Below are positions 1-64,000 of a stretch of DNA of 64,000 bases, piece after piece. The DNA lies in assembly GCA_035487355.1 (NCBI GenBank), contig DATHMF010000050.1, forward strand, positions 1 to 64,000, in the 5' to 3' direction. The stretch is from Terriglobales bacterium. Its GTDB lineage: Bacteria; Acidobacteriota; Terriglobia; Terriglobales; Acidobacteriaceae. The notes under the pieces were generated by a model. It saw nothing but the letters and a program-made list of their open reading frames with translations. It had not been told where the DNA came from and ran no database searches. Within the stretch, counting starts at the first letter, position 1. Each line of letters begins with the position of its first letter. Position numbers and translations under genes: made by a program.

Positions 1-1022
1 GGATCGTAGGCGCGCACATGCACTCCGCGATCAAGCAGCCGGCGGGCAAGGTCAATGGAAGAAGACGCAGCCACTGAGTTGGTGTTGGGCTTGAAGGCGA
101 GACCGAGAATGCCCACTTCCTTGCCGGCAACCGGCTCAACCAGCCGCGAAAGTTTTTCCACCACGCGATCGGTCAGCGAACGGTTCACCTCACGCGCCGC
201 AGTCAGGATGCGCAGCGAGATGCCCTTGCCCATGGCGAGTTGGGCGAGCGAATCCATGTCGGCTTCGACAAACGCTCCGCCGAAGCCGGCGCCGGGTTGC
301 AAACAGCGTGGAGCAATTTTCTTATCGAGACCGAGCGCCAGCGCCAGGTCAACGGCATCGGCGTTCACGTGCTCGCACAGCGAGGCCAGCTCGTTGATGA
401 ACGAAATCTTGGTAGCCACAAAGGCGGTAGAGGCCTCGCGCACCAACTCGGCGGTCTCGTGGTTGGTTACGATCACCGGTACGCCCCGCATGACCAGCGG
501 GCGAAACACCTGCTTGAGCAGAAGTACTGCCTGGTTGGAATTGGTCCCGAGCACAATGCGGTCGGGCCAGTTGAAGTCTTCCACGGCGCAGCCATCGGTC
601 ACGAAAATGGGCTGGGAAACGATCACGATCTTTTTGCCCGTGGCTTCAATGCGTTTCTCGATGCGGGCTGCGGTGCCTACGGGCACCGGAGTCATGATGA
701 CAAAAACAGTGCCCTCCGCCACCTCACGCGCGACCTGCTCGGAGATTTCTTCCAGGTAGCGATACGAATCCGCAGCGAAAAAGATGATTTCTGCTTTTTG
801 AGCGAAAGAGACCAAGTCTGTGGAATAAGTCAGACGGGCAGCGCGCAGGTTGCGGCGAAGAATATCTTTAAGGTTGCGCTCGTAGAACGGTGTATTGCCT
901 TCGGCCAGAGACTCCACCCGCGAGCTGTCTTCATCAAACACCGTGACCGGTGTGCCGAAATCTGCCAGGCACGCAGCCGCCACGGTGCCGAGGTATCCGG
1001 TTCCGTACACTCCAATTTGCAT
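1..1022 (-). CDS. UDP-glucose 6-dehydrogenase family protein, 3' end cut by window edge, catalytic residues altered
   Basis: Reading from the ATG at 1020-1022, an open frame runs 340 codons to the window edge without a stop. It has the full family layout: N-terminal Rossmann start (MQIGVYGTGYLGTVAA), a VPVGT segment, a PDRIVLG segment, the central helix ATKISFINELASLCE, and a second nucleotide domain starting at GLAFKPNT. Known family members oxidise UDP-sugars with a cysteine in GFGGSCFPKD; here the segment reads GFGGAFVEAD, so the cysteine is replaced by Phe. The SNPEFLREG element is also changed, to SQPIFVTDG. The fold assignment is firm; normal four-electron dehydrogenase activity is doubtful. 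It may be a diverged paralogue acting on another substrate or a non-catalytic version. The gene runs leftward out of the window. Confidence 0.85.
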   Translation of the reverse strand, partial: MQIGVYGTGYLGTVAAACLADFGTPVTVFDEDSSRVESLAEGNTPFYERNLKDILRRNLRAARLTYSTDLVSFAQKAEIIFFAADSYRYLEEISEQVAREVAEGTVFVIMTPVPVGTAARIEKRIEATGKKIVIVSQPIFVTDGCAVEDFNWPDRIVLGTNSNQAVLLLKQVFRPLVMRGVPVIVTNHETAELVREASTAFVATKISFINELASLCEHVNADAVDLALALGLDKKIAPRCLQPGAGFGGAFVEADMDSLAQLAMGKGISLRILTAAREVNRSLTDRVVEKLSRLVEPVAGKEVGILGLAFKPNTNSVAASSSIDLARRLLDRGVHVRAYD

Positions 1023-1176
1023 ACATCCTTCTCTTTCTGGGGATAGTACTCACTTGCAAGGGGGAGATGCAGCTTGCATACGTTTTAATCCCTGGCGCGT
1101 TGGCGTGCAAGTCCGAAAGAGGACATGTACTCCAGAGGTCCAGGATTGGCCCGATTCGGAACATGTACTTTCGTGT

Positions 1177-1716
1177 TTACAAAGCAGCGGAAGGCAGAGC
1201 GACCTTGGCAAGATCGTTCCAGCGTTCGTGCTCGGCTTCACGAACCAGCGTGATCTCCTTCACCAGGAATTCACGCTCGCCAGTATAACTTGACCATTGC
1301 TTGCGGGCTTCTTCCAGCGCTTTTTCTGCAGCGGCGCTTTCGGCAAGCTTCGCCAATGTGACATGCGGAACATAAGCCCAGGGATCTTCGGCGCGAAAAC
1401 CGTACTGGTTCAGCCGGCGATGCAACTCGCGTACCTGGCGGCCGCCCTGATGAAGGCCCAGATAAACCGTGTTGGTCGCAGGCAAAAAAGTTTCCGCCTG
1501 GCCGAGCGAGACCGGCACAGGTTCGGCTTTGTAACAAATTCTTTTCAAAGCAGAGAGCAATTTTTCCGGGGGCGATTCCAGCACGCGCGGCGAGAGCAGC
1601 GTAAGATGCGCGCGCATATGGGCCTGCTCGGGAGCAAACCGGCTGCGCAAGCCTTCCACAAAACTGGCCAGCGGACCATTGAGATAGGTCACCACGGCAT
1701 AACGGGCGAGCTGCAT
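1177..1716 (-). CDS. thpR: 2'-5' RNA ligase family / 2H phosphoesterase
   Basis: A 179-residue protein of the LigT/ThpR family, soluble and presumably cytoplasmic. The two H-x-T-x motifs that define 2H phosphoesterases are visible: HLTL at about residue 37 and HVTL at about residue 118. Family members act on 2',3'-cyclic phosphodiester or 2'-5' linkages in RNA or nucleotides; the substrate here cannot be read from sequence. The ATG at 1714-1716 gives the usual N-terminus (ARYAVVTYL...). The 5' leader is entirely a heptamer repeat that ends two bases before the start codon, so no ordinary Shine-Dalgarno site is seen. The symbol is by family resemblance only. Confidence 0.85.
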   Translation of the reverse strand: MQLARYAVVTYLNGPLASFVEGLRSRFAPEQAHMRAHLTLLSPRVLESPPEKLLSALKRICYKAEPVPVSLGQAETFLPATNTVYLGLHQGGRQVRELHRRLNQYGFRAEDPWAYVPHVTLAKLAESAAAEKALEEARKQWSSYTGEREFLVKEITLVREAEHERWNDLAKVALPSAAL

Positions 1717-1717
1717 G

Positions 1718-1819
1718 TCAGTTCTCAGTTCTCAGTTCTCAGTTCTCAGTTCTCAGTTCTCAGTTCTCAGTTCTCAGTTCTCAGTTCTCAGTTCTCAGTT
1801 CTCAGTTCTCAGTTCTCAG
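1718..1819. repeat. Tandem heptamer array (TCAGTTC)n, about 14.5 copies
   Basis: An uninterrupted run of the 7-base unit TCAGTTC (GAGAACT in the direction of the neighbouring gene) covers about 102 bases. It abuts the start codon of the 2H phosphoesterase gene, so it occupies the place of its leader and ribosome-binding site. Shorter runs of the same unit occur inside the repeats near 28.86 kb, 29.03 kb and 47.05 kb, which shows it belongs to a dispersed family in this genome. Confidence 0.95.
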
Positions 1820-1929
1820 AAACGATAACAGGGTTTTTTGCGAGGGTAACAAAAATGTTCCTCAAGGAAACTTTTTGGACCGCTCAAAAGAGCCCCGAAT
1901 GTTTATGCGTCGGAAGCTGAGAGTGGGGC

Positions 1930-2065
1930 ACTTGCTGAACAAGTCTATTTCAAGGCTAAGTCATTGAAATAAAATGACATGAGCCGTCATTTTCTGGCAT
2001 AAGCAGCAAGTACAGCGGCAATGGATTTTCAAAGAGCTCAATTCTTTTTTCTAAGGGCTCCGCGG
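1930..2065. repeat. Dispersed repeat, copy A (ACTTGCTGAAC module)
   Basis: This stretch begins ACTTGCTGAAC and carries AAGTCATTGAAATAAAATGA and TAAGCAGCAAGT before running into CTAAGGGCTCCGCGG. The same order of segments recurs at 2342 with a few indels, so the two are direct copies about 412 bases apart. No coding potential is convincing here. Confidence 0.85.
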
Positions 2066-2288
2066 TAAACCGCTGCGCCCTCGTGCTACGCTCGCGCTAT
2101 CTCGGCGCTCGCTTCGCCCTCACCCTTTTCTAAGGGCTCCGCGGTAAACCGCTCTGCCCTCGCTGTCCGTTCGCGCGCGACAGCGCTCACTTCCAGCTCA
2201 CCCTTTTTCTAAGGGCTCCGCGGTAAACCGCTGCGCCCTCGCTGTCCGTTCGCGCGTGATAGCGCTCACTTCCAGCTCACCCCTCTTC
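2051..2288. repeat. Three tandem 79-base units beginning CTAAGGGCTCCGCGG
   Basis: Units start at 2051, 2130 and 2209, a constant period of 79 bases. Each opens with CTAAGGGCTCCGCGGTAAAC, and the last two share GCTGTCCGTTCGCGCG and CACTTCCAGCTCACCC. A fourth degenerate unit follows at about 2289, and a related half-unit closes copy B at 2469. The GC-rich inverted segments inside each unit could fold, but no gene is seen. Confidence 0.85.
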
Positions 2289-2341
2289 AAAAGCCTCCGC
2301 GGCGAACCGAGAACAGAGAAGAAAGCGACAACTAGTGCGGT

Positions 2342-2531
2342 ACTTGCTGAACAGTCCATTTCAAGGCTAAGTCATTGAAATAAAATGACATGAGCCTTCG
2401 TTACCCGACATAAGCAGCAAGTGGTTCCCAGTACAGCAGGCAATCATTTTTCAAAGAGCTTCTTTTTTCTAAGGGCTCCGCAACGCTGCCCGTTTGGCTA
2501 CGCTGCTCCGCCCTCGCGCTGCTCTCACCCG
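2342..2531. repeat. Dispersed repeat, copy B plus terminal CTAAGGG unit
   Basis: A second direct copy of the 1930 module (ACTTGCTGAAC, AAGTCATTGAAATAAAATGA, TAAGCAGCAAGT), followed from 2469 by a diverged CTAAGGGCTCCGC unit. The remaining gap to 2820 shows nothing I can assign. Confidence 0.8.
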
Positions 2532-2823
2532 GGCCACTAGCCCCTACATTCTTGAATGCTTTAGGCAGCACTTTAGAGCATCCCTGTTTTAGGGACACCA
2601 CAAGAAAATGATAGGCCAAGACCCTTAAAGGACCAAGAGTTTGATATCACTTTAATACCATTATTGGAATTCAAGATAGTTCTGGCTTCTCAGCTAAAGG
2701 CAAAATGTTTCTTGGGAACCCTTTCAGAACAAGGGATGCTCAGCCCTTGTTCAGGTCGCAAAATGCAAAGGGACTCATTCACGTGGATGGGCTAGGTTTA
2801 GCCCTCATCCCACGGGCTTACCC

Positions 2824-2886
2824 CACAGCCGGGGACGGCTGTGCCACACAAAGCTGCCACACAGAGCCGGCGAGACGCCGGCGCTA
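2824..2886. repeat. REP-like palindromic intergenic elements
   Basis: Two short GC-rich palindromes lie side by side: ACAGCCGGGGACGGCTGT, and GCCGGCGAGACGCCGGC. They sit between repeats and the receptor terminator and look like the extragenic palindromes common in acidobacterial genomes. No flanking transposase is seen. Confidence 0.6.
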
Positions 2887-2892
2887 CGCAAG

Positions 2893-2923
2893 AAGGCCCG
2901 CAGGTTTGTTGCCTGCGGGCCTT
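2893..2923 (-). terminator. Stem-loop terminator of the TonB-dependent receptor gene
   Basis: A perfect 12-base stem (AAGGCCCGCAGG paired with CCTGCGGGCCTT) with a 7-base loop lies 25 bases beyond the stop codon of the receptor gene. There is no long T tract, so it could act as a bidirectional or Rho-assisted end. Confidence 0.7.
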
Positions 2924-2948
2924 GTGGTTAGAAGTTAGGGTTCGAACT

Positions 2949-5900
2949 TCAGAAGGTCAGACGGAGACCGAGCTGAAGCACGCGTGTAGTAGCAGCACTG
3001 GTGATCTTGCCGAAGTTGCCTGGTGCCGCTGCCGTAGCCGGGACTCCGGCTGCGGGGTTGTTCAAATTGGCGTGGTTGAAGACATTGAGTCCTTCCGCGC
3101 GGAATTCCAACTTGAAGCGCTCGCCCAGGTTGAAGTTGCGGGAAAGAGCCATATCTACCTGAACCAGGCCAGGGCCGGTCAGGGAGTCGCGCGGCATATT
3201 GCCCTCTACAGGTTTCCCGTTCACCGCAAGGACCCTCGTGCCCGCCGGAGTAAAGAAAGCAGCAGTATTGAACCACTGCGCAGCCGATGTATTGGAGAGC
3301 ACCGGATTGAAGTATTTACCGGTGGCAGGATTAACCTGCAGCACGCCACGGTCGTTATTGGTGCCATCGAGGTTGATATCGGCTCCATCGGTCACAGTAA
3401 ACGGCAGGCCGCTGCGTACGGTCACGATGGGGTCAATGTTCCAGCCGTTGACGATCCACTTGAGGATCGAGCTGTCACCACTGTAGTAGCTGATATCCCA
3501 CAGGCCCGACATCACGAACTGATGGCGCTGATCGTCGTCGGTACGGCCTGCATCCTCGCGCAAGTTGGTGAAGTTCTGCACGCCACCCTGGCTTGTGCTG
3601 TTCTGCAGTTGCACGCTCTCCCAAGTCTTGCCATAGGTATAGAAGCCAGTCACGCTGAAATGGTGCCCCATTCTCTTGATGGTTGAGATCTGGAGCGCGT
3701 GATAGTGCGCTGTCTGGTTGGAGCGCATCAGCAGAATCTGGCCAAACGGAACTGTCGCCGGAAGATTCAACGTATACGGACGACGTGAGAGCACATTCGC
3801 GGTTGCTGTCGAAGCAGTCGGCGTGATGATCGGATAATTGAGATCCGTGGCAAAAGGCAGGTTATGGCTCAACGAACCAACATAAGCCGCCATCACGCTC
3901 CAATCTTTCGTAACCTGGCGCTGCAAAGAGAGGTTCAGTTGATAGGTGTAGGGCCACTCGAAGTTGCGGTCAATGGCAAAAATCGAGCCGCCTGAGTTGA
4001 ATTGACCGTTGTAGGGGAATGGTACAACGCCGCCAGGAAAATTGCGATACGGCCTGGTGAGTGTGCCGCCCGTGGCGCTGCCTACGTTGGAGAATGTGAG
4101 GCGGGTAGCAAACGGCTCGAAGTTGGTGGTCGTGTTCCACTGGTTGCCGGAGGTCGATCCATAGAAGACGCCGGCGCCGGCACGGAGCGAGGTTTTGCCA
4201 TCGCCTGTAATATCCCAAGCTATGCCGATGCGGGGAGAGAAGTGATCTTTACGGGTATCGGCAATACCACGTGGAATACCGGGATCACCAGCAAAAAGAA
4301 GTCCCGGGGGCGCGCTGGGATTGACCGTGGATTGCGCGATCGTACCCGGCAAACCAACCTGTGGACCGGGGATAAACGTGGATTCGCGGTTCTTACCGCC
4401 TGTATCCACGGGAGGAGTTTGAACGTCATAACGCAAGCCCAGGTTGACGGTCAAGCGATTATTGAACTTGATGTCATCCTGTACGAAGAAGGCGGTGTAC
4501 CAACTGTTGGTATAACCTTTGTCTGGAGAATCCTGCGATACGGTATTAGGAATACCAAGCTCGAAGTCAGCAAGGGAGTTGTTGGTTAAACTTCCATTGA
4601 AGCCGAAGACGCCATAGTTGTTCAGCAAGGTTTGCTGAATATCTTTATCGAGCGAGAGCTCAGCACCGAACTTAATGGAGTGGCGGCCGTGGTTGTAACT
4701 GAAGACATCACGAACGGAGTAAAAATTAGTGCCCGCCAGCGGTCCGGCAATGGCGTTGCTCAGGGTGAAGAAATTGTTGACGGTGATCTGGGGCAACGAA
4801 GGTGTGCCCTGAATGAGAAACGGCCCCTGCTGGGTAAGCGGTGTACCTGCAAATGGCCCAGCCAGAGCAGTGAGGGAGGTCTCAGGCAGATTTAAGCGTC
4901 CGCCATAGTTACGGGTGTAGTTCAGCCACACTTGGTTAATCATGTGGTCATTCACAGTCCAGGTGTCGCTAGCGTTAGCGTTGTACTGCCGCCAGTCGAA
5001 ACGCTGGAGTGACCAGGGCAGGTTGCCGCCCGGACGTTGCGTGCTTTTGCCGTACGTTTCAAAGAGGCTGAGAGCCAATTGATGATTATGGGACAAGGCA
5101 TGATCAATCTTGATCAGGCCTTCATTACGGTCGTCATAGGTGGATTGAAAACCCTGCCATCCATTTGTTCCCGGGACATTTGGCCTGGGTAAAAGGTTGT
5201 TGAGTATTAACATCGCGGTTGGATCCAAGCGATTGGCAGGAATCTTGTTGCCGGGGAATTGGGGTTTGCCGGCAAGACTCGGATCATTAATTCTTGGATC
5301 AGCCGAAAAATCACCCGTCAGTTCGGCTGCCGATGGCAGAATCGCACCATTCAAGAACGGATCGGTAATCTGGCGCAGTCCGGAATACGATAAGAAGAAA
5401 AAGGTCTTGTCGTGAATGATGGGACCGCCCACGGTTCCACCATACTGATTGCGGTGGAGTGGAGGCTTGGGCGATGTGGTATTTCCCCAATCGTTGGCAT
5501 TAAAGATGGTATTGCGCACGTATTCAAAGAGCGAGCCATGCCATTTGTTGGTACCCGACTTGGTGAGCACGTTAATCACGCCGTTGGCAAAGCGGCCATA
5601 TTCGGCGCTGTAGCTGTTGGTCTGTACGCGGAATTCCTGGACGGCATCGGGGCTGGGAAGAATGTTACCGGTGTTGCGCAGGCCAGTCATGTTATTGCCG
5701 CCATCAAGGTAGTAGTTCACCGAACCGGTGCCGCCATCCACGCCACCGTTAATCAAAGTGCGCTGTTCAGGATAACCGAGAACGATGCTGTTATCGTTCC
5801 TCTGAACACCAGGGGTCAAATCCAGCAGCTTGTAAAGGTTGCGGTTGACCAGAGGCAGGGCAGCGATCTCCTGGGGCTGCACGGTGCGGCCAATCTCAGG

Positions 5901-6293
5901 GTTGGTGACGTTGATCAGGGGAAGCGCATCGTTGACTTCCACGGTCGTGCTGGTTGCACCCGTCTGCAGGCCCACATCGGCCTGCGCGATCTGGGCGACT
6001 TCAAGCACGAGGCCGGTGCGCACATATTTCTTGAAATTGGGAGCCGTCACTTCGAGCTTATAGTTACCGACGGGAAGAAATTCGAGCCGGTACGCGCCCT
6101 GGTCGTTGGACTGGGTGACGTGACTGGCGTTGGTATCAATGTTAATGGCTGTGACCTGGGCGCCGGGAACCACGGCGCCGGTTGAATCGGTCACTGTGCC
6201 CGTCAAGGTCGCGGTTGTGATCTGCGCCTGAAGGCCTGGTACCGCAAGCCCAAGCAAAGCTACGAGAAGCAATACAAATATTTTTTTACTCAT
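2949..6293 (-). CDS. Oar-type TonB-dependent receptor with carboxypeptidase-regulatory domain
   Basis: A 1114-residue outer-membrane protein. Residues 1-24 are a signal peptide ending GLQAQ. Residues about 25-110 are a carboxypeptidase-regulatory-like Ig fold (ATLTGTVTDSTGAVVPGAQV, NYKLEVTAPNFKKY). A plug follows (YSAEYGRFANGVINVLTKSGTN), then a long beta barrel ending in the aromatic C-terminus LQLGLRLTF. This architecture is the acidobacterial Oar/RagA-like family, thought to import large oligomers or anchor surface ligands using TonB energy; the substrate is unknown. A GGAGGG sequence lies 12 bases upstream of the ATG and a stem-loop follows the stop. It is transcribed alone. Two paralogues lie at 35.0 and 40.2 kb. 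Confidence 0.93.
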   Translation of the reverse strand: MSKKIFVLLLVALLGLAVPGLQAQITTATLTGTVTDSTGAVVPGAQVTAINIDTNASHVTQSNDQGAYRLEFLPVGNYKLEVTAPNFKKYVRTGLVLEVAQIAQADVGLQTGATSTTVEVNDALPLINVTNPEIGRTVQPQEIAALPLVNRNLYKLLDLTPGVQRNDNSIVLGYPEQRTLINGGVDGGTGSVNYYLDGGNNMTGLRNTGNILPSPDAVQEFRVQTNSYSAEYGRFANGVINVLTKSGTNKWHGSLFEYVRNTIFNANDWGNTTSPKPPLHRNQYGGTVGGPIIHDKTFFFLSYSGLRQITDPFLNGAILPSAAELTGDFSADPRINDPSLAGKPQFPGNKIPANRLDPTAMLILNNLLPRPNVPGTNGWQGFQSTYDDRNEGLIKIDHALSHNHQLALSLFETYGKSTQRPGGNLPWSLQRFDWRQYNANASDTWTVNDHMINQVWLNYTRNYGGRLNLPETSLTALAGPFAGTPLTQQGPFLIQGTPSLPQITVNNFFTLSNAIAGPLAGTNFYSVRDVFSYNHGRHSIKFGAELSLDKDIQQTLLNNYGVFGFNGSLTNNSLADFELGIPNTVSQDSPDKGYTNSWYTAFFVQDDIKFNNRLTVNLGLRYDVQTPPVDTGGKNRESTFIPGPQVGLPGTIAQSTVNPSAPPGLLFAGDPGIPRGIADTRKDHFSPRIGIAWDITGDGKTSLRAGAGVFYGSTSGNQWNTTTNFEPFATRLTFSNVGSATGGTLTRPYRNFPGGVVPFPYNGQFNSGGSIFAIDRNFEWPYTYQLNLSLQRQVTKDWSVMAAYVGSLSHNLPFATDLNYPIITPTASTATANVLSRRPYTLNLPATVPFGQILLMRSNQTAHYHALQISTIKRMGHHFSVTGFYTYGKTWESVQLQNSTSQGGVQNFTNLREDAGRTDDDQRHQFVMSGLWDISYYSGDSSILKWIVNGWNIDPIVTVRSGLPFTVTDGADINLDGTNNDRGVLQVNPATGKYFNPVLSNTSAAQWFNTAAFFTPAGTRVLAVNGKPVEGNMPRDSLTGPGLVQVDMALSRNFNLGERFKLEFRAEGLNVFNHANLNNPAAGVPATAAAPGNFGKITSAATTRVLQLGLRLTF

Positions 6294-6320
6294 AATCTGG
6301 AGCCCTCCTGCCCCCTGTTA

Positions 6321-6334
6321 TGCCAATACTGGCA
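6321..6334. promoter_or_regulatory. Candidate operator TGCCA-N4-TGGCA upstream of the receptor
   Basis: A perfect 5-base inverted repeat (TGCCA, four-base gap, TGGCA) lies 27 bases upstream of the receptor start codon. It is a plausible regulator site, but short palindromes arise by chance. The rest of the 6294-6982 gap shows a GAAACTTTGTTTC hairpin near 6357 and nothing else I can assign; its short open frames lack ribosome-binding sites and look spurious. Confidence 0.3.
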
Positions 6335-6982
6335 AATGTTTTAAATACCGCAATACGAAACTTTGTTTCATATCTAAGTCAACACATTGAAAATCCGGTC
6401 TTCGCCGAATTTAATTGTGTTTTTGCATTCTTACATGCCCTATTGAGTGAAACTGGCCGCCGGAAAGTCCCTGCAAAACCGTTTTACTACCCTAAGAGAC
6501 CTAGCTGGGTTCGCTGGATTCTTGTCACTTTTTACGCGAAACACATACCGAAGCCTCGCCTGCAGTAACCGGAATTGCACTTGGCAAGAATATCACTCCC
6601 TGGCTTGACGGTCTCTTTCATGCAAAACGCAGACGCACACCTTCGTACACTGGACTTTGGTGCTTTTTCCATTCCTGGGGCTGCGCGCTGCGCACTACAA
6701 TGTGGCACGGCGCACCATTATATGGGAAAGCAAAGTGCAGTCAAGAGAAATCATAAATACGGGCATATAGGCGAAAATAGCAGAAAATAGCGGCCACTCC
6801 TGCCGTCAGCAGTCCTTCCATATCCAAAGGAACATCTTGTCATTTTCGTGCAAAAGGGCCCTCGGCGGCACGGCGCTCCGGAGCCGGAACCATAACAGTA
6901 CATATTTTACTTCTGGCTACCGGTGATAGATTCGGGTGAATATCAGGTTTACAATCTCAAAACCAGTTGGGAGAACACGCTG

Positions 6983-7390
6983 ATGCCTGATAGTCCGGAC
7001 ATCGATGAGATCATTAAGAGCGCACAGGCGCGTATAGCCGCCGAAAACCAGCGAGCGCGTCAGGAAAAAGCTGCCAAGCTGAAAGAAGAGCAGGAAAAAC
7101 AAATCAATCAGTTTCAAAAAGCCCTGGTCCTCTATTTCCGGCCGGAGGTATATGCGGCGATCAATCTGCAATATGTCTGGCAGAATGGGCCTACAGCACG
7201 ATTCGAATACAAAGGCGCTGTGATACAAATTACGCGTCCACCAGGCTCGCAATTTCGCGTGACCGCAACCAAGGACCATAAGACCTTCGAGGGCTTCGTG
7301 GAAATCTCAGGCCTTCTTAATAAACAGACTTTGATCGGCGACCATATTCTTGATGCCGTCTCGCAGTTGCTGACAAAATTCAGCGGCTAA
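6983..7390 (+). CDS. Small conserved-looking protein with N-terminal coiled coil, unknown function
   Basis: The ATG at 6983 is chosen over an in-frame start at 6923 because GGAGA lies at a proper distance (8 bases) before it. The 135-residue product has a charged Lys/Glu/Gln-rich helix at residues about 8-45 (RIAAENQRARQEKAAKL...), likely a coiled coil, followed by a compact alpha/beta region with aromatic and beta-strand segments (ARFEYKGAVIQITRPPG). There is no signal peptide or membrane segment, so it should be cytoplasmic. I do not recognise the family. It is followed by a 180-base gap and the tRNA. Confidence 0.7.
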   Translation: MPDSPDIDEIIKSAQARIAAENQRARQEKAAKLKEEQEKQINQFQKALVLYFRPEVYAAINLQYVWQNGPTARFEYKGAVIQITRPPGSQFRVTATKDHKTFEGFVEISGLLNKQTLIGDHILDAVSQLLTKFSG

Positions 7391-7492
7391 GCTGATTCTC
7401 TATTCTTCGCTCTATCCGGATGATTGAGCTCATATTCCCAATTTGAATCTTAGACAGAATTCACCGGTAGAAACATGCCGGAGGGAAAACAC

Positions 7493-7528
7493 ATGGAAAA
7501 TCAATCCGACCTGCCAACGCGTGGTTGA
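7493..7528 (+). other. Possible 11-residue leader peptide or gene remnant with strong Shine-Dalgarno
   Basis: GGAGGG at 7480-7485 stands 7 bases before an ATG that opens an 11-codon frame (MENQSDLPTRG, stop TGA). The strong ribosome site on so short a frame, between a gene and a tRNA, suggests a leader peptide, a small protein or the 5' remnant of a lost gene. A 16-base imperfect tandem repeat (GTGGTTTAAAATCGAA, GTAGTTTAAAATCAAA) lies at 7534-7565 just before the tRNA. Confidence 0.25.
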
Positions 7529-7578
7529 AGAAAGTGGTTTAAAATCGAAGTAGTTTAAAATCAAAGTAACAATTCAGT

Positions 7579-7655
7579 CGGGGCGTAGCGCAGCCTGGTA
7601 GCGCACCTGCCTTGGGCGCAGGGGGTCACAGGTTCAAATCCTGTCGCCCCGACCA
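7579..7655 (+). tRNA. tRNA-Pro (anticodon UGG)
   Basis: The full cloverleaf can be folded by eye: acceptor stem CGGGGCG with CGCCCCG, D arm GCGC...GCGC, anticodon stem CCTGC/GCAGG around a 7-base loop CTTGGGC with TGG at positions 34-36, and T arm ACAGG-TTCAAAT-CCTGT. The discriminator is A and the 3' CCA (7653-7655) is encoded. A TGG anticodon reads proline codons. Confidence 0.97.
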
Positions 7656-7709
7656 ATGTTTTTGTTAATCGCCAATCATGCTATCGTAATCTCTTCCAGG
7701 ATATAGACC

Positions 7710-8660
7710 TTGAGCGGCCGCATTCTCCCCGTGCTGTGTATCTCCGTGGCAGTTGCTATTGCTGGGTGCGATCACGCGACGCCGGGGAACTGGAATTCGC
7801 CAAACGCGGAAGCGCAATCACTGTCGGTCGGCAATGCGTCCGGGTTGACGATGCAAGTGGCTGAAGAGCATGCAGGTCCGAGCTTGTGGATCAGTATCCC
7901 CGGTGAACCATCGGGCCAACAAGCGGTTTTTGTTCTCTTGCCTGAACATGTTACGGTCCGCAGACACGGCACAGATCAGGCTGAGCACCTGTACCTGTGG
8001 CGGCCGGGCAAAGCTGGTCAGCGCTTTAACTGGACGCGTATTGGGAACGCTTTACAGTGGGAGACGGAGTTCGCGTCCGGTATACATTTTCTGGCGCGAG
8101 TTTCCCTGGAACCCGATGGCGTTCTTTACCACTACGAGTTTATTAACCGGTCGGACGTAGATTTCGATTCCGTTCAGGCGGTCACTGACCCGCGAATGGT
8201 CTCACCTCTGTTCCACGACGTCCGGCTCGAACGAACTTATATCCACACTCCCAACGGCTTCGTTTTACTGGCCTCCGAAATGCCCGAACGTTTAACGATG
8301 CCACTCGACACCTGGCTGCCTAATCGGTATCGCGCTTCATTCGCGTGGCCCGTTCCAAGCGATCGTGTGCAGAGGCAGGCCGATGGCGTCACGTTCTTTA
8401 ACGCTTCTACGAAGGCCGATCTGCCAGTCCTTGTCACTTCATCGGTGGACCACCGTTGGTTTATGGCTACGTTCTCTCGCAACCCAGGCAACTTATGGAC
8501 GAATCCTGAGCTTACTTGCCAGCACGCCGACCCGGAAATCCCCCTCTTGCGCAAGAGTCAAGGGGTAGTCGAGGAGAAGATGTTGCTTTTTCAGGGAGTA
8601 CTGGATGACGTTATCAGCAAGGTACGTCAACAGCGTGAAGGTTTAAAATTAGGTTCGTAG
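7710..8660 (+). CDS. Lipoprotein of unknown function
   Basis: The frame opens with TTG at 7710; an AGG sequence lies about 9 bases upstream. This start gives a complete lipoprotein signal (ILPVLCISVAVAIAGC, lipobox IAGC, lipidated Cys about residue 20), which supports it. The mature 297 residues are rich in beta strands and aromatic residues (LYLWRPGKAGQRFNW, YHYEFINRSDVDFDSVQAV), suggesting a beta-sandwich of the sugar-binding or mutarotase-like kind, but I cannot name the family. It probably sits on the periplasmic or outer face of a membrane. The next gene starts 190 bases downstream, so it may be a separate transcript. Confidence 0.75.
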   Translation: MSGRILPVLCISVAVAIAGCDHATPGNWNSPNAEAQSLSVGNASGLTMQVAEEHAGPSLWISIPGEPSGQQAVFVLLPEHVTVRRHGTDQAEHLYLWRPGKAGQRFNWTRIGNALQWETEFASGIHFLARVSLEPDGVLYHYEFINRSDVDFDSVQAVTDPRMVSPLFHDVRLERTYIHTPNGFVLLASEMPERLTMPLDTWLPNRYRASFAWPVPSDRVQRQADGVTFFNASTKADLPVLVTSSVDHRWFMATFSRNPGNLWTNPELTCQHADPEIPLLRKSQGVVEEKMLLFQGVLDDVISKVRQQREGLKLGS

Positions 8661-8851
8661 CCAGGTAAGTGCGCGGATGCAAGGGCTTGACTTCAGGCGG
8701 CTTGCTGCAGAAAGTTCTGAAAATCATCCCGCCAGGCGGGCGACTAAATTCCTTAACAAATTACCCTTAAGCTGCTGTGGATTTGGCTACATTAGATTCA
8801 GATTAAAGACCTTTTACCAAGTCGCGCTTTCCGTTAGACTTGCGTGCACAC

Positions 8852-11116
8852 ATGAGACAGTCAAGGCCAGCAGGATTTAACCGAATATTCATTTTTGCGC
8901 TCGGTCTTGGCTTGAGCCTCACGACGGCGGCCGCCGGACAGCAAGCAGGTTCTTCTAAACCAACGGAGAGCGGCCAGGCACCAGCTTCTTCGTCTACGCC
9001 GCCTTCATCTGACTCATCTTCCTCGACCGTCACTTCTGTAAAACAGAGGTCCGCATCAGCCGGAGTTGGCCGGCGCATTCCTGAGCACCGCGTCAGAGGA
9101 GGGCCGGGGCCGGCGGCGCTGCTGGGCCGTGTGCAGAGTACGGATGGGAGCCCGCTGGGTGGGGTCCAAGTGATCTTGACGCCTGCGAACGGGAAGAAAG
9201 TTGTTCGCCAGAGTGGGGGCGATGGAATCTTTCGCATACCTGGGGTCCCTCCGGGAAAATATCAGTTCAGCTTTCAACTGACGGGGTTCGATCCGCTGGT
9301 GCAAAACGAGGTCACGCTCAATGCGGGAGAAGTGCTGACGATTGAGGTCAAGCTGCACGCCACGGGTGTGGCGGCGAGCGCTGGTGGCATCCCGCAAAAA
9401 CGTATTCCCACGGAACGCCCGATGCCTGAGAGCAACCTGGGAGCTGAGCAGGCCGAAGCTTCCGACTATCACGAGCTTTTCCGCCGGCCGGTAGAAGAAA
9501 TGCAGGCACAACTTCAGCCGGAGAATATTCCTGACTACAAGGTCATGATTCCCGATCCGGACCGCTGGGACCCGAGCATGCCGGCGTGGCTCAGGTACGA
9601 CCGCAGTGGAGAATTCCCCTACACGAGCAGCCACTGGTGGGACCCGTTCAACCAGAACCGGCTCAAGGGCGACAAGCCCATCTTTGGGCAGAACACGTTT
9701 TTTAATTTCACGGGAACGAGCACTACGGCAGTGGATGTGCGCAATCTTTTTGTTCCCAGCGGGGTCTCGGCGCAAAACGCGGGCAGCAGCAAGTTTTTCG
9801 GAAAAGGCGGACAGGTTTTTCTGGAAGAAACGGTGCGGCTCTCCTTCGATCTCTTTCATGGCGATACCAGCTTCAAGCCGGTCGACTGGCGCGTAAAAAT
9901 CACGCCTGCCTTCAACATCAATCAGATATGGGCGAAAGAGCGCGGGATCGTCAACATTGATGTCCGCAAGGGCAGCAACCGCACCGATGGACACGTAGGG
10001 CTGCAGGAAGCGTTTGTTGAGAAAAAAATCGCCGACCTCGGGCCCAATTACGATTTTATTTCTGTGCGGGCCGGCATTCAGCAGTTCACCAGCGACTTCC
10101 GCGGATTGCTGTTCTCGCAGGAGCAACCCGGGGTTCGCGTCTTCGGGAACCTGCGATCGAACCGGTTTCAATACAACGCCGCCTATTTCTTCTTCCTGGA
10201 AAAAAACACCAACAGCGGATTGAACACCTTCGAGAACCGCCATCAGCAGGTGTTCCTGGGGAACTTTTATATACAGGATTTCTTCGCGAAGGGTTACACC
10301 ACGCAGTTCAGCTATCACTACAACAAAGACGACGCCAGCGTGCATTTTGATGACAACGGGTTCCTGGTGCGTCCGGCGCCGATTGGCAGCGTGCGGCCGC
10401 ATAACATTCGCGCCTACTACATCGGATGGACGGGCAATGGGCACATCAAAAAAATAAATATCAGCCACGCTTTTTACCAGGCGCTGGGCCATGATGACCT
10501 GAATCCGATTGCCGGGCGGCGGACGGACATTAATGCGCAGATGGGGGCGCTTGAGCTTTCCGTAGATAAAGACTGGGTGCGCTTCCGCGCCTCGGCATTT
10601 TTTGCTTCGGGTGACGACAAGCCGCGAGACAGCGAGGCACGCGGATTTGACGCTATCAGCGAAGCGCAGACGTTTGCCGGGGGCATCTTCAGCTTCTTTA
10701 ATCGTGAAGGGATCCGCCTTACTGGAACGGGCGTTGGTCTGGTTGCGCCCGACAGCTTTTTGCCGAACCTGCGTTCGAGCAAAGAAGAGGGACAGGCGAA
10801 CTTTGTTAATCCGGGACTGGTGCTGGGGAATGTGGGCGCCGACTTCAATATCACCCCGAAAATCCGTGCGGTGACGAATGTGAACTACATGCGCTTTCAT
10901 CACACCGATCCGCTGGAGCTGTTGCTGTTCCAACCGCACATCAACCAAAATATCGGATTGGATTACAGCGTAGGCGTAACTTACCGGCCGCCGCTCTCGG
11001 AAAACATGGTGATTACGGGCGGCGTGGCTGCACTTACTCCGTTTACTGGTCTGCGGGAAATTTATACCGGCAAGACCTTGGTTTCAGCATTCACAACAGT
11101 CCGTTTTCAGTTTTGA
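8852..11116 (+). CDS. Outer-membrane beta-barrel protein with carboxypeptidase-regulatory domain, partner of the multihaem cytochrome
   Basis: The ATG at 8852 is preferred to an in-frame TTG at 8840 because it starts the signal peptide ([21 protein letters not shown]). After a Ser/Pro/Thr-rich linker (residues about 30-70) comes a carboxypeptidase-regulatory-like Ig domain ([34 protein letters not shown]). The remaining ~550 residues alternate aromatic and polar positions like a large barrel and end in the typical FTTVRFQF. The stop is 14 bases before the start of a ten-haem cytochrome, so the two form an operon. Barrel-cytochrome pairs conduct electrons across outer membranes in known porin-cytochrome systems; that role here is inferred from context, and this barrel does not obviously belong to the known Mtr or Omb families. 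Confidence 0.8.
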
Positions 11117-11130
11117 GGCGCGCACTAAAG

Positions 11131-14100
11131 ATGACGAGCCATTTGAAAAACAGAAACTTTCGGCCGTGGATTCTAATACCAGTGGCCAGCATTTTTTGTT
11201 TGCTGCTTTTTTCTGTTTTTTCAGTCGGGAGGGCGTCCGCCCCGGTGGAATCCGTGAAACCTAAAGAGGCTGTGCCGCCGCCTCCGCGGCCAGCGCCTCC
11301 GGTATTGGCCGGGCAATCCCAAGAGGAGGTGGACGCAAAAACCGCTGGCTGCATCTCGTGCCACACCGCTACTGAAAGCGCCAGCATGCATCCCACGGAC
11401 ACAGTGCATCTGGGATGCACCGACTGCCACGGCGGCAAGGCCGAGGTAACGCTTCCGCCTGGGACTGCAGCAGGCTCTAGCGTGTATGAAGAGCTTAGGC
11501 AAAAAGCGCATGTGGCGCCGCGCTGGGCGGTGGATGCGCGGTCTTCGGCCAATCCGGTGCGGGCGTACACGAAGTGGCTGCAGGAAAGCGCGGAGTACAT
11601 TCAATTCGTCAACCCGGGAGACCTTCGCGTCGCCGATCGAACCTGCGGCACCGCTGGTTGCCACGTACCTGAAGTACGGCGCGTGCGCACCAGCATGATG
11701 ACGCACGGCGCCATGCTGTGGGCAGCCGCGCTTTATAACAACGGGTCTTTCCCACTGAAGAACGCGCACTTTGGGCAGAGCTATAGCCCGGAGGGGGTTC
11801 CGCAGAAACTGCAGACATGGCCTCCGCCGACTGATGAAGAGACGCGCAAGAAAGGAATCCTGCCTTACTTGCAGCCGCTGGAGCGCTGGGAGATTTCACA
11901 GCCCGGCAACGTGTTGCGCGTCTTCGAACGCGGCGGAGAGAAGCGGGCGGAGCTGGGCAATCCTGAAACAGAAGAAGAATCTGGACGCCCGGATGCTAAG
12001 TTGAGCAACCGTGGCTTTGGGACGCTGCTGCGCACCGATCCGGTCTTTCTGGGATTGCAGAAGACGCGGCTCTTCGATCCGCTGCTCTCTTTCCCTGGAA
12101 CCAACGACCATCCGGGAGACTATCGCGGCAGCGGTTGCACCGGTTGCCACGTGATTTATGCCAACGACCGCGACCCGGTGCATTCGGGCACCTACGGGGA
12201 GTTTGGCAATGAGGGCCACAGCGCCACGGTTGATCCTACGATTCCCAAAAACGAACCGGGACATCCCATCCATCACGTCTTCACCAAGAGCATTCCCTCG
12301 AGCCAGTGCATGGTGTGCCATATACATCCGGGGACGAACATGGTGGCCAGCTATTTTGGCTACACATGGTGGGACAACGAAGTGGACGGCGAAAAGATGT
12401 ATCCCGCCAAGCAGCACAACCCGAGCCAGGAAGAATATCGCGAAGTGCACATGAGCAATCCTGAGGGCTCGGCGGCGAAAGGGTTGTGGTCAGACGCGGA
12501 GTTCCTGAAAAAAGTAGGATCACCGGAATTTAACAGCCAGCTCAAGAACACGCAGTTTGGCGACTTTCACAGCCACGGTTGGATATTTCGCGCCGTCTTC
12601 AAGCAGGACCGAAAAGGGAACCTGCTGGATGAAAGCGGAGAGATCATCTCGCCCGATGATGCGGAGAAGTTCAAGAAAGCCGTGCAGTTGAAGGATATCC
12701 ACCTGGAAAAAGGCATGCACTGCGTGGATTGCCACTTCTACCAGGACGCACACGGCAACGGCAAGCTCTACGGAGAGACACGGAATGCCATCGAGATTTC
12801 ATGCGTGGATTGTCATGGAAGCATCCAGAGCTATGCCGCGCTGGCGACTAGTGGCCCAGCCGCTCCCAATGGCGGCGGCACGAATATGCTAGGCATGCGA
12901 ACGCCGTGGAAGGAATTACGCTTCTACTGGAAAGACGGAAAGCTGTTCCAGCGTTCATCGGTCGAGCAGGGACGCGAGTGGGAGATCGTGCAGGTCAAGG
13001 ACACGATCACTCCCGGCAATGAGCATTACAGCGAAAAGTCACGGCTGGCGAAAACCATTCAGAAAGACGGTACCACATGGGGCGGCGTTCCTGATCCCGA
13101 TCACCTTCTTCACCTGGCGCACTCCGACAGCCGCATGACCTGCTTCAGTTGCCACAGCTCATGGACCACAACCTGCTTTGGCTGCCACCTGCCCATGACC
13201 GCCAACCAGCGCATGCCTATGCTGCAGAACGAAGGCACCATGACGCGCAACTGGACGGAATATGATTTTCAAGTCCTGCGCAACGACATGTACATGCTGG
13301 GCATTGACGGCACAGTGACTGGAAATAAAGTTGCGCCGATCCGCTCCGCGTGTGCCGTGGTTGTGAGTTCGCAAAACCAGAACCGCGACTGGTTGTATTA
13401 CGGGCAGCAAACAGTTTCAGCCGAAGGGTTCAGCGGGACGGCATTCAGTCCTTATGTGCCACACACGGTGCGGGCCAAAGAGACCAAGACTTGCACTGAT
13501 TGCCATGTTTCCAGCGCCAACAACAACAATGCCTGGATGGCGCAGTTGCTGTTGCAGGGCACCAACTTTCTGAACTACCTGGGGCGCTTTGCTTACGTGG
13601 CCACAGGAGACAAGGGATTTGCCGCAGTCGCATTTGCCGAGCGCAAGGAACCCGAAGCAGTGATTGGCAGCGACCTGCACAAGATTGCATATCCGGACAA
13701 CTACCGCCTGCATCAGCAGGAAAAACTGGAGCTGAAAGAAGCTTACGAGCACAGCGGAAAGGAAGTATTGGACATACAGTTGCGCGGAGAGTATCTCTAT
13801 GCCGCCATGGGCAAGGGCGGGCTGCGCATCTATGACGTAGCCAACATCGAGAACAAAGATTTTTCTGAGCGCATGGTGACGGCGCCGGTCTCTCCCCTGG
13901 GACAGCGTTTGTATGTACCGACGCGCTACGCGATGGCGGTAGCCGCGCCCAGTACTACCGCGCTTGATCCCGCGCGCAAGCATTTCCCGGAAAACGAAGA
14001 GCAGGCAATTCATCCTATCTATGCATTCCTGTACGTTGCCGACAAATACGAAGGGCTGGTCATCGTTGGCGATGCCTCGCCAAAGAGCAGAACTCCCGGC

Positions 14101-14976
14101 GTCTCGACGCTGCTCGATGGAGAGCCGCGCAACAACTTCTTAAAGCGCGCGCTGGCGTTCAACCCCGAGGGGCAGCTCAACGGGGCACGGCGCATTGCCA
14201 TCGCCGGAGTTTACGCTTACATCCTTTGCGATGCCGGCCTCGTGGTCGTAAGCCTGGAGAACCCGCTGCAACCCAGGATCGTTGCCAAGATCGGCGCGCC
14301 GGAGTTGAACGATGCGCGTGGTATCGCCATACAGTTCCGTTATGGGTTTGTGGTTGATCGTGACGGACTGAAAGTTTTGGACGTCACCCATCTTGACCAG
14401 CCGCACCTCGTTCCCGCGGCAACGCTGGCTCTGACGGAAGCGAGAAATATTTCCGTATCGCGAACCTATGCCTACGTTGCCGCTGGAAAACAGGGTATGG
14501 CAATCGTTGATGTCGAAAAACCGGAGCATCCGGTGCTGGAACAAACTTTCAACGCGAATGGCGAGTTGCAGGACACCAACGACATCAAAATCGGCATGGT
14601 CAGCTCAAGCCAGTTTGCGCTGGTGGCAGACGGGCGGGCGGGATTTAAAGTTGTGCAGCTTTTTTCGCCGCAAACAGCGGCGAACTTCTATGGATTTAGT
14701 CCGCGGCCTGCGCCCAAGTTGATTGCCGTGTTTCACACCCACGGACCGGCGCTGGCAGTCTCACGCGGCGTTGACCGCGACCGGGCAGTAGACGAAAGCG
14801 GAAACCAGCTTTCAGTGTTTGGAAGGCGCGGCTCAAGACCGTTCAACCTGGAAGAGATGCAGCGGCTGTTTTTACGCAATGGAGAGCTGTATACGGTGAG
14901 TGATGATCCGCCGGGCCAGCCGGTGGAGCCTGTTAAGCCAGCGGTGGCGGAGAGAGTTCCTTCGAATTCAAATTGA
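11131..14976 (+). CDS. Ten-haem c-type cytochrome with C-terminal LVIVD-repeat propeller
   Basis: The ATG at 11131, 14 bases after the barrel gene, gives a 1281-residue protein with a membrane-spanning signal or anchor ([21 protein letters not shown]). The N-terminal two-thirds holds nine CXXCH sites (CISCH, CTDCH, CTGCH, CMVCH, two CVDCH, CFSCH, CFGCH, CTDCH) and one CX4CH (CGTAGCH). The last ~400 residues hold repeats of the LVIVD type ([52 protein letters not shown]), which form beta-propellers in surface proteins. The product should be periplasmic or surface-located and act as an electron conduit or terminal reductase with the upstream barrel. The joining of many haems to LVIVD repeats is uncommon in characterised cytochromes. 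Confidence 0.9.
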
Positions 14977-15117
14977 TGTGGTTTTTGATGAAGATAAATC
15001 AGCGTTGGGAAGATTTGGCGGAGACGTGGGTCGGAGGATGCTTTTCCCCGGGAAAATATCAAGACGTAGAGTGAACCGAGAAAATTCCCTGAAGCTGCAT
15101 GAACGATACACATCCTC

Positions 15118-15172
15118 GGGGTCCTTCGACTCCGCCCTCGCTCCTGCGTCGCTCGGACTCCGCTCAGGATGA
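15118..15172. repeat. Dispersed GC-rich element ending CTCAGGATGACA
   Basis: The sequence GTCCTTCGACTCCGCCCTCG through CTCCGCTCAGGATGACA lies between two convergent genes. Shorter relatives (CATTCCGAACGCGGAGCGGAGGAATCCC near 47.5 kb, and CGCGGCTTCGGTCGGGATGACA near 54.2 kb) mark it as part of a dispersed intergenic family that may act as a transcription end. Confidence 0.45.
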
Positions 15173-15211
15173 CAGATTGATTAAGGTCATCCGCAAATTA
15201 GAAAACGTTGC

Positions 15212-16633
15212 TTATTTCCCGCCTGAAGGCTCGTCGGTATGGGTTGGTTCGGGCGGCGACTCTCCGGTTATCTCCTGGATCGTGTATGTGCTGTGGAAGT
15301 TTCCGCGCTGCTTCCAATCGTGGTACTGGTGGCACAGGAAACATGAGTTCTCTGCTTCTCCTACTTTTGCCGGGTCGCCGTTGTGGCAGCTTTGGCAGGT
15401 CTTGATGCTGGGCATCAGCACGTCAGAGCCCTTTTGGCTGGCCGTCGCGAACGCGTGGCAGGATTCGCATGACACGGCGCCGTGAGCCTGATGGCTGAAG
15501 ATGGCATTGGGCATCCAGCGGTAGGTCAGGGCCGACGGTTTCACAGTGGGAAGCGCTGGCGAATTTGCCGCAGCCGGTTGAGCGGAAAAATCGAGCTGAT
15601 GGCAGTGCTTGCAGGTGCTCAGCCAGAGCAACTGCTCGGACTGGCCGACGCGCTGCGACACCCACTCATCGCCGTTCTTTGGCGGCGGGAGCTGGGTGAT
15701 CTCAGGGACCTTACGCGTGGGCAGCCAGGCATCGTGGATGGCGTCGGGATTTTTACTGATGTAATCCTGAAATTTCTGCAACAGGAAAGCGTGCACGATT
15801 TCCGGCTTCTGGTGCGGGACGGATTCGGCGAAGTGCTCATCGAATTGCAGCTTGTGACACGACGCGCAATTTTTTTCGTAGCTGGTGGGCGGCATCAGCT
15901 CGTATCCGGCATCGGGGTGCATGACCTCGCCGGGACCAGATGCCGTAGCGGCCGCGAGTTGCAGGTGTGGATCGGCATACTTCCAGGGGCCACCCGCTTC
16001 GGCCGCGAGGCGATGGCAGTCGCTGCACTCCAGCTTCACGCGACCGGATGGTCCCATAATGGAGTCGCCCATGTGGGCAGCGTGGTTGAAGGCGATGGTG
16101 GATGGATTCTTAAATCCATCGCGCAGCGGAACAAATTCGGGGTGGTTACGGTTGAATCCGCGAATATCTGTCACAAAACGCGAATGACCATCCTTGGTCC
16201 CAAGATCAGCGTGGCACTGCACGCACTGCCGGTCCTGCACGCGAACCAGCCGCATCAAGCCCTGGTGCTCCACGTGGCAGGAAGCGCAGGAAGGAGTAAA
16301 GAGCTGGTTGGCGTGGTGCGCCGGCGCCTGGTGACAGGTGAGGCAAGCTTCGTCGCTGACGGTCTTCCTGAAACCCGCAGTCTTGACACCATTGACGATG
16401 CTCGCATGGCACAAACTGCAACGGTCGGCAAAAAACGAATGTGCGTGGGAGAGAGGACCTTTGCTATAGATGGCCTGCTTCTTCCGGGCGTAGCCAAAAC
16501 CGAGCCAGACTAGAGCGACCGCCACAACGGCGATGCAGAGAACCAGACGCCAAAGCTTGAAGCCGCCGAAATACTTGAAGTAGTTCAGGTCGTGGCGTGT
16601 GCCCAGCGTTTTGGCAGTTCGGATTCTTCCCAC
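15212..16633 (-). CDS. Membrane-anchored decahaem c-type cytochrome
   Basis: A 473-residue protein with one N-terminal membrane anchor (LWRLVLCIAVVAVALVWLGF) and a periplasmic body with ten CXXCH sites: CSLCH, CLTCH, CASCH, CVQCH, CSDCH, CASCH, CKHCH, CESCH, CQSCH, CFLCH. Several lone histidines (FNHAAH, FSHQAH) are likely distal haem ligands as in cytochrome c3/NrfH-like families. It is the last gene of a minus-strand operon, 9 bases after the di-haem b membrane protein, so it most likely receives electrons from that protein and passes them into the periplasm. No signal-peptidase site is evident, so it should stay tethered to the inner membrane. Confidence 0.9.
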   Translation of the reverse strand: MGRIRTAKTLGTRHDLNYFKYFGGFKLWRLVLCIAVVAVALVWLGFGYARKKQAIYSKGPLSHAHSFFADRCSLCHASIVNGVKTAGFRKTVSDEACLTCHQAPAHHANQLFTPSCASCHVEHQGLMRLVRVQDRQCVQCHADLGTKDGHSRFVTDIRGFNRNHPEFVPLRDGFKNPSTIAFNHAAHMGDSIMGPSGRVKLECSDCHRLAAEAGGPWKYADPHLQLAAATASGPGEVMHPDAGYELMPPTSYEKNCASCHKLQFDEHFAESVPHQKPEIVHAFLLQKFQDYISKNPDAIHDAWLPTRKVPEITQLPPPKNGDEWVSQRVGQSEQLLWLSTCKHCHQLDFSAQPAAANSPALPTVKPSALTYRWMPNAIFSHQAHGAVSCESCHAFATASQKGSDVLMPSIKTCQSCHNGDPAKVGEAENSCFLCHQYHDWKQRGNFHSTYTIQEITGESPPEPTHTDEPSGGK

Positions 16634-16642
16634 GTTTTTCCT

Positions 16643-17548
16643 CTAGCTGTAGCGCAAGGCCATGACGGCGTGGATTGCGCCCAGAATGATCAATAAGAAT
16701 GACAAGGGAACATGCACCAGCAGCCAGCTATACAGAATGCGATGCAGGCGCGACTGGCGGTCGAGGTCGCGCTTTTCTTCGCAAACATTTTCCAGGTCGT
16801 CAATCACGGGCTTGACGGACTCCGGCGTGAGCGTGCGCAACTGGATAAACAAGGCCTTCGAGGTCCGGCGATCGTTCAATCCATGGCGGTAAGCGCCCGG
16901 TTGAGCGAGATAAGGCCTGATGGTCTCCACGTACGATTGCTGCAACTGCATAGCGGCCTTCACGTCGACCCGCACCAGCGTGGTCGTCGTAGTATGTATG
17001 CCGGTCTGGCCAACGGCGGGCACCTGCAGGCCGTATTCATTTTTCTTTTCGGTGAGAGAGCTGAACAACTCATCGGCCTCCTGCAAGAGCTGCTTCTGCA
17101 CGCGAGGAATCTGGTTATAAATCGTTTCCATGGGCACGCGATCGGTCATCATGCGCGGCATGTAATGCTGCAGCGCCACGCCCAGCAGGCCCGTGACTAT
17201 GACCAAAGTAAAAACCCACATCATGCCGCGGGTAAAGCCGCTCGACCCGAAGCTGAAGGTGGCGTGGAAGAGAATCAGCGGATAACTCAGAAGACCGAGC
17301 CAGAGATGGCCGCGCATCCAGGTCTGGGCACGTCCGACGCGCCAGATGGGGAATTTTTTGCGCAGGCTGAGCAGGGCGGCGTAAATCATCAAGCCGTATC
17401 CCGCGCTGCCAAACACAAGACCGGGAATGCTGCCGCCCGAGAGCGGACCGCGGGAGAAGAAGGCATACAACGAATAGGTCAGGGCAGCGAACAAAAACAG
17501 GAATACCGTCCAGATGGCCCAAACGCGTTGTGTGCGATCAATGTGCAA
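16643..17548 (-). CDS. Inner-membrane di-haem b protein (ferric-reductase/cytochrome b-like) of the electron-transfer operon
   Basis: A 301-residue protein with about five membrane helices: three or four in the first 130 residues and one at the C-terminus. Two helices each carry a pair of histidines exactly 14 apart: H81 and H95 (HLWLGLLSYPLILFH) and H279 and H293 (HVPLSFLLIILGAIH). This HX13H pairing in two helices is how cytochrome b of bc1 complexes and NOX/FRE reductases hold two stacked b haems, so a transmembrane two-haem path is strongly suggested. A loop of ~130 residues (about 140-270) separates the pairs. It lies between the Fe-S/cNMP gene (24-base gap) and the decahaem gene, which fits electron passage from cytoplasm to periplasm. 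I do not recognise a named subfamily. Confidence 0.8.
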   Translation of the reverse strand: MHIDRTQRVWAIWTVFLFLFAALTYSLYAFFSRGPLSGGSIPGLVFGSAGYGLMIYAALLSLRKKFPIWRVGRAQTWMRGHLWLGLLSYPLILFHATFSFGSSGFTRGMMWVFTLVIVTGLLGVALQHYMPRMMTDRVPMETIYNQIPRVQKQLLQEADELFSSLTEKKNEYGLQVPAVGQTGIHTTTTTLVRVDVKAAMQLQQSYVETIRPYLAQPGAYRHGLNDRRTSKALFIQLRTLTPESVKPVIDDLENVCEEKRDLDRQSRLHRILYSWLLVHVPLSFLLIILGAIHAVMALRYS

Positions 17549-17572
17549 GTCTTGTTCTCCCCTTCATGACAT

Positions 17573-19765
17573 CTATTTCTTGAACATTTCGCTGAAGAAT
17601 TGTGCGGGGTTGACGCGGTGGGCGGCGTCGTGCGGACAGGCGTAGACGCAACTTGGTTCCGGATAATCATTACAAAGGTTGCAACTGGTCGCCTTGCGCA
17701 CTATCCTCGCCTTCGCCTTCTTGGCGGTCTCCTGGCCTTCGGCGAGGAGAGCGATCTCTTCGCTGACCGGGCCCTCGGCGCTGAACTCATGCAGATTAAT
17801 ATTGCCGTAAGGACAATTCTTGGCGCACAGGCCGCAACCGATGCACCAATCTTCAATGATCACTTCCAGCGAATTTTGCCGGCGAATCGCGCCCACCGGA
17901 CAGCCCACCATGCACAGCGGATCGCGGCACTGGCGGCACGAGGTGGCAATCAGGTAGCGGTCGAGGCGCAGGCCATCGCGAATCAGGCGGGTGATTCCGT
18001 CATGCGCATCGGCGCAGGCTGTCACGCATTGATCGCAGCGCGTGCAGCGGTCGAGATCAAGCACCAGCAGGTTTTGCGCTTCCATGAGACCCTGGCGCAG
18101 GAATTCATCCACGGGAACATTGCTGACCTGGGCAAAGTGCGTCTGGTTCTCGCGCAGGCGCTGGGCGCTGATGGCTTCGAGCTGGGCACGAATATCGGGG
18201 AAGAGCCGCATCATTTCCTTGAAATCTACGGCGGCGATGCGGACCACTTCCACGTGATCAAGGGCGGAGCATGTAGCACTGCGCTTGCCTGCGCCCAGCA
18301 GCCCGATTTCACCGAAGTAATTTCCCTTGGAAAGATAGGCGAGCACGAGCTCACCCCCGGGATATTTCTCGCTGACCTTCACAAAACCTATGCGGACAAG
18401 ATAAAAGGCATCGGCCAGGTCGCCTTGCCTGAAGATGACATCGCCAGGGGCGTAGCGCACCAACTCCACCTTCGAGCGCAAATCATCAATGAACTCGGGC
18501 GTCAGCGAAGCAAAAATGGGAACGCTGCGCAGGTGGGTCTCAAGCGCCCGCAGGCGGTATTCGATCTCGAGCTTGGAGCGGAAGGTCTTGTTCTTCTGCA
18601 GCACGTCGAGCACGTTGCGCAGCATCTCGAGCACAACACAATCGGTGGCGGCGCGCGCGGTGGCGGAACGCGGATAAAAACTCATACACGTCATTTCGCC
18701 GAACAGGTCGCCGGGACCGAGCTTGGCCACAGGGTTGTCGTAAGAAAGTTCCACCGGAGCATCAATCGAAATATGGGTGCGGTTGAAATGTTCATCCTTG
18801 CGTGGCTTTTCCCGCCGGCCCACGAGCTTGCTGGTCAAAATGTTGAACAGCGCGGTCGGACCTCGCTCCGTGTTGACGTGGGCGCGAGGGCTGGAGATGA
18901 AAATATCAATCTCCCCCTCCAGGATGTAAAACGCCGTGGAACCATAGTCGCCTTCGCGGAAGAGAATCTCTCCCTTGTTGACGGCGCGCACCACCACGGA
19001 GCCGCGATTCAATTCGAGGAAGGTTCCGGAGACGCCCTGAAAGACGGGAAGGCGCATCAGATCTTCGGTCTCGCAGGAGAGCCCGGTCTCGAGCTTCTGG
19101 CCGACGGTGACCTTGTTGGTCAGCGCGCCGGTTGGGCAGGAAACCATGCACTCGCCGCAAGAGACGCAGCTTGAGCCGCCCATGGGATTATCCATGTCAA
19201 AGGAGATGCCGGCGTCATAGCCTTTGCCCTGGCGGGCGATCACAAAATTTTTGCGCAAATCGGCACAGGCCCGTATGCAGCGGTCGCAGAGAATGCAGGC
19301 AGCATGATCCACCAGGATGGTAAGCGAAGAGTCGTCTTGCCCGCGCGTGACTTCGCGGCGGGGATAGCGCGTCTCGGTGGCGCCGTACTGGCCAGCCATT
19401 TTTTCCAATTCGCAGTCGCCGGTGTGCCGCTGGCGGACGCAGGGCGTAGGATGATCGGCCATCATCAGCTCAAGCAAGGTCTTGCGCGCCGCGCGTACCT
19501 CTTCGGTATTGGTTTTGACCACCATGCCGGGATCAACCTGCCGGATACAAGCAGCGGTGTAAGCGCGGGCACCGACATCCACCACGCACATGCGGCATAC
19601 GCCTACGGGCGCTTCATTCTGCTGATGGCAGAGCACGGGAATCTCAATGCCGTGTACGCGAGCGGCATCGAAGACGGTGGTCCCGGCGGGAACGGTAATG
19701 GCTTGCTCATCAATCGTGAGCTGAACCATCGAACCGGTAGACGTAGGCGCGGCGTGATGGCTCAT
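17573..19765 (-). CDS. Iron-sulfur electron-transfer protein with NuoG-like N-terminus, two cNMP-binding domains and a four-cluster ferredoxin C-terminus
   Basis: The start at 19765 is set by an ATGA overlap with the upstream NuoEF gene, giving 730 residues. Residues 1-120 resemble NuoG: a [2Fe-2S] set C46/C57/C60/C73, then H105...C109...C118 where the usual second cysteine of the His-Cys cluster is Gln112. Two [4Fe-4S] sets follow: C157/160/163/167 and C200/203/206/210. Two cyclic-nucleotide-binding domains come next (about 240-395 and 412-535); both keep the phosphate-binding cassette (FGEM...PRSATA; FGEIGLL...RSATCSA). The C-terminus is a HycB/PhsB-like ferredoxin with four cysteine sets: C574-584, C610-622, C641-651, C695-710. 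No signal peptide, so cytoplasmic face. It most likely passes electrons from NuoEF to the b-haem protein, possibly gated by cAMP-like ligands. That gating is inference. Confidence 0.88.
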   Translation of the reverse strand: MSHHAAPTSTGSMVQLTIDEQAITVPAGTTVFDAARVHGIEIPVLCHQQNEAPVGVCRMCVVDVGARAYTAACIRQVDPGMVVKTNTEEVRAARKTLLELMMADHPTPCVRQRHTGDCELEKMAGQYGATETRYPRREVTRGQDDSSLTILVDHAACILCDRCIRACADLRKNFVIARQGKGYDAGISFDMDNPMGGSSCVSCGECMVSCPTGALTNKVTVGQKLETGLSCETEDLMRLPVFQGVSGTFLELNRGSVVVRAVNKGEILFREGDYGSTAFYILEGEIDIFISSPRAHVNTERGPTALFNILTSKLVGRREKPRKDEHFNRTHISIDAPVELSYDNPVAKLGPGDLFGEMTCMSFYPRSATARAATDCVVLEMLRNVLDVLQKNKTFRSKLEIEYRLRALETHLRSVPIFASLTPEFIDDLRSKVELVRYAPGDVIFRQGDLADAFYLVRIGFVKVSEKYPGGELVLAYLSKGNYFGEIGLLGAGKRSATCSALDHVEVVRIAAVDFKEMMRLFPDIRAQLEAISAQRLRENQTHFAQVSNVPVDEFLRQGLMEAQNLLVLDLDRCTRCDQCVTACADAHDGITRLIRDGLRLDRYLIATSCRQCRDPLCMVGCPVGAIRRQNSLEVIIEDWCIGCGLCAKNCPYGNINLHEFSAEGPVSEEIALLAEGQETAKKAKARIVRKATSCNLCNDYPEPSCVYACPHDAAHRVNPAQFFSEMFKK

Positions 19766-21486
19766 GCTTTCTCTCCCTTGAAGCAAACGCCGGCTGGACA
19801 ATAGCGGTTGAAAAGATGCTCTTCCACTTCCGGGCGAAAGTGTTTTAAGACAGATTGGATGGGCACGGGCAAGATCTGGCCCAATCCACAAATGGAGGCT
19901 TGCTTGAGAGCGTGCGAGAGTTCATCCACCAGCGGCAGGTCGGTGCGCTTATAGCTTCCATGAGTCCAGCCCTGGAGAATTTCCACCAGCTTTTGCGATC
20001 CGATGCGGCACGGCACACACTTTCCGCAAGATTCGTTGCGATAAAAACGCACGGCGTTAAGCGCCATATCCAGCATGCAGGTGCCCTCGGCACAGGCCAC
20101 GATTGCCCCGGAACCCACCATGGAGCCGACTTTGCTCATGGTTTGCCAATCCAAAGGAAGGTCAGCCATTTCGGCAGGCAGATATCCGGAAGAAGGCCCG
20201 GAAGGAGCAAAGCCGATTAACTTGCGTCCATCGGGCGGGCCGCCGCCGAATTCATAAATCAGCTCGGAGTACTTGGTTCCCATGGGAACTTCGTAGATGC
20301 CGGGCTTCTGCACGTCGCCCGAGACGCCGACGAATTTCAATCCGGTAAATCCGTTGGCGCCGTGAGAGTTGAACCACTCAGGGCCCTTTGCGGCAATGGC
20401 CGTGGCAAAGGCCAGAGTTTCAACGTTGTTGATGACCGTGGGTTTTCCCCACAAACCTATGCTGGCCATGAACGGAGGCTTATTGCGCGGTTCGGCGCGC
20501 TTGCCTTCAATGGCTTCGAGTAAGGCGGTCTCTTCACCGCAAATGTATCCTCCGGGGCTGACGAACATGGTGATATCGAAAGAGAGATCGCTACCCAGAA
20601 TTTTTCTTCCGACCAGATTTTTTTCATAGCAGCGGAGCAGTTCGGCATTGAGTATCTCTTCCTGCTCCTGATACTCATGGCGGATATACAGGTATCCGCG
20701 CTTGGCGCCGACGCACAGCCCGGCCAAAACCATTCCTTCGATCACCAGGTGAGGCAGTTGGGTGAGGATGTAGCGGTCTTTAATGGTCCCCGGCTCACTC
20801 TCATCGGCGTTGCAGATAACATATTTTTCCGGCGAGGGCGAATTGCGCACCACCTCCCACTTCTGGTTCGTGGGATAGCCTGCGCCGCCCATGCCCTTCA
20901 ATCCCCCCGCCTTGATGCTGGCCAGAAGTCCGGGCCAATCGCGCGATTGCACATACTTTCTTAAAGCTGAATAAGGTCTCTCGCCGTCATAAGGATCGCT
21001 GGCCAGCCGCATCTCGGTACGGCGATAGCTCGAGGCCCGCGGCGGAAAGCCTCCGATGGTCTGCACGACGGCGGAGACGGCCTCGTCAGGAGAAAACCCG
21101 TCGTAGTAGCGGTCATTAATGACGAAAGATGGAGCATGGTCGCAACGGCCCACGCAGGAAACATTACGGATGGTCAGCTCATGCTCGGCCATGCCCTGTA
21201 ATCTCTGTTCCAGCTTTTGCAGCAGGGCGGGCGCGCCCCGCAGATGGCAGGTCATATCATCACAAACTTTTACGATGACTTTTGCCGGCGGCTCAAGATA
21301 GAAGTGCGGGTAATAGCTGGCAATAGCGTGGAGATCGCGCAAGGCCAGACCCCGGCGATCTGCGATCCGCTTCAACTCCTCGGCGGGCAGATACTCGAAC
21401 TTGCGCTGAACGTCTTTGAGTTCTTCAAAGACACCGTCTGTCTTATGTTCAACAGGCAGTACTTTGAAAGGGGCCTGCCCAGACAC
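19762..21486 (-). CDS. NuoE-NuoF fusion: NADH-oxidising flavoprotein subunit
   Basis: A 574-residue protein starting at GTG 21486 (AAGGAC 8-9 bases upstream). Residues 1-150 are NuoE-like with the [2Fe-2S] cysteines C75, C80, C111 and C115 (CDDMTC, CVGRC). The rest is NuoF: FMN/NADH glycine-rich loop GLKGMGGAGYPT, NADESEPGTIKDR, and the [4Fe-4S] motif ESCGKCVPCRIGSQ with a later CGLGQ. It should oxidise NADH and pass electrons to Fe-S partners. There are no nuoA-D or H-N genes here, so this is not complex I but a diaphorase module. Its stop overlaps the start of the Fe-S/cNMP gene by four bases, indicating coupled translation and a shared complex. Confidence 0.93.
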   Translation of the reverse strand: MSGQAPFKVLPVEHKTDGVFEELKDVQRKFEYLPAEELKRIADRRGLALRDLHAIASYYPHFYLEPPAKVIVKVCDDMTCHLRGAPALLQKLEQRLQGMAEHELTIRNVSCVGRCDHAPSFVINDRYYDGFSPDEAVSAVVQTIGGFPPRASSYRRTEMRLASDPYDGERPYSALRKYVQSRDWPGLLASIKAGGLKGMGGAGYPTNQKWEVVRNSPSPEKYVICNADESEPGTIKDRYILTQLPHLVIEGMVLAGLCVGAKRGYLYIRHEYQEQEEILNAELLRCYEKNLVGRKILGSDLSFDITMFVSPGGYICGEETALLEAIEGKRAEPRNKPPFMASIGLWGKPTVINNVETLAFATAIAAKGPEWFNSHGANGFTGLKFVGVSGDVQKPGIYEVPMGTKYSELIYEFGGGPPDGRKLIGFAPSGPSSGYLPAEMADLPLDWQTMSKVGSMVGSGAIVACAEGTCMLDMALNAVRFYRNESCGKCVPCRIGSQKLVEILQGWTHGSYKRTDLPLVDELSHALKQASICGLGQILPVPIQSVLKHFRPEVEEHLFNRYCPAGVCFKGEKA

Positions 21487-21506
21487 GTAATCTTGTCCTT
21501 TTGGTT

Positions 21507-21651
21507 CTAGAGCTTATTTAGTAAATACGGTTGTCGTCAGGGGCACGGATTTATCTGCCGTAAACAAGCCTCTTTAAACATTGGGCTTTAGCCACTGAGG
21601 CAGATTCCTTCCGTAAATCTGCGAGTATTTACGAAACAGGCTCTAACAATA
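21507..21651. repeat. MITE-like element with about 25-base terminal inverted repeats
   Basis: The left end (TAGAGCTTATTTAGTAAATAC) and the right end (GTATTTACGAAACAGGCTCTA) are imperfect reverse complements and bound about 145 bases. The interior contains GGGCTTTAGCCACTGAGG-type sequence, related to GGCTTTAGCCCCTGAGG near 47.57 kb. It sits in the divergent intergenic region between nuoEF and the c554-like gene and encodes nothing, so it looks like a miniature mobile element. No transposase is nearby. Confidence 0.6.
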
Positions 21652-21863
21652 TAACGGTTCTGACTGTTAAGAAGTGCTGGGCGGGACTATAGCAAACAAC
21701 GATGCTGGCGTCTACACGACATTAGTTCCATTAACAGATTGTTAAATCTGGGTTGCTTTTTTCTTCGTACAATACCTGGCGGGACGTCAGTGCTCCCCAA
21801 ACAATTCTTCGATTGCGTTTGCACGCGACACAGGGTACAAAGTACACTTCCAGCATTTCTCTT

Positions 21864-23204
21864 ATGGCTGACTTTGAGGTTTGGCAAAAGGCTCGCTTTC
21901 GCTTTGCGGTTGGAGTCGTCCTCCTGAACTGTCTTGCCGCTGTGTTTGCGGCCGCGCAGGGAAAAAGCGGCAATTCGAGATACGTTGGCCCGGGCTCCTG
22001 CAGCGCCTCCGCCTGTCATGGCGGCGTGCAGCCGATGTTGAACACCCGGGTCCTGCAGAACGAATACAGCACCTGGGTGGTGAAGGACTCGCACTTCAGG
22101 GCATTCCGCAGCCTGCAAAGCCCGATATCGCAGCGCATGGGGAAGCTGCTGGGAATCGGCAATCCTGCGAACTCACCCAAATGCCTGGCCTGCCATGCGC
22201 TCGCAGTTTCACCCGAGCGCAAGGGGCGCGACTTTGATATCAGCGAAGGCGTGAGCTGCGAAAGCTGTCATGGACCGGCATCGGCATGGCTGGGGCCGCA
22301 CACGCTGAGAGGCTGGACCACGCAGCAATCGGTCGCGCTGGGAATGTATGACATTATGGACGTGGCGCACCGCTCCGAAAAGTGCCTGACCTGCCACCTG
22401 GGCACGGCGGAAAAAGAAGTAGACCACAAGATGATTGCGGCGGGGCATCCTGACCTGGTTTTTGAGCTCGATTCCTACAGCGCTATCGAACCGCCGCACT
22501 GGAAACCTTCGGGTGATCCGAATTATGGTGTGCGCCTTTGGGCCGTAGGACAAGCCATACAACTGCGCGAGGCCTTGAAGCGGCTGGCGCGGCGCACGCA
22601 AAGCGGGAGCTGGCCGGAATTTTCAGAGTACGACTGCTTTAGCTGCCACCACAGCCTGACCAAACCAGAAAGCAGTTGGCGGCAGGAGCGTGGGTATGAG
22701 AACCGGGGCGTAGGGTCGCCCGCGTGGAACAGCGCGCATTACACGATTTTGCGTATCCTGGCCAAAGACATTGACGCGAGCGCCAGCCAGCAACTCGAGA
22801 CAGAACTGCAAAACGTTTATCAGGTCACCAGCAACATGAGCAGCTCACCCAAAGACATTGGCGAGAGCGCGCAACGCGCCAGCGAACTGGCTGCCAGCCT
22901 GGTAACCAAGATCAACGAGACCAAATTCGATAAAGAGCGCGCCGGCCGGTTGCTGCAGGAGATTTCCGCCCAGGGAGACAGCATCTCCAACCAAGACACA
23001 CGTTCGGCCGAGCAGGCAGCCATGGCCCTGGACAGTTTGTTTATCTGTTATGAAAAACAGGGCAGCACGCATCCAACGGTGCGCGCGGCGATTGATGGAT
23101 TGTTCCAGGAGCTGGATAACCCTTCCGCATACAACGCTCCGCGCTTCAGCGCACAGATGCACAAGGTCAACGCGGCGCTGCATGAATCAGGCATAGGCCA
23201 GTAA
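21864..23204 (+). CDS. Cytochrome c554-like multihaem protein
   Basis: The ATG at 21864 is chosen over an in-frame upstream start (21753) because it begins a membrane-type signal (RFAVGVVLLNCLAAVFAAAQG). The 446-residue product has four CXXCH sites (CLACH, CESCH, CLTCH, CFSCH) and an N-terminal CSASACH that would be a CX4CH site, laid out like cytochrome c554 family proteins (YVGPGSCSASACHGG at the start). The C-terminal ~170 residues lack haem sites and are predominantly helical. It should be periplasmic. It is divergent from the NuoEF operon and probably belongs to the same electron-transfer system. Hydroxylamine or nitrite chemistry cannot be inferred. Confidence 0.85.
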   Translation: MADFEVWQKARFRFAVGVVLLNCLAAVFAAAQGKSGNSRYVGPGSCSASACHGGVQPMLNTRVLQNEYSTWVVKDSHFRAFRSLQSPISQRMGKLLGIGNPANSPKCLACHALAVSPERKGRDFDISEGVSCESCHGPASAWLGPHTLRGWTTQQSVALGMYDIMDVAHRSEKCLTCHLGTAEKEVDHKMIAAGHPDLVFELDSYSAIEPPHWKPSGDPNYGVRLWAVGQAIQLREALKRLARRTQSGSWPEFSEYDCFSCHHSLTKPESSWRQERGYENRGVGSPAWNSAHYTILRILAKDIDASASQQLETELQNVYQVTSNMSSSPKDIGESAQRASELAASLVTKINETKFDKERAGRLLQEISAQGDSISNQDTRSAEQAAMALDSLFICYEKQGSTHPTVRAAIDGLFQELDNPSAYNAPRFSAQMHKVNAALHESGIGQ

Positions 23205-23207
23205 AAA

Positions 23208-23386
23208 GTTTAACCACAAAGGACACAAAGAAATTGCTAATCGGGTAATTGTGTAATTGAGTAATTGCAGATTAATGCATAACCTGAATTGCACAATTAC
23301 CAAATTACGCAGTCACCCGATTACACAATTCTTCATTGAAGCAATGACCCGATGAATCAATTTCTCTGTGCCCTTTGTGGTAAAAC
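23208..23386. repeat. Inverted-repeat element with ACCACAAAGG...CCTTTGTGGT ends
   Basis: AACCACAAAGGACACAAAGAAATT at the left end matches the reverse complement of AATTTCTCTGTGCCCTTTGTGGT at the right end. The interior is low-complexity and rich in TAATTG/CAATTA, and it also contains a smaller inverted pair (CGGGTAATTGTGTAATTG with CCCGATTACACAATTC). It fills the whole gap between two convergent genes and could serve as their transcription end. It looks like a non-autonomous mobile repeat. Confidence 0.6.
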
Positions 23387-24937
23387 CTACAACGTAGGAT
23401 TGCGCGGGAATTTCAAATACGGCAGACGCACTCCGCGCAGCATCAATTGATCGGCACGCATGGCTGCTGGAGCGGAGAATCCCTGCGACGCCTGATCTGA
23501 TACGTAATCATCCTGCTCTACGCCGTCGCCGCTGATTCCCAGACCTCCTACCAGCACACCATTTTTGTAAAGCGGGACGCTTCCGGGAAAGAAAACAATT
23601 CCACTCTGATTAGGATTGGCGGGCTGGCTTCCGTTGGTGCAGGGGTTTGCCACATCGAATTGATAAAGACTGAAAAACGGTCCGGGCATGGTGCCGTCAA
23701 TTCCCGGAGGAAAGAAAGGCTGCGCGCCAAAGCTGATGGTGCGGTTGGTCACGGCGGTCCCGGGAGGCACGCCGGGGAGATCACCGGGATTTACCGTGGC
23801 GCTGCTGAAATAGACCATGTTGCGCGCCTTGGCGACGGCAACATCAATGCTGAAGACGGTCGAATCGGACATGCGATTCAGCGCCAGGAGGCTGCCATCC
23901 AGATCAACTACCGCGATGGCGAACTTCGCTCTCTGGCCATCGGGCAGGCGGATGACTGCACGCGTCTGATTTGCATTGGCAATCGCCTGATTCACGATGT
24001 TCTGCACATCGGCCTGCGTGAGCCCGCCGATGACACCGGCTTTTACCTGCACTAAATCTCCCTCGGGCACCTGACCGGGGCTCGCGACTGGGCCGACGAC
24101 AAAGCCTCCGCTAAACACACCCACTGTCGTGCCGACAGGCCGCGTGGTTTGAGTGACGAAGGGCAACGAGATGCCATCAATCACCACGACGCCGGGCGCC
24201 GCAGGGTTCGCACCAAAGCCCGCACCTACAGCACCAGAAAACGCGGCGAACTCGGCGACATCGGGAGAGACGCCTGCTACGCCAACGCCTCCAACCAGGC
24301 GTCCGTTTTTGAATAGAGGTACACCGCCGGGATTGACCGCATTAGGGTTGGAATCGAAGGTATCCACCTTGCCGGTGATAATCCCCAGGCCGAGCGCGCC
24401 CCCACCGATAGAACGTGCAGGCGCAACCGCCTGCCCCGGAAGGAAGGTCGCGTTCAGTGGACATCCACGATTGGTGTTCTCAATGCCATAGAGGGCGGCG
24501 TTGGCTGCATTCGTGATTCCCGGCGGGAAGTGTATCCCGCTGATATAGCGCACAGTTCGAGAAGAGAGCGGCGCCTGATCGTTGCTGAAGAAAGATGCCG
24601 TGCGCGCAAGCCCAACTGCGAGCTCCGTCGCCGGCACGCTGGCGCTGAAGTTCCCCGTGGCCGTTGCCGGGGCCCCTGACTTCTGGTAAACCGCCAGGAT
24701 ATTTCCTCCGCGATCGGTCACTGCGATTACGAAAGCAGCATTCACCGACACGGCAGCGCTCTGCACAACGCTTTGCACATCGCCTACAGTCAGGGTCTGC
24801 ACCGGCCCCGGAGGCGGTGGCGTGGGAGCGGGAGTGTGGCCTGAGCCGCATCCGATAATTTCGATAAAGGCCGTCAGAACAAAAATAAAAATGATGGTAG
24901 AGAATGCAATCTTTGACATGGATGTGCGCTTCGACAT
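23387..24937 (-). CDS. Lipoprotein with two GlcG/HbpS-like domains
   Basis: A 516-residue lipoprotein: signal segment with lipobox IIGC (Cys at about residue 30), then a Pro/Thr-rich linker (PAPTPPPPGP). Two copies of the GlcG/HbpS (DUF336-type) fold follow, the first from about residue 48 (VQSVVQSAAVSVNAAFVIAV...GGNILAVYQ) and the second from about 300 (IVNQAIANANQTRAVIRL...GSLLALNRM). Each contains the VPLFKNG/VPLYKNGxLVGGxGxxG signature of the family. Known members bind haem or cobalamin or accompany glycolate oxidation; which applies here is unknown. Proximity to a cytochrome cluster makes haem-related function possible but unproven. Confidence 0.8.
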   Translation of the reverse strand: MSKRTSMSKIAFSTIIFIFVLTAFIEIIGCGSGHTPAPTPPPPGPVQTLTVGDVQSVVQSAAVSVNAAFVIAVTDRGGNILAVYQKSGAPATATGNFSASVPATELAVGLARTASFFSNDQAPLSSRTVRYISGIHFPPGITNAANAALYGIENTNRGCPLNATFLPGQAVAPARSIGGGALGLGIITGKVDTFDSNPNAVNPGGVPLFKNGRLVGGVGVAGVSPDVAEFAAFSGAVGAGFGANPAAPGVVVIDGISLPFVTQTTRPVGTTVGVFSGGFVVGPVASPGQVPEGDLVQVKAGVIGGLTQADVQNIVNQAIANANQTRAVIRLPDGQRAKFAIAVVDLDGSLLALNRMSDSTVFSIDVAVAKARNMVYFSSATVNPGDLPGVPPGTAVTNRTISFGAQPFFPPGIDGTMPGPFFSLYQFDVANPCTNGSQPANPNQSGIVFFPGSVPLYKNGVLVGGLGISGDGVEQDDYVSDQASQGFSAPAAMRADQLMLRGVRLPYLKFPRNPTL

Positions 24938-25243
24938 TCCCGGTGATTCCCCGCTCTGTGGCTTGGGTAACTGCGTAGTCTATCAACTTCGCCCCCTGGG
25001 AGCGAGGAAACGGGCACAAGCGAAGTCCAGCCCGCAGATTTATGTCTGATTTTTCATTAATTTTTCATTAATACCAGCTAGGATTGACACACGGATTTTG
25101 TGCGCCAGGCAAGCCGCGTAAGTTCCTGAAAAGAAAAATATTTCAATCCTCTCTTCAAAAATGACACATCTTAACAATAGAGGGATTCCTAAACAGGCGA
25201 AGTTAAATATAATGATGGGACCGCCTCCCACTCGAGAGTGAAA

Positions 25244-27691
25244 ATGCGTTTACTTACGCGGTTGTTCCTGGCTGGGCTCTTCGCATTTGTAGTCGCATCT
25301 GGTGCTTGGGCCCAGGTTGGCCCGGTTCTTCTCACCATCAGCCCTGGTAATTCTTCCACCACAGTTGGAACTCCGCAGCAGATGACGGCGCGGTTTGCAT
25401 TCATCGGGAACAAATCGGGTGGAAAAGATGTGACGCAACGGGTTACGTGGGTATCCTCGAACACCGGCATTGCCAGCATCAGCAATTCGGGAAACATCAC
25501 AGCCATCAGCCGCGGAACTGTAACCATCAGCGCCACCAGCGGGCCGTTTCATTCATCAACGACATTCACGGTCATTCCTAACGGCCCTACCGTCTCTTCG
25601 ATCGCAGTTACGCCGGCTACTCCTTCTGTGCCAAAAGGATTGAAACAACAGTTCACGGCAACCGCCACTTTTTCAGACAGCAGCACACAGGACGTGACCG
25701 CAGCCGCCACCTGGAGCTCGACCATGACTTCGGTAGCAACCGTGACAGGGGGTCTTGCCCGCACGCTCAACCAAGGCTCAACTCTGATTACGGCTAGCTT
25801 CAGCGGCAAAAACGGGTCAACCACGCTCACGGTAACGCCACCTGTGTTTCAACGCGTGAGCGTTGCTCCACAGAATTTTTCGCTGGGGTTTGGCTTGACG
25901 CAGCAGTACTCCGCTTTCGCCGTCTACTCCGATAACAGCACTGTGAATGTAACGAGCTCCTCCACCTGGAACTCAACAAGTAGCGGCGTGGCCACGGTAG
26001 GCGCAACCACCGGCTTGGTTACAAGCCAGGGTCCAGGCACAACCACGATTTCCGCCCAATACAATGCAATGATGGGTTCAACCCAGTTGACGGTCATTCT
26101 GCCAACTTCAATTTCCATTTCACCTCCTAATCCACAAGTGGCGCTTGCGGGCACGCTGCAATTAGCGGCAATTGGCCACTTCATGGATGGCAGTACGAGC
26201 GATCTCACAAACTTCGCGGTCTGGTCATCCAACAATTCCGGTGGCGTTTCCGTCAATACCTCGGGGTTGATTACGGGCAACACGGTGGGAGCCGGCGCAA
26301 CCATCAGCGCAACCGTCGGGCCCACCACCGGCACCACAAGCGCTACGGTTGGCTTTTCCAATGCTAGTTTGAATGGACACTATGCGTTTCAATTCAACGG
26401 GGCAGACTCGCAGGTCATTTTCCTGGCTGCAGGCGACTTTTTAGCAGATGGTAACGGTCATCTCAGTGGTGTCGAAGACTTCAATGGACAAAGCGTCCAG
26501 GCCGGCGCCGCTTTTACCGGCACATACAGTGTTGGGCTCGATGGGCGCGGCAGCGCCACTCTCAGCACGGGTGACACGCTAAGGTTTGTCATCACCGCGA
26601 GTGGGGCGGGAACCCTCATAGAGTTCAACGCCTCCGCGCAAGGCTCGGGAACAATAGTATTGCAAGACGTAAATGCATTTATGAACTCCACGCTGCAAGG
26701 TGAGTTTGCATTTTTGTTTGCCGGCGCCGGCGGCGACGGTAAAGTTACGACCGCTGTTGGCAAACTCAACGCTGATGCTTCCGGGAACATTTTCAGCGGG
26801 GCCGAAGACGTGAATGACGGAGGAATTCTCAGCAGCGACACGTTCACGGGAAGCTACACTTTGGGCAGCAACGGCCGCGGCACCGCCACAACCATTAATA
26901 ACGGCAAGACTACTCATTACGCTTTCTACATTGTCAACAGCAATGAGGTCTTGTTCATTGGTCTGGACTTCACCCCGGCATTTCTGGGCTTTGCCGACCG
27001 GCGCAGCGCCAGCACATTCTCCAATGGCTCTTTAGGCGGTGCCTACGTCTTCTCCGAAGGCGGAGTCACAACGTCAGGAGTGTTCGCCGCAGTCGGCCGC
27101 TTTAACGCAGATGGCGCCGGGAACATTAGTCTGGGAGTGGAAGACGAGAATAACGCAGGTGGGGTCGCGGAGAATCTTGCATTTAGTGGGAACTACAGTA
27201 TCGCTTCCAATGGCCGGGGCACAGCCACTTTGAACAGCACGTTTGGCGCAACTCACTTCGTGTTTTATGTAGTCTCGCCGACAGTAACGTTTTTCATGGA
27301 TACTGACTCCAATGCCGTTGTATCCGGGAACATAGAAAGTAGCCAGAACAGCGGCTTTTCGACCTCTTCTTTAAATGGAAATTTTGGCTTCGAATTAGAC
27401 GGCGCGACTGCTACCGCGGGTTTTGGCCTGGCAGTTTCTGCCCAGATGTCGGCCGATGGAAGCGGCAACCTTACTGGTACTGAGGACGTAAACAACAACG
27501 GCACGCTCACCGCCGATGCTCCCTTAAGCGGCTCCTATTCCATCGAATCCAATGGACGAGGTACAGCCGATATTACTGCCCGAGGAACCACTTCAAGATT
27601 CCATTTCTACCTGGCGTCAGGAAATCGCGTGAGGATCGTAGAAGTTAGCGCTTCAGAGCTTCTGCTCGGGTTTGGATTGAAGCAGTTCTGA
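25244..27691 (+). CDS. Secreted protein with four BIG2-type Ig domains and four acidobacterial ~120-residue repeats
   Basis: The ATG at 25244 begins a signal peptide (LTRLFLAGLFAFVVASGAWAQ). Residues about 25-370 hold four bacterial Ig-like group 2 domains with the repeating pattern 'DVT..VTWSS...VATV...G..T.ISA'. Residues about 372-815 hold four copies of a second repeat of about 110-120 residues, each beginning SLNG-Y-F and containing ADGxGNxxxGVEDxNxGG and GTYSVxSNGRGTA. The protein should be surface-exposed or secreted, perhaps adhesive; no catalytic motif is seen. The gap 24938-25243 before it contains no gene; I see no riboswitch there. Confidence 0.85.
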   Translation: MRLLTRLFLAGLFAFVVASGAWAQVGPVLLTISPGNSSTTVGTPQQMTARFAFIGNKSGGKDVTQRVTWVSSNTGIASISNSGNITAISRGTVTISATSGPFHSSTTFTVIPNGPTVSSIAVTPATPSVPKGLKQQFTATATFSDSSTQDVTAAATWSSTMTSVATVTGGLARTLNQGSTLITASFSGKNGSTTLTVTPPVFQRVSVAPQNFSLGFGLTQQYSAFAVYSDNSTVNVTSSSTWNSTSSGVATVGATTGLVTSQGPGTTTISAQYNAMMGSTQLTVILPTSISISPPNPQVALAGTLQLAAIGHFMDGSTSDLTNFAVWSSNNSGGVSVNTSGLITGNTVGAGATISATVGPTTGTTSATVGFSNASLNGHYAFQFNGADSQVIFLAAGDFLADGNGHLSGVEDFNGQSVQAGAAFTGTYSVGLDGRGSATLSTGDTLRFVITASGAGTLIEFNASAQGSGTIVLQDVNAFMNSTLQGEFAFLFAGAGGDGKVTTAVGKLNADASGNIFSGAEDVNDGGILSSDTFTGSYTLGSNGRGTATTINNGKTTHYAFYIVNSNEVLFIGLDFTPAFLGFADRRSASTFSNGSLGGAYVFSEGGVTTSGVFAAVGRFNADGAGNISLGVEDENNAGGVAENLAFSGNYSIASNGRGTATLNSTFGATHFVFYVVSPTVTFFMDTDSNAVVSGNIESSQNSGFSTSSLNGNFGFELDGATATAGFGLAVSAQMSADGSGNLTGTEDVNNNGTLTADAPLSGSYSIESNGRGTADITARGTTSRFHFYLASGNRVRIVEVSASELLLGFGLKQF

Positions 27692-27800
27692 GCGCTTATG
27701 CTTTTTTCCCGAAGGTTCACAACGCTGACGGGGCGGAAGAGGAAAGCTCTGGACTGCAAAGATAGATTGGAAACAGATTTAAGATCGAACTTCCAACAGC

Positions 27801-28175
27801 ATGAGTATGGGTATAAACAAAGACACCCTGATTATGGAGTTGCAGTCCGCTATCACCGGATTTGTGATTGATCCCGAATGGATACCTGACAATCTCGGTT
27901 ATCTGATCATCAACGATCTGGCAAGGTATATGTGTGATCAGGCGTTCTTATCTGATTGGGAAGAATTGAAGAAGGGCATGGATTTTCTTGAAAGATCTCT
28001 CGAAGGTGGAGACTCCTACATGCGCGACTTGGTTCACGAGTGCCTCGAAACCTTCTTGTCGTGCGACCACGTTGGAGAAATCAAAAAGTACTTTGGTCCT
28101 CAAACCTTGGAGTTATGGAATCAATTCATGGACGAAACCTATCAACGAAGAGTGCGGGATAGGAACTTGCATTAG
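27801..28175 (+). CDS. Small acidic cytoplasmic protein, unknown
   Basis: A 124-residue helical protein rich in Asp/Glu and Leu (YLIINDLARYMCDQAFLSDW, MRDLVHECLETFLSCDHVG), without signal or membrane segment. Its size and composition resemble polymorphic-toxin immunity proteins, but I cannot assign a family and no toxin gene is adjacent. A second small frame follows 55 bases later. No clear Shine-Dalgarno sequence precedes the ATG. Confidence 0.6.
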   Translation: MSMGINKDTLIMELQSAITGFVIDPEWIPDNLGYLIINDLARYMCDQAFLSDWEELKKGMDFLERSLEGGDSYMRDLVHECLETFLSCDHVGEIKKYFGPQTLELWNQFMDETYQRRVRDRNLH

Positions 28176-28230
28176 AAACAACTGAATTATTGGGCGAAAA
28201 TATTGGTTCACTGAGGCACGGCCACTGACA

Positions 28231-28458
28231 ATGGGCATAAGCGAAACGCCGCATTCCAAATTCCGACATCTGTATGCAATTGTGAGAATTGATCTTCCTG
28301 TAAACGCGGACAGCCCGGAGAACAGCATCGCTGTGGTTAAGGTGTTTTCTTCAAAGCTCGCTGCTGAGCAGGAAGTGTCTCGGTTGAACAGACTAAACTC
28401 TGGAAAAGAGTGCCGTTACGTAATGAATGTTACTCGGCTGATGCCCTCCGCAAACTGA
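28231..28458 (+). CDS. Small hypothetical protein (75 residues)
   Basis: A short frame with a beta-alpha-beta-like pattern (YAIVRIDLPVNADSPENS, FSSKLAAEQEVSRLNRLN) and codon usage like its neighbours. It may be co-transcribed with the preceding 124-residue gene. There is no recognisable domain and no strong ribosome site, so it is only moderately supported. Confidence 0.45.
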   Translation: MGISETPHSKFRHLYAIVRIDLPVNADSPENSIAVVKVFSSKLAAEQEVSRLNRLNSGKECRYVMNVTRLMPSAN

Positions 28459-28857
28459 TTGGTTTTCGCTCTTATCCAATCAGAGCTAAAAGCCTTTTGA
28501 TCATCACTGCTCTCGAGGGTGGCCGATCCTAGCTTGTTACCATTTCCCGCCCACTGAAGATCATGGCCCCATTGTGGTATCAAAGCCTTAATTTCTGAGC
28601 AAGCTTGGACTATCATCGTCCCTGGAAGCCTGCCCCGGTGCGCCGGGCGTGTATCTGCATCCAAGGATGCGGGCTTGTTAGAAAAAAAGCCCTAACGTTC
28701 TTTGAAAACTTTATGGCTTGAACGCCTCTGGTGAGCTTTGGTTTTGGCTAAAGCTAAGGGATAAGAGCTTCTTCTTCACGACCCAACCTGGTAAGGGGGG
28801 TACCCCCTAAACCGGTCCGAGCAATCCGCGTCCATCCGCGTTGAGTTTTTCTGAGAA

Positions 28858-29137
28858 CTGAGAACTGCCTCAGCAAGTCCCCCGCCCTGACATCAACGTT
28901 AGCCGCTAGATATGCGGGCGATTAGCGTTGTTTTAGGGTCCTACCCACTACCTAGCAAGTACCCCCGTCTCCCGCTACTTGAGGGCCATCCGCGCAAGCC
29001 AAGTGATTGCTTTTCACCTGAGAATCGAGAGCTGAGAACTGCCTCAGCTAGTCCCCACCCTGACATCAACGCCAGCCGCTGGATATGCGGTGATCAGCGT
29101 TGTTTTTAGAGCTCTGCCCACTACCTAGCAAGTACCC
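28858..29137. repeat. Two direct copies of a ~107-base repeat with heptamer and CTAGCAAGTACCCC ends
   Basis: Copies at 28858-28965 and 29032-29137 share CTGAGAACTGCCTCAGC, CCCTGACATCAACG, AGCCGCT-GATATGCGG, AGCGTTGTTTTAG and CCACTACCTAGCAAGTACCCC. In reverse orientation this is ACTTGCTAG ... GGGGACTTGCTG followed by CAGTTCTCAG, the same order as in the 47.05-47.47 kb repeats. The rest of the 28459-29165 gap holds no gene. Confidence 0.8.
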
Positions 29138-29165
29138 CACTTTCCAGGTTTGCGCTGAAGCAGTT

Positions 29166-30743
29166 CTAAGGCAACAACTCGTAACTTACGAACGCAAACT
29201 TCTTCGAATCAGGCGACCAGGAATTAACATTGATCGTACCTTGGCCTCCGAAGAATCTCGTCAAGACCTGAATGGCGCGATCCCCCTCCGCCGACGGAGT
29301 GGAATCCGCCTTGGCCGCCGGCAGTGGCATCATGCGCAACTGGACTGCAGTCTTGAAGTCGTGCCCTTTAGTGCCCGGCGGGAATGATAGCAAGAGAAGC
29401 CACTTGCCATCCGGGGAGGGATGAGGGAACCAGTCTTCCTGGGCATCGGCGGTAATGCGCACCGCGTCATGGTCGTCGGCCCCCGCACCCGCGGCTGGGA
29501 ATCTCCAAATATCCCAGCCTCCGGAGCGATAGGAATTGATATAGATCCACTTTCCGTCGGGCGAGTAATCGGGCCCATCATCAAAAGCAGGATTGGATGT
29601 GAGCCGCTCCTCCTCCCCGCCATTCACCGGGACTCGATAGATATTAAAGTGGCCGCCGCGCTCTCCGACAAAAGCCAGCCAGTGGTTGTCCGGCGACCAG
29701 CCGTGAAAATAACTCGGAATATGCGCCGTCAGCAGTTGCGGCTTGGTGCCGTCTGCGGCGGCTACGTAGACCTGTGATCCTTTTTGAGGGGCGTGTTCGG
29801 CGGAAAACGCCAGCCGTTTCCCGTCCGGCGAAAGACCATGGTCGTTGTTGCATTTATAGGCGGGATCCAGGGCGAGCGCCTGAGGCTGCGCTTCGCCTCG
29901 CGCATCCAGAACGAAGCGGTACAGCCTGCCCCCCGAGTTCGCCACAAGATACTTTCCGTCGGGAGACCAGTTGGGCGCTTCCCAGAGTTTATCCTCCGCG
30001 TAAACAACGTGAACGCTCTTGCTCTCAAGATCATAGATTGAGATCTTGCTGCGGACTGTGCTCGGATTCCGATTCGGGTCTGTTGCCGGGAGCTCCTGGA
30101 TGCTGACGTTTGAAAATATCGCGGTCTCCAGCACATTCGCATCGTGCGAGCAAACACCCAGGCCGACATAGACCGGGCCCTGAAAATCGACGGTTGTAGT
30201 TCCCGAACGTACCAGGCTCTGTTCCGTTTGGCCCACATACATCATGAGTTGTGCTCCACGCCGCTCGATGCGCAGGCGAACCGGAGCATTGTCAGATGCT
30301 CGCACTTCAGAGGTTTCGGCTCCGGTCACGGGACGGAATTGGAGCGCGGTAAGGCCGTCTCCGTGCAAGGCCACATCGGCATAAGCCGAGTTCGCGTCTA
30401 AGCTCTGGCGCACCATCAGCGTGGCTTTGCGATGCCCCACGGCGCCTGGGCCAACAAAGCGGACATCCGCGGTCATGCTGAAATCCTGGTTGATGCGTTT
30501 CCATGCGAAATGAAACGCATCGATCGTCCCCCAGATATTTTGGCCGCCGCCGGTTACGCGATACTCACCCGTAGCGGCATCGTAGGAGACGGAGCCTTTC
30601 CGTGGCGTTTCTCCAACATCTGCGTGGCTCTCGAATAGGCCAACAGCAGGCTGCGGCGGCGGGACAGGCGAGGCTGTCCCTGAAAAAGCACCGACCGATA
30701 CAATTGCTAGAACGAAGCGCGGGAGCAATGACGAGACTCTCAT
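29166..30743 (-). CDS. Exported PD40/TolB-like beta-propeller protein with N-terminal concanavalin-like domain
   Basis: The ATG at 30743 is chosen because it starts a signal peptide (RVSSLLPRFVLAIVSVGAFSG), giving 525 residues. Residues about 30-220 look like a jelly-roll/LamG-type domain (FHFAWKRINQDFSMTADVRF, YVGLGVCSHDANVLETAIFSNV). Residues about 235-520 contain at least five WD40-like PD40 repeats (NWSPDGKYLVANSGG, GLSPDGKRLAFSA, DYSPDGKWIYINS, HPSPDGKWLLLLS, SWSPDSKKFAFVSY), as in TolB-type propellers. It should be periplasmic or secreted. A binding or scaffold role is likely; no enzyme motif is seen. Confidence 0.85.
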   Translation of the reverse strand: MRVSSLLPRFVLAIVSVGAFSGTASPVPPPQPAVGLFESHADVGETPRKGSVSYDAATGEYRVTGGGQNIWGTIDAFHFAWKRINQDFSMTADVRFVGPGAVGHRKATLMVRQSLDANSAYADVALHGDGLTALQFRPVTGAETSEVRASDNAPVRLRIERRGAQLMMYVGQTEQSLVRSGTTTVDFQGPVYVGLGVCSHDANVLETAIFSNVSIQELPATDPNRNPSTVRSKISIYDLESKSVHVVYAEDKLWEAPNWSPDGKYLVANSGGRLYRFVLDARGEAQPQALALDPAYKCNNDHGLSPDGKRLAFSAEHAPQKGSQVYVAAADGTKPQLLTAHIPSYFHGWSPDNHWLAFVGERGGHFNIYRVPVNGGEEERLTSNPAFDDGPDYSPDGKWIYINSYRSGGWDIWRFPAAGAGADDHDAVRITADAQEDWFPHPSPDGKWLLLLSFPPGTKGHDFKTAVQLRMMPLPAAKADSTPSAEGDRAIQVLTRFFGGQGTINVNSWSPDSKKFAFVSYELLP

Positions 30744-30912
30744 AGGTTTAACCAACCCGGTAGAGTTTATCAGCAAGAGTGAGCGGACGGTTGTCGAGAT
30801 GATTCTACAATTGCAGATAAAACAGATGGGCTTCCCTTGGATGCAGTCGCTTGACATCTGACGGGGGTATAATTGCTAGCTTTTCACAATCCCATCAAGA
30901 TGAGATCTGGTT

Positions 30913-31770
30913 ATGGAAGCCATGTTCAATCGTCGTCAGTTTGTCCGATTGTCTTTTGCAAGCCTGGGTGCTCTCGCCGGGAGCAAACTTGCCCTCTCAT
31001 CGGTGCGTCGCCCTCTTGGCATTCAGCTTTATTCGGTCCGGGAACAGGTAGAGTACGATCTTCCCGGGGTTCTGGCAGCTCTTCACCAGATCGGCTATAA
31101 AGAAGTTGAGCTTTATTGGAACATCTATGAGCATCCGGCTGCAGAACTGCGGCGTATGCTCGAGGACTATGATTTGCGGGCGCCAAGTGGCCACTTCGAC
31201 TATGAAGGACTCGCCGACAAGCTCGACTACGCGCAGGCGCTTGGCCTTCAATATGTGATTTGTCCCATGTTACCGAAAGATCTTTGGAACACGCTTGATG
31301 GTTTCAAGCGAGCGGCTGACCAGTTCAACCGATGGGGGGAACAAGTGCATCGTAGAGGAATGAATTTCGGTTTCCACAATCACAACTATGAATTCCATCG
31401 GTTTGGCGACATCACTGGATTTGATACGCTGCTCGAACACACAGATCCAAAGCTGGTCGCCCTGGAGATGGACTGCTATTGGATTACACAGGCCGGTGAA
31501 GATCCATTACAAATGCTTACGAAACACGGCGGCCGGATTGCCATGCTTCATCTCAAGGACCGTAAGGCAGGATTTCCTTTCTCGCAATCTCTCGATCAGT
31601 CGGCCGAGCATTTCACCGAAGTCGGAAGTGGAACGATCGGCTGGCGTGCAATCCTAATTGCGGCGGAGAAACATCACGTGCGGCACCTGTTCGTTGAACA
31701 GGACTCTGGCGACCGCCCACCGCTCGACAGCGCCCGCATCAGCTATCAGAACCTGCAATCGCTTCTTTAA
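30913..31770 (+). CDS. Tat-exported sugar phosphate isomerase/epimerase-like TIM barrel
   Basis: A 285-residue protein of the xylose-isomerase-like/AP endonuclease family 2 TIM barrel. A twin-arginine signal is visible at the start (NRRQFVRLSFASLGALAG). Family landmarks follow: LGIQLYSVRE, GYKEVELYW, GFHNHNYEF (metal-binding His/Glu region), ALEMDCYW, MLHLKDRK and the closing FVEQDSGDRPPLDSA. Such proteins isomerise or epimerise sugars or cleave related compounds; the substrate is unknown. It is divergent from the PD40 protein gene. The 216 bases after it, before the convergent response regulator, hold nothing convincing. Confidence 0.88.
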   Translation: MEAMFNRRQFVRLSFASLGALAGSKLALSSVRRPLGIQLYSVREQVEYDLPGVLAALHQIGYKEVELYWNIYEHPAAELRRMLEDYDLRAPSGHFDYEGLADKLDYAQALGLQYVICPMLPKDLWNTLDGFKRAADQFNRWGEQVHRRGMNFGFHNHNYEFHRFGDITGFDTLLEHTDPKLVALEMDCYWITQAGEDPLQMLTKHGGRIAMLHLKDRKAGFPFSQSLDQSAEHFTEVGSGTIGWRAILIAAEKHHVRHLFVEQDSGDRPPLDSARISYQNLQSLL

Positions 31771-31986
31771 AAGTTGCCGGGGGGCCGCAAAAACCAAGTC
31801 CACAATAGAACTGAAACGAGAATTCGCGGTTACCTCATGTTACTTAATGTTACGAGACCCTCGGTTTGGACAAACGAGAGAGTCTTTGCGGACCACAGGG
31901 GATCCTGCCATTGGGTCGAACGACGTCGTACAGGACAAAAGGGGGAGCGTGACTTTCATGAACCGTAGTGCGTTGTTTTGATTTCC

Positions 31987-32616
31987 TTAACCTGAAATAA
32001 TTCCGCGCTTCAGGGCTTCGGTGGCCGCTTCCGTACGGTCCTTTACGTCCAGTTTTTCCAGCACGTGGCTCACATGCTGCTTCACGGTGATCTCGGCTAT
32101 CTTCAGCGCTGCGGCAATTTCTTTGTTGCTCAAACCTCTTGCCACCATCCGAAGAACTTCCAATTCCCTGGCCGTTAGTGATCGATGAGACAATCTGGCC
32201 GCTAGAACAGATGCCGCGGTAGGATCCACATATCTCTCGCCGTTGGCGACCATTCGAATGGCGGAGAGCAGGTGTTCTCGCATTGCGCTCTTCAGGATGT
32301 ATCCAGCTGCGCCGGACCGAAAAGACCGGTAAATCTCTTCTTCTCCGGAGTGAGTCGACAACATGAGGATGCGTGCGCCCGGAAATTCGTTCAGTATGGC
32401 AGCGGTGGTTTCAATACCGCCCACGCCCGGCAAGCGAACATCCATCAGTACGAGCGTCGGACGATGTTGACGATATGCCTGGAGCGCTTCCTCGCTGGTG
32501 CCGGCTTCGGCCACAACCTTGATGTCCGGTTCCACATTCAGCGAAGCACGCAACCCCATGCGGACCACGAAATGATCGTCAACCACAAGAACGCGAATCA
32601 GCTCTGACTCAGCCAC
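31987..32616 (-). CDS. NarL/LuxR-type response regulator
   Basis: A 209-residue regulator. The receiver domain shows the acidic start (VLVVDDH), the phospho-acceptor Asp in LVLMDVRLPG, and the T/S and K positions (MLSTHS, ILKS). The C-terminal LuxR helix-turn-helix reads LTARELEVLRMVARGLSNKEIAAAL...TVKQHV. It starts at GTG 32616, which overlaps the stop codon of the histidine kinase gene by one base, so the pair is translationally coupled. It most likely controls the divergent TonB-dependent receptor gene at 35.0 kb through sites in the shared intergenic region. Confidence 0.95.
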   Translation of the reverse strand: MAESELIRVLVVDDHFVVRMGLRASLNVEPDIKVVAEAGTSEEALQAYRQHRPTLVLMDVRLPGVGGIETTAAILNEFPGARILMLSTHSGEEEIYRSFRSGAAGYILKSAMREHLLSAIRMVANGERYVDPTAASVLAARLSHRSLTARELEVLRMVARGLSNKEIAAALKIAEITVKQHVSHVLEKLDVKDRTEAATEALKRGIISG

Positions 32617-34715
32617 TATCCCATACCTGCCGTGTTTGCAGTACTGCGCGGCACTTCCAAGACAACACGGGTACCGCGTCCCGGTTTACTATCGATCTCC
32701 AGATGTGAGCCCAACGCCTGTGCTCGCTCTCGCATGCCGAGCAAACCAAAATGGCCTGAACCGTTGCGAAAAGAATTGTTGGACTCAAACCCGCACCCGT
32801 CGTCGGCCACGGATAGACGCACCAGTTGCGGACAAAACTGCAAGAGCACGGTGACGCAGCCCGGCCGTGCATGTTTCACCGCGTTGGTCACAGCCTCTTG
32901 CCCGATGCGCAGCAGATTCAACTCAGCTGTGGTCGCCAACCGCTGGGGCTCGCCTTCTACTTTCACGTCAATCCTGGTGTGGTCGCCATTGGCCATCGAC
33001 TTCATGGTTTGGGTAAGGGCCGACACCAAATCTCCCTCCTCAAGCATGCGGCAGCGCAAATCCCATACGGAGCGATGGGTTTCGATCATGCTGCGACGGC
33101 TCATATTGCGGGCCGTCTCGACCGCTTGCCGAGCGGTTTGCGGTGTCTGCTGAAAACAGTCGACCGCCAGGTCCAATTGCATCGTAATGCCTGCAAGTTC
33201 CTGTTCCAGAGTGTCGTGCAGCTCTCGCGCAATCCGGTCGCGCTCTTCGTGAATGACCACCATGCGTATCTTCTCCCGAGCAATGGCCATCTGTGCGCGC
33301 AGACGGTCACTCACAACCACCAGAAGAACAATGACAACAAGAAGCACAACGATGCAAACCCGCAGAAGCCACAAGGCGTGGTTCAAACTCCACCAGGATG
33401 GCGCGCGCAAGACTGTAATATCGGAGGGTGCGCTGATCAACAAACGAAACGATTGCGGAGCTCCCCATAGGCCCCCGCTTTGCACCAGGCAGACGCCGGT
33501 CACACGCACTTCGCTGCTCGGGGAAATGGCGAGCATACGCTCCAGTGCGGTATCTGTTTGTGCGCTTACCGTGAATACCCTTGTGCCGGTTTGTAAAAGA
33601 AAGCTCGAACCGTCAGGCGGCCCCTCGCGCTGCAGGACCTTTGCGTCAATACTGACCAGGCGGCCGTCGAACCGCTCCAGCGGTCCTCTGAGTTCCATCG
33701 CAATTGCCGGCGAAGGAAGTGAGCGGCCAACCTTGCGGAACAGAGCATCCTCCAGTATGGGCGTGGATTCTCCCACTGCGGGAAAGCCGGATGCTTCTAC
33801 CAAATCTCCAGGTTCAAGAAGACCCGCTTGCTGGCTCAGAACCCGCAATCCCTGTCCGTTGGTTTCAAGAAGAAGCGAGTTGCCCGGTTGCTGATACACA
33901 AGAACGCCCCGCACTCGCACTCGCCGGAAAACATCCTGGTCAGGAGAGTAGCGCAGGAGCTCCTCGAACGACACTTCCTTAGCTCGTTCCGCTTCTTGAA
34001 CCAAGCTCAGCCGTGGCACATAGAGCAGCACTCCTACGAATTGCCGATGGAAGTTAAACAGAGTTCCACACACTCCTTCAATGACGACCTGTCGATCGAT
34101 CCAAGCCGAAGCGTCGAGTTCGCGTGTGATCGGGACTCGAAGCTTAAAGCTCCCGCCACCGGAAGCAACAGTCATAGCCAGCGTTGTTTCTCGCCACGAT
34201 TTACGGTCAATCGATGCCGATAACACGGTCCCACGCACTTGCACCCATTGACTGTCGCGCTGTCCATTGGCCAATTCGCTCCAGGAATAAAGCCGGGCCT
34301 GTGGCAATCTGCCCGGGCCAAGAACCCGCAGCTTGCGCTCGAGAACAACCGGGGCAAATCGACCCGGTCCAGTGATACCCTCAATTTCCACCCGGTCGCC
34401 AAAATGGTGAGGAAAAACCGTTGCACGACTGCCTTCGACATAGATGCCTGCAGTGCCATCTTGTACAAAGAAATCCGGAGCAGGAACATCATCCGTGATG
34501 ACTCCACGAATGCGCACGGGATACCCGCGCTGCGCCTCCGCCGGCGTGAGCTTTCTCACTTGTTCCACACGGGTGAGTAAAGGAAGTGGCATTGACTGCG
34601 CCAATGCAGAGAATGCTCCCACCCAGTGCAAAAATATCAGCAGCAGGCCACGCAAGATGACCGGCGTCAGTCCTTGCTTGTGCAAAGGCGTCACGCCCAG
34701 ATTTAGGTGCCTCAT
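32616..34715 (-). CDS. Sensor histidine kinase (HisKA_3 type) with exported OB-fold-like sensor region
   Basis: The ATG at 34715 is preferred over frame extension to 34841; it gives about 699 residues. An N-terminal hydrophobic segment (VILRGLLLIFLHWVGAFSALAQ) exports a sensor region of ~430 residues with repeated OB-fold-like modules (YPVRIRGVITDDVPAPDFFV, VQVRGTVLSA, VRVRGVLVYQQ). A single membrane helix follows (LLRVCIVVLLVVIVLLVVV), then the dimerisation/phosphoacceptor motif ERDRIARELHDTLEQ and a HATPase domain with NAVKHA, DDGCGF and GHFGLLGMRERA. The partner regulator is the next gene. What it senses is not visible; its position opposite a receptor suggests a transported substrate. Confidence 0.9.
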   Translation of the reverse strand: MRHLNLGVTPLHKQGLTPVILRGLLLIFLHWVGAFSALAQSMPLPLLTRVEQVRKLTPAEAQRGYPVRIRGVITDDVPAPDFFVQDGTAGIYVEGSRATVFPHHFGDRVEIEGITGPGRFAPVVLERKLRVLGPGRLPQARLYSWSELANGQRDSQWVQVRGTVLSASIDRKSWRETTLAMTVASGGGSFKLRVPITRELDASAWIDRQVVIEGVCGTLFNFHRQFVGVLLYVPRLSLVQEAERAKEVSFEELLRYSPDQDVFRRVRVRGVLVYQQPGNSLLLETNGQGLRVLSQQAGLLEPGDLVEASGFPAVGESTPILEDALFRKVGRSLPSPAIAMELRGPLERFDGRLVSIDAKVLQREGPPDGSSFLLQTGTRVFTVSAQTDTALERMLAISPSSEVRVTGVCLVQSGGLWGAPQSFRLLISAPSDITVLRAPSWWSLNHALWLLRVCIVVLLVVIVLLVVVSDRLRAQMAIAREKIRMVVIHEERDRIARELHDTLEQELAGITMQLDLAVDCFQQTPQTARQAVETARNMSRRSMIETHRSVWDLRCRMLEEGDLVSALTQTMKSMANGDHTRIDVKVEGEPQRLATTAELNLLRIGQEAVTNAVKHARPGCVTVLLQFCPQLVRLSVADDGCGFESNNSFRNGSGHFGLLGMRERAQALGSHLEIDSKPGRGTRVVLEVPRSTANTAGMG

Positions 34716-34839
34716 TGAATGTCGGTTTCCGTCCCAATCATACAACGGAGCCGGTTGCGTAGATTCCCAAAAATGCACTATCCCACTTCTGCCCAAATTG
34801 GTCATCAGATTTGCAACAAACTGCAGTTGGCACATAGGC

Positions 34840-34851
34840 ATACGATCGTAT
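34840..34851. promoter_or_regulatory. Perfect 12-base palindrome ATACGATCGTAT
   Basis: A perfect palindrome lies between the kinase gene start and the divergent receptor gene, about 125 bases upstream of the kinase start codon. It is a candidate site for the neighbouring NarL-type regulator, or a chance palindrome. Confidence 0.3.
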
Positions 34852-34952
34852 TGTTATCGAGACCATCTTCAGGACAGTAGATTTCAACCCGTCATATTTC
34901 TAAAATCCCTCCTCGAACTTCACTACTGATTCGTTCGTGCGCGGATTCTCGA

Positions 34953-35002
34953 GATCCGAAGGCACGTTAAATTCCAAGATCCGAAAGCACGTTAAATTCC
35001 AA
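34953..35002 (+). promoter_or_regulatory. Two tandem 25-base direct repeats upstream of the receptor gene
   Basis: Two adjacent copies of GATCCGAA-R-GCACGTTAAATTCCAA differ at one base (G or A) and run head-to-tail with a 25-base period, ending 32 bases before the receptor start. They lie in the region divergent from the two-component operon, so they may be tandem operators, or a recent duplication. Confidence 0.5.
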
Positions 35003-35034
35003 AGGAGAGAAACCGGTTTCCTTCAGGCCTAAAG

Positions 35035-38000
35035 ATGGGCAACCGGCTCAAAATCATGGAGAGAAAACTTACAAACCTTTTGCAACTAACGCTAGTCCTC
35101 GCTGTATTATTCGTGTCGGCTTCGGTCGCACATGCTCAGACGACCGCCGGCTCCTTAGCCGGAAGCATAGTCGACGCTCAACACGCCACCATATCGGGTG
35201 CATCGGTCACCGCCAAAGAAGAGGAACAAAAGCTTCAATTCGCGGCCAAGACCAATGATTTAGGATTCTTCGTTTTTCCTCAGCTTCCTCCCGGTACCTA
35301 CAATCTCACGATCGCACTCAAGGGATTCAAGACGATCGAGAGAAAGGGGATAGCGGTCCACGGAAATGACAACCTCTCGCTCGGTGAGATGACGCTGCCC
35401 CTTGGAGAGGTATCGCAAGTTGTGGAGGTCACGGCCACGGCGGCCCCCCTGCAACTGCAAAGCGCCGAGCGCTCCGACAGTCTGGTCTCTGAACAGATGC
35501 AAAACATTGCGGTCAACAGCCGAAGCTATCTTGACCTGGTAAAGCTGGTTCCTGGAGTCGTGAGCACCGTCGACCTAAAGACTGCCGGAACTACCGGACT
35601 TGGCAGTATCTCTGTAAATGGCTCCCGCGCCAACCAGAACCAGTTGACCATCAATGGTATCGGCGACGTTGATACCGGATCGAACGGCACGCAAAACGTC
35701 ACATTGAGTCTTGATTCGGTTAAGGAATTCAAGATACTGACCAGTGCCTACCAGGCCGAGTATGGCCGCTCATCCGGCGGGCAGATTTCGGTTGTCACCA
35801 AGAGCGGTACGTCAGACTTCCACGGCAGCGGAGCCTGGTACCATCGCCATGAAGGTCTAAACGCCAATAACTGGTTGAACAACCTTCGTGGTCTTCCGAG
35901 GCCGCTGTTTCGCTTCAATGATGCGGACTATACCATCGGTGGCCCAGTCTATATTCCCCATTCCAAGATCCTGGAGAAAAAGGACAAACTATTCTTCTTC
36001 TGGAGCGAGGAGTTCCAGGAGCAGCTACGGCCGCAGGGAGTGCGCCGCGTTACGGTGCCGACGGCCCTGGAGCGTCAGGGCGACTTTTCCCAGAGCGTGG
36101 ATAGTAATGGAAGAGCGTTTCACTTCATCAAGGACCCGCTCTCATCGCAGCCCTGCAAGTCGGGCAGTACCGCCGGATGCTTTCAAAGTGGGGGCGTCCT
36201 GGGGCGGATTCCGCAGAATCGATTGTATGCTCCGGGAATTGCACTGCTGAACCTGTATCCGTCGCCGAATGTAACGGGGCAGAAAGGCTTCAACTTTCAA
36301 TCCCAGATATCGGACAGCTATCCCAGAAGAGAAGACTTGCTGCGGCTTGACTACAATTTCTCGCCGAAGTCGCGCTTTTGGATGCACCGCATCGTCAACT
36401 CCAACACCTTTACTTCCCAGTACGGGTCGTTTGTGTTGGGCCCCAACGTTCCCATCACGCCGATCTCTGTCGCCAATCCGGGCTACGGTTACGCATTCGG
36501 AAATACCTATATCTTCAGCCCTACGTTGGTCAACGAGGTGACGTTTGGCTGGACCAGCAACAGCTTCCTGATCGCGCCTTCGACGAATGCATATACGCGC
36601 ACGGCTTCAGGTATTCAACTGCCCGTTCTGTTTCCGAGTGCCGTTCAGCTTGATTTAATTCCGAATGCAACCTTTGGAGGTTCCCGCATCGCGAACAGCC
36701 CGAGCATCGGTGGTTCTTCCTGCGCTGCTTGTGGTCCATTCCGTAACTACAACACAACCATTGACTTGACTGACAATCTCAGCAAGGTCTTGGATCGCCA
36801 TACTCTCAAAACGGGTGTGTACATTCATCGCAGCCGAAAGAATCAAAGTGCCTTCGCCGATAACAACGGGAACTACAACTTTGGCGACAATGGCAACAAT
36901 TCCCTGGATACCGGATTTGGCTTCTCCAATGCGGCCGTGGGGGTCTTCAATAGCTTCGACCAAGCCTCCGCTTATGTTCTGCCCGCATACCGCTATTGGA
37001 ATATGGAAGGGTATATTCAAGACACTTGGAAGATCAACCGGCAGATGACGTTGGACTATGGTTTGCGGGTAGCTTGGTACCAGCCACAGTACGATTCATC
37101 GCTACTGGGTTCAACTTTTGTGCCCAGCCTTTTCAACCCAGCCAGCGAACCGCAACTGCTGGCGAACGGAAGAATTGTTCCCGGTACGGGCAATCTCCTC
37201 AATGGCATCATCCAGGCCGGACATGGCACCTCTAAATACTTGACGAGCAACCGTGGAGCGCAATGGGGGCCACGTTTGGGCTTTGCCTGGGATATCGCCG
37301 GAAAACAGAAGGTGGTCTTCCACATGGCGGGCGGAGTCTACTATGACCGGACGCAGGGCAACAACACCGCATTTTTCGAGATTCAAAACCCGCCGGCCAA
37401 CAGCGTGCCCACGCTCACCAACGACTTTGTGACTAGTCTCTCGTCCAGCACCAAGGTGATCGTCTCTCCGGCAGGCTTGCAGGCAATCGCTCCTGCAGGA
37501 AAAATTCCTACGACCTATCAGTTCACGACCGGGTTGCAGGCCAGCCTGCCGTTCCAAATGGTCCTCGATGCAGCATACGTCGGATCAATCTCGAATCACC
37601 AGGCCAACCAACTCAACCTGAACGCCATCCCGTACGGCGCAACATTTCTTCCACAGAATCAAGACCCCGCGCACGCCGCCTGCTCCATCCCGGGATGCGC
37701 TGCGAAGAACGTAAATCTGTTGAGACCGTATCCCGGGTTTGGCGACATCATTCTGCACGCGGACAACGCTACATCGAACTATAACGCGCTGCAGGTATCT
37801 GTGAATCGCCGCACAACGCGCGGGCTCTTTTTGGGCGGGAACTACACCTGGAGTAAGAATCTGGGAACCGCCTCGAATGACGGCGGCTTCTTCCGCATCG
37901 ATGGCCTCGACCGCTTTGCCAACTATGGCCCGGTTGGTCAGGACCGCAGGCACAATTTCACACTGAACTACGTTTATGAGGTACCTGGAGCGCCCGTGGA

Positions 38001-38544
38001 GAATTTCATCTTGCGGGCCCTCACCCATGGGTGGCAAATGTCGGGCTTTGTCCATATGGAATCGGGCAGTCCGTTCACGCCATCCTTCAGCATCACAGGG
38101 GAAAGCAACCAAAACCTCACTGGATCCTACACCGAACCCGCGCGGGTTTCCGTTATAGGAAATCCTTTAACCGGCTCCGACAACCCATTCAACCGCCTCA
38201 ATGCCCTCGCCTTCGCGCCGCCGGTGACCGGGGGCAGCAGAGGCTTCGAGTCAAGATTGAATTATCTGTCCAACCCCTGGATGAGTACCTGGGACGCGTC
38301 TGTGCAAAAGAGCTTCTCGTTCGAAAGGGGCGTAACTCTGCGCCTGCGCGTCGACGCATTCAATGTCTTGAATCACACGCAGTTTAGCGGTATCAACAGC
38401 AATTTATCGTTCAGCCAGGCCGGGGTGGTTCAGAACCTCGCATACGATTCCAACGGAAACCTGGTGAATCAGAACGGGTTCGGTACTGTGAACGGCGCTC
38501 GCGATCCGAGAATTTTACAACTCTCGGTGCGCGTTAACTTCTAG
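35035..38544 (+). CDS. Oar-type TonB-dependent receptor, divergent from a two-component system
   Basis: A 1169-residue outer-membrane receptor. The start may be 35035 or the second Met at 35056; either yields a signal peptide ending SVAHAQ. A carboxypeptidase-regulatory domain (AGSLAGSIVDAQHATISGAS, TYNLTIALKGFKTIE) is followed by a plug (SAYQAEYGRSSGGQISVVTKSG) and a long barrel ending ILQLSVRVNF. The gene has its own leader, with AAAGGAG near 35001, and faces away from the kinase/regulator operon, implying induction by that system. Substrate unknown. A 16-base hairpin lies about 50 bases after the stop. Confidence 0.93.
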   Translation: MGNRLKIMERKLTNLLQLTLVLAVLFVSASVAHAQTTAGSLAGSIVDAQHATISGASVTAKEEEQKLQFAAKTNDLGFFVFPQLPPGTYNLTIALKGFKTIERKGIAVHGNDNLSLGEMTLPLGEVSQVVEVTATAAPLQLQSAERSDSLVSEQMQNIAVNSRSYLDLVKLVPGVVSTVDLKTAGTTGLGSISVNGSRANQNQLTINGIGDVDTGSNGTQNVTLSLDSVKEFKILTSAYQAEYGRSSGGQISVVTKSGTSDFHGSGAWYHRHEGLNANNWLNNLRGLPRPLFRFNDADYTIGGPVYIPHSKILEKKDKLFFFWSEEFQEQLRPQGVRRVTVPTALERQGDFSQSVDSNGRAFHFIKDPLSSQPCKSGSTAGCFQSGGVLGRIPQNRLYAPGIALLNLYPSPNVTGQKGFNFQSQISDSYPRREDLLRLDYNFSPKSRFWMHRIVNSNTFTSQYGSFVLGPNVPITPISVANPGYGYAFGNTYIFSPTLVNEVTFGWTSNSFLIAPSTNAYTRTASGIQLPVLFPSAVQLDLIPNATFGGSRIANSPSIGGSSCAACGPFRNYNTTIDLTDNLSKVLDRHTLKTGVYIHRSRKNQSAFADNNGNYNFGDNGNNSLDTGFGFSNAAVGVFNSFDQASAYVLPAYRYWNMEGYIQDTWKINRQMTLDYGLRVAWYQPQYDSSLLGSTFVPSLFNPASEPQLLANGRIVPGTGNLLNGIIQAGHGTSKYLTSNRGAQWGPRLGFAWDIAGKQKVVFHMAGGVYYDRTQGNNTAFFEIQNPPANSVPTLTNDFVTSLSSSTKVIVSPAGLQAIAPAGKIPTTYQFTTGLQASLPFQMVLDAAYVGSISNHQANQLNLNAIPYGATFLPQNQDPAHAACSIPGCAAKNVNLLRPYPGFGDIILHADNATSNYNALQVSVNRRTTRGLFLGGNYTWSKNLGTASNDGGFFRIDGLDRFANYGPVGQDRRHNFTLNYVYEVPGAPVENFILRALTHGWQMSGFVHMESGSPFTPSFSITGESNQNLTGSYTEPARVSVIGNPLTGSDNPFNRLNALAFAPPVTGGSRGFESRLNYLSNPWMSTWDASVQKSFSFERGVTLRLRVDAFNVLNHTQFSGINSNLSFSQAGVVQNLAYDSNGNLVNQNGFGTVNGARDPRILQLSVRVNF

Positions 38545-38592
38545 TCAAAACCGTAGATAAGAACTGTACAAGTGTAGTAATGGCCGAACGAT

Positions 38593-38652
38593 GAGACCTG
38601 TTGCAAGAAGAAGCTGAGCCACCCCCTAGGGCGAAGTCTTGCAACAGGTCTC
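38593..38652. terminator. Long perfect hairpin after the receptor gene
   Basis: GAGACCTGTTGCAAGA pairs perfectly over 16 bases with TCTTGCAACAGGTCTC across a 28-base loop. It lies between the receptor gene and a convergent gene and has no T tract. It may end transcription from both sides or be a decayed mobile repeat. Confidence 0.5.
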
Positions 38653-38737
38653 AGGTTTGAAAGGATCATACAAAGCCAGGGCGTAATTGCCACGGTTAAG
38701 TACCCCCACTACTTGCCGATGCTTTGCGGGCGTTTTT

Positions 38738-39436
38738 TTATGCCGTGCCCTCTTTCCGCGGGGGTTTTTCGGCGTACTTGACGGCGTCCTGCATTGTTTT
38801 TGCGATGCGGCGGGCACGCGCTTCCGGGCTGCGGTAATAGAAAATGCCGAGCAGGTGCTGGCGGCGGTGCGTGGGAGACATGCGCTTCCATCCTTTGAAG
38901 GCATGAGGGTTGTGCGCGAACGCCACCTGCAGGACCGGAGGCAGTTCGTGTTCGGCTTCCATCGCGGACAGCAGGTTCTCGGCGACCTGCTCGGCGCGGC
39001 GCACGCGGGCTTCCGGACTCTTCACGCTGGCGATCCCGTCGGCGAGGTATTTGCGTATGGAGTAATTCAGTTGGTCGAACCAGCGGCGGAAGGTGCGGTC
39101 TTCCGAAAGCAGGCGCTTCAGCTCCGCGGGAACGGTAACGATACGCTCTTCAGTGTCAGGCTCGAGGCGGAACCGGGCAACTGCGCCTAATGCAACCTTG
39201 GCGCCCTTCTGCATCTGCTTGTTCACCAGCAGGAAGTGGCTGCCTCCGCGGACGGGAAAGAGCGAGGTACGAAAGGCGAAGCCGTTGATATCGCCTTTGA
39301 CTTTGAACCTCCCGCCGGTCCCCCAGAGCTTGCGCACATCGAATGGAATGCGGGCGATGACCCATTTTAATGACGCGCTATCTCCCTGGAGACGCTCGAG
39401 CGTAGCTTTGAACGACTTGGCGATAGGCTTGGGCAT
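38738..39436 (-). CDS. YdeI/OmpD-associated family protein (DUF1905 plus OmdA-like)
   Basis: A 232-residue soluble protein with the DUF1905 domain in the first ~95 residues (FKATLERLQGDSASLKWVIA, KGDINGFAFRTSLFPVRGG, MQKGAKVALGAV) and the Bacteriocin-protection/OmdA-like C-terminal region (ELPPVLQVAFAHNPHAFKGW, MSPTHRRQHLLGIFYYRSPEARARRI). Family members are small and of unsettled function, linked in some bacteria to bacteriocin or polymyxin tolerance. The gene stands alone between a receptor and a short membrane protein. Function cannot be predicted beyond the family. Confidence 0.85.
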   Translation of the reverse strand: MPKPIAKSFKATLERLQGDSASLKWVIARIPFDVRKLWGTGGRFKVKGDINGFAFRTSLFPVRGGSHFLLVNKQMQKGAKVALGAVARFRLEPDTEERIVTVPAELKRLLSEDRTFRRWFDQLNYSIRKYLADGIASVKSPEARVRRAEQVAENLLSAMEAEHELPPVLQVAFAHNPHAFKGWKRMSPTHRRQHLLGIFYYRSPEARARRIAKTMQDAVKYAEKPPRKEGTA

Positions 39437-39536
39437 TCGTTTCGCAATTGCTCACCAAAAAATGACCACAATATTATGCAGTATCGTGAACTTTCACGGG
39501 AACTTTCTCTCCTGGCTTGTTGTCTATTCCTTTCAG

Positions 39537-40109
39537 ATGGTCCTGCGCAAGCGTTTCCGATGGTCGATTGTTCTGGCTGGGCTCGTCATTGCCGGTGGAG
39601 TGGTCTTTTGGGTCCTGCACTGGAGCCAGGAAGAAAATGCCGTGTACGAAGCGGTGATTCGAGACAACTTTAATGACTACGTCTCACAGCATGTGATCGT
39701 CGATACGACACGGCCCATAGATCAGTTCGGCATCCCGGCCTTTCATAGCCGGAAATTGGGCCTGCCCCTGAACGTTGCCGTCAGCTATTCGGTCAAAAAT
39801 CTCTTTCAGTTTCACATTCCAATGACCTTTCGTCTTCCGCACCCATTGATCAGTCCAAAAGATCTCAAGACGATTTCCGCTGACGTTCAGGCTGGACGTT
39901 CGAGGGTCAATGAGCTTAACCCGATTCTGCAGGATATTTCTGGCGTGATTACCTTTTCGCGCGTCGGGTTCGACCCTAGTGGCAAGCATGCAATTGTTTC
40001 TGTCCAGCTAACCAATTGCGGCTTTTGTGGAGAAGGGGAGTACCTGTATTTGTCCAAGGAAACAGGCGAGTGGCACATTGTTGGCACCTCTCTGGTCTGG
40101 GTTTCATAG
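39537..40109 (+). CDS. Membrane-anchored protein of unknown function
   Basis: The ATG at 39537 gives 190 residues and a textbook signal anchor (RKRFRWSIVLAGLVIAGGVVFWVL); an in-frame ATG at 39462 is possible and neither has a clear ribosome site. The periplasmic part contains DYVSQHVIVDTTRP, DISGVITFSRVGFDP and a Cys-x2-Cys loop (NCGFCGEGEYLYLSKETGEWH), suggesting a small globular alpha/beta fold. I do not recognise the family. A stem-loop follows directly after the stop. Confidence 0.7.
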   Translation: MVLRKRFRWSIVLAGLVIAGGVVFWVLHWSQEENAVYEAVIRDNFNDYVSQHVIVDTTRPIDQFGIPAFHSRKLGLPLNVAVSYSVKNLFQFHIPMTFRLPHPLISPKDLKTISADVQAGRSRVNELNPILQDISGVITFSRVGFDPSGKHAIVSVQLTNCGFCGEGEYLYLSKETGEWHIVGTSLVWVS

Positions 40110-40123
40110 TAGAAATAAAAAAG

Positions 40124-40156
40124 CGTGCTTGAGGACTTTGGGAATCCTCAAACACG
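40124..40156. terminator. Bidirectional terminator hairpin
   Basis: CGTGCTTGAGGA pairs with TCCTCAAACACG (one mismatch) around a 9-base loop, between the convergent ends of the membrane-anchored gene (40109) and the third receptor gene (40190). A-rich sequence AAATAAAAAA precedes it, which is a T tract for the minus-strand transcript. Confidence 0.75.
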
Positions 40157-40189
40157 CCCGAGGGTCGTGCACACTTGCGCTACCTAAAC

Positions 40190-43100
40190 TCAGAAGTGCA
40201 GCTTCAAAGCAAGCTGCAGAATGCGTGGATCATAGGGTGACGGGTTACCTGGGAAGGTCGGGGTTGAGACGCCGTTGATGCGCCCGAAGTTAGCATTGTT
40301 CACATTGACCACCAGCTTGGTGGGGTCGAGGTTGGCGTGGTTGATGGCATTGAAGGCCTCGAAGCGTGTCTCCATCTGGAGCCGTTCCCTGATTGGGAAG
40401 AAGCGGCTCACTGCGGCATCTACACTTACCGCTCCCGGAGCGCGTACGGCGTTGCGCGAGAGATTGCCGTAAGTTCCGGGAGCAGCTGTGACAAACGCTG
40501 CTTTGTTCAAGACCTGATAAAAAAGCGCCGTTCCCGAGACGCCATAATGATTGACATAGCGGCTCACAGCGGGAACAACGTTGGGGCGGTCAAGCCCTTC
40601 GCCGTTCAAGGAGACATCGGAACCATCAAGAATGTTCAGCGGTATACCACTGGTGATGCGGATGGAAGGAGCAAACTGCCAGTCGCTCAGCAGCCAGCCC
40701 ACCCAACCTTCTCTCTTCACTGGGCTGTTCGCAACCATGGATGAGTTGAAGTTGTGGCGGATATCGAAGTTGCAAGGCCCGTATTCCGCGGCGCGGTTGG
40801 TGGGGTTCTGGTAGCGTCCGCCAGTCATGTCACCGAGGAAGTCGCCTTCGCTGAGGCAATGGCTGTAGGTGTAATTGGCCAGCAAGGTGAAGTGGTGGCC
40901 AAAGCGGTGCTGAATTGAAGTAAGCAAAGCATTGTAGTTGGCGTTGGCGCCGTCGTCACCGATAATCAGGCCGGCGATTGTTCCTGCGTTTAGTGGCGGC
41001 GCTCCCGCCGGCAGAGTCGGGGTTATAGCATTCGCCAACTGAGCCAGCACACGTCTTTGGGTTGTGTTCTTTGTCGTGCAGACGCCAACGCTGGCACACG
41101 TGGCAGGGTCATTGAGAGCGTAGTTGACATTGGTGCTTAGGGGCACGTGAGTTGATTTGTTCCCTAAATAGGAAATCGTAGCCAGCCAGTCGCCGCCGAA
41201 CTGGACCTGGTAGCTGGCATTCCACTGGGCCACATACATAGGCTGGAAATGGTTGGGCAGAATAAACCAGAGCGCGTTCGGAGGGAAAGATACGGTGGAA
41301 TTAGGCGGGAAAACTCCGGGGAAGGGATTTCCGCCCGGATTTCCAACCCAGGGATTGGTGAAATTGGCGCCCGTTGCAACATTCAACAGATCAATCTCAT
41401 TGACCACCGGAGGATTGGAGGTCTGACGTTGGGACCACCACACCATGGTGGAGTCATAGAAGATACCCGCGCCCACACGGAAGGTCTGGCGTCCGTTGTG
41501 CGGGTTCCAGGCCAGGCCGAGACGGGGGGCGAAGTTGGTGAACTTGTCGTGGGTGAAAGCCTTGTTCACGCCAGGGTCGCCGAAGAAAAACATTCCGGCT
41601 GGCGCATTAGGGAACACGCGGCTATGTATATCCTTCATAAAGCTGTTGAGGTCAAAGACGCTCCCGCGATGGAAGAGGTCTGTGGGAAACAACATAGGCT
41701 CCCAGCGGATGCCGGCGTTGATGGTCAGAGTCGGAGTGGCATGGTAGACATCCTGGGCGTAGAAGCCGGGAATGGTTTCGCGGAAGGCGACCTGCTGCGG
41801 CCGGCTCTGGGCGAAGGCGTTGCCGCCACCGAAGGCGGTAGGCGAACCGTTGCTTAGCACGCCAAGCATGAAGTCGGCCATCGCGTCGCCGGTACCGATA
41901 CTGGGCGCCCCACCGAAGAGGAAGCTGCCATTTTCCAGATAGCCGATGTTGGTGTTGTTCTGGGTGCGAATCACGTCAACGCCAAACGATATCTGGTGCT
42001 TGCCGCGTATGAGGTCAAAGTCGTCGGCGGTCTGAAAGCTATTGACGCTCAGATGCGCCGGCGTGCAGGTGCCGCAGCCGATATTGAAGCCACCGTTCAC
42101 CTGGACCTGAAGATAGTTTGGAATGGTGGGAGCGATTTGGATTCCCAGCGTCCCCGGACCGATGTCACTCGTGGAGACGCCGCGGAACTCGGCGCGCCGG
42201 GTAAAGGTAAAGTGAAACGAGTTGACGGTGGTCGGCGTGATGGAATAGTTGTCGCCGATGGTCATGCTCTGCGCACGCATGTCGTAGCCTGGGTTCTGGG
42301 TGACGATAAGGTTCGCGAGGTTGAACGGGGGCGGGGCCTTGTAGTTCACGATGAAATAGCGTCCAAAGAGCGAGTGCTTCTGGTTCTGTACCCAGTCCAC
42401 GCGCCCGATGATCTGGTTATCGCTGGCGGTCTGCGGCACGCCATAGCTGATTTTGCCGCAGGGATCGCTGGTGGTCGGCAAGTAGCCCAGCAGCTTGAGT
42501 GTGGTAGCACTGAACCTGCCGGTCGGGATCTGGTTGCCTGCGAATATTCCGCCATTCGGGTCCTTGAGTTGGAAGAATCCGCTCGAGCGGCACGGCGCAT
42601 TATCGAAAGCGCTGAAGTCTCCATTCAAAATGGCCGGCGTGGGTATAAAGGCGGTATTCCCATTGGAGACCTGGCTCAACCGAGTGCCCTGGTAGCCCGC
42701 GAAGAAGAACAGCTTGTCGCGAATGATCTTGCCGCCAATCGTGCCGCCAAACTGGTTGCGATGCAGCGAATCGTGCGTCTTGGCGAAGGTGTTACGCGCG
42801 TTAAAACCGCCGGTGCGGTAGAACTCAAAGGCATCGCCGTGCCAGCTATTGGTGCCTGACTTGGTGACGATGTTGACGATGCCCCCAGGATGCAGCACAT
42901 CGCGGGCAGGCAGGGTGTTGGTTTCGACGTTGAACTCCTGCAATGCTTCCGGGAAGGGAAAGGGCAGGTTCGCGTTCGAAAAAGTATCGTTGTTATCGCC
43001 ACCGTCAAGCAGGTAGTTGGTCCCGTTGCCCTGGCCGCCGGCGATGGAGATGGCTACCGAGCTATAGAAGTTCTTGCTGCTGCTCAAATCTCCCGGGGCG

Positions 43101-43621
43101 GCAACCTGTGCCGAACCCCCGGTCAGCAGGACAAGCTGCGTTGCCTGCCGTCCGTTCAGAGGAATATTGCTGATGCGCTGAGAATCCACCACGCTGGCGA
43201 TGGAGTTCGACTCGGTCTGCAGCAGAGTGCCACCGGCGTTGACCTCAATCGTTTCCGAAACAGCGCCTACCTGCAACGTGGCATTGAGTGGAATGTGATC
43301 ATCCACCTGCAGGACGATTCCTGACTGGGCATAGGTCTTGAAGCCGGTCTTGGAGACCTCGAGCCGATAAGGACCGACGGGAAGATGGGTAAGCGTATAC
43401 CTTCCAGCAGCATCGCTCGTGGTGTCATGAGAGACGCCTTTGCTGGTCTCGATCATCTTGACCGTCGCTCCCGGAAGCGCGGCGCCGCTGGTGTCAGCAA
43501 CTTGACCCGTGACCTCGGCCACAGCCACCGCTTGCGGGAAGGCGTGGGGAACGCAAAGAATGAATCCAAGCACGCACAACATCGCGCACGCCAGCTTAAG
43601 AAAAGAATTTGTTCGTGACAT
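40190..43621 (-). CDS. Oar-type TonB-dependent receptor
   Basis: A 1143-residue outer-membrane protein with signal peptide (LKLACAMLCVLGFILCVPHAFPQ). A carboxypeptidase-regulatory domain follows (AEVTGQVADTSGAALPGATV, PYRLEVSKTGFKTYAQ), then a plug (NTLPARDVLHPGGIVNIVTKSG) and a barrel ending LQLALKLHF. Substrate unknown. Like the other two receptors it is transcribed alone, has no SusD-like partner next to it, and ends at a hairpin. GAAAGG lies just before the start codon. The 43622-44389 gap upstream holds no convincing gene: the short frames there lack ribosome sites; part of it (about 44180-44510) is AT-rich compared with the rest of the window. Confidence 0.93.
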   Translation of the reverse strand: MSRTNSFLKLACAMLCVLGFILCVPHAFPQAVAVAEVTGQVADTSGAALPGATVKMIETSKGVSHDTTSDAAGRYTLTHLPVGPYRLEVSKTGFKTYAQSGIVLQVDDHIPLNATLQVGAVSETIEVNAGGTLLQTESNSIASVVDSQRISNIPLNGRQATQLVLLTGGSAQVAAPGDLSSSKNFYSSVAISIAGGQGNGTNYLLDGGDNNDTFSNANLPFPFPEALQEFNVETNTLPARDVLHPGGIVNIVTKSGTNSWHGDAFEFYRTGGFNARNTFAKTHDSLHRNQFGGTIGGKIIRDKLFFFAGYQGTRLSQVSNGNTAFIPTPAILNGDFSAFDNAPCRSSGFFQLKDPNGGIFAGNQIPTGRFSATTLKLLGYLPTTSDPCGKISYGVPQTASDNQIIGRVDWVQNQKHSLFGRYFIVNYKAPPPFNLANLIVTQNPGYDMRAQSMTIGDNYSITPTTVNSFHFTFTRRAEFRGVSTSDIGPGTLGIQIAPTIPNYLQVQVNGGFNIGCGTCTPAHLSVNSFQTADDFDLIRGKHQISFGVDVIRTQNNTNIGYLENGSFLFGGAPSIGTGDAMADFMLGVLSNGSPTAFGGGNAFAQSRPQQVAFRETIPGFYAQDVYHATPTLTINAGIRWEPMLFPTDLFHRGSVFDLNSFMKDIHSRVFPNAPAGMFFFGDPGVNKAFTHDKFTNFAPRLGLAWNPHNGRQTFRVGAGIFYDSTMVWWSQRQTSNPPVVNEIDLLNVATGANFTNPWVGNPGGNPFPGVFPPNSTVSFPPNALWFILPNHFQPMYVAQWNASYQVQFGGDWLATISYLGNKSTHVPLSTNVNYALNDPATCASVGVCTTKNTTQRRVLAQLANAITPTLPAGAPPLNAGTIAGLIIGDDGANANYNALLTSIQHRFGHHFTLLANYTYSHCLSEGDFLGDMTGGRYQNPTNRAAEYGPCNFDIRHNFNSSMVANSPVKREGWVGWLLSDWQFAPSIRITSGIPLNILDGSDVSLNGEGLDRPNVVPAVSRYVNHYGVSGTALFYQVLNKAAFVTAAPGTYGNLSRNAVRAPGAVSVDAAVSRFFPIRERLQMETRFEAFNAINHANLDPTKLVVNVNNANFGRINGVSTPTFPGNPSPYDPRILQLALKLHF

Positions 43622-44389
43622 TTTTTACCTTTCTGAAAATCAATGCGACCCAGAATTCCCCGCGCGGATGCGGAGCGAATGAATTAAGGTGCTTCCCCAA
43701 AGGGTCTGGTCTTGCAATGCGGGACAATCTCTCACAGGATTTTTCGCTTTGCAAAACGCCCGGATAATATCACTCGCTCTGCCGCTGTCAAGCACAAGTT
43801 TCTAAAAATGAAGTTTTGGAAAACTGCACGGTGGGGAAAAGTGGAAACTCGACAATTTTAAGACGAGGTTTTGGGAATGAGGTTTTTGGGAATAGGCGCC
43901 TGGCGGACCCTGGCTGAAAGTAAATCAGGCCCAAGACGCGTCCGGCCTGGGCCTGGCACTCAGTTGTACTTGGAGGGGCACAATGAGTCGCTCCTGATTA
44001 GACGAGTAAAGTCGCATTTTGGTTCCATTCCTCGAACAAAAAATTTGGTGACCTACAAAAGTTTGGAACTAAATACTGAATAAAGATTCAGAAGATGCAA
44101 GGGCTCCCATTAGGTTGCCTTTGGACGTCTTCATCCTGCGATTTCATATCGTGGGATTGTGGCCCGCAAAAATCTGAATTTCGCCTCATCGAGAGAAGAG
44201 CGTCTCTATTTACGCTAATCTCCTTTACATTAATCCAGAAAAATAAATTTTTCGTAAATGATTTCTTCCATTTCCCATAAGTTATCTGCCTTAGTTTTGC
44301 CTGCCAGGAGCTCTAACTTGTTGAAGTGATTGAAAATTCCCGTTTTGACATTTTTGGCCCTAATCGTGCACTACCTCATGACATAAGAT

Positions 44390-44670
44390 CCTGCTCAACA
44401 ACTATCAAAACGATCAATAAAAAGAGCAGGGCGTATAAAAATTATGGATTCTCGGAAGCAAAAGATTATCTTGCTTCCGAGGGTCGCTTCTGGGTTGTAG
44501 GGGAGAAAGTTTCTTAGCACGGTTCATCCAGTCGGCAATTCCTTAAGTAAGAAGGACGGCACGGCGTGTCGGGCGGGCTGGAACAGATGACCGGTAAGAT
44601 CAAGTTTGAGTTCTAAGTAGCCTGCTAGCCTAAATGCTACTGGCGGCCTTTAATGAAGGCCGCCTTTTTT
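44390..44670 (+). ncRNA. Candidate structured small RNA or micro-ORF transcript ending in a strong terminator
   Basis: Three hairpins in one direction precede an intrinsic terminator. CCTGCTC (44390) pairs with GAGCAGG (44424). CTCGGAAGCAA (44451) pairs perfectly with TTGCTTCCGAG (44471) around 9 bases. GTAGC pairs with GCTAC (44617-44635). Between them AAGAAGGA stands before a GTG (44566) opening a 16-codon frame ending IKFEF and stopping at 44616. No protein gene on the plus strand explains the terminator. It could be a small RNA, a small peptide gene, or the tail of a decayed gene. Confidence 0.35.
44642..44670 (+). terminator. Strong intrinsic terminator
   Basis: GGCGGCCTT pairs with AAGGCCGCC around a 5-base loop and is followed by TTTTTT on the plus strand, the classic Rho-independent form. 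The only annotated neighbour ending here is on the minus strand, so the T tract implies an unrecognised plus-strand transcript. Confidence 0.85.
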
Positions 44671-44712
44671 GCTTTCAAGAAGCTATTGGCCTTTCGCTCT
44701 CAAGAGTCCTGC

Positions 44713-45189
44713 TTATTTTTCGTTTTCAGCGACGGTGGGATCAAATGCAGACTTCAATGTAACTTCGCGCTGCTTGGCTGAGACCTTGGTCTCCGCGTCG
44801 GTGGTGTATTGCGTCAGCGTACCCACGAGCGTGTAGTAACCTTCCTGCCCGCGAACGCGGCCCTCGCCTCGGCTGATGCGTCCGGTGAATTCCAACCAGC
44901 AACCATGAATTCGCTTGGAAAGAAAGTAGATATGGTCGCCCTGCAGTGATGCTTTATCGAAAAAGCGGTCTAACAGTGTATCCCGGTCGCTATCCAGAAA
45001 CCCGAAGCTGGTGACCCATCCGCTAAGCTTGCCGTGGTCGAGGTTGAGCTGAACAGACTCACCGTCGTGCAAAAAAGAGTACATTCCAGATATGTCATCC
45101 CGGTTGGAGGGTCCTCGCCCTGCCGTTTGGGCCGGGAGCGCTGCCGGCAAAAGACACAAAAGGAACGCAAGGCTGAGAAGTTTCTTCAT
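44713..45189 (-). CDS. Small secreted protein, unknown
   Basis: A 158-residue protein with a clear signal peptide (KKLLSLAFLLCLLPAALPAQ). The mature part is beta-rich (ISGMYSFLHDGESVQLNLDHGKL split by turns, IYFLSKRIHGCWLEFTGRI, YYTLVGTLTQYTTD), like small lipocalin-like or META-type exported folds, but I cannot name it. It is divergent from the TonB-like gene. Probably periplasmic. Confidence 0.75.
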   Translation of the reverse strand: MKKLLSLAFLLCLLPAALPAQTAGRGPSNRDDISGMYSFLHDGESVQLNLDHGKLSGWVTSFGFLDSDRDTLLDRFFDKASLQGDHIYFLSKRIHGCWLEFTGRISRGEGRVRGQEGYYTLVGTLTQYTTDAETKVSAKQREVTLKSAFDPTVAENEK

Positions 45190-45343
45190 CCTTAATGCCT
45201 AAGCCCATATTTAAACATGATTTACAGGCAATAGAACCCTATATGTAATCTTGCAAGCGTTAAATAATTTACGTCGCTGTGGGGCGGTCGTCTACGTACC
45301 ACGCTATAATGAGCCAACCCGTTCCCGTGAGCGCACGGATTGC

Positions 45344-47050
45344 ATGGTGGATACTGCCAAGCCCGCTCCTTTGCCAGCCACGACCCCTGAGGTAATTGCT
45401 CCGCCAGCACTGCTGATCAAATGGGATTCCTGGCCAAAGGCCTTTCTCCTGAACTTAGTAGACCTGTTCCGGCCGATTCCGCCGCCGCTGGTTTTGACCT
45501 CGCGCCCGGCCCTGTTCTGGCACGACGTTTTTGTGCAGCGCGACATGCCTAAAAGGCCCTTTGTGGCTTCCTTCATCTACCACTTCGGGCTGGTTGCTCT
45601 TCTCTATATATTCCCTACTCTCCTGTTTCTGGTGAAGCCAACTCGGATCCAAACGCCCACAGACCAAAAGACGCTGACCTATTACGAGGTCTCGGAATAC
45701 TTGCCGCCGGTCCAGACGGCCAGCGCTCCGGCCAAGGTTCCGCGCAAAGGATCGCCGGCCTTCTCCAAGCAACCGATTATCTCGGTCCCGCAAAATCCCG
45801 ATAACTTTGAGCAAAGCGTGATTGATCCGAACCTGATCAAGATTGATCCGGAGCACGCTCAGCTTCCCAATATCGTGGTTTGGACTGAGACCCCGGTGCA
45901 GGCGGCGCCCACAGTTTCGCGTTCGATGACCAAGCTTATCTTGCCGACGCTGCCGGTCCAGGTTGTACAGCCCGCCGCCGAAGCCCACGCGCAGGAGATT
46001 AACAAACTCAAGTTGCCCGATATGCCGCAGCCTTCCGTGGTTCAGCCACCGCCGTCTCCAGATACGATACAGCGCAAACTTGGCGACCTGAACATGGCCA
46101 AGCTGAACGTGGAGGTTGAGCAACCCAAGCTGCCGGTGCCCGAGCAGGTTGCTTCGGTCAATACCCAGGCTGCTTCGGCGATCAAGCAAGGCCCAGACAC
46201 TAATCCACCTCCGCCCCCGCCGGTTATCTCCGGAGGAGGCTCGGGCAGCGAAGCCGCCGGTAAATTAATTGCCTTGGGGCTGCATCCTGCGGACGTGCAT
46301 GGCCCAATCACATTGCCCGGCGGCAACCGGCACGGCGAGTTTGCGGCAACACCGGAAGGCAAACCCGATGCGCCGGGCACACCCGATATCAAAGGCGGAG
46401 GCACAGGAAACGGAGGCTCAGGCTCGGGAGATAAGGGCGGACCGGGAAGCGGCTCCGGGATAGGGGCCCCGGGAATTTATGTCGGCCCCGGCCCGGTCAA
46501 TCCGGGAGCGGCGGTGGCGGGACAGCCGACGTCCAACCCCAACGGAAACGGAAATTCTCCCAATACCAACGGCTCGCAGCCGCAAGAGGTGGCTACGCTG
46601 GCTCCGCCGGCTTATCCGCCGAGGAACCTGCCGGACAACGCCATTGAAGACTCTGTATTCAGCGGCAAGCGATACTATTCCCTCACTCTCAACATGCCAA
46701 ACCTGGCTTCGGTCACGGGAAGCTGGGTCATACGCTTCGCCGAACTCAAAGACCGGCCCGAAAAGGGCGAACTCACCGCTCCGGTTGCGCTGGAAAAGGT
46801 TGACCCGGCGTATCCGCCGGATTTGATCCACGACCGCGTGGAAGGAACTGTGACCCTCTACGCCGTGATTCACAGCGATGGCACTGTGGGCAGCGTACGG
46901 GTGCTCCGAGGAGTAGATTCACGGCTCGATGAAAATGCCCGCGTCGCTCTCGCCCGCTGGCGCTTCCGTCCAGCGCAGAAAAACGGCGCAGCCGTGGACC
47001 TGGAAGCGGTGGTCCACATTCCATTCAAGCTGCGAAAACTCCCATTCTGA
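45344..47050 (+). CDS. TonB-like energy transducer with long N-terminal extension
   Basis: The ATG at 45344 gives about 568 residues. Unlike classical TonB, a ~75-residue cytoplasmic region rich in Pro comes first, followed by one membrane helix (FIYHFGLVALLYIFPTLLFLV). A long Pro-, then Gly/Asn-rich spacer (PPPPPPVISGGGSG, GGTGNGGSGSGDKGGPGSGS) covers about 300 residues and could span the periplasm. The C-terminal ~90 residues are a TonB_C domain (LEKVDPAYPPDLIHDRVEGT, VTLYAVIHSDGTVGSVRVLRG, ARVALARWRFRPAQKNG). It likely energises receptors such as the three in this window. No exbB/exbD genes are present nearby. Confidence 0.88.
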   Translation: MVDTAKPAPLPATTPEVIAPPALLIKWDSWPKAFLLNLVDLFRPIPPPLVLTSRPALFWHDVFVQRDMPKRPFVASFIYHFGLVALLYIFPTLLFLVKPTRIQTPTDQKTLTYYEVSEYLPPVQTASAPAKVPRKGSPAFSKQPIISVPQNPDNFEQSVIDPNLIKIDPEHAQLPNIVVWTETPVQAAPTVSRSMTKLILPTLPVQVVQPAAEAHAQEINKLKLPDMPQPSVVQPPPSPDTIQRKLGDLNMAKLNVEVEQPKLPVPEQVASVNTQAASAIKQGPDTNPPPPPPVISGGGSGSEAAGKLIALGLHPADVHGPITLPGGNRHGEFAATPEGKPDAPGTPDIKGGGTGNGGSGSGDKGGPGSGSGIGAPGIYVGPGPVNPGAAVAGQPTSNPNGNGNSPNTNGSQPQEVATLAPPAYPPRNLPDNAIEDSVFSGKRYYSLTLNMPNLASVTGSWVIRFAELKDRPEKGELTAPVALEKVDPAYPPDLIHDRVEGTVTLYAVIHSDGTVGSVRVLRGVDSRLDENARVALARWRFRPAQKNGAAVDLEAVVHIPFKLRKLPF

Positions 47051-47470
47051 AGCAGTTCTCGGTTCTCGGTTCTCAGTTCTCAGCAAGAGCAACCGCAAAC
47101 CTTTTCCGCCGCAGATGAACGCGGATCAACTCTGATTTTTCGGAAGATTTGTGAGGATCTCCCACCCCCACTTGCTGGCAAGTGTTTTTGAGCACCAAAA
47201 CCGCGTCTGACCCGCGTCATTACTGGCGATAATCGGTTCGGGGCCGGGGACTTGCTGCTAGTAGCAGTCCTCAGTTGTCAGTCCTCAGTCCTCAGCAAAA
47301 GCAACCGCAAAAACCTTTCGCCCGCTGATTAACGCGGATCAACGCAGATTCTCGGGAAGATGGCCGGGGCCACACCCCACTTGCTAGCAGGTGTTTTTGA
47401 GGGCCAAAATCGCGTCTGACCCGCGTCATTATTAGCGAAAATCGGTCTGGGGCGGGGGACTTGCTGCTAG
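47051..47470. repeat. Two direct ~210-base composite repeats
   Basis: Copies at 47051-47260 and 47263-47470 each consist of a CAGTTCTC/CAGTCCTC heptamer run, GCAAGAGCAACCGCAAA, AACGCGGATCAAC, CCCCACTTGCT-GCA-GTGTTTTTGAG, GCGTCTGACCCGCGTCATTA, and GGGGACTTGCTGCTAG. Their modules match, in reverse, those at 28.80-29.14 kb. The remainder of the gap to 47922 holds a GGCTTTAGCCCCTGAGG element near 47570 and no gene. Confidence 0.85.
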
Positions 47471-47922
47471 TCTGCCTGAAGTGGGGATAGCACATAGGAA
47501 AGAAGTCGGTTCTTGTCATTCCGAACGCGGAGCGGAGGAATCCCTATTGTGCCGAAAATCTTTAGGCTTCTGGCTTTAGCCCCTGAGGTCCGTACGCCAT
47601 CCGAAGCAAATTTTCAAAGAGCAAGTGGACTATAAAAGCCCCGGCATTCTTGAACGCCGTCTCCATTCTTTTGCGGTTGTTTTCACTGGCAACCGGCAAC
47701 TGGTAGCTGGCAACTGCTTCTCCATGATGGCCTGCAATCTCCAAGAAATCAATATTTTGATATCAGGTTGGTACCAATTAAGCGGTCTCGAAACTGCCCT
47801 TTGTGATTCATTTCCTTCGCGTCCTTGTGGTCAACCTCATATATAAATAAGTAAAGAATGAGGTATACCGTCATACGTGCGTGGTATTGTGCTGGCAATG
47901 CCAAACATATTTGGAGGCGCGC

Positions 47923-48627
47923 ATGAAGGTGGTGCAAGTCATTTTCGTCTGTCTCATCGTTCTGCTATCGCTTCCTGAAATTATCATCGGCCTGATCCCG
48001 ATGCGCGTATACACCAGCGCCTGGTCGGTGCGTTACGACTATTTGGCCGCTATTTCCATCCCGCTGATGATTGGCGTGCCAGCCCTGCTTCTTGCGGGCG
48101 TGGCGGCTTTCCGGCTGGGACGGCGCTCCACCTGGGTGCCTCTCGTGTTGGCCGTGGGAATCATGATCGCCGGTGCAATTGTTCTCCCCCAGTGGTTGCT
48201 TTTTACCATGTGGGCAACCACGGATATTGCGAGCGAGGCAGACGAGGTTACGGCGCAGCGAATGCGAGATCTGCGTGCCGCCGTGGAGTCATGGGCGGGC
48301 AAGGAAGGCGCATACCCGCGCAACCAGACTGAGATGAACCTGGCGCTGCAATCTGCTAGCTTCGAGTTTGCCAGTCCATTCCAGCACAGAAGCCAGCGGC
48401 TGAACTATGAGATTGTGACGACGGGTAACGCCACTGGACCGGTGCTGCGTGAGGACCGGCCGGCCTTGCTCTCCTACACCGTGAACGCGGAAGGCACCCA
48501 CTACTGGATCACGGGCACCGGGTTGCCCTCGGCTTTCGCCGACAACGCTTTTCTCCTGCGCGACGGGAGGGGTGGGCCGCCCCTGGTTTATGAGAACAGA
48601 CTGCAAGGGCGGGTAGGCAGGAAATAA
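47923..48627 (+). CDS. Membrane protein of unknown function
   Basis: The ATG at 47923 is fixed by a perfect GGAGG 5 bases upstream; the frame extends further but that start is weaker. The 234 residues begin with three or four membrane helices (VVQVIFVCLIVLLSLPEIIIG, LMIGVPALLLAGVAAF, WVPLVLAVGIMIAGAIVLP) followed by a ~125-residue soluble domain (AQRMRDLRAAVESWAGKEGAYP, LLSYTVNAEGTHYWITGTG). The helical stretch before AYPRNQTEM resembles pilin-like or pseudopilin C-terminal domains with a 'YP' start, but this is a guess. Family not recognised. Confidence 0.75.
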   Translation: MKVVQVIFVCLIVLLSLPEIIIGLIPMRVYTSAWSVRYDYLAAISIPLMIGVPALLLAGVAAFRLGRRSTWVPLVLAVGIMIAGAIVLPQWLLFTMWATTDIASEADEVTAQRMRDLRAAVESWAGKEGAYPRNQTEMNLALQSASFEFASPFQHRSQRLNYEIVTTGNATGPVLREDRPALLSYTVNAEGTHYWITGTGLPSAFADNAFLLRDGRGGPPLVYENRLQGRVGRK

Positions 48628-48821
48628 AAAAAGCGCGGAGTGCTTTCCTTTCCTTTTGTCGCCGGATGGGCCACTCGCCTGCCTTAGGGGACAATTGTCC
48701 TCGTGTGTAAACCGGCTGGCCAATATGTTTCCCTGGCTTTACAAAGACGGCATTCCATCTGATATCTTTCGCCACCGTCGTCGGTGGGCAGCGGCGTTTG
48801 GCCCTGGGGCTTCCGGCGCCG

Positions 48822-49715
48822 CTACATCAGCTCCTCAATAAATGCCTTGGCGGCGTCGGGTGGGACGTGCATGTCCCTGTGCACCAGCGGGCCTTCGTTG
48901 ACCACCGGCTCCGAGGCGTGCAGGGTGGGAACATCGTTGCGCTCGAAGAATTTTCCAATGGGGATTTCGTCACCCCAAAGCAAAGATTTGCCCATGGCAG
49001 CCATCCAGTCGTTAGCATCGTAGGCAGCATCGTCTTCCAGCTTCTTTACGCGGGGACGGAACCACTGGTACGTATTGTCGAGGTTGTAGGTCACGCATGG
49101 GCTGAAGACATCGAGGAACGAAAAGCCTTTGTGCTCGATGCCCTGCTTGATGAGGTCGGTCAAATGTTTCTGCTCGCCGCTGAAGCCGCGAGCTATGAAA
49201 GTTGCGCCGGCAGCCAGGGCCATGGAAATGGGATTAATGGGCGCTTCGACGTTGCCGAAGGGCGCGCTTTTGGTCTTCATGCCCAGGCGGCTGGTGGGTG
49301 AGGTTTGGCCGGTGGTGAGGCCGTAGATCTGATTATCCATGACGATATAAAGCAGGTCGACGTTACGGCGCATGGTGTGGACGAAGTGGTTGCCGCCGAT
49401 GCCGAATCCGTCGCCGTCGCCGCCGGTGACCAGCACGGTGAGCGCGTGATTGGCGAGCTTTACCCCGGTGGCCACGGCGAGGGAGCGCCCGTGCAGGGTA
49501 TGCATGCCATAGGTGCTGATGTAACCGGGAAAGTTGGAAGAGCAGCCGATGCCGCTGATGGTGACGACTTCATGAGGGGGGATCTGCAACTCGACCAGGG
49601 CCTTCTGTACGGCGGCGAGCACGCCGAAGTCGCCGCATCCCGGACACCAGTCGGGATCAACCTTGCCTTTCAGATCGGCCATGGTGAGTGGCTTGGGGGG
49701 CGCTATGGTTGCCAT
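48822..49715 (-). CDS. korB: 2-oxoacid:ferredoxin oxidoreductase beta subunit
   Basis: A 297-residue thiamine-diphosphate subunit. The TPP motif is visible (GGDGDGFGIGGNH ... NVDLLYIVMDNQIYGLTTGQ). Four cysteines expected for the [4Fe-4S] cluster are present: two in DWCPGCGDFG, one in GIGCSSNF and one in SPCVTYN. With the alpha/gamma subunit 11 bases upstream it forms an enzyme that decarboxylates 2-oxoacids (most often 2-oxoglutarate or pyruvate) to the CoA thioester, reducing ferredoxin. Kor-type is the usual call for this short two-subunit form; the substrate is not certain. Confidence 0.92.
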   Translation of the reverse strand: MATIAPPKPLTMADLKGKVDPDWCPGCGDFGVLAAVQKALVELQIPPHEVVTISGIGCSSNFPGYISTYGMHTLHGRSLAVATGVKLANHALTVLVTGGDGDGFGIGGNHFVHTMRRNVDLLYIVMDNQIYGLTTGQTSPTSRLGMKTKSAPFGNVEAPINPISMALAAGATFIARGFSGEQKHLTDLIKQGIEHKGFSFLDVFSPCVTYNLDNTYQWFRPRVKKLEDDAAYDANDWMAAMGKSLLWGDEIPIGKFFERNDVPTLHASEPVVNEGPLVHRDMHVPPDAAKAFIEELM

Positions 49716-49726
49716 TTTCTTTCTCC

Positions 49727-51523
49727 TTAAACCATGATTTCGTGCATCGGAACAGAAAGATTTGTCTTCCCGCTCAACTGCTCTTTCACCGCCTCAACGA
49801 TATGGTGCGGCATGAAGGGTTCGCCATCATACTTGCGGATGTTCCCATCGGGTACGAAGCTGGTTTCACTGCGCAGGTAGCGCGCAAACTGTCCGCTGTA
49901 GTTGTTCTCGACGATGATGGTGTGCTTCGCGCCCTCGAGAAGATCGAGAATCGCCTCGCCGTGCAGCGGCACCAGCCACCGTATCTGCAGGTGATTGGCA
50001 GAGATGCCCTGCTCGCGCAGCAGCTCACATGCCTCTTCGATCACGCCCTGGGTTGAGCCCCAGCCAATGAGCGTGACATCGGCCTTGCTCGGGCCCTGCA
50101 ATGTGGGCGGTGGAGCTGCGGCCGTGATGCCCTCCATCTTGCGCATGCGCTTTTCCATCATGGCGCGGCGCTTGATGGGATTGGTGAACTCGTCGCTGAT
50201 CAGCACTCCGTCTTCGTCATGCTCGTCGGTGGCAGCCGTGTGGGTGTGTCCGGGCACACCGGGAATAGCGCGCGGAGAAACTCCGCTCTCGGTAATCTTG
50301 TAGCGCTTGTAGATGGTGTCTGCACCGCCGTTGCTGCTTCCGTTCCCATTGGCGGAAGTGATCAACTCGCCGCGATCGATCCTGGGATTGAAATTCAGCT
50401 CCTTGGGGTCAACGCTGAGCCTGCCCTCCGACAGCAACAGATCGCAGAGCACCAGGCCGGGACACTGGAACTTGTCAGCAATGTTGAATATTTCAGGGAT
50501 CAACGTGAAGCAATCGCCGATGTCGAGCGGGGCGGCGATGACGCGGGGATAATCTCCGAAGGCGGCGCCCAGCATCTGCCAGAGGTCACCTTGCTCGGTC
50601 TTGGTGGGAACTCCGGTAGAAGGGCCGGCGCGCTGGCAGTTGATTACAACTACTGGCGTCTCCATCATTGCGGACATGCCCAAGCCTTCGCTCATCAGGG
50701 CGAATCCGCCACCGGAAGTCGCACACATGGCGCGAACGCCCGCGTGCGCGGCGCCGATGGCCATGTTGACCACGCCGATCTCATCTTCCACCTGGCGAAC
50801 CATGATGCCGGCCTTGCGCCCGTGCGACGCCATCCAATGCAAGACCCCGGTTGAGGGACTCATGGGGTACGCGCAATAAAATTTCACACCGGCGGCCGCC
50901 CCACCCATGGCCATGGCCGTGTTACCGGCGAGCACGGCGTACTTGTGTTCCGTCATGGGCAGCGGGCGGGCAAAGGGCTTGAAGTTAGCAGAGCCGTAAT
51001 CATAGCCGGCGCGCGCCACTCCGACGTTTTCCGCGACCACGGCCTCACCTTTCTTCTTGAACTGTTCGGCGAGGACGCTCTCCAGCGACTGGAAGCCGAT
51101 GCCCATCATGCTGAGCGCCGCACCGAGCGCGAGCGTATTCTGCGCGACCTTGTTGCGAGTGATGTCCGCCAGTTTCGAAACTGGAAGCGGGCAGAGTTGC
51201 ACGCCAGAAGCGGCGACGCCGGGCTTGATGGCGTCGGCATTGTAAATGCAAGCCGCGCCAGCGGTGAGCAGACTCAGGTGGCGGTCCATGGTGTCCTGGT
51301 TCAGAGGGATCAGCAAGTCAATGCGGTCTCCCATATTGGTAACTTTTTCACGACCGGTACGAATGGTCAGAAAAGTGTGACCGCCACGAATAATCGATTG
51401 ATAGGCGTTGTAGGCGTTCAGGTGCAGTCCGCGGCGGCTGAAGATTTTGGCGAAAATGTCGCCAGGAGTGGCTACACCCTGGCCAGCCGCGCCGCCAATA
51501 GCAATGGAGAAGGTCTCCCTCAT
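49727..51523 (-). CDS. korA: 2-oxoacid:ferredoxin oxidoreductase alpha subunit with fused gamma domain
   Basis: The ATG at 51523 follows GGAGCTATCCTA and gives 598 residues. Residues 1-190 are the gamma domain (ETFSIAIGGAAGQGVATPGD ... RGGHTFLTIR). The rest is the alpha subunit (NTAMAMGGAAAGVKFYCAYPMSPST, EDEIGVVNMAIGAAHAGVRA, ATSGGGFALMSEGLGMSAMMETPVV) with a C-terminal domain III (IGWGSTQGVIEEA, IIVENNYSGQFARYLR). It is the first gene of a two-gene operon. Reduced ferredoxin from it could feed ferredoxin-dependent enzymes such as the oxygenase at 59.7 kb, but that link is inference. Confidence 0.93.
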   Translation of the reverse strand: MRETFSIAIGGAAGQGVATPGDIFAKIFSRRGLHLNAYNAYQSIIRGGHTFLTIRTGREKVTNMGDRIDLLIPLNQDTMDRHLSLLTAGAACIYNADAIKPGVAASGVQLCPLPVSKLADITRNKVAQNTLALGAALSMMGIGFQSLESVLAEQFKKKGEAVVAENVGVARAGYDYGSANFKPFARPLPMTEHKYAVLAGNTAMAMGGAAAGVKFYCAYPMSPSTGVLHWMASHGRKAGIMVRQVEDEIGVVNMAIGAAHAGVRAMCATSGGGFALMSEGLGMSAMMETPVVVINCQRAGPSTGVPTKTEQGDLWQMLGAAFGDYPRVIAAPLDIGDCFTLIPEIFNIADKFQCPGLVLCDLLLSEGRLSVDPKELNFNPRIDRGELITSANGNGSSNGGADTIYKRYKITESGVSPRAIPGVPGHTHTAATDEHDEDGVLISDEFTNPIKRRAMMEKRMRKMEGITAAAPPPTLQGPSKADVTLIGWGSTQGVIEEACELLREQGISANHLQIRWLVPLHGEAILDLLEGAKHTIIVENNYSGQFARYLRSETSFVPDGNIRKYDGEPFMPHHIVEAVKEQLSGKTNLSVPMHEIMV

Positions 51524-51668
51524 TAGGATAGCTCCAAGTGGAAGTTCTGAGTCTGATCCGAAGAAAAAGGGCCCCACAGGATTTTTGATCCATCCTGTGC
51601 GCTCCCAAGCATACACCCGAAACGCAGCTACAGGCTATAAGGTGCGGGTTGTTCTGCAGGCTTTATAT

Positions 51669-53945
51669 CTAGTCGGCCGAGGCGCTCTGGGTTGAGGTGG
51701 CTTCAATGAGGTCGTAGATGGCCTGGTTGGCGCAGGCTTCGTAATAATGATGGTCGGTCCATCCCTTGAAAGAAAAGTCGCGGGGATCAATGCGGGCGAT
51801 CTTGCCCTCGCGCACAATAATGCGGCGGAAGGCGCCCTGCCCTACCGGAACCACGCCGCAGTAGAGGCGGACGTTTTCCACGTTCCAGACGGTTTGTATT
51901 CTGCGCTCCATCACCTGCAATGAAATTTCCTGACGGAGCTTCTCGAAGGCGCCCTGGTTGATGTTGATGCCACCGATGTTGTAGCTGACCTGAAATTCTT
52001 CGCTGGCGGAGTCGCCGGAGGGATCTTCAATCGTCTGGAAGGAATAGACATTGAACAGGCTGCTGGCGCCATCCAGGTGCTTGCGGGCGCTGCGGCTACA
52101 GGAAGAGAGGCGGTCGCTTTCGTTGAGCGCCTTGGAGATCATGATCTGCGAGCTGCCATCCATCAGGTACATGGGTGCCGCATCCTGATAGGAGATTCCG
52201 ATGCCAAGTTCCAAAATGGGAAGCCCTGCCTTCAAGGATTGCTCGTTGTAGGCGCGGACGATATCAATAATCTCGCGCGCCAGCGCGCAGGCGCGTCCCA
52301 CGCCGAAGCCGGGCTCTCCTTCACGCTCAAAAAGGGCCATGATAATGGCATCACCCTCGATAAAAACCTTGGAGGCGCTGTACTTGGGCAGAAGCTTGTT
52401 GACCGGCTCGTAGAAATTCAGGCTGAAATACGATGCCGGGTTCAGGCCGCGCTCGAACAGGGTGCGCGTCAGCGTGGTGGAATCGCGAATATCGGCCTTG
52501 ATGATGACATGGTGCACAATTTTTTCTTCCAGCGGCTTCTGCTCTTCGGGAAGAAGGACGTCATACAAGGTGTTGTTGATGGCGGAAAGCTGGCGCAGTT
52601 TTTCGTTGCTGATGACGTTGATGCCATCCATGGCAGAGTTCACCGCCTCGAGCCGGCGCAGGTCGCGGTGATAGCGGATGAAGTCGCCCAGGAAGCGGCC
52701 AGCCAGCTTGGCGCGGTCCGTGCCCTTGCAATTTGAAATGCGCTTGACGCCCACATTGAGGTTATCGGGGGAGATGCGCCCGTGCTCCTGCAACAGCGAC
52801 TCCACGCGCTTGCGCTCGGCGCGGGAGATCAGCGCATTCTTGAGCTGCTGCGCATTGATTGGCGGCGAGTACTCGCCCAGCAAAGGAACAACCTCATAGG
52901 AGGCAATCACGTGCTCCATCACGTTGTGGCGCTCCAGCAATTCGACCCAGGCATTCAAGATGGCGCGCTGCGCTTTTCCGCGAACCGAGGTTTCATCGGG
53001 AGAGCCGCCTGCCACCAGCTCTTGTGCGTTCTCCGGGGAACTCAGGTAGCCATCGAGCACGGCGTCTTCTTCGTATTCCGGCGACACGCCTGAAGTCTTG
53101 AGGAACTCATAGGCGAAAGAGAGCAGGGTCTGGAAGCGGTCAGGATCACGCTCATAGTTACCCAGCATCACGTAGTGCTCGGCGTTCAGGTAATCGTCGT
53201 GCCCATCTTCGGTGAACAGCAGGCGGTTCATGAAAAGGTCGTATTGGGGCGTATCGTCATCGCCAAATAACGAGCGCCGCATCTTGCCCAGGGTTTGTTT
53301 TTCGATCTCGCGCAGGGTCTGGAAGATATCCTGTCCGGCGCGCCGCAATATGGTTTTTTTATTGACCTGGAAGCGGGCAAAACGTTCACGCAGCTCCAGG
53401 GCCTTGCTGGGATTGATGGGACGCGGGCCTTCAAAACTCTTCAGCTTGGCGCGGCAGCGCTCCAGCACGGTGTTGAAGCGGACCGGCAACTCGCTGCGAA
53501 GAAATTTGATAATGGCGATGCGGACGAGAAGATCCACATCAATGTTGTTGTCGGCCTTGGCCCGGTTCAGACCGGCAACGTGGATATCCACGAGCATGCG
53601 CTTGAATTCAGCCGGATCTTGACCCTTCAATGAACGGAACCTGCCCGAATCGGAGGCCGAGGGCGGAGGCGTTTTGTTTGGCCCCAGTAAAATTGAGGGC
53701 GGCCGTTGCGGCACGACGATGGGCTCCTCGGCAAAATCCTCCACACTGCCGTAGGTCATCACCAGACGATCCATGTGCATGCGGGCGGTTTCGGAGAATT
53801 TGGTGCTGAGAAAAACGTCGGAGCGGACGTTATCCACACCGGTCATCAACCCTTTCAGCGTGAGCGAGGGCTGATAAGTTGATAACGTCAACTGCCGCGC
53901 GTGATCGGCCAGATTGCCGCGCTGTAAGAATGGAAATGGCGCCAT
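51669..53945 (-). CDS. Large protein with C-terminal class III nucleotide-cyclase-like domain
   Basis: Start uncertain: the ATG at 53945 is used, but the frame extends to a TTG at 54044. Residues about 1-450 are helical and match no family I know. From about residue 480 there is a class III adenylate/guanylate cyclase-like domain: IIKADIRDSTTLT (first metal Asp, like FADIRGFT), SKVFIEGDAIIMALF (second metal Asp in GDxxxxLF), LELGIGISY, and ALNESDRL, where Asn and Arg stand at the positions of the transition-state pair in AVNLAARL. The usual adenine-recognising residues cannot be assigned. No membrane segment is seen. It may produce a cyclic nucleotide, or be a diverged sensor. It is 54 bases... 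from no operon partner: the neighbours are KorA (same strand, 145-base gap) and a sulfatase. Confidence 0.7.
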   Translation of the reverse strand: MAPFPFLQRGNLADHARQLTLSTYQPSLTLKGLMTGVDNVRSDVFLSTKFSETARMHMDRLVMTYGSVEDFAEEPIVVPQRPPSILLGPNKTPPPSASDSGRFRSLKGQDPAEFKRMLVDIHVAGLNRAKADNNIDVDLLVRIAIIKFLRSELPVRFNTVLERCRAKLKSFEGPRPINPSKALELRERFARFQVNKKTILRRAGQDIFQTLREIEKQTLGKMRRSLFGDDDTPQYDLFMNRLLFTEDGHDDYLNAEHYVMLGNYERDPDRFQTLLSFAYEFLKTSGVSPEYEEDAVLDGYLSSPENAQELVAGGSPDETSVRGKAQRAILNAWVELLERHNVMEHVIASYEVVPLLGEYSPPINAQQLKNALISRAERKRVESLLQEHGRISPDNLNVGVKRISNCKGTDRAKLAGRFLGDFIRYHRDLRRLEAVNSAMDGINVISNEKLRQLSAINNTLYDVLLPEEQKPLEEKIVHHVIIKADIRDSTTLTRTLFERGLNPASYFSLNFYEPVNKLLPKYSASKVFIEGDAIIMALFEREGEPGFGVGRACALAREIIDIVRAYNEQSLKAGLPILELGIGISYQDAAPMYLMDGSSQIMISKALNESDRLSSCSRSARKHLDGASSLFNVYSFQTIEDPSGDSASEEFQVSYNIGGININQGAFEKLRQEISLQVMERRIQTVWNVENVRLYCGVVPVGQGAFRRIIVREGKIARIDPRDFSFKGWTDHHYYEACANQAIYDLIEATSTQSASAD

Positions 53946-54283
53946 AGGGAAGAACCACATCTCCGGAGCACAGCTCACCCGGAACCCATTGGGAAAACTG
54001 AGAGTCGCTTGGGAAAGACTAGCATGGGTGACGCTATCCAACAAACGTTACATTAGTAACGAGCCCGAGGTGGTGGATTTTGAAAATTCCTGGGTTAAAG
54101 CCCAATCTTTATTGGCTGTTGACATCCTCAGTAACACTTGGGTTTGAGGATTGGAATTGAGCCGCAGCAGGATTGAGCAGCCGTAAAAAACCTAGGTCTC
54201 TCCACTTCGCCGCGAAGCGCGGCTTCGGTCGGGATGACAAAAGTTGGATTAGGAAATAAGGATGTCAATCGAGCCAACTTGTT

Positions 54284-55792
54284 CTATGCTTTTCCGAGAT
54301 TAGCAGCGTAACTTCTGGTCAGTGACGATAATTCGGCGCACACTTTGGCGTGTTGCAGATCATCAGCCTGATTTTTCATCTCCAGCAGATCGGTTTTCGG
54401 GTCAAACAACATCGCACCGTTCTTCCCCCCGGGCCCGAACTCGGCGTAGCGCCATTTTTCGGTGCGCACGGCGACACCATGCAAGCTCGAGCCGTCTTCG
54501 CTCCAAACGCTGTACGCGGGACGATCCCACTTTGCCTGCGGATTGTGCAACAAGGGAACCAGGCTTTTGCCCTCAACGCCGGAAGGCAACGGCAGGCCGC
54601 ACAACTCCACTAATGTTGGATAAATGTCGAGCGACTCCACGATGCGCAGGCAGGATTGGCCATTGCCCTTGGCGCCGGGAACGGCCATGATCATAGGTAC
54701 GCGCGTTCCCATCTCGAACAGCGAGCCGGCCTTTGACCATTTTCCCTTTTCGCCAAGCTGATAACCGTGGTCGGCCACGAAGACGATGATGGTGTTCTGG
54801 CGCAACCCTAACCGGTCGAGCTCGGCGAGGACGCGAGCGACGTTCCAATCCACCCACGAAATCGAAGCAATGTAGGCGCGGATGACTTCGCGGGCTTCGG
54901 CGGGGCTGGCGGTGCGTCCGATGAACAGGTCGGCGTTGCGCTTGCGAATGGCCGCGCTGGGGAATCCGGGCGGCACGGTGGGCCACGAGGCAAAATCGGG
55001 CGTCAACTCGATTTTGTTTACGTCATACAAATCAAAAAACTTCTGCGGCGCGGCCGGCGGGCTGTGGGGTTTAACAAATCCGCAGGCAATGAAAAATGGC
55101 TGGTCTTTGTATTTGCGCAGATACTCGATGGTGTGGTCGGCGGTGTGATAATCGCCGTTGCCTTCGCCGCTGCCATCCAAAACGACAATGCGGTCTGAAT
55201 ACGCGGCGCGGCTCAAATCCTGCGGAAGCGTTGGCGCCGCATCGGCCGGCTTGGGCGGAGACTGGGTTGACGGAAGCACCTTGTCTTTGCCACCGGCACC
55301 GCCGCCGCTGGCTTCGCCTTCTCCCGGCTGGCCATCGGCTTCGTCCCACGCTTCAGGATCATCAATGCCGCCATGAAAGATTTTGCCGCTGCGCACAGAG
55401 ACGTATCCGCTTTGCCTGAACAATTGCGGAAGGCTGATCCAATTCGGATGAATGTCACGGAAAGCGGTGCGGTTGCCCAGCACGCCCGTCTTGGTCGGCG
55501 GACGGCCTGTGAGCAATGAGGAACGCGACGGATTGCACAGCGGAAACTGGCAGTAGTTCCTATCGAAGCGGACGCCCGATTTAGCCAGCCCATCGAGGTT
55601 CGGCGTCTGGGCGCGAAACATGCTGCCGTAACAACCCAGTTCCACGCGCATGTCATCGGACATCAGGAACAGGACGTTAGGTTTGAGCTTTGCGGATTTG
55701 GAGGCACCCGCAAACATCGGGTACGACAACGATGCTGAGACCGCCACACCGGCAACCTGTCCCAAGAATTTTCTGCGCGTGATTCGGCCCAT
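54284..55792 (-). CDS. Tat-exported Cys-type sulfatase (iduronate-2-sulfatase-like)
   Basis: The ATG at 55792 begins a twin-arginine signal (RITRRKFLGQVAGVAVSAS), giving 502 residues. Family landmarks: metal-binding NVLFLMSDDMR, the formylglycine motif CNPSRSSLLTG (CxPSR), SGKIFHGG, FIACGFVKPHSPPA, and FVADHGYQLGEKGKWSK. The motif cysteine must be converted to formylglycine before export, which fits Tat export of a folded enzyme and the radical SAM maturase starting at 63.46 kb. Layout and the KPHSP motif are closest to iduronate-2-sulfatases; true substrate unknown. An Ala/Gly/Pro-rich insert (about residues 150-185) is unusual. Confidence 0.92.
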   Translation of the reverse strand: MGRITRRKFLGQVAGVAVSASLSYPMFAGASKSAKLKPNVLFLMSDDMRVELGCYGSMFRAQTPNLDGLAKSGVRFDRNYCQFPLCNPSRSSLLTGRPPTKTGVLGNRTAFRDIHPNWISLPQLFRQSGYVSVRSGKIFHGGIDDPEAWDEADGQPGEGEASGGGAGGKDKVLPSTQSPPKPADAAPTLPQDLSRAAYSDRIVVLDGSGEGNGDYHTADHTIEYLRKYKDQPFFIACGFVKPHSPPAAPQKFFDLYDVNKIELTPDFASWPTVPPGFPSAAIRKRNADLFIGRTASPAEAREVIRAYIASISWVDWNVARVLAELDRLGLRQNTIIVFVADHGYQLGEKGKWSKAGSLFEMGTRVPMIMAVPGAKGNGQSCLRIVESLDIYPTLVELCGLPLPSGVEGKSLVPLLHNPQAKWDRPAYSVWSEDGSSLHGVAVRTEKWRYAEFGPGGKNGAMLFDPKTDLLEMKNQADDLQHAKVCAELSSLTRSYAANLGKA

Positions 55793-55877
55793 TGGTGCGG
55801 GAAATTTTAACACCAACAGCAAATTGTGAAAAAGCAAGCGCCCCTTCGCGGCGGAAGCGCCGGCTGAGCTCGATCAC

Positions 55878-56438
55878 CTACGGAGCGCTATGACCAGCAC
55901 ACTGCAGCACGCCCAGAAAGGCGCTCCACGGACCGACTGCGTCACGATACTGATGGGCCATCACGCGGGATAGTTGATGCACATGAGTGAAGTCGTGAAC
56001 CGCCCATGTCGCCAGAAGTTGCGATAGCGTCACCACTCCCAGCGCTGGATGCCTTCCTCGCCGGGTCAAGTCTTCCTGCTGTAAATTCAGTGCCTGCAGC
56101 GCAACTAGATTCTCCCTTCGCAGGCGGGCGAAATCTTCCAAGAGCTGCTCCAGCGACTTGTCTTGACTCTCTTTCAACTGCGCAAAGCGGTCAAAGGGAT
56201 CAAATGGCCGCGCTTCGCCGCTCTCCAGTATGATCCGCACCCGCGGCATCCAGTCGGTGCGCTCCCCGAAGACCAGGTGGCCCACGATGTCGAACGGGCT
56301 CCAGGTATCTTTTCCTTCGTTGCCGCGCACCCAGATGTTGGGCAGCCCGCGCAACAGCGCATTTAGGGTCGCGGGAGTGCGCGTGAGAACTGCGATGGCC
56401 TCGTCCAGGCTGAAGTCCGTCAAGCTTTTCATGCCCAT
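55878..56438 (-). CDS. DinB-family metal-binding protein
   Basis: A 186-residue four-helix-bundle protein of the DinB/YfiT-like superfamily. The histidines that bind the metal are visible: H in VGHLVFGERTDW and two in the HDFTHVHQ segment. Members include thiol transferases (bacillithiol- or mycothiol-dependent) and many of unknown role. It is 85 bases upstream of the sulfatase gene on the same strand and could share its transcript. Enzymatic role not assigned. Confidence 0.88.
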   Translation of the reverse strand: MGMKSLTDFSLDEAIAVLTRTPATLNALLRGLPNIWVRGNEGKDTWSPFDIVGHLVFGERTDWMPRVRIILESGEARPFDPFDRFAQLKESQDKSLEQLLEDFARLRRENLVALQALNLQQEDLTRRGRHPALGVVTLSQLLATWAVHDFTHVHQLSRVMAHQYRDAVGPWSAFLGVLQCAGHSAP

Positions 56439-56668
56439 GTAGATGCATGCCTGGCGCTTCGGACTCAGTGGGGTATCCCTTTGCTAGCTTGGTCGCGATC
56501 TCAGAGAAAGTCTCGCCTGGCCTCCCTGGGGGGTGAAAGGGTCTCGGAGGCCCTACCCGCAGCCCCTTGCCAGCTCGGTGTTATTTTCAAGTCATTGTAA
56601 TAAAACGAGATAACTGTCTAAAACCCTGTCAGCTAAAAGGCCAGGCAAATGAAATATTAAAAAAAAGC

Positions 56669-56707
56669 TTGACACGTTTTATAGTGTTATAGTTAACTAC
56701 AACACTA
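56669..56707 (+). promoter_or_regulatory. Promoter -35 TTGACA with overlapping 26-base palindromic operator
   Basis: TTGACA at 56669-56674 is followed by a 26-base near-perfect palindrome at 56682-56707 whose arms are TAGTGTTATAGTT and AACTACAACACTA (one mismatched pair). A -10 box would fall inside it. The palindrome lies upstream of an operon encoding a GntR/YtrA-type repressor, whose known sites are such long inverted repeats, so it is probably the autoregulatory operator. The rest of the 56439-56783 gap shows a fragment resembling the 1.9-kb repeat (AAGTCATTGTAATAAAACGA near 56592) and no gene. Confidence 0.75.
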
Positions 56708-56783
56708 GATTCTAGAGCGTGCGCTTTGAAAATTGCCACGCGTCATGCAAAGAAGAAAATGCAACTCTTAAGGAGAACGGAAC

Positions 56784-57320
56784 ATGAAATCCCTTCGCGT
56801 ACTGTGTGTTGTTCTAATTTCGCTCTCGACTGTGGCTTTTGCCCAGTCCGACGCGCAAAAATCTTTCGACAAACTAAAAACTCTGGCGGGCACCTGGCAA
56901 GCCTCGGTGACCGTCGACCCGCCACAGAAGGATATGGGAGACGGAACGACGACGCAGGTCACAGTGCGCGTGACCTCCCGCGGAAACGCGCTGGTGCATG
57001 AGATGCACGAGATAGGAAAGCCAGACGATCCGACGCGTTACGACCATCCGGTTACGATGCTCTACCTGGATGGCGATCGTCTGCTCCTGACGCACTATTG
57101 CGACGCTGGAAACCGGCCGCGCATGGTCGCCAAGACCTCGCCGGATGGGAAGAAGGTGGAATTCGATTTTCTCGATCTCTCTGGCGGCAATGAGTACGGG
57201 CACATGTACCACGCCGTGTTCACGATTATCGATGCTAACCACCACACAGAAGACTGGACTTATATGATGCCGGGCGACAAGCCCCTGCACGCGCACTTCG
57301 ACCTGAAGCGGGCACAGTAA
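56784..57320 (+). CDS. Secreted DUF1579-like protein, first gene of the GntR/ABC operon
   Basis: AAGGAG stands 8 bases before the ATG. The 178-residue product has a signal peptide (LRVLCVVLISLSTVAFAQ) and a beta-rich mature part with a LAGTW motif (LKTLAGTWQASVTVDPP) and DGKKVEFDFLDLSGGN, consistent with lipocalin-like DUF1579 proteins. It precedes the regulator by 29 bases and is the first gene after the palindromic operator, so it is co-regulated with the ABC transporter. It may be a periplasmic sensor or binding protein for the compound exported; this is inference. Confidence 0.75.
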   Translation: MKSLRVLCVVLISLSTVAFAQSDAQKSFDKLKTLAGTWQASVTVDPPQKDMGDGTTTQVTVRVTSRGNALVHEMHEIGKPDDPTRYDHPVTMLYLDGDRLLLTHYCDAGNRPRMVAKTSPDGKKVEFDFLDLSGGNEYGHMYHAVFTIIDANHHTEDWTYMMPGDKPLHAHFDLKRAQ

Positions 57321-57349
57321 GGATCCCGGTAACGCGAACTGGAAACCAG

Positions 57350-57772
57350 ATGGAACGTGAGTGGAATGACAGTCAGCCGATTTACCGCCAGCTTCGTGAC
57401 CGAGTGGTCGCGATGATACTCGACGGAGTGCTCAAGGAAGGCGACCCGCTGCCTTCGGTGCGCAATGTCGCGACCGAATATAGGGTCAATCCGCTCACGG
57501 TCCTGAAGGGCTATCAAGAACTCGTGGACGAGCAACTGGTCGAGAAGAGGCGAGGTCTCGGCATGTTCGTCAAAGTGGGCGCGCCCAATCTGCTGCTGCA
57601 GGGCGAACGCCAAAAGTTTCTGGCCGAACAATGGCCCAGGATCCACGCAACCATTCAGCGGCTCGGACTGAAACCGGAAGAACTGCTGGATGCTGCCGCA
57701 AAACGTCCCTCGTCGCCGGATGCTGTAGGGGCGGATGCCGCAAAGCCGGATGCTACAGACAAGGAGCGTTGA
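57350..57772 (+). CDS. GntR-family transcriptional repressor, YtrA subfamily
   Basis: A 140-residue regulator: winged helix at residues 8-75 with the GntR pattern QPIYRQLRDRVVAMI...EGDPLPSVRNVATEYRVNPLTVLKGYQEL and the wing VEKRRGLGMFV. The short C-terminal helical region with no large effector domain is typical of the YtrA subfamily, which represses ABC-transporter operons. It is followed 6 bases later by an ABC ATPase gene. The palindrome at 56682-56707 is its probable site. Confidence 0.92.
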   Translation: MEREWNDSQPIYRQLRDRVVAMILDGVLKEGDPLPSVRNVATEYRVNPLTVLKGYQELVDEQLVEKRRGLGMFVKVGAPNLLLQGERQKFLAEQWPRIHATIQRLGLKPEELLDAAAKRPSSPDAVGADAAKPDATDKER

Positions 57773-57778
57773 AAGCCC

Positions 57779-58654
57779 ATGGCATGCATAGAAGCAAAGA
57801 ATCTCCGCAAGGCCTTTGGCACAACCGTCGCGCTGGACGGCGTCAATTTGCGTGTCGAAGAGGGCCGCATCCTGGGACTCATCGGTCCTAACGGCGCAGG
57901 CAAGACTACCGCGCTGAACGCAATTCTGGGCCTAACCCCATATCAGGGAGAGCTGAAGGTTCTCGGACGCGACCCCTGGAACGAGCGCGATCAGCTCATG
58001 CGCGATGTCTGCTTCATTGCCGATGTGGCCGTGCTGCCGCGCTGGATAAGGGTTTCGCAGGCGCTTGATTACGTTGCCGGCGTGCATCCGCGGTTTGATC
58101 GCGCGAAGGCGGAAGGGTTTCTTGCCAGGACCACCATCCGGCATGGCAGCAAGGTCAGGGAGTTGTCGAAGGGCATGGTGGCCCAACTGCACCTCGCTCT
58201 GGTGATGGCCATTGACGCGAAGCTGCTGGTGCTGGATGAGCCGACGCTGGGCCTCGACATCCTCTATCGCAAGCAGTTCTACGATTCGCTGCTGAACGAC
58301 TACTTCGATCGCCACCGCAGCATCGTGGTGACGACACACCAGGTGGAAGAAATCCAGCACGTCCTCACCGATCTCATGTTTATCAACCAGGGCCGCATCG
58401 TATTCGCTTGCAGCATGGAAGAATTCGAGTCGCGCTATGTAGAAGTCACGGTGCGTCCCGAGCATGTCGCCGCCGCCCGTGCGCTCAAACCCATGTACGA
58501 GCGCCAGGTTTTCGGGCGCAGCATTTTGCTATTCGACCATGCCGATCGTCAGCAACTCGCCCCGCTTGGCGACATGCGCACGCCCAGCATCGCCGACTTG
58601 TTCGTTGCCGTCATGAGCAGTCAGGCGGGGCAGGCACAAGGAGCAGCTCAATGA
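57779..58654 (+). CDS. ABC transporter ATP-binding protein
   Basis: A 291-residue ATPase with Walker A GPNGAGKTT, Q-loop region, signature LSKGMVAQL (the LSGGQ equivalent, with the variant common in YtrB-like exporters), Walker B KLLVLDEPTLGLD and switch His in VVTTHQ. The C-terminal ~80 residues form the accessory domain seen in this group. It overlaps the permease gene by an ATGA, so the two are co-translated. Together with the GntR gene it forms a stress-induced export or permeabilising ABC system; the substrate is unknown. Confidence 0.93.
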   Translation: MACIEAKNLRKAFGTTVALDGVNLRVEEGRILGLIGPNGAGKTTALNAILGLTPYQGELKVLGRDPWNERDQLMRDVCFIADVAVLPRWIRVSQALDYVAGVHPRFDRAKAEGFLARTTIRHGSKVRELSKGMVAQLHLALVMAIDAKLLVLDEPTLGLDILYRKQFYDSLLNDYFDRHRSIVVTTHQVEEIQHVLTDLMFINQGRIVFACSMEEFESRYVEVTVRPEHVAAARALKPMYERQVFGRSILLFDHADRQQLAPLGDMRTPSIADLFVAVMSSQAGQAQGAAQ

Positions 58655-59556
58655 ATACTCAACCGAATGCTGTGCCCGAGTCCCCGGCCGACTCCCAGCA
58701 AACCGCGGCCACGGCGGCGACCCGGCCTATGTATTGGTCGGTGCGGCGTGAATTGTGGGAGAACCGCTCGATCTATGTCGCGCCACTGGCTGTCGCGGCA
58801 GTGGTAGTGTTCGGCTTCTTGGTCAGCACGCTTACTCTTCCGTACCGCATGCATGCGGCGTCGGCGCTCAATCCGGCCGAGCAGCAGGCCGCAATGGCAG
58901 AGCCCTACACAATCGCGGCGTCGCTGATCCTGGGGGCCACTTTTATCGTCGGGATTTTTTACTGTCTGGACGCGCTGCACGGGGAGCGCCGTGATCGCAG
59001 CATCCTGTTCTGGAAGTCGCTGCCGGTCTCCGATCTTACGACAGTGCTTTCGAAGATGAGCATTCCAATGGTCATTCTGCCGGTGCTCGGTTTCGCAATC
59101 GCTGTAGTCACGCTGTGCATCATGCTGCTGCTGAATGCCCTAGTCCTGTTTGTGAGCGGTCTCAGTGTCTCGACGCTCTGGGCACAGGTGCCGGTGTTCC
59201 GGATATCGCTGGTCCTGTTCTACCACTTTCTGACCGCGCATGCGCTCTGGTATGCGCCCATCTACGGCTGGCTGCTGCTGGTCTCAGGCTGGGCGCGGCG
59301 CGCGCCATTTCTGTGGGCCGTCTTACCGCCGCTCGCGATCTGCGCCATCGAGAAGCTTGCGTTCAACACGATGCATTTCGCCAACCTGCTGCAGTACCGC
59401 TTGGAGGGAAATCCGGATAGCGGCCTGCATTTCCCGCTGGTGCAGCTCACTCCGTTGAAATTCCTGAGCGCGCTGGGTCTGTGGACCGGGTTGGCGCTGG
59501 CTGCGGTATTCCTGATCGCAGCGGCCCGGCAGCGCCGCTATCGAGGACCGATTTGA
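58651..59556 (+). CDS. ABC-2-type transporter permease
   Basis: The ATG at 58651 overlaps the ATPase stop, with AAGGAG before it. The 301-residue membrane protein has six or more hydrophobic helices (VAPLAVAAVVVFGFLVSTL, IAASLILGATFIVGIFYCL, ILPVLGFAIAVVTLCIMLLL, LFYHFLTAHALWYAPIYGWLL, TGLALAAVFLIAAA) and the motif ERRDRSILFWKSLPVSD, characteristic of ABC-2 permeases after the second helix. It forms the membrane part of the exporter. Confidence 0.9.
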   Translation: MNTQPNAVPESPADSQQTAATAATRPMYWSVRRELWENRSIYVAPLAVAAVVVFGFLVSTLTLPYRMHAASALNPAEQQAAMAEPYTIAASLILGATFIVGIFYCLDALHGERRDRSILFWKSLPVSDLTTVLSKMSIPMVILPVLGFAIAVVTLCIMLLLNALVLFVSGLSVSTLWAQVPVFRISLVLFYHFLTAHALWYAPIYGWLLLVSGWARRAPFLWAVLPPLAICAIEKLAFNTMHFANLLQYRLEGNPDSGLHFPLVQLTPLKFLSALGLWTGLALAAVFLIAAARQRRYRGPI

Positions 59557-59660
59557 TTCGCCAGCATGGGGGATTCACTCCCTCGCATAAGGCAGAAAAG
59601 ATTATGAGCAAGACAACAAACCTGTAAGCAGCAAATTTAATTCGATGTTCAGGAGGACAT

Positions 59661-60419
59661 ATGGAACCCGTTATTGGCATTAACAGCTCAGCGATTGAAT
59701 GTACGTCTGTCTCAACCAGCGCTCCCATCTGGCAGGATGTGCTGGCACAGGCGATCACCGGTGAACTGCTCGCCGCAATGAACTACAAGTCTTTAGCCGA
59801 AATATGTGACAACGCCGAAGAAGCAGCCGATGCCCTGGAGCATGCGGAGAATGAACACGGACATGCTGCTGCGTTCGCTGCCGAGGGCCGCAAGATTGGA
59901 GTGAACGTGACGAGCAACGTCGAGGGGATGCATTGGAAGCGGCTCCGCGAAGCATTCCTGCGCTGCATCGCCGAGCGTGATTTTATTGGCTGCCTGATCG
60001 TCCAGGAGATCATGCTGGAATCCTTTGCCGTCGCCAGCTATGCACGCGTCGCTAAGGTCGGGCCGGGGAGTCTGGGCAAGACCTTTGCCCGCATCGCAGC
60101 CGAGGAAGAAGAGCACGTGGATCACGCCCTGGCGATTCTCAGAGCGGAGCGGGCCCTGGACGCCCAGCGTTTCGACGACAAGGTATACCGGCTGCATCTG
60201 GAAGTGATGACCACGCTCGCCAAGATGCTGGCGAAGGAATGCAAGGATGGACACTGCGAGGTGTGCCATGGCAGTTGTGTGAAGCCATCGCTGTTCCAGG
60301 TCAGCTTATCAGCAGCCCAGTTGCGCGGAGCGTCATTGCAACAGTATTTGAAGACGCTCGACATGCTGGGGCTGCCCGGGGAGGTAACACTCGCATGGGT
60401 CACTCAGTTGCCAGTGTAG
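59661..60419 (+). CDS. Aldehyde-deformylating oxygenase-like di-iron protein (alkane synthesis)
   Basis: AGGAGG precedes the ATG. The 252-residue ferritin-like protein aligns by eye with cyanobacterial aldehyde-deformylating oxygenase, which turns fatty aldehydes into alkanes using O2 and reduced ferredoxin. The di-iron ligands are all in place: Glu35 (ITGELLAAMNY), Glu65-x2-His68 (ENEHGHAAAF), Glu120 (IVQEIMLESFAVASY), Glu149-x2-His152 (AAEEEEHVDHAL). The cyanobacterial enzyme is ~231 residues; here a short Cys/His-rich insert (CKDGHCEVCHGSC, 194-206) is added near the end. The reductase gene overlaps its 3' end by 25 bases. Other ferritin-like roles remain possible. Confidence 0.82.
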   Translation: MEPVIGINSSAIECTSVSTSAPIWQDVLAQAITGELLAAMNYKSLAEICDNAEEAADALEHAENEHGHAAAFAAEGRKIGVNVTSNVEGMHWKRLREAFLRCIAERDFIGCLIVQEIMLESFAVASYARVAKVGPGSLGKTFARIAAEEEEHVDHALAILRAERALDAQRFDDKVYRLHLEVMTTLAKMLAKECKDGHCEVCHGSCVKPSLFQVSLSAAQLRGASLQQYLKTLDMLGLPGEVTLAWVTQLPV

Positions 60420-61618
60420 CTGTCTCTGGGCGGACGATCGAGCAGGTTGATTTCGCCCTGATCGGCCATCAGGAGAGTTGGAAAGCAGCCGCGGACGTAC
60501 TTGCTGTGTTGCGCGGACCGGAGCATACGCCTCTGCCGGACGATGAGATCAAAGACATCCTTCCATGGATTCCGCCCAGGGCGGTCTGCCATGTCGAAGT
60601 CGGATCGATCGTCAGTACAAAGATCGGGGGCGCCAAATTTAAGTCGCGCGGCCTCTATATCGACTCATTCATTCCTCCCGACCGTCTGGATGCCGCTTAC
60701 ATTCACGAGAACCTCGCCTGCGTTCGAAGGGCGGCGGCCTGCGCCATCAACGCGGGAGCCAAGATCGTGAGCCTCGGCGGATTCAGCTCCATTCTGATCG
60801 AGGGCAACTTCGATCAGCTTCCGGAAAGGCACGATACGGTCTTTACGACGGGCAATACGTTGACGGTTGCTTTCATCGTTCAGGGCATCAGGAAGATGTG
60901 CGCGCTGGAGGGCCAGGAGCTCCGAAGATCAACGCTGCTCATCGTTGGGGCAACGGGCGATGTGGGTTCCGGGTGCGCCCGTTGTTTAGCGCCTGGGGTG
61001 AAGCGCGTGCTGCTCAGCGCACGCAACCTGGAGCGGCTACGCAGGCTCGCCGCCGAGCTCGAAGCTGACGGAATCGAGGTGGAGATTGCGACGGATCTTC
61101 GGCAGTTCTCCGCAGAAGCCGACATCGTGATCTGCGCAGCGAGTCTGGCAGCCCCTTCGCTACTGTTGGGCCGGATCGCACCGCACGCAATCGTTTGCGA
61201 TGCGGGCTACCCGAAGAACCTGTCTCCAAGCGTGGAGATGCCTGGCGCCAAGGTCTTCTTCGGAGGCCTGGGCCAGATCACCGGCGGATTGAGTTTCGCG
61301 CCGGATTTTCATGGAATTCTGAATCGGCATCCGTTTCCCGATGTGGTCCATGGATGTCTACTCGAAGGCATGGCTCTCGCTCTGGAGGGCCGCTACGAAC
61401 CCTTCTCTCAGGGAAGAGGGTTCATCACCCGGGAGCGCGTCGAAGAGATTGAAACCATTGCTGCACGGCATGGGATCTATCTCGCACCGCTTTACAACGC
61501 CGATGGTCCAGTACAGGACGCTCTTGGTTGCCGGACAGAATGGCCGGGAGGACTGAGTGCGGGGGCGAGAGACCAGATCGAACTAACGCAGCCCGATCTG
61601 CTCCCACGGACGTTTTAA
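60395..61618 (+). CDS. Long-chain acyl-ACP reductase-like protein (fatty aldehyde formation)
   Basis: The ATG at 60395, with GGGAGG upstream and inside the end of the oxygenase gene, gives 407 residues. It matches the cyanobacterial acyl-ACP reductase pattern along its length: FALIGHQESW, GRYIESC-like GLYIDSFIPP, IVSLGGFSSILIEGN, FTTGNTLTVAFIV, the NADPH-binding VGATGDVGSG (184-193), LLSARNLERL, CDAGYPKNLSPSV, and GCLLEGMALALEG containing Cys321, which lines up with the catalytic cysteine of the cyanobacterial enzyme. It has about 45 extra C-terminal residues. It should reduce acyl-ACP or acyl-CoA to fatty aldehyde for the preceding oxygenase. Confidence 0.85.
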   Translation: MGHSVASVAVSGRTIEQVDFALIGHQESWKAAADVLAVLRGPEHTPLPDDEIKDILPWIPPRAVCHVEVGSIVSTKIGGAKFKSRGLYIDSFIPPDRLDAAYIHENLACVRRAAACAINAGAKIVSLGGFSSILIEGNFDQLPERHDTVFTTGNTLTVAFIVQGIRKMCALEGQELRRSTLLIVGATGDVGSGCARCLAPGVKRVLLSARNLERLRRLAAELEADGIEVEIATDLRQFSAEADIVICAASLAAPSLLLGRIAPHAIVCDAGYPKNLSPSVEMPGAKVFFGGLGQITGGLSFAPDFHGILNRHPFPDVVHGCLLEGMALALEGRYEPFSQGRGFITRERVEEIETIAARHGIYLAPLYNADGPVQDALGCRTEWPGGLSAGARDQIELTQPDLLPRTF

Positions 61619-61685
61619 TTGCGCACATATGTCTGTGCGTTGTGCGTGCACTTTTCCCCGTTTTAGTTTTTGGCAGGAGGACACA

Positions 61686-61949
61686 ATGATTCGAGAACGA
61701 GTGCTCAAGGTCGTATTGATGTTAGTGGGGTTGCTCTTTTTGGCAGGTGTTTACCCGCTCTTGAGATGGCAGCCGAATCAGACAATCGAGCAGATGCTCG
61801 GCGGCATCTATGCCGCACTGGGGATTTTTCTGCTGCTTGCGTCACGTAACAGGTCAGTGAATCGCGGCTTGATCGCCTTCACGACGTGGTCGACCGTTGC
61901 TCACGCAGCCATCATGACACTGCATTTCCACTTGTTATGTTCAATGTAG
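61686..61949 (+). CDS. Small membrane protein, unknown
   Basis: AGGAGG stands 7 bases before the ATG at 61686. The 87-residue product has three hydrophobic segments (VLKVVLMLVGLLFLAGVYPLL, MLGGIYAALGIFLLLAS, FTTWSTVAHAAIMTLHFHLL) with two His in the last. It resembles small uncharacterised membrane proteins found beside oxidoreductases. It lies between the reductase and another membrane protein on the same strand and could belong to the same operon. Confidence 0.75.
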   Translation: MIRERVLKVVLMLVGLLFLAGVYPLLRWQPNQTIEQMLGGIYAALGIFLLLASRNRSVNRGLIAFTTWSTVAHAAIMTLHFHLLCSM

Positions 61950-62009
61950 AAGTGATCGCAACATCGTTGCATTGCGTGGCACCGTTTGACCAGACTTAAG
62001 GAGTGCAGA

Positions 62010-62789
62010 ATGCGATTTTTACCCATATTGGTTCTTCATATTTGCGGGGGAATCTTAGGCCTGTTGTCCGGTACAGTAGCAATGTCTTTGCGCAAAGGCT
62101 CCAGCCGGCACGCTGTGGCGGGAAATGTATTTGTCATAGCCATGGTGTGCATGGCCGCAAGCGGGTCGTATCTGGGGTTCATGAAGCACCAAATGAACAA
62201 TGTCTTCGGCGGCATTCTAACGATCTATCTAGTGACAACGGCATGGGCAACAGCCCGGCGCAGGGAGGGTGAAACTGGCATTTTCGATTGGGCGGGATTT
62301 CTAGTTGCATTGGGCATCGGAGCCCTCAGCGTGGCCCATGGGCTAGAAAAGGCCACAGGCCGCATTGGGTCAGATGATGGCGTTCCCGCCGGCATGGATA
62401 TCTTCATGGGCTCGGTGATTCTGCTTGCTGCCGCGGGAGACCTTCGCATGCTCGTGCGCGGCAGTCTTTCTGGCACGCAACGTCTGGTACGCCATCTTTG
62501 GCGCATGTGCTTTGGGCTGTTTATTGCTACAGGATCTTTCTTCATCGGACAGCAACAGGTATTCCCCGCTTTTATACGCAAGACAAACGTACTTTTTATC
62601 CCAGGTATCCTGCCACTGATCTTGATGATTTTCTGGCTGGTCCGAGTTCGCTTCGCAAATGCATATAAGATCAAGTCGATGCCCGGCAGAGGTGACGTTT
62701 ATTCCCCTACGGACTTAGCCTTAGACCCCTCCTTCCCGCAAGACACAGGCGGGAACAGCAATAGAACCAGAACAAGGATGTCCACATGA
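62010..62789 (+). CDS. Multi-pass membrane protein, DUF2306-like
   Basis: The ATG at 62010 follows AAGGAG by 6 bases and gives 259 residues with about seven membrane helices (LPILVLHICGGILGLLSGTV, VFVIAMVCMAASGSYLGF, FGGILTIYLVTTAWA, AGFLVALGIGALSVAHG, IFMGSVILLAAAGDLRML, MCFGLFIATGSFFIG, GILPLILMIFWLVRV). Scattered histidines (H9, H64, H113, H161) could be haem or metal ligands. It resembles the DUF2306-type membrane family; function unknown. Its stop overlaps the start of the next gene by ATGA. Confidence 0.75.
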   Translation: MRFLPILVLHICGGILGLLSGTVAMSLRKGSSRHAVAGNVFVIAMVCMAASGSYLGFMKHQMNNVFGGILTIYLVTTAWATARRREGETGIFDWAGFLVALGIGALSVAHGLEKATGRIGSDDGVPAGMDIFMGSVILLAAAGDLRMLVRGSLSGTQRLVRHLWRMCFGLFIATGSFFIGQQQVFPAFIRKTNVLFIPGILPLILMIFWLVRVRFANAYKIKSMPGRGDVYSPTDLALDPSFPQDTGGNSNRTRTRMST

Positions 62790-63286
62790 AGGCAATCGTC
62801 TGTCGAAACTACGGTTCGCCCGATGTCCTAAAGTATGAAGAGATTGAAAAGCCGACCCCTGGGGACAACGAAGTTTTGATCAAAGTCCGCGCGGCTTCCG
62901 TCAATCCAGTTGACCGGCTCTTCCGAGGCGTGCCGCATGTCCTTCGCATAATGACCGGGCTGCGCAAACCAAAGGACCCACGAGTCGGCGTGGATGTTGG
63001 CGGCCAGGTTGAAACGGTCGGCAGGAACGTAACCCAGTTCAAGCCAGGCCACGAGGTGTTCGGCGCGTGCAAAGGTGCCTTTGCCGAGTATGCGTGTGTT
63101 TCCGAGTCAAGATTGGCCATGAAGCCGAATAAGGTAACGTTTGAGCAAGCGGCTTCGGTACCTGTGGCGGCATTGACCGCATTGCAGGGCCTTCGCGACA
63201 AGGGACAGATTCGATCGGCGCAGAAGGTTTTGATCAACGCTCGGGGAAAAGTAGTAATAACTTTGGAATATAACGACAAAACCTAA
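62786..63286 (+). pseudogene. NAD(P)-dependent alcohol dehydrogenase (MDR/quinone reductase-like) with large internal deletion
   Basis: The 166-residue frame begins as a normal medium-chain dehydrogenase: MKAIVCRNYGSPDVLKYEEI, VLIKVRAASVNPVDRLF, GVDVGGQVETVG, VPVAALTALQGLRDKGQ, QKVLINA. At this point family members continue into the Rossmann fold (ASGGVGTFAVQ...). Here it instead jumps to RGKVVITLEYNDKT, which is the typical extreme C-terminus of these proteins (HARGKVVITLE.N.KT). About 165 residues holding the NADPH-binding fold are missing, in frame and without a stop. It should be non-functional as an oxidoreductase. It is translationally coupled to the membrane protein gene upstream. The 63287-63461 gap shows nothing. 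Confidence 0.8.
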
Positions 63287-63461
63287 CAACGCGCCGCCGC
63301 AGTGTACGCCGGCTCGCCGTGCGAGACGAGTACACGCTCCCGGAGCCCCACCTGCGATTGCGGGTTGTGCTTCATCATCTGTAAAGCCCCATCAGAGTGT
63401 AAGAGAGTCACGGCTCATCCGGAACTGACCGATTATCCCAAATCAAGACGGTGCTATGCTT

Positions 63462-64000
63462 ATGGCCGCCGTGAACAACGAACATCCACTCCACGCCGGC
63501 CGCGGCTTTCATGTGCTGACCAAACCGATTGGTCCGATCTGCAACCTGGATTGCAAATACTGCTTTTACCTTGAAAAGCAGAAGCTCTACCCCGAAGAAC
63601 GTGAGTGGCGGATGAGCGATGAGGTGCTCGAGGAATACATCCGCCAATACATCCAAAGCCAGGCTGTGCCAGAAATCAATTTCGCCTGGCAGGGCGGCGA
63701 GCCGACATTGCTGGGCGTGGATTTTTTCCGGAAGGCCGTGCAGTTGCAACAGAAGTACGCCGACGGCAAATTGATTTCCAACGCGCTGCAGACCAACGGC
63801 ACGTTGCTCGACGACGAATGGTGCGAATTTTTGGCCGCGAATAAATTTTTGGTGGGTCTTTCGATTGACGGCCCGCGCGACCTGCACGACAAATACCGGC
63901 TAGACAAAGGACAAAAGCCGACGTTTGATGCCGTCATGCGCGGGCTTGAGTTGCTGCAAGAGCACAAAGTTGATTTCAACACGCTGACGGTGGTCAATCG
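63462..64000 (+). CDS. Anaerobic sulfatase-maturating enzyme (radical SAM), 5' part
   Basis: From ATG 63462 (or 63456, in frame) the frame runs to the window end: 179 residues. The radical SAM motif CNLDCKYC (C-x3-C-x2-C) lies at residue about 29-36, preceded by HVLTKPIGPI and followed by FYLEKQKLYP, both diagnostic for anSME. Further landmarks: FAWQGGEPTLLG, LQTNGTLLDDEWC, and GLSIDGPRDLHDKYR. It uses S-adenosylmethionine and [4Fe-4S] clusters to convert a sulfatase Cys or Ser to formylglycine without oxygen. The Cys-type sulfatase at 54.3 kb is a probable substrate. The SPASM C-terminal domain lies beyond the window. Confidence 0.93.
   Translation, partial: MAAVNNEHPLHAGRGFHVLTKPIGPICNLDCKYCFYLEKQKLYPEEREWRMSDEVLEEYIRQYIQSQAVPEINFAWQGGEPTLLGVDFFRKAVQLQQKYADGKLISNALQTNGTLLDDEWCEFLAANKFLVGLSIDGPRDLHDKYRLDKGQKPTFDAVMRGLELLQEHKVDFNTLTVVN

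Follow-up and report, generated by a model that had tools for sequence, protein, structure and literature searches.

A deeply diverged pair of ADO-like and AAR-like genes in Acidobacteriota: relationships, genomic linkage and predicted function

The conversion of fatty acids to alkanes by two enzymes, acyl-ACP reductase (AAR) and aldehyde-deformylating oxygenase (ADO), has been described as a cyanobacterial trait. The stretch of DNA analysed here (64,000 nucleotides, hereafter the window) was predicted to carry the genes of this pathway in an acidobacterial genome, raising the question of whether the two proteins are indeed relatives of the cyanobacterial enzymes and, if so, whether they are likely to make the same product. 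The host is acidobacterial, as originally supposed, and no reports of AAR/ADO in Acidobacteria were found in the literature searched; an aldehyde decarbonylase has been noted, by annotation, on a contig related to Flavobacteriaceae (PMC10176705).

Relationship of the pair to the cyanobacterial enzymes

Re-examination of the sequence reconfirmed both open reading frames and their 25-base overlap, in which the ATG of the AAR-like gene lies inside the 3' end of the ADO-like gene (Table 1). An AGGAGG stands upstream of the ADO-like ATG at 59661. No conserved regulatory palindrome was found upstream of the pair, and scans for promoters and terminators returned signals at chance level only.

Table 1. 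Coordinates of the gene pair and linked features in the window
Feature	Position	Strand	Basis
Protein of 178 aa from no known family, N-terminus resembling a signal peptide; opens the cassette	56784..57320	+	recurs upstream of GntR
GntR-family regulator of the exporter cassette	57350..57772	+	PF00392, 2.8e-13
ABC transporter ATPase of the cassette	57779..58654	+	PF00005, 3.8e-21
ABC-permease-like membrane protein, 301 aa, no Pfam hit	58651..59556	+	linkage to the pair
ADO-like di-iron oxygenase gene, 252 aa	59661..60419	+	ORF; PF11266, PDB and fold matches
Cys-rich insertion C-x4-C-x2-C-x3-C (CKDGHCEVCHGSC), codons 194-206 of the ADO-like gene	60240..60278	+	family alignment
AAR-like acyl-thioester reductase gene, 407 aa	60395..61618	+	TIGR04058, PDB 6jzq, residue map
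DUF6632 and DUF2306-like membrane proteins downstream of the pair	61686..62789	+	Pfam, neighbourhood comparison

The ADO-like protein matches the ADO profile PF11266 with 47.5 bits (2.6e-12), above the gathering score of 28 bits; among 14 control genomes this profile found a match in Synechococcus elongatus alone. The sequence-profile match extends over residues 26-160 only. In searches of the PDB by sequence, cyanobacterial ADOs take the first 20 places, and a weakly matching Dps-like protein comes next. The AlphaFold model (pLDDT 76.8, with a C-terminal part of low confidence) points in the same direction, its top 21 PDB entries all being ADOs with Z-scores of 21.6-18.9, the best at an rmsd of 2.8 A over 209 residues. 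The R2-like ligand-binding oxidases and rubrerythrin-type ferritins share the helical-bundle di-iron fold, but their best Z-score is 18.0, reached by the R2-like oxidases, and their sequence match is marginal or absent. Thus ADOs, and not other ferritin-like oxidases, come first both by sequence and by predicted fold, and a generic ferritin identity was ruled out by the profile, sequence and fold comparisons. The six di-iron ligands that had been predicted in the right order map onto the S. elongatus enzyme (SeADO; the reference sequence is 100% identical to PDB 4quw), with E35, E65, H68, E120, E149 and H152 corresponding to E32, E60, H63, E115, E144 and H147, and they are invariant in all 26 aligned family sequences, the window's included. 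Equivalents of SeADO Y39, Y122 and C106 are likewise shared, as is the gene order of ADO followed by AAR.

The AAR-like protein is matched by the TIGR04058 profile with 137.4 bits (7e-40), and its PDB matches include AAR (6jzq, 9e-30) and, more distantly, PigE (4ppm, 9e-13); ordinary short-chain dehydrogenases reach 2e-4 at best, and a short-chain dehydrogenase identity was ruled out by the profile and sequence comparisons. Relative to S. elongatus AAR (SeAAR; reference sequence taken from the PDB alignment with the AAR-like protein), the predicted catalytic residue Cys321 aligns with Cys294, the Rossmann motif GATGDVG (185-191) with the dinucleotide loop 162-GATGDIG-168, and R210, R214 and R341 with the NADPH-phosphate arginines R189, R193 and R314, all of them invariant in 21/21 sequences. 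The roles of these SeAAR residues and of the loop are those given in PMC7089970. The AlphaFold model of this protein had a mean pLDDT of 49.8 and was left out of the analysis. The thioester-reductase domains of PigE, KecF and TamH, which reduce a thioester to an aldehyde in the prodigiosin, koreenceine and tambjamine pathways (PMC8341465, PMC6498172, PMC9594044), belong to the same reductase superfamily but are fused to an aminotransferase, whereas the AAR-like protein is paired with an oxygenase.

By these comparisons the two proteins are homologs of ADO and AAR, and no other family comes as close. They differ from the cyanobacterial enzymes, compared here as PDB chains (4quw, 2oc5 and 6jzu_B for ADO; 6jzq for AAR), to the extent of retaining only 22% identity to SeADO and 34% to SeAAR. 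Both fall within the ADO/AAR superfamilies yet outside the NCBI equivalogs, because their scores lie far below the equivalog cut-offs (about 50.4 bits against a curated 222.65 for TIGR04059; 449.7 bits required by TIGR04058). On this sequence basis the pair is a separate, deeply diverged branch of superfamily members rather than a set of orthologs. The original prediction favoured old divergence over recent transfer: the deep split from the cyanobacterial enzymes bears out its first part, whereas transfer is indicated within Acidobacteriota (see below). Its appeal to the greater length of both proteins as a sign of age does not hold, as the excess in the ADO-like protein is mainly a single Cys-rich insertion, and that in the AAR-like protein consists of an N-terminal extension and a variable, unconserved C-terminal tail.

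Divergence of the substrate pocket and docking face

Three departures from cyanobacterial ADO bear on the nature of the product. First, the SeADO pocket cysteine C70 is replaced by Glu75 in the window, and the family as a whole has 24 Glu and 2 Ala at this position; the equivalent C71 of the Nostoc enzyme is reported to be invariant among 133 ADO-family sequences and to be required for full activity (PMC4383598). Second, SeADO binds AAR through the acidic helix 7 residues E196, E200 and D201 (PMC7089970), which align with Ala219, Gly223 and Ala224, although the alignment there crosses an insertion; the partner arginines R73 and R118 of AAR are not kept either, being replaced by Tyr102 and His146. 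Third, the insertion itself, which is absent from cyanobacterial ADO, sits at helix 7 relative to SeADO, where AAR docks, and carries cysteines of which C199, C202 and C206 are present in 26/26 family sequences and C194 in 25/26. The insertion may bind a metal, although the predicted model is of low confidence at this place. Because the pocket cysteine and docking acids have been lost and a Cys-rich insertion gained, the product may differ from that of cyanobacterial ADO.

These features lend themselves to another explanation, which we consider a tentative but real possibility, namely that an aldehyde-forming reductase is coupled to a di-iron oxygenase that oxidises the aldehyde, or another acyl-derived substrate, to something that is not an alkane; the insertion would then carry a metal or Fe-S center that supplies electrons or shapes the pocket. 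The invariant C-x2-C-x3-C core at the docking place, the pocket replacement and the loss of docking acids favor it, as does a gammaproteobacterial ADO-like protein (L044) that is also rich in cysteines at this position and has as neighbours an aldehyde-type reductase of another kind (NAD_binding_4) and an ArsP_1 permease. Against it, the fold, ligands and pairing in the window's family are all of the ADO type, and no extra tailoring enzymes are conserved. The L044 region (8544-12014; genome G580, which shares its class with the gammaproteobacterial MAG discussed below) encodes a 283-aa ADO-like protein with a PF11266 score of 71 bits, its Cys-rich stretch being C-terminal, along with a small Cys-containing protein and ABC transporter genes, and is possibly an uncharacterised biosynthetic cluster. 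As this second kind of ADO-like protein occurs in a gammaproteobacterium and near a reductase of a different family, the superfamily is evidently wider than cyanobacteria and its chemistry is not to be assumed.

Conservation, exporter linkage and probable horizontal spread

A scan of genome contigs, which reaches close relatives only, recovered 23 loci; with one exception, they come from MAGs whose titles name Acidobacteria or their classes. The two genes are a conserved pair, in line with the prediction of a functional unit: an AAR-like sequence lies downstream of the ADO-like gene in 26/26 non-window loci, and a start codon is kept at the same 25-base overlap in 24/26 sequences, the window's included (23 ATG, 1 GTG). 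Four AAR-like copies from MAGs look split or interrupted, the match being split between frames in L015 and L019, ending early in L011, and containing an in-frame TGA in L033 (genome G339); these may be assembly errors or decay. No third enzyme is conserved near the pair among the loci compared, and the pathway therefore probably ends with the product of the oxygenase. A search for relatives on plasmids gave no match to ADO and a single weak, partial match to AAR. AAR-like proteins with 27-34% identity to the window's also occur in five other acidobacterial genomes (G139, G378, G120, G108 and G372; loci L034-L038), several of them within ORFs of about 700 aa; an ADO-like gene was not found in these genomes.

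Between the window and its relatives both genes show dN of 0.06-0.12 against dS of 0.43-0.87, and hence are under purifying selection. This bears on the proposal that the reductase is the functional part, supplying fatty aldehyde for alcohols, waxes or ether lipids, with the ferritin-like protein as an accessory in, for example, peroxide or iron handling. Such a role might be read from a match to the Pfam family Rubrerythrin (1.2e-6) and from weak matches to encapsulin ferritin-like proteins, but selection constrains the ADO-like gene no less than the reductase (dN/dS of about 0.12-0.15 versus 0.15-0.19) and its model matches ADO above ferritins, making this account improbable.

The pair is also linked to a putative exporter. 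A cassette of GntR regulator, ABC ATPase and permease accompanies it in 16 loci and the permease in 4 more (20/26), and pieces of the ATPase are 72-90% identical in relatives with the pair. The cassette lies upstream of the pair in most loci and downstream in L024 and L048; the linkage has therefore outlasted rearrangement. Among 297 sampled genomes of the phylum the permease occurs in 19, including all 3 holders of the pair, for which a hand calculation from the counts gives a chance probability of about 2e-4. Membrane proteins of the DUF2306 and DUF4386 families recur around the pair in relatives. The 178-aa protein, which like the permease belongs to no Pfam family, recurs upstream of GntR both with and without the pair; loci L097-L107 contain the cassette headed by this protein without the pair, sometimes with DUF2306/DUF4386 proteins. 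Elsewhere in the window, positions 62786-63286 hold an alcohol-dehydrogenase-like ORF of 166 aa with only the N-terminal GroES-like domain, possibly truncated (a related gene in L004 is longer, at 319 aa), and 48822-51616 on the reverse strand probably encodes a two-subunit 2-oxoacid:ferredoxin oxidoreductase, as judged by eye from the translation.

The phyletic pattern of the pair is very patchy: the ADO-like protein is present in 3 of 396 genomes of the phylum, the window's own included, and the PF11266 profile finds 3 of 297, so that fewer than 1% of sampled Acidobacteriota genomes possess it. The copies are nevertheless more alike than the genomes that carry them. ADO-like proteins of the window and other deep acidobacterial lineages are 73-81% identical, against 54-58% for GyrB, and the two identities correlate poorly (Spearman 0.26); L022 and L024 share 93.5% in GyrB and 74% in ADO, and L006 and L022 share 52% and 82%, respectively. 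At third codon positions ADO is less diverged than GyrB in 148 of 153 (non-independent) pairs, and three clades with full support in the GyrB tree are not recovered by the ADO tree. AU tests of clades for transfer were borderline for ADO alone (p 0.037) and not significant for ADO and AAR concatenated (p 0.38), for which reason we base the case for transfer on distance discordance and patchiness. Given this patchiness and the similarity of the copies, the pair likely spreads horizontally within Acidobacteriota, with misbinning of MAGs as the main caveat. A MAG named Gammaproteobacteria has a 4.3-kb contig (L005, JACQER010000130.1) on which the GntR-ABC genes again accompany a copy that reaches 91% identity to those of Acidobacteriota; this copy may be misbinned or a cross-phylum transfer.

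The rarity of the pair and the broken look of some MAG copies of the reductase could also be taken to mean that it is a decaying or misannotated remnant devoid of function. The strong purifying selection, the invariant active sites and the exporter linkage kept across transfers speak against this, and we regard it as highly improbable.

Proposed function and implications

Taken together, we favor a two-enzyme fatty-acyl pathway that shares its ancestry with cyanobacterial AAR/ADO but has diverged deeply from it, and assign it a probability of about 0.5. In this pathway the AAR-like protein would bind a long-chain acyl-ACP or acyl-CoA and form a thioester on Cys321, from which reduction by NADPH, as the conserved residues suggest, would free the aldehyde; its conserved sequence features make the formation of an aldehyde from an acyl-thioester likely. 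The ADO-like di-iron protein would then oxidise the aldehyde with O2 and external electrons, the simplest outcome being deformylation to a Cn-1 hydrocarbon and formate. A Cn-1 hydrocarbon or alkane is a plausible prediction for this step. Linkage suggests that the product, perhaps a membrane-active lipid or hydrocarbon, would be handled together with the GntR-regulated ABC exporter and the small membrane proteins, and distances and patchiness suggest that the module moves horizontally among Acidobacteriota. In a bolder form, which we consider rather unlikely as a whole, this would be a mobile, exporter-linked acyl-aldehyde oxygenase system with a built-in Cys-ligated metal or Fe-S site serving electron supply or a non-alkane product, and thus a second, non-cyanobacterial type of AAR/ADO.

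What is new here is the constant AAR-like partner, the linked GntR-ABC cassette, the likely horizontal spread, and the Cys-rich insertion along with the pocket and docking changes. Acidobacteriota are a major phylum of soils, and a conserved, mobile pair related to these enzymes among them would mean that non-phototrophs, too, produce fatty aldehydes and perhaps hydrocarbons. For ADO engineering it would supply a natural enzyme that differs in its pocket and in its interface with AAR. The exporter and the membrane proteins linked to the pair would offer a handle on the role of such hydrocarbons in cells without thylakoids.
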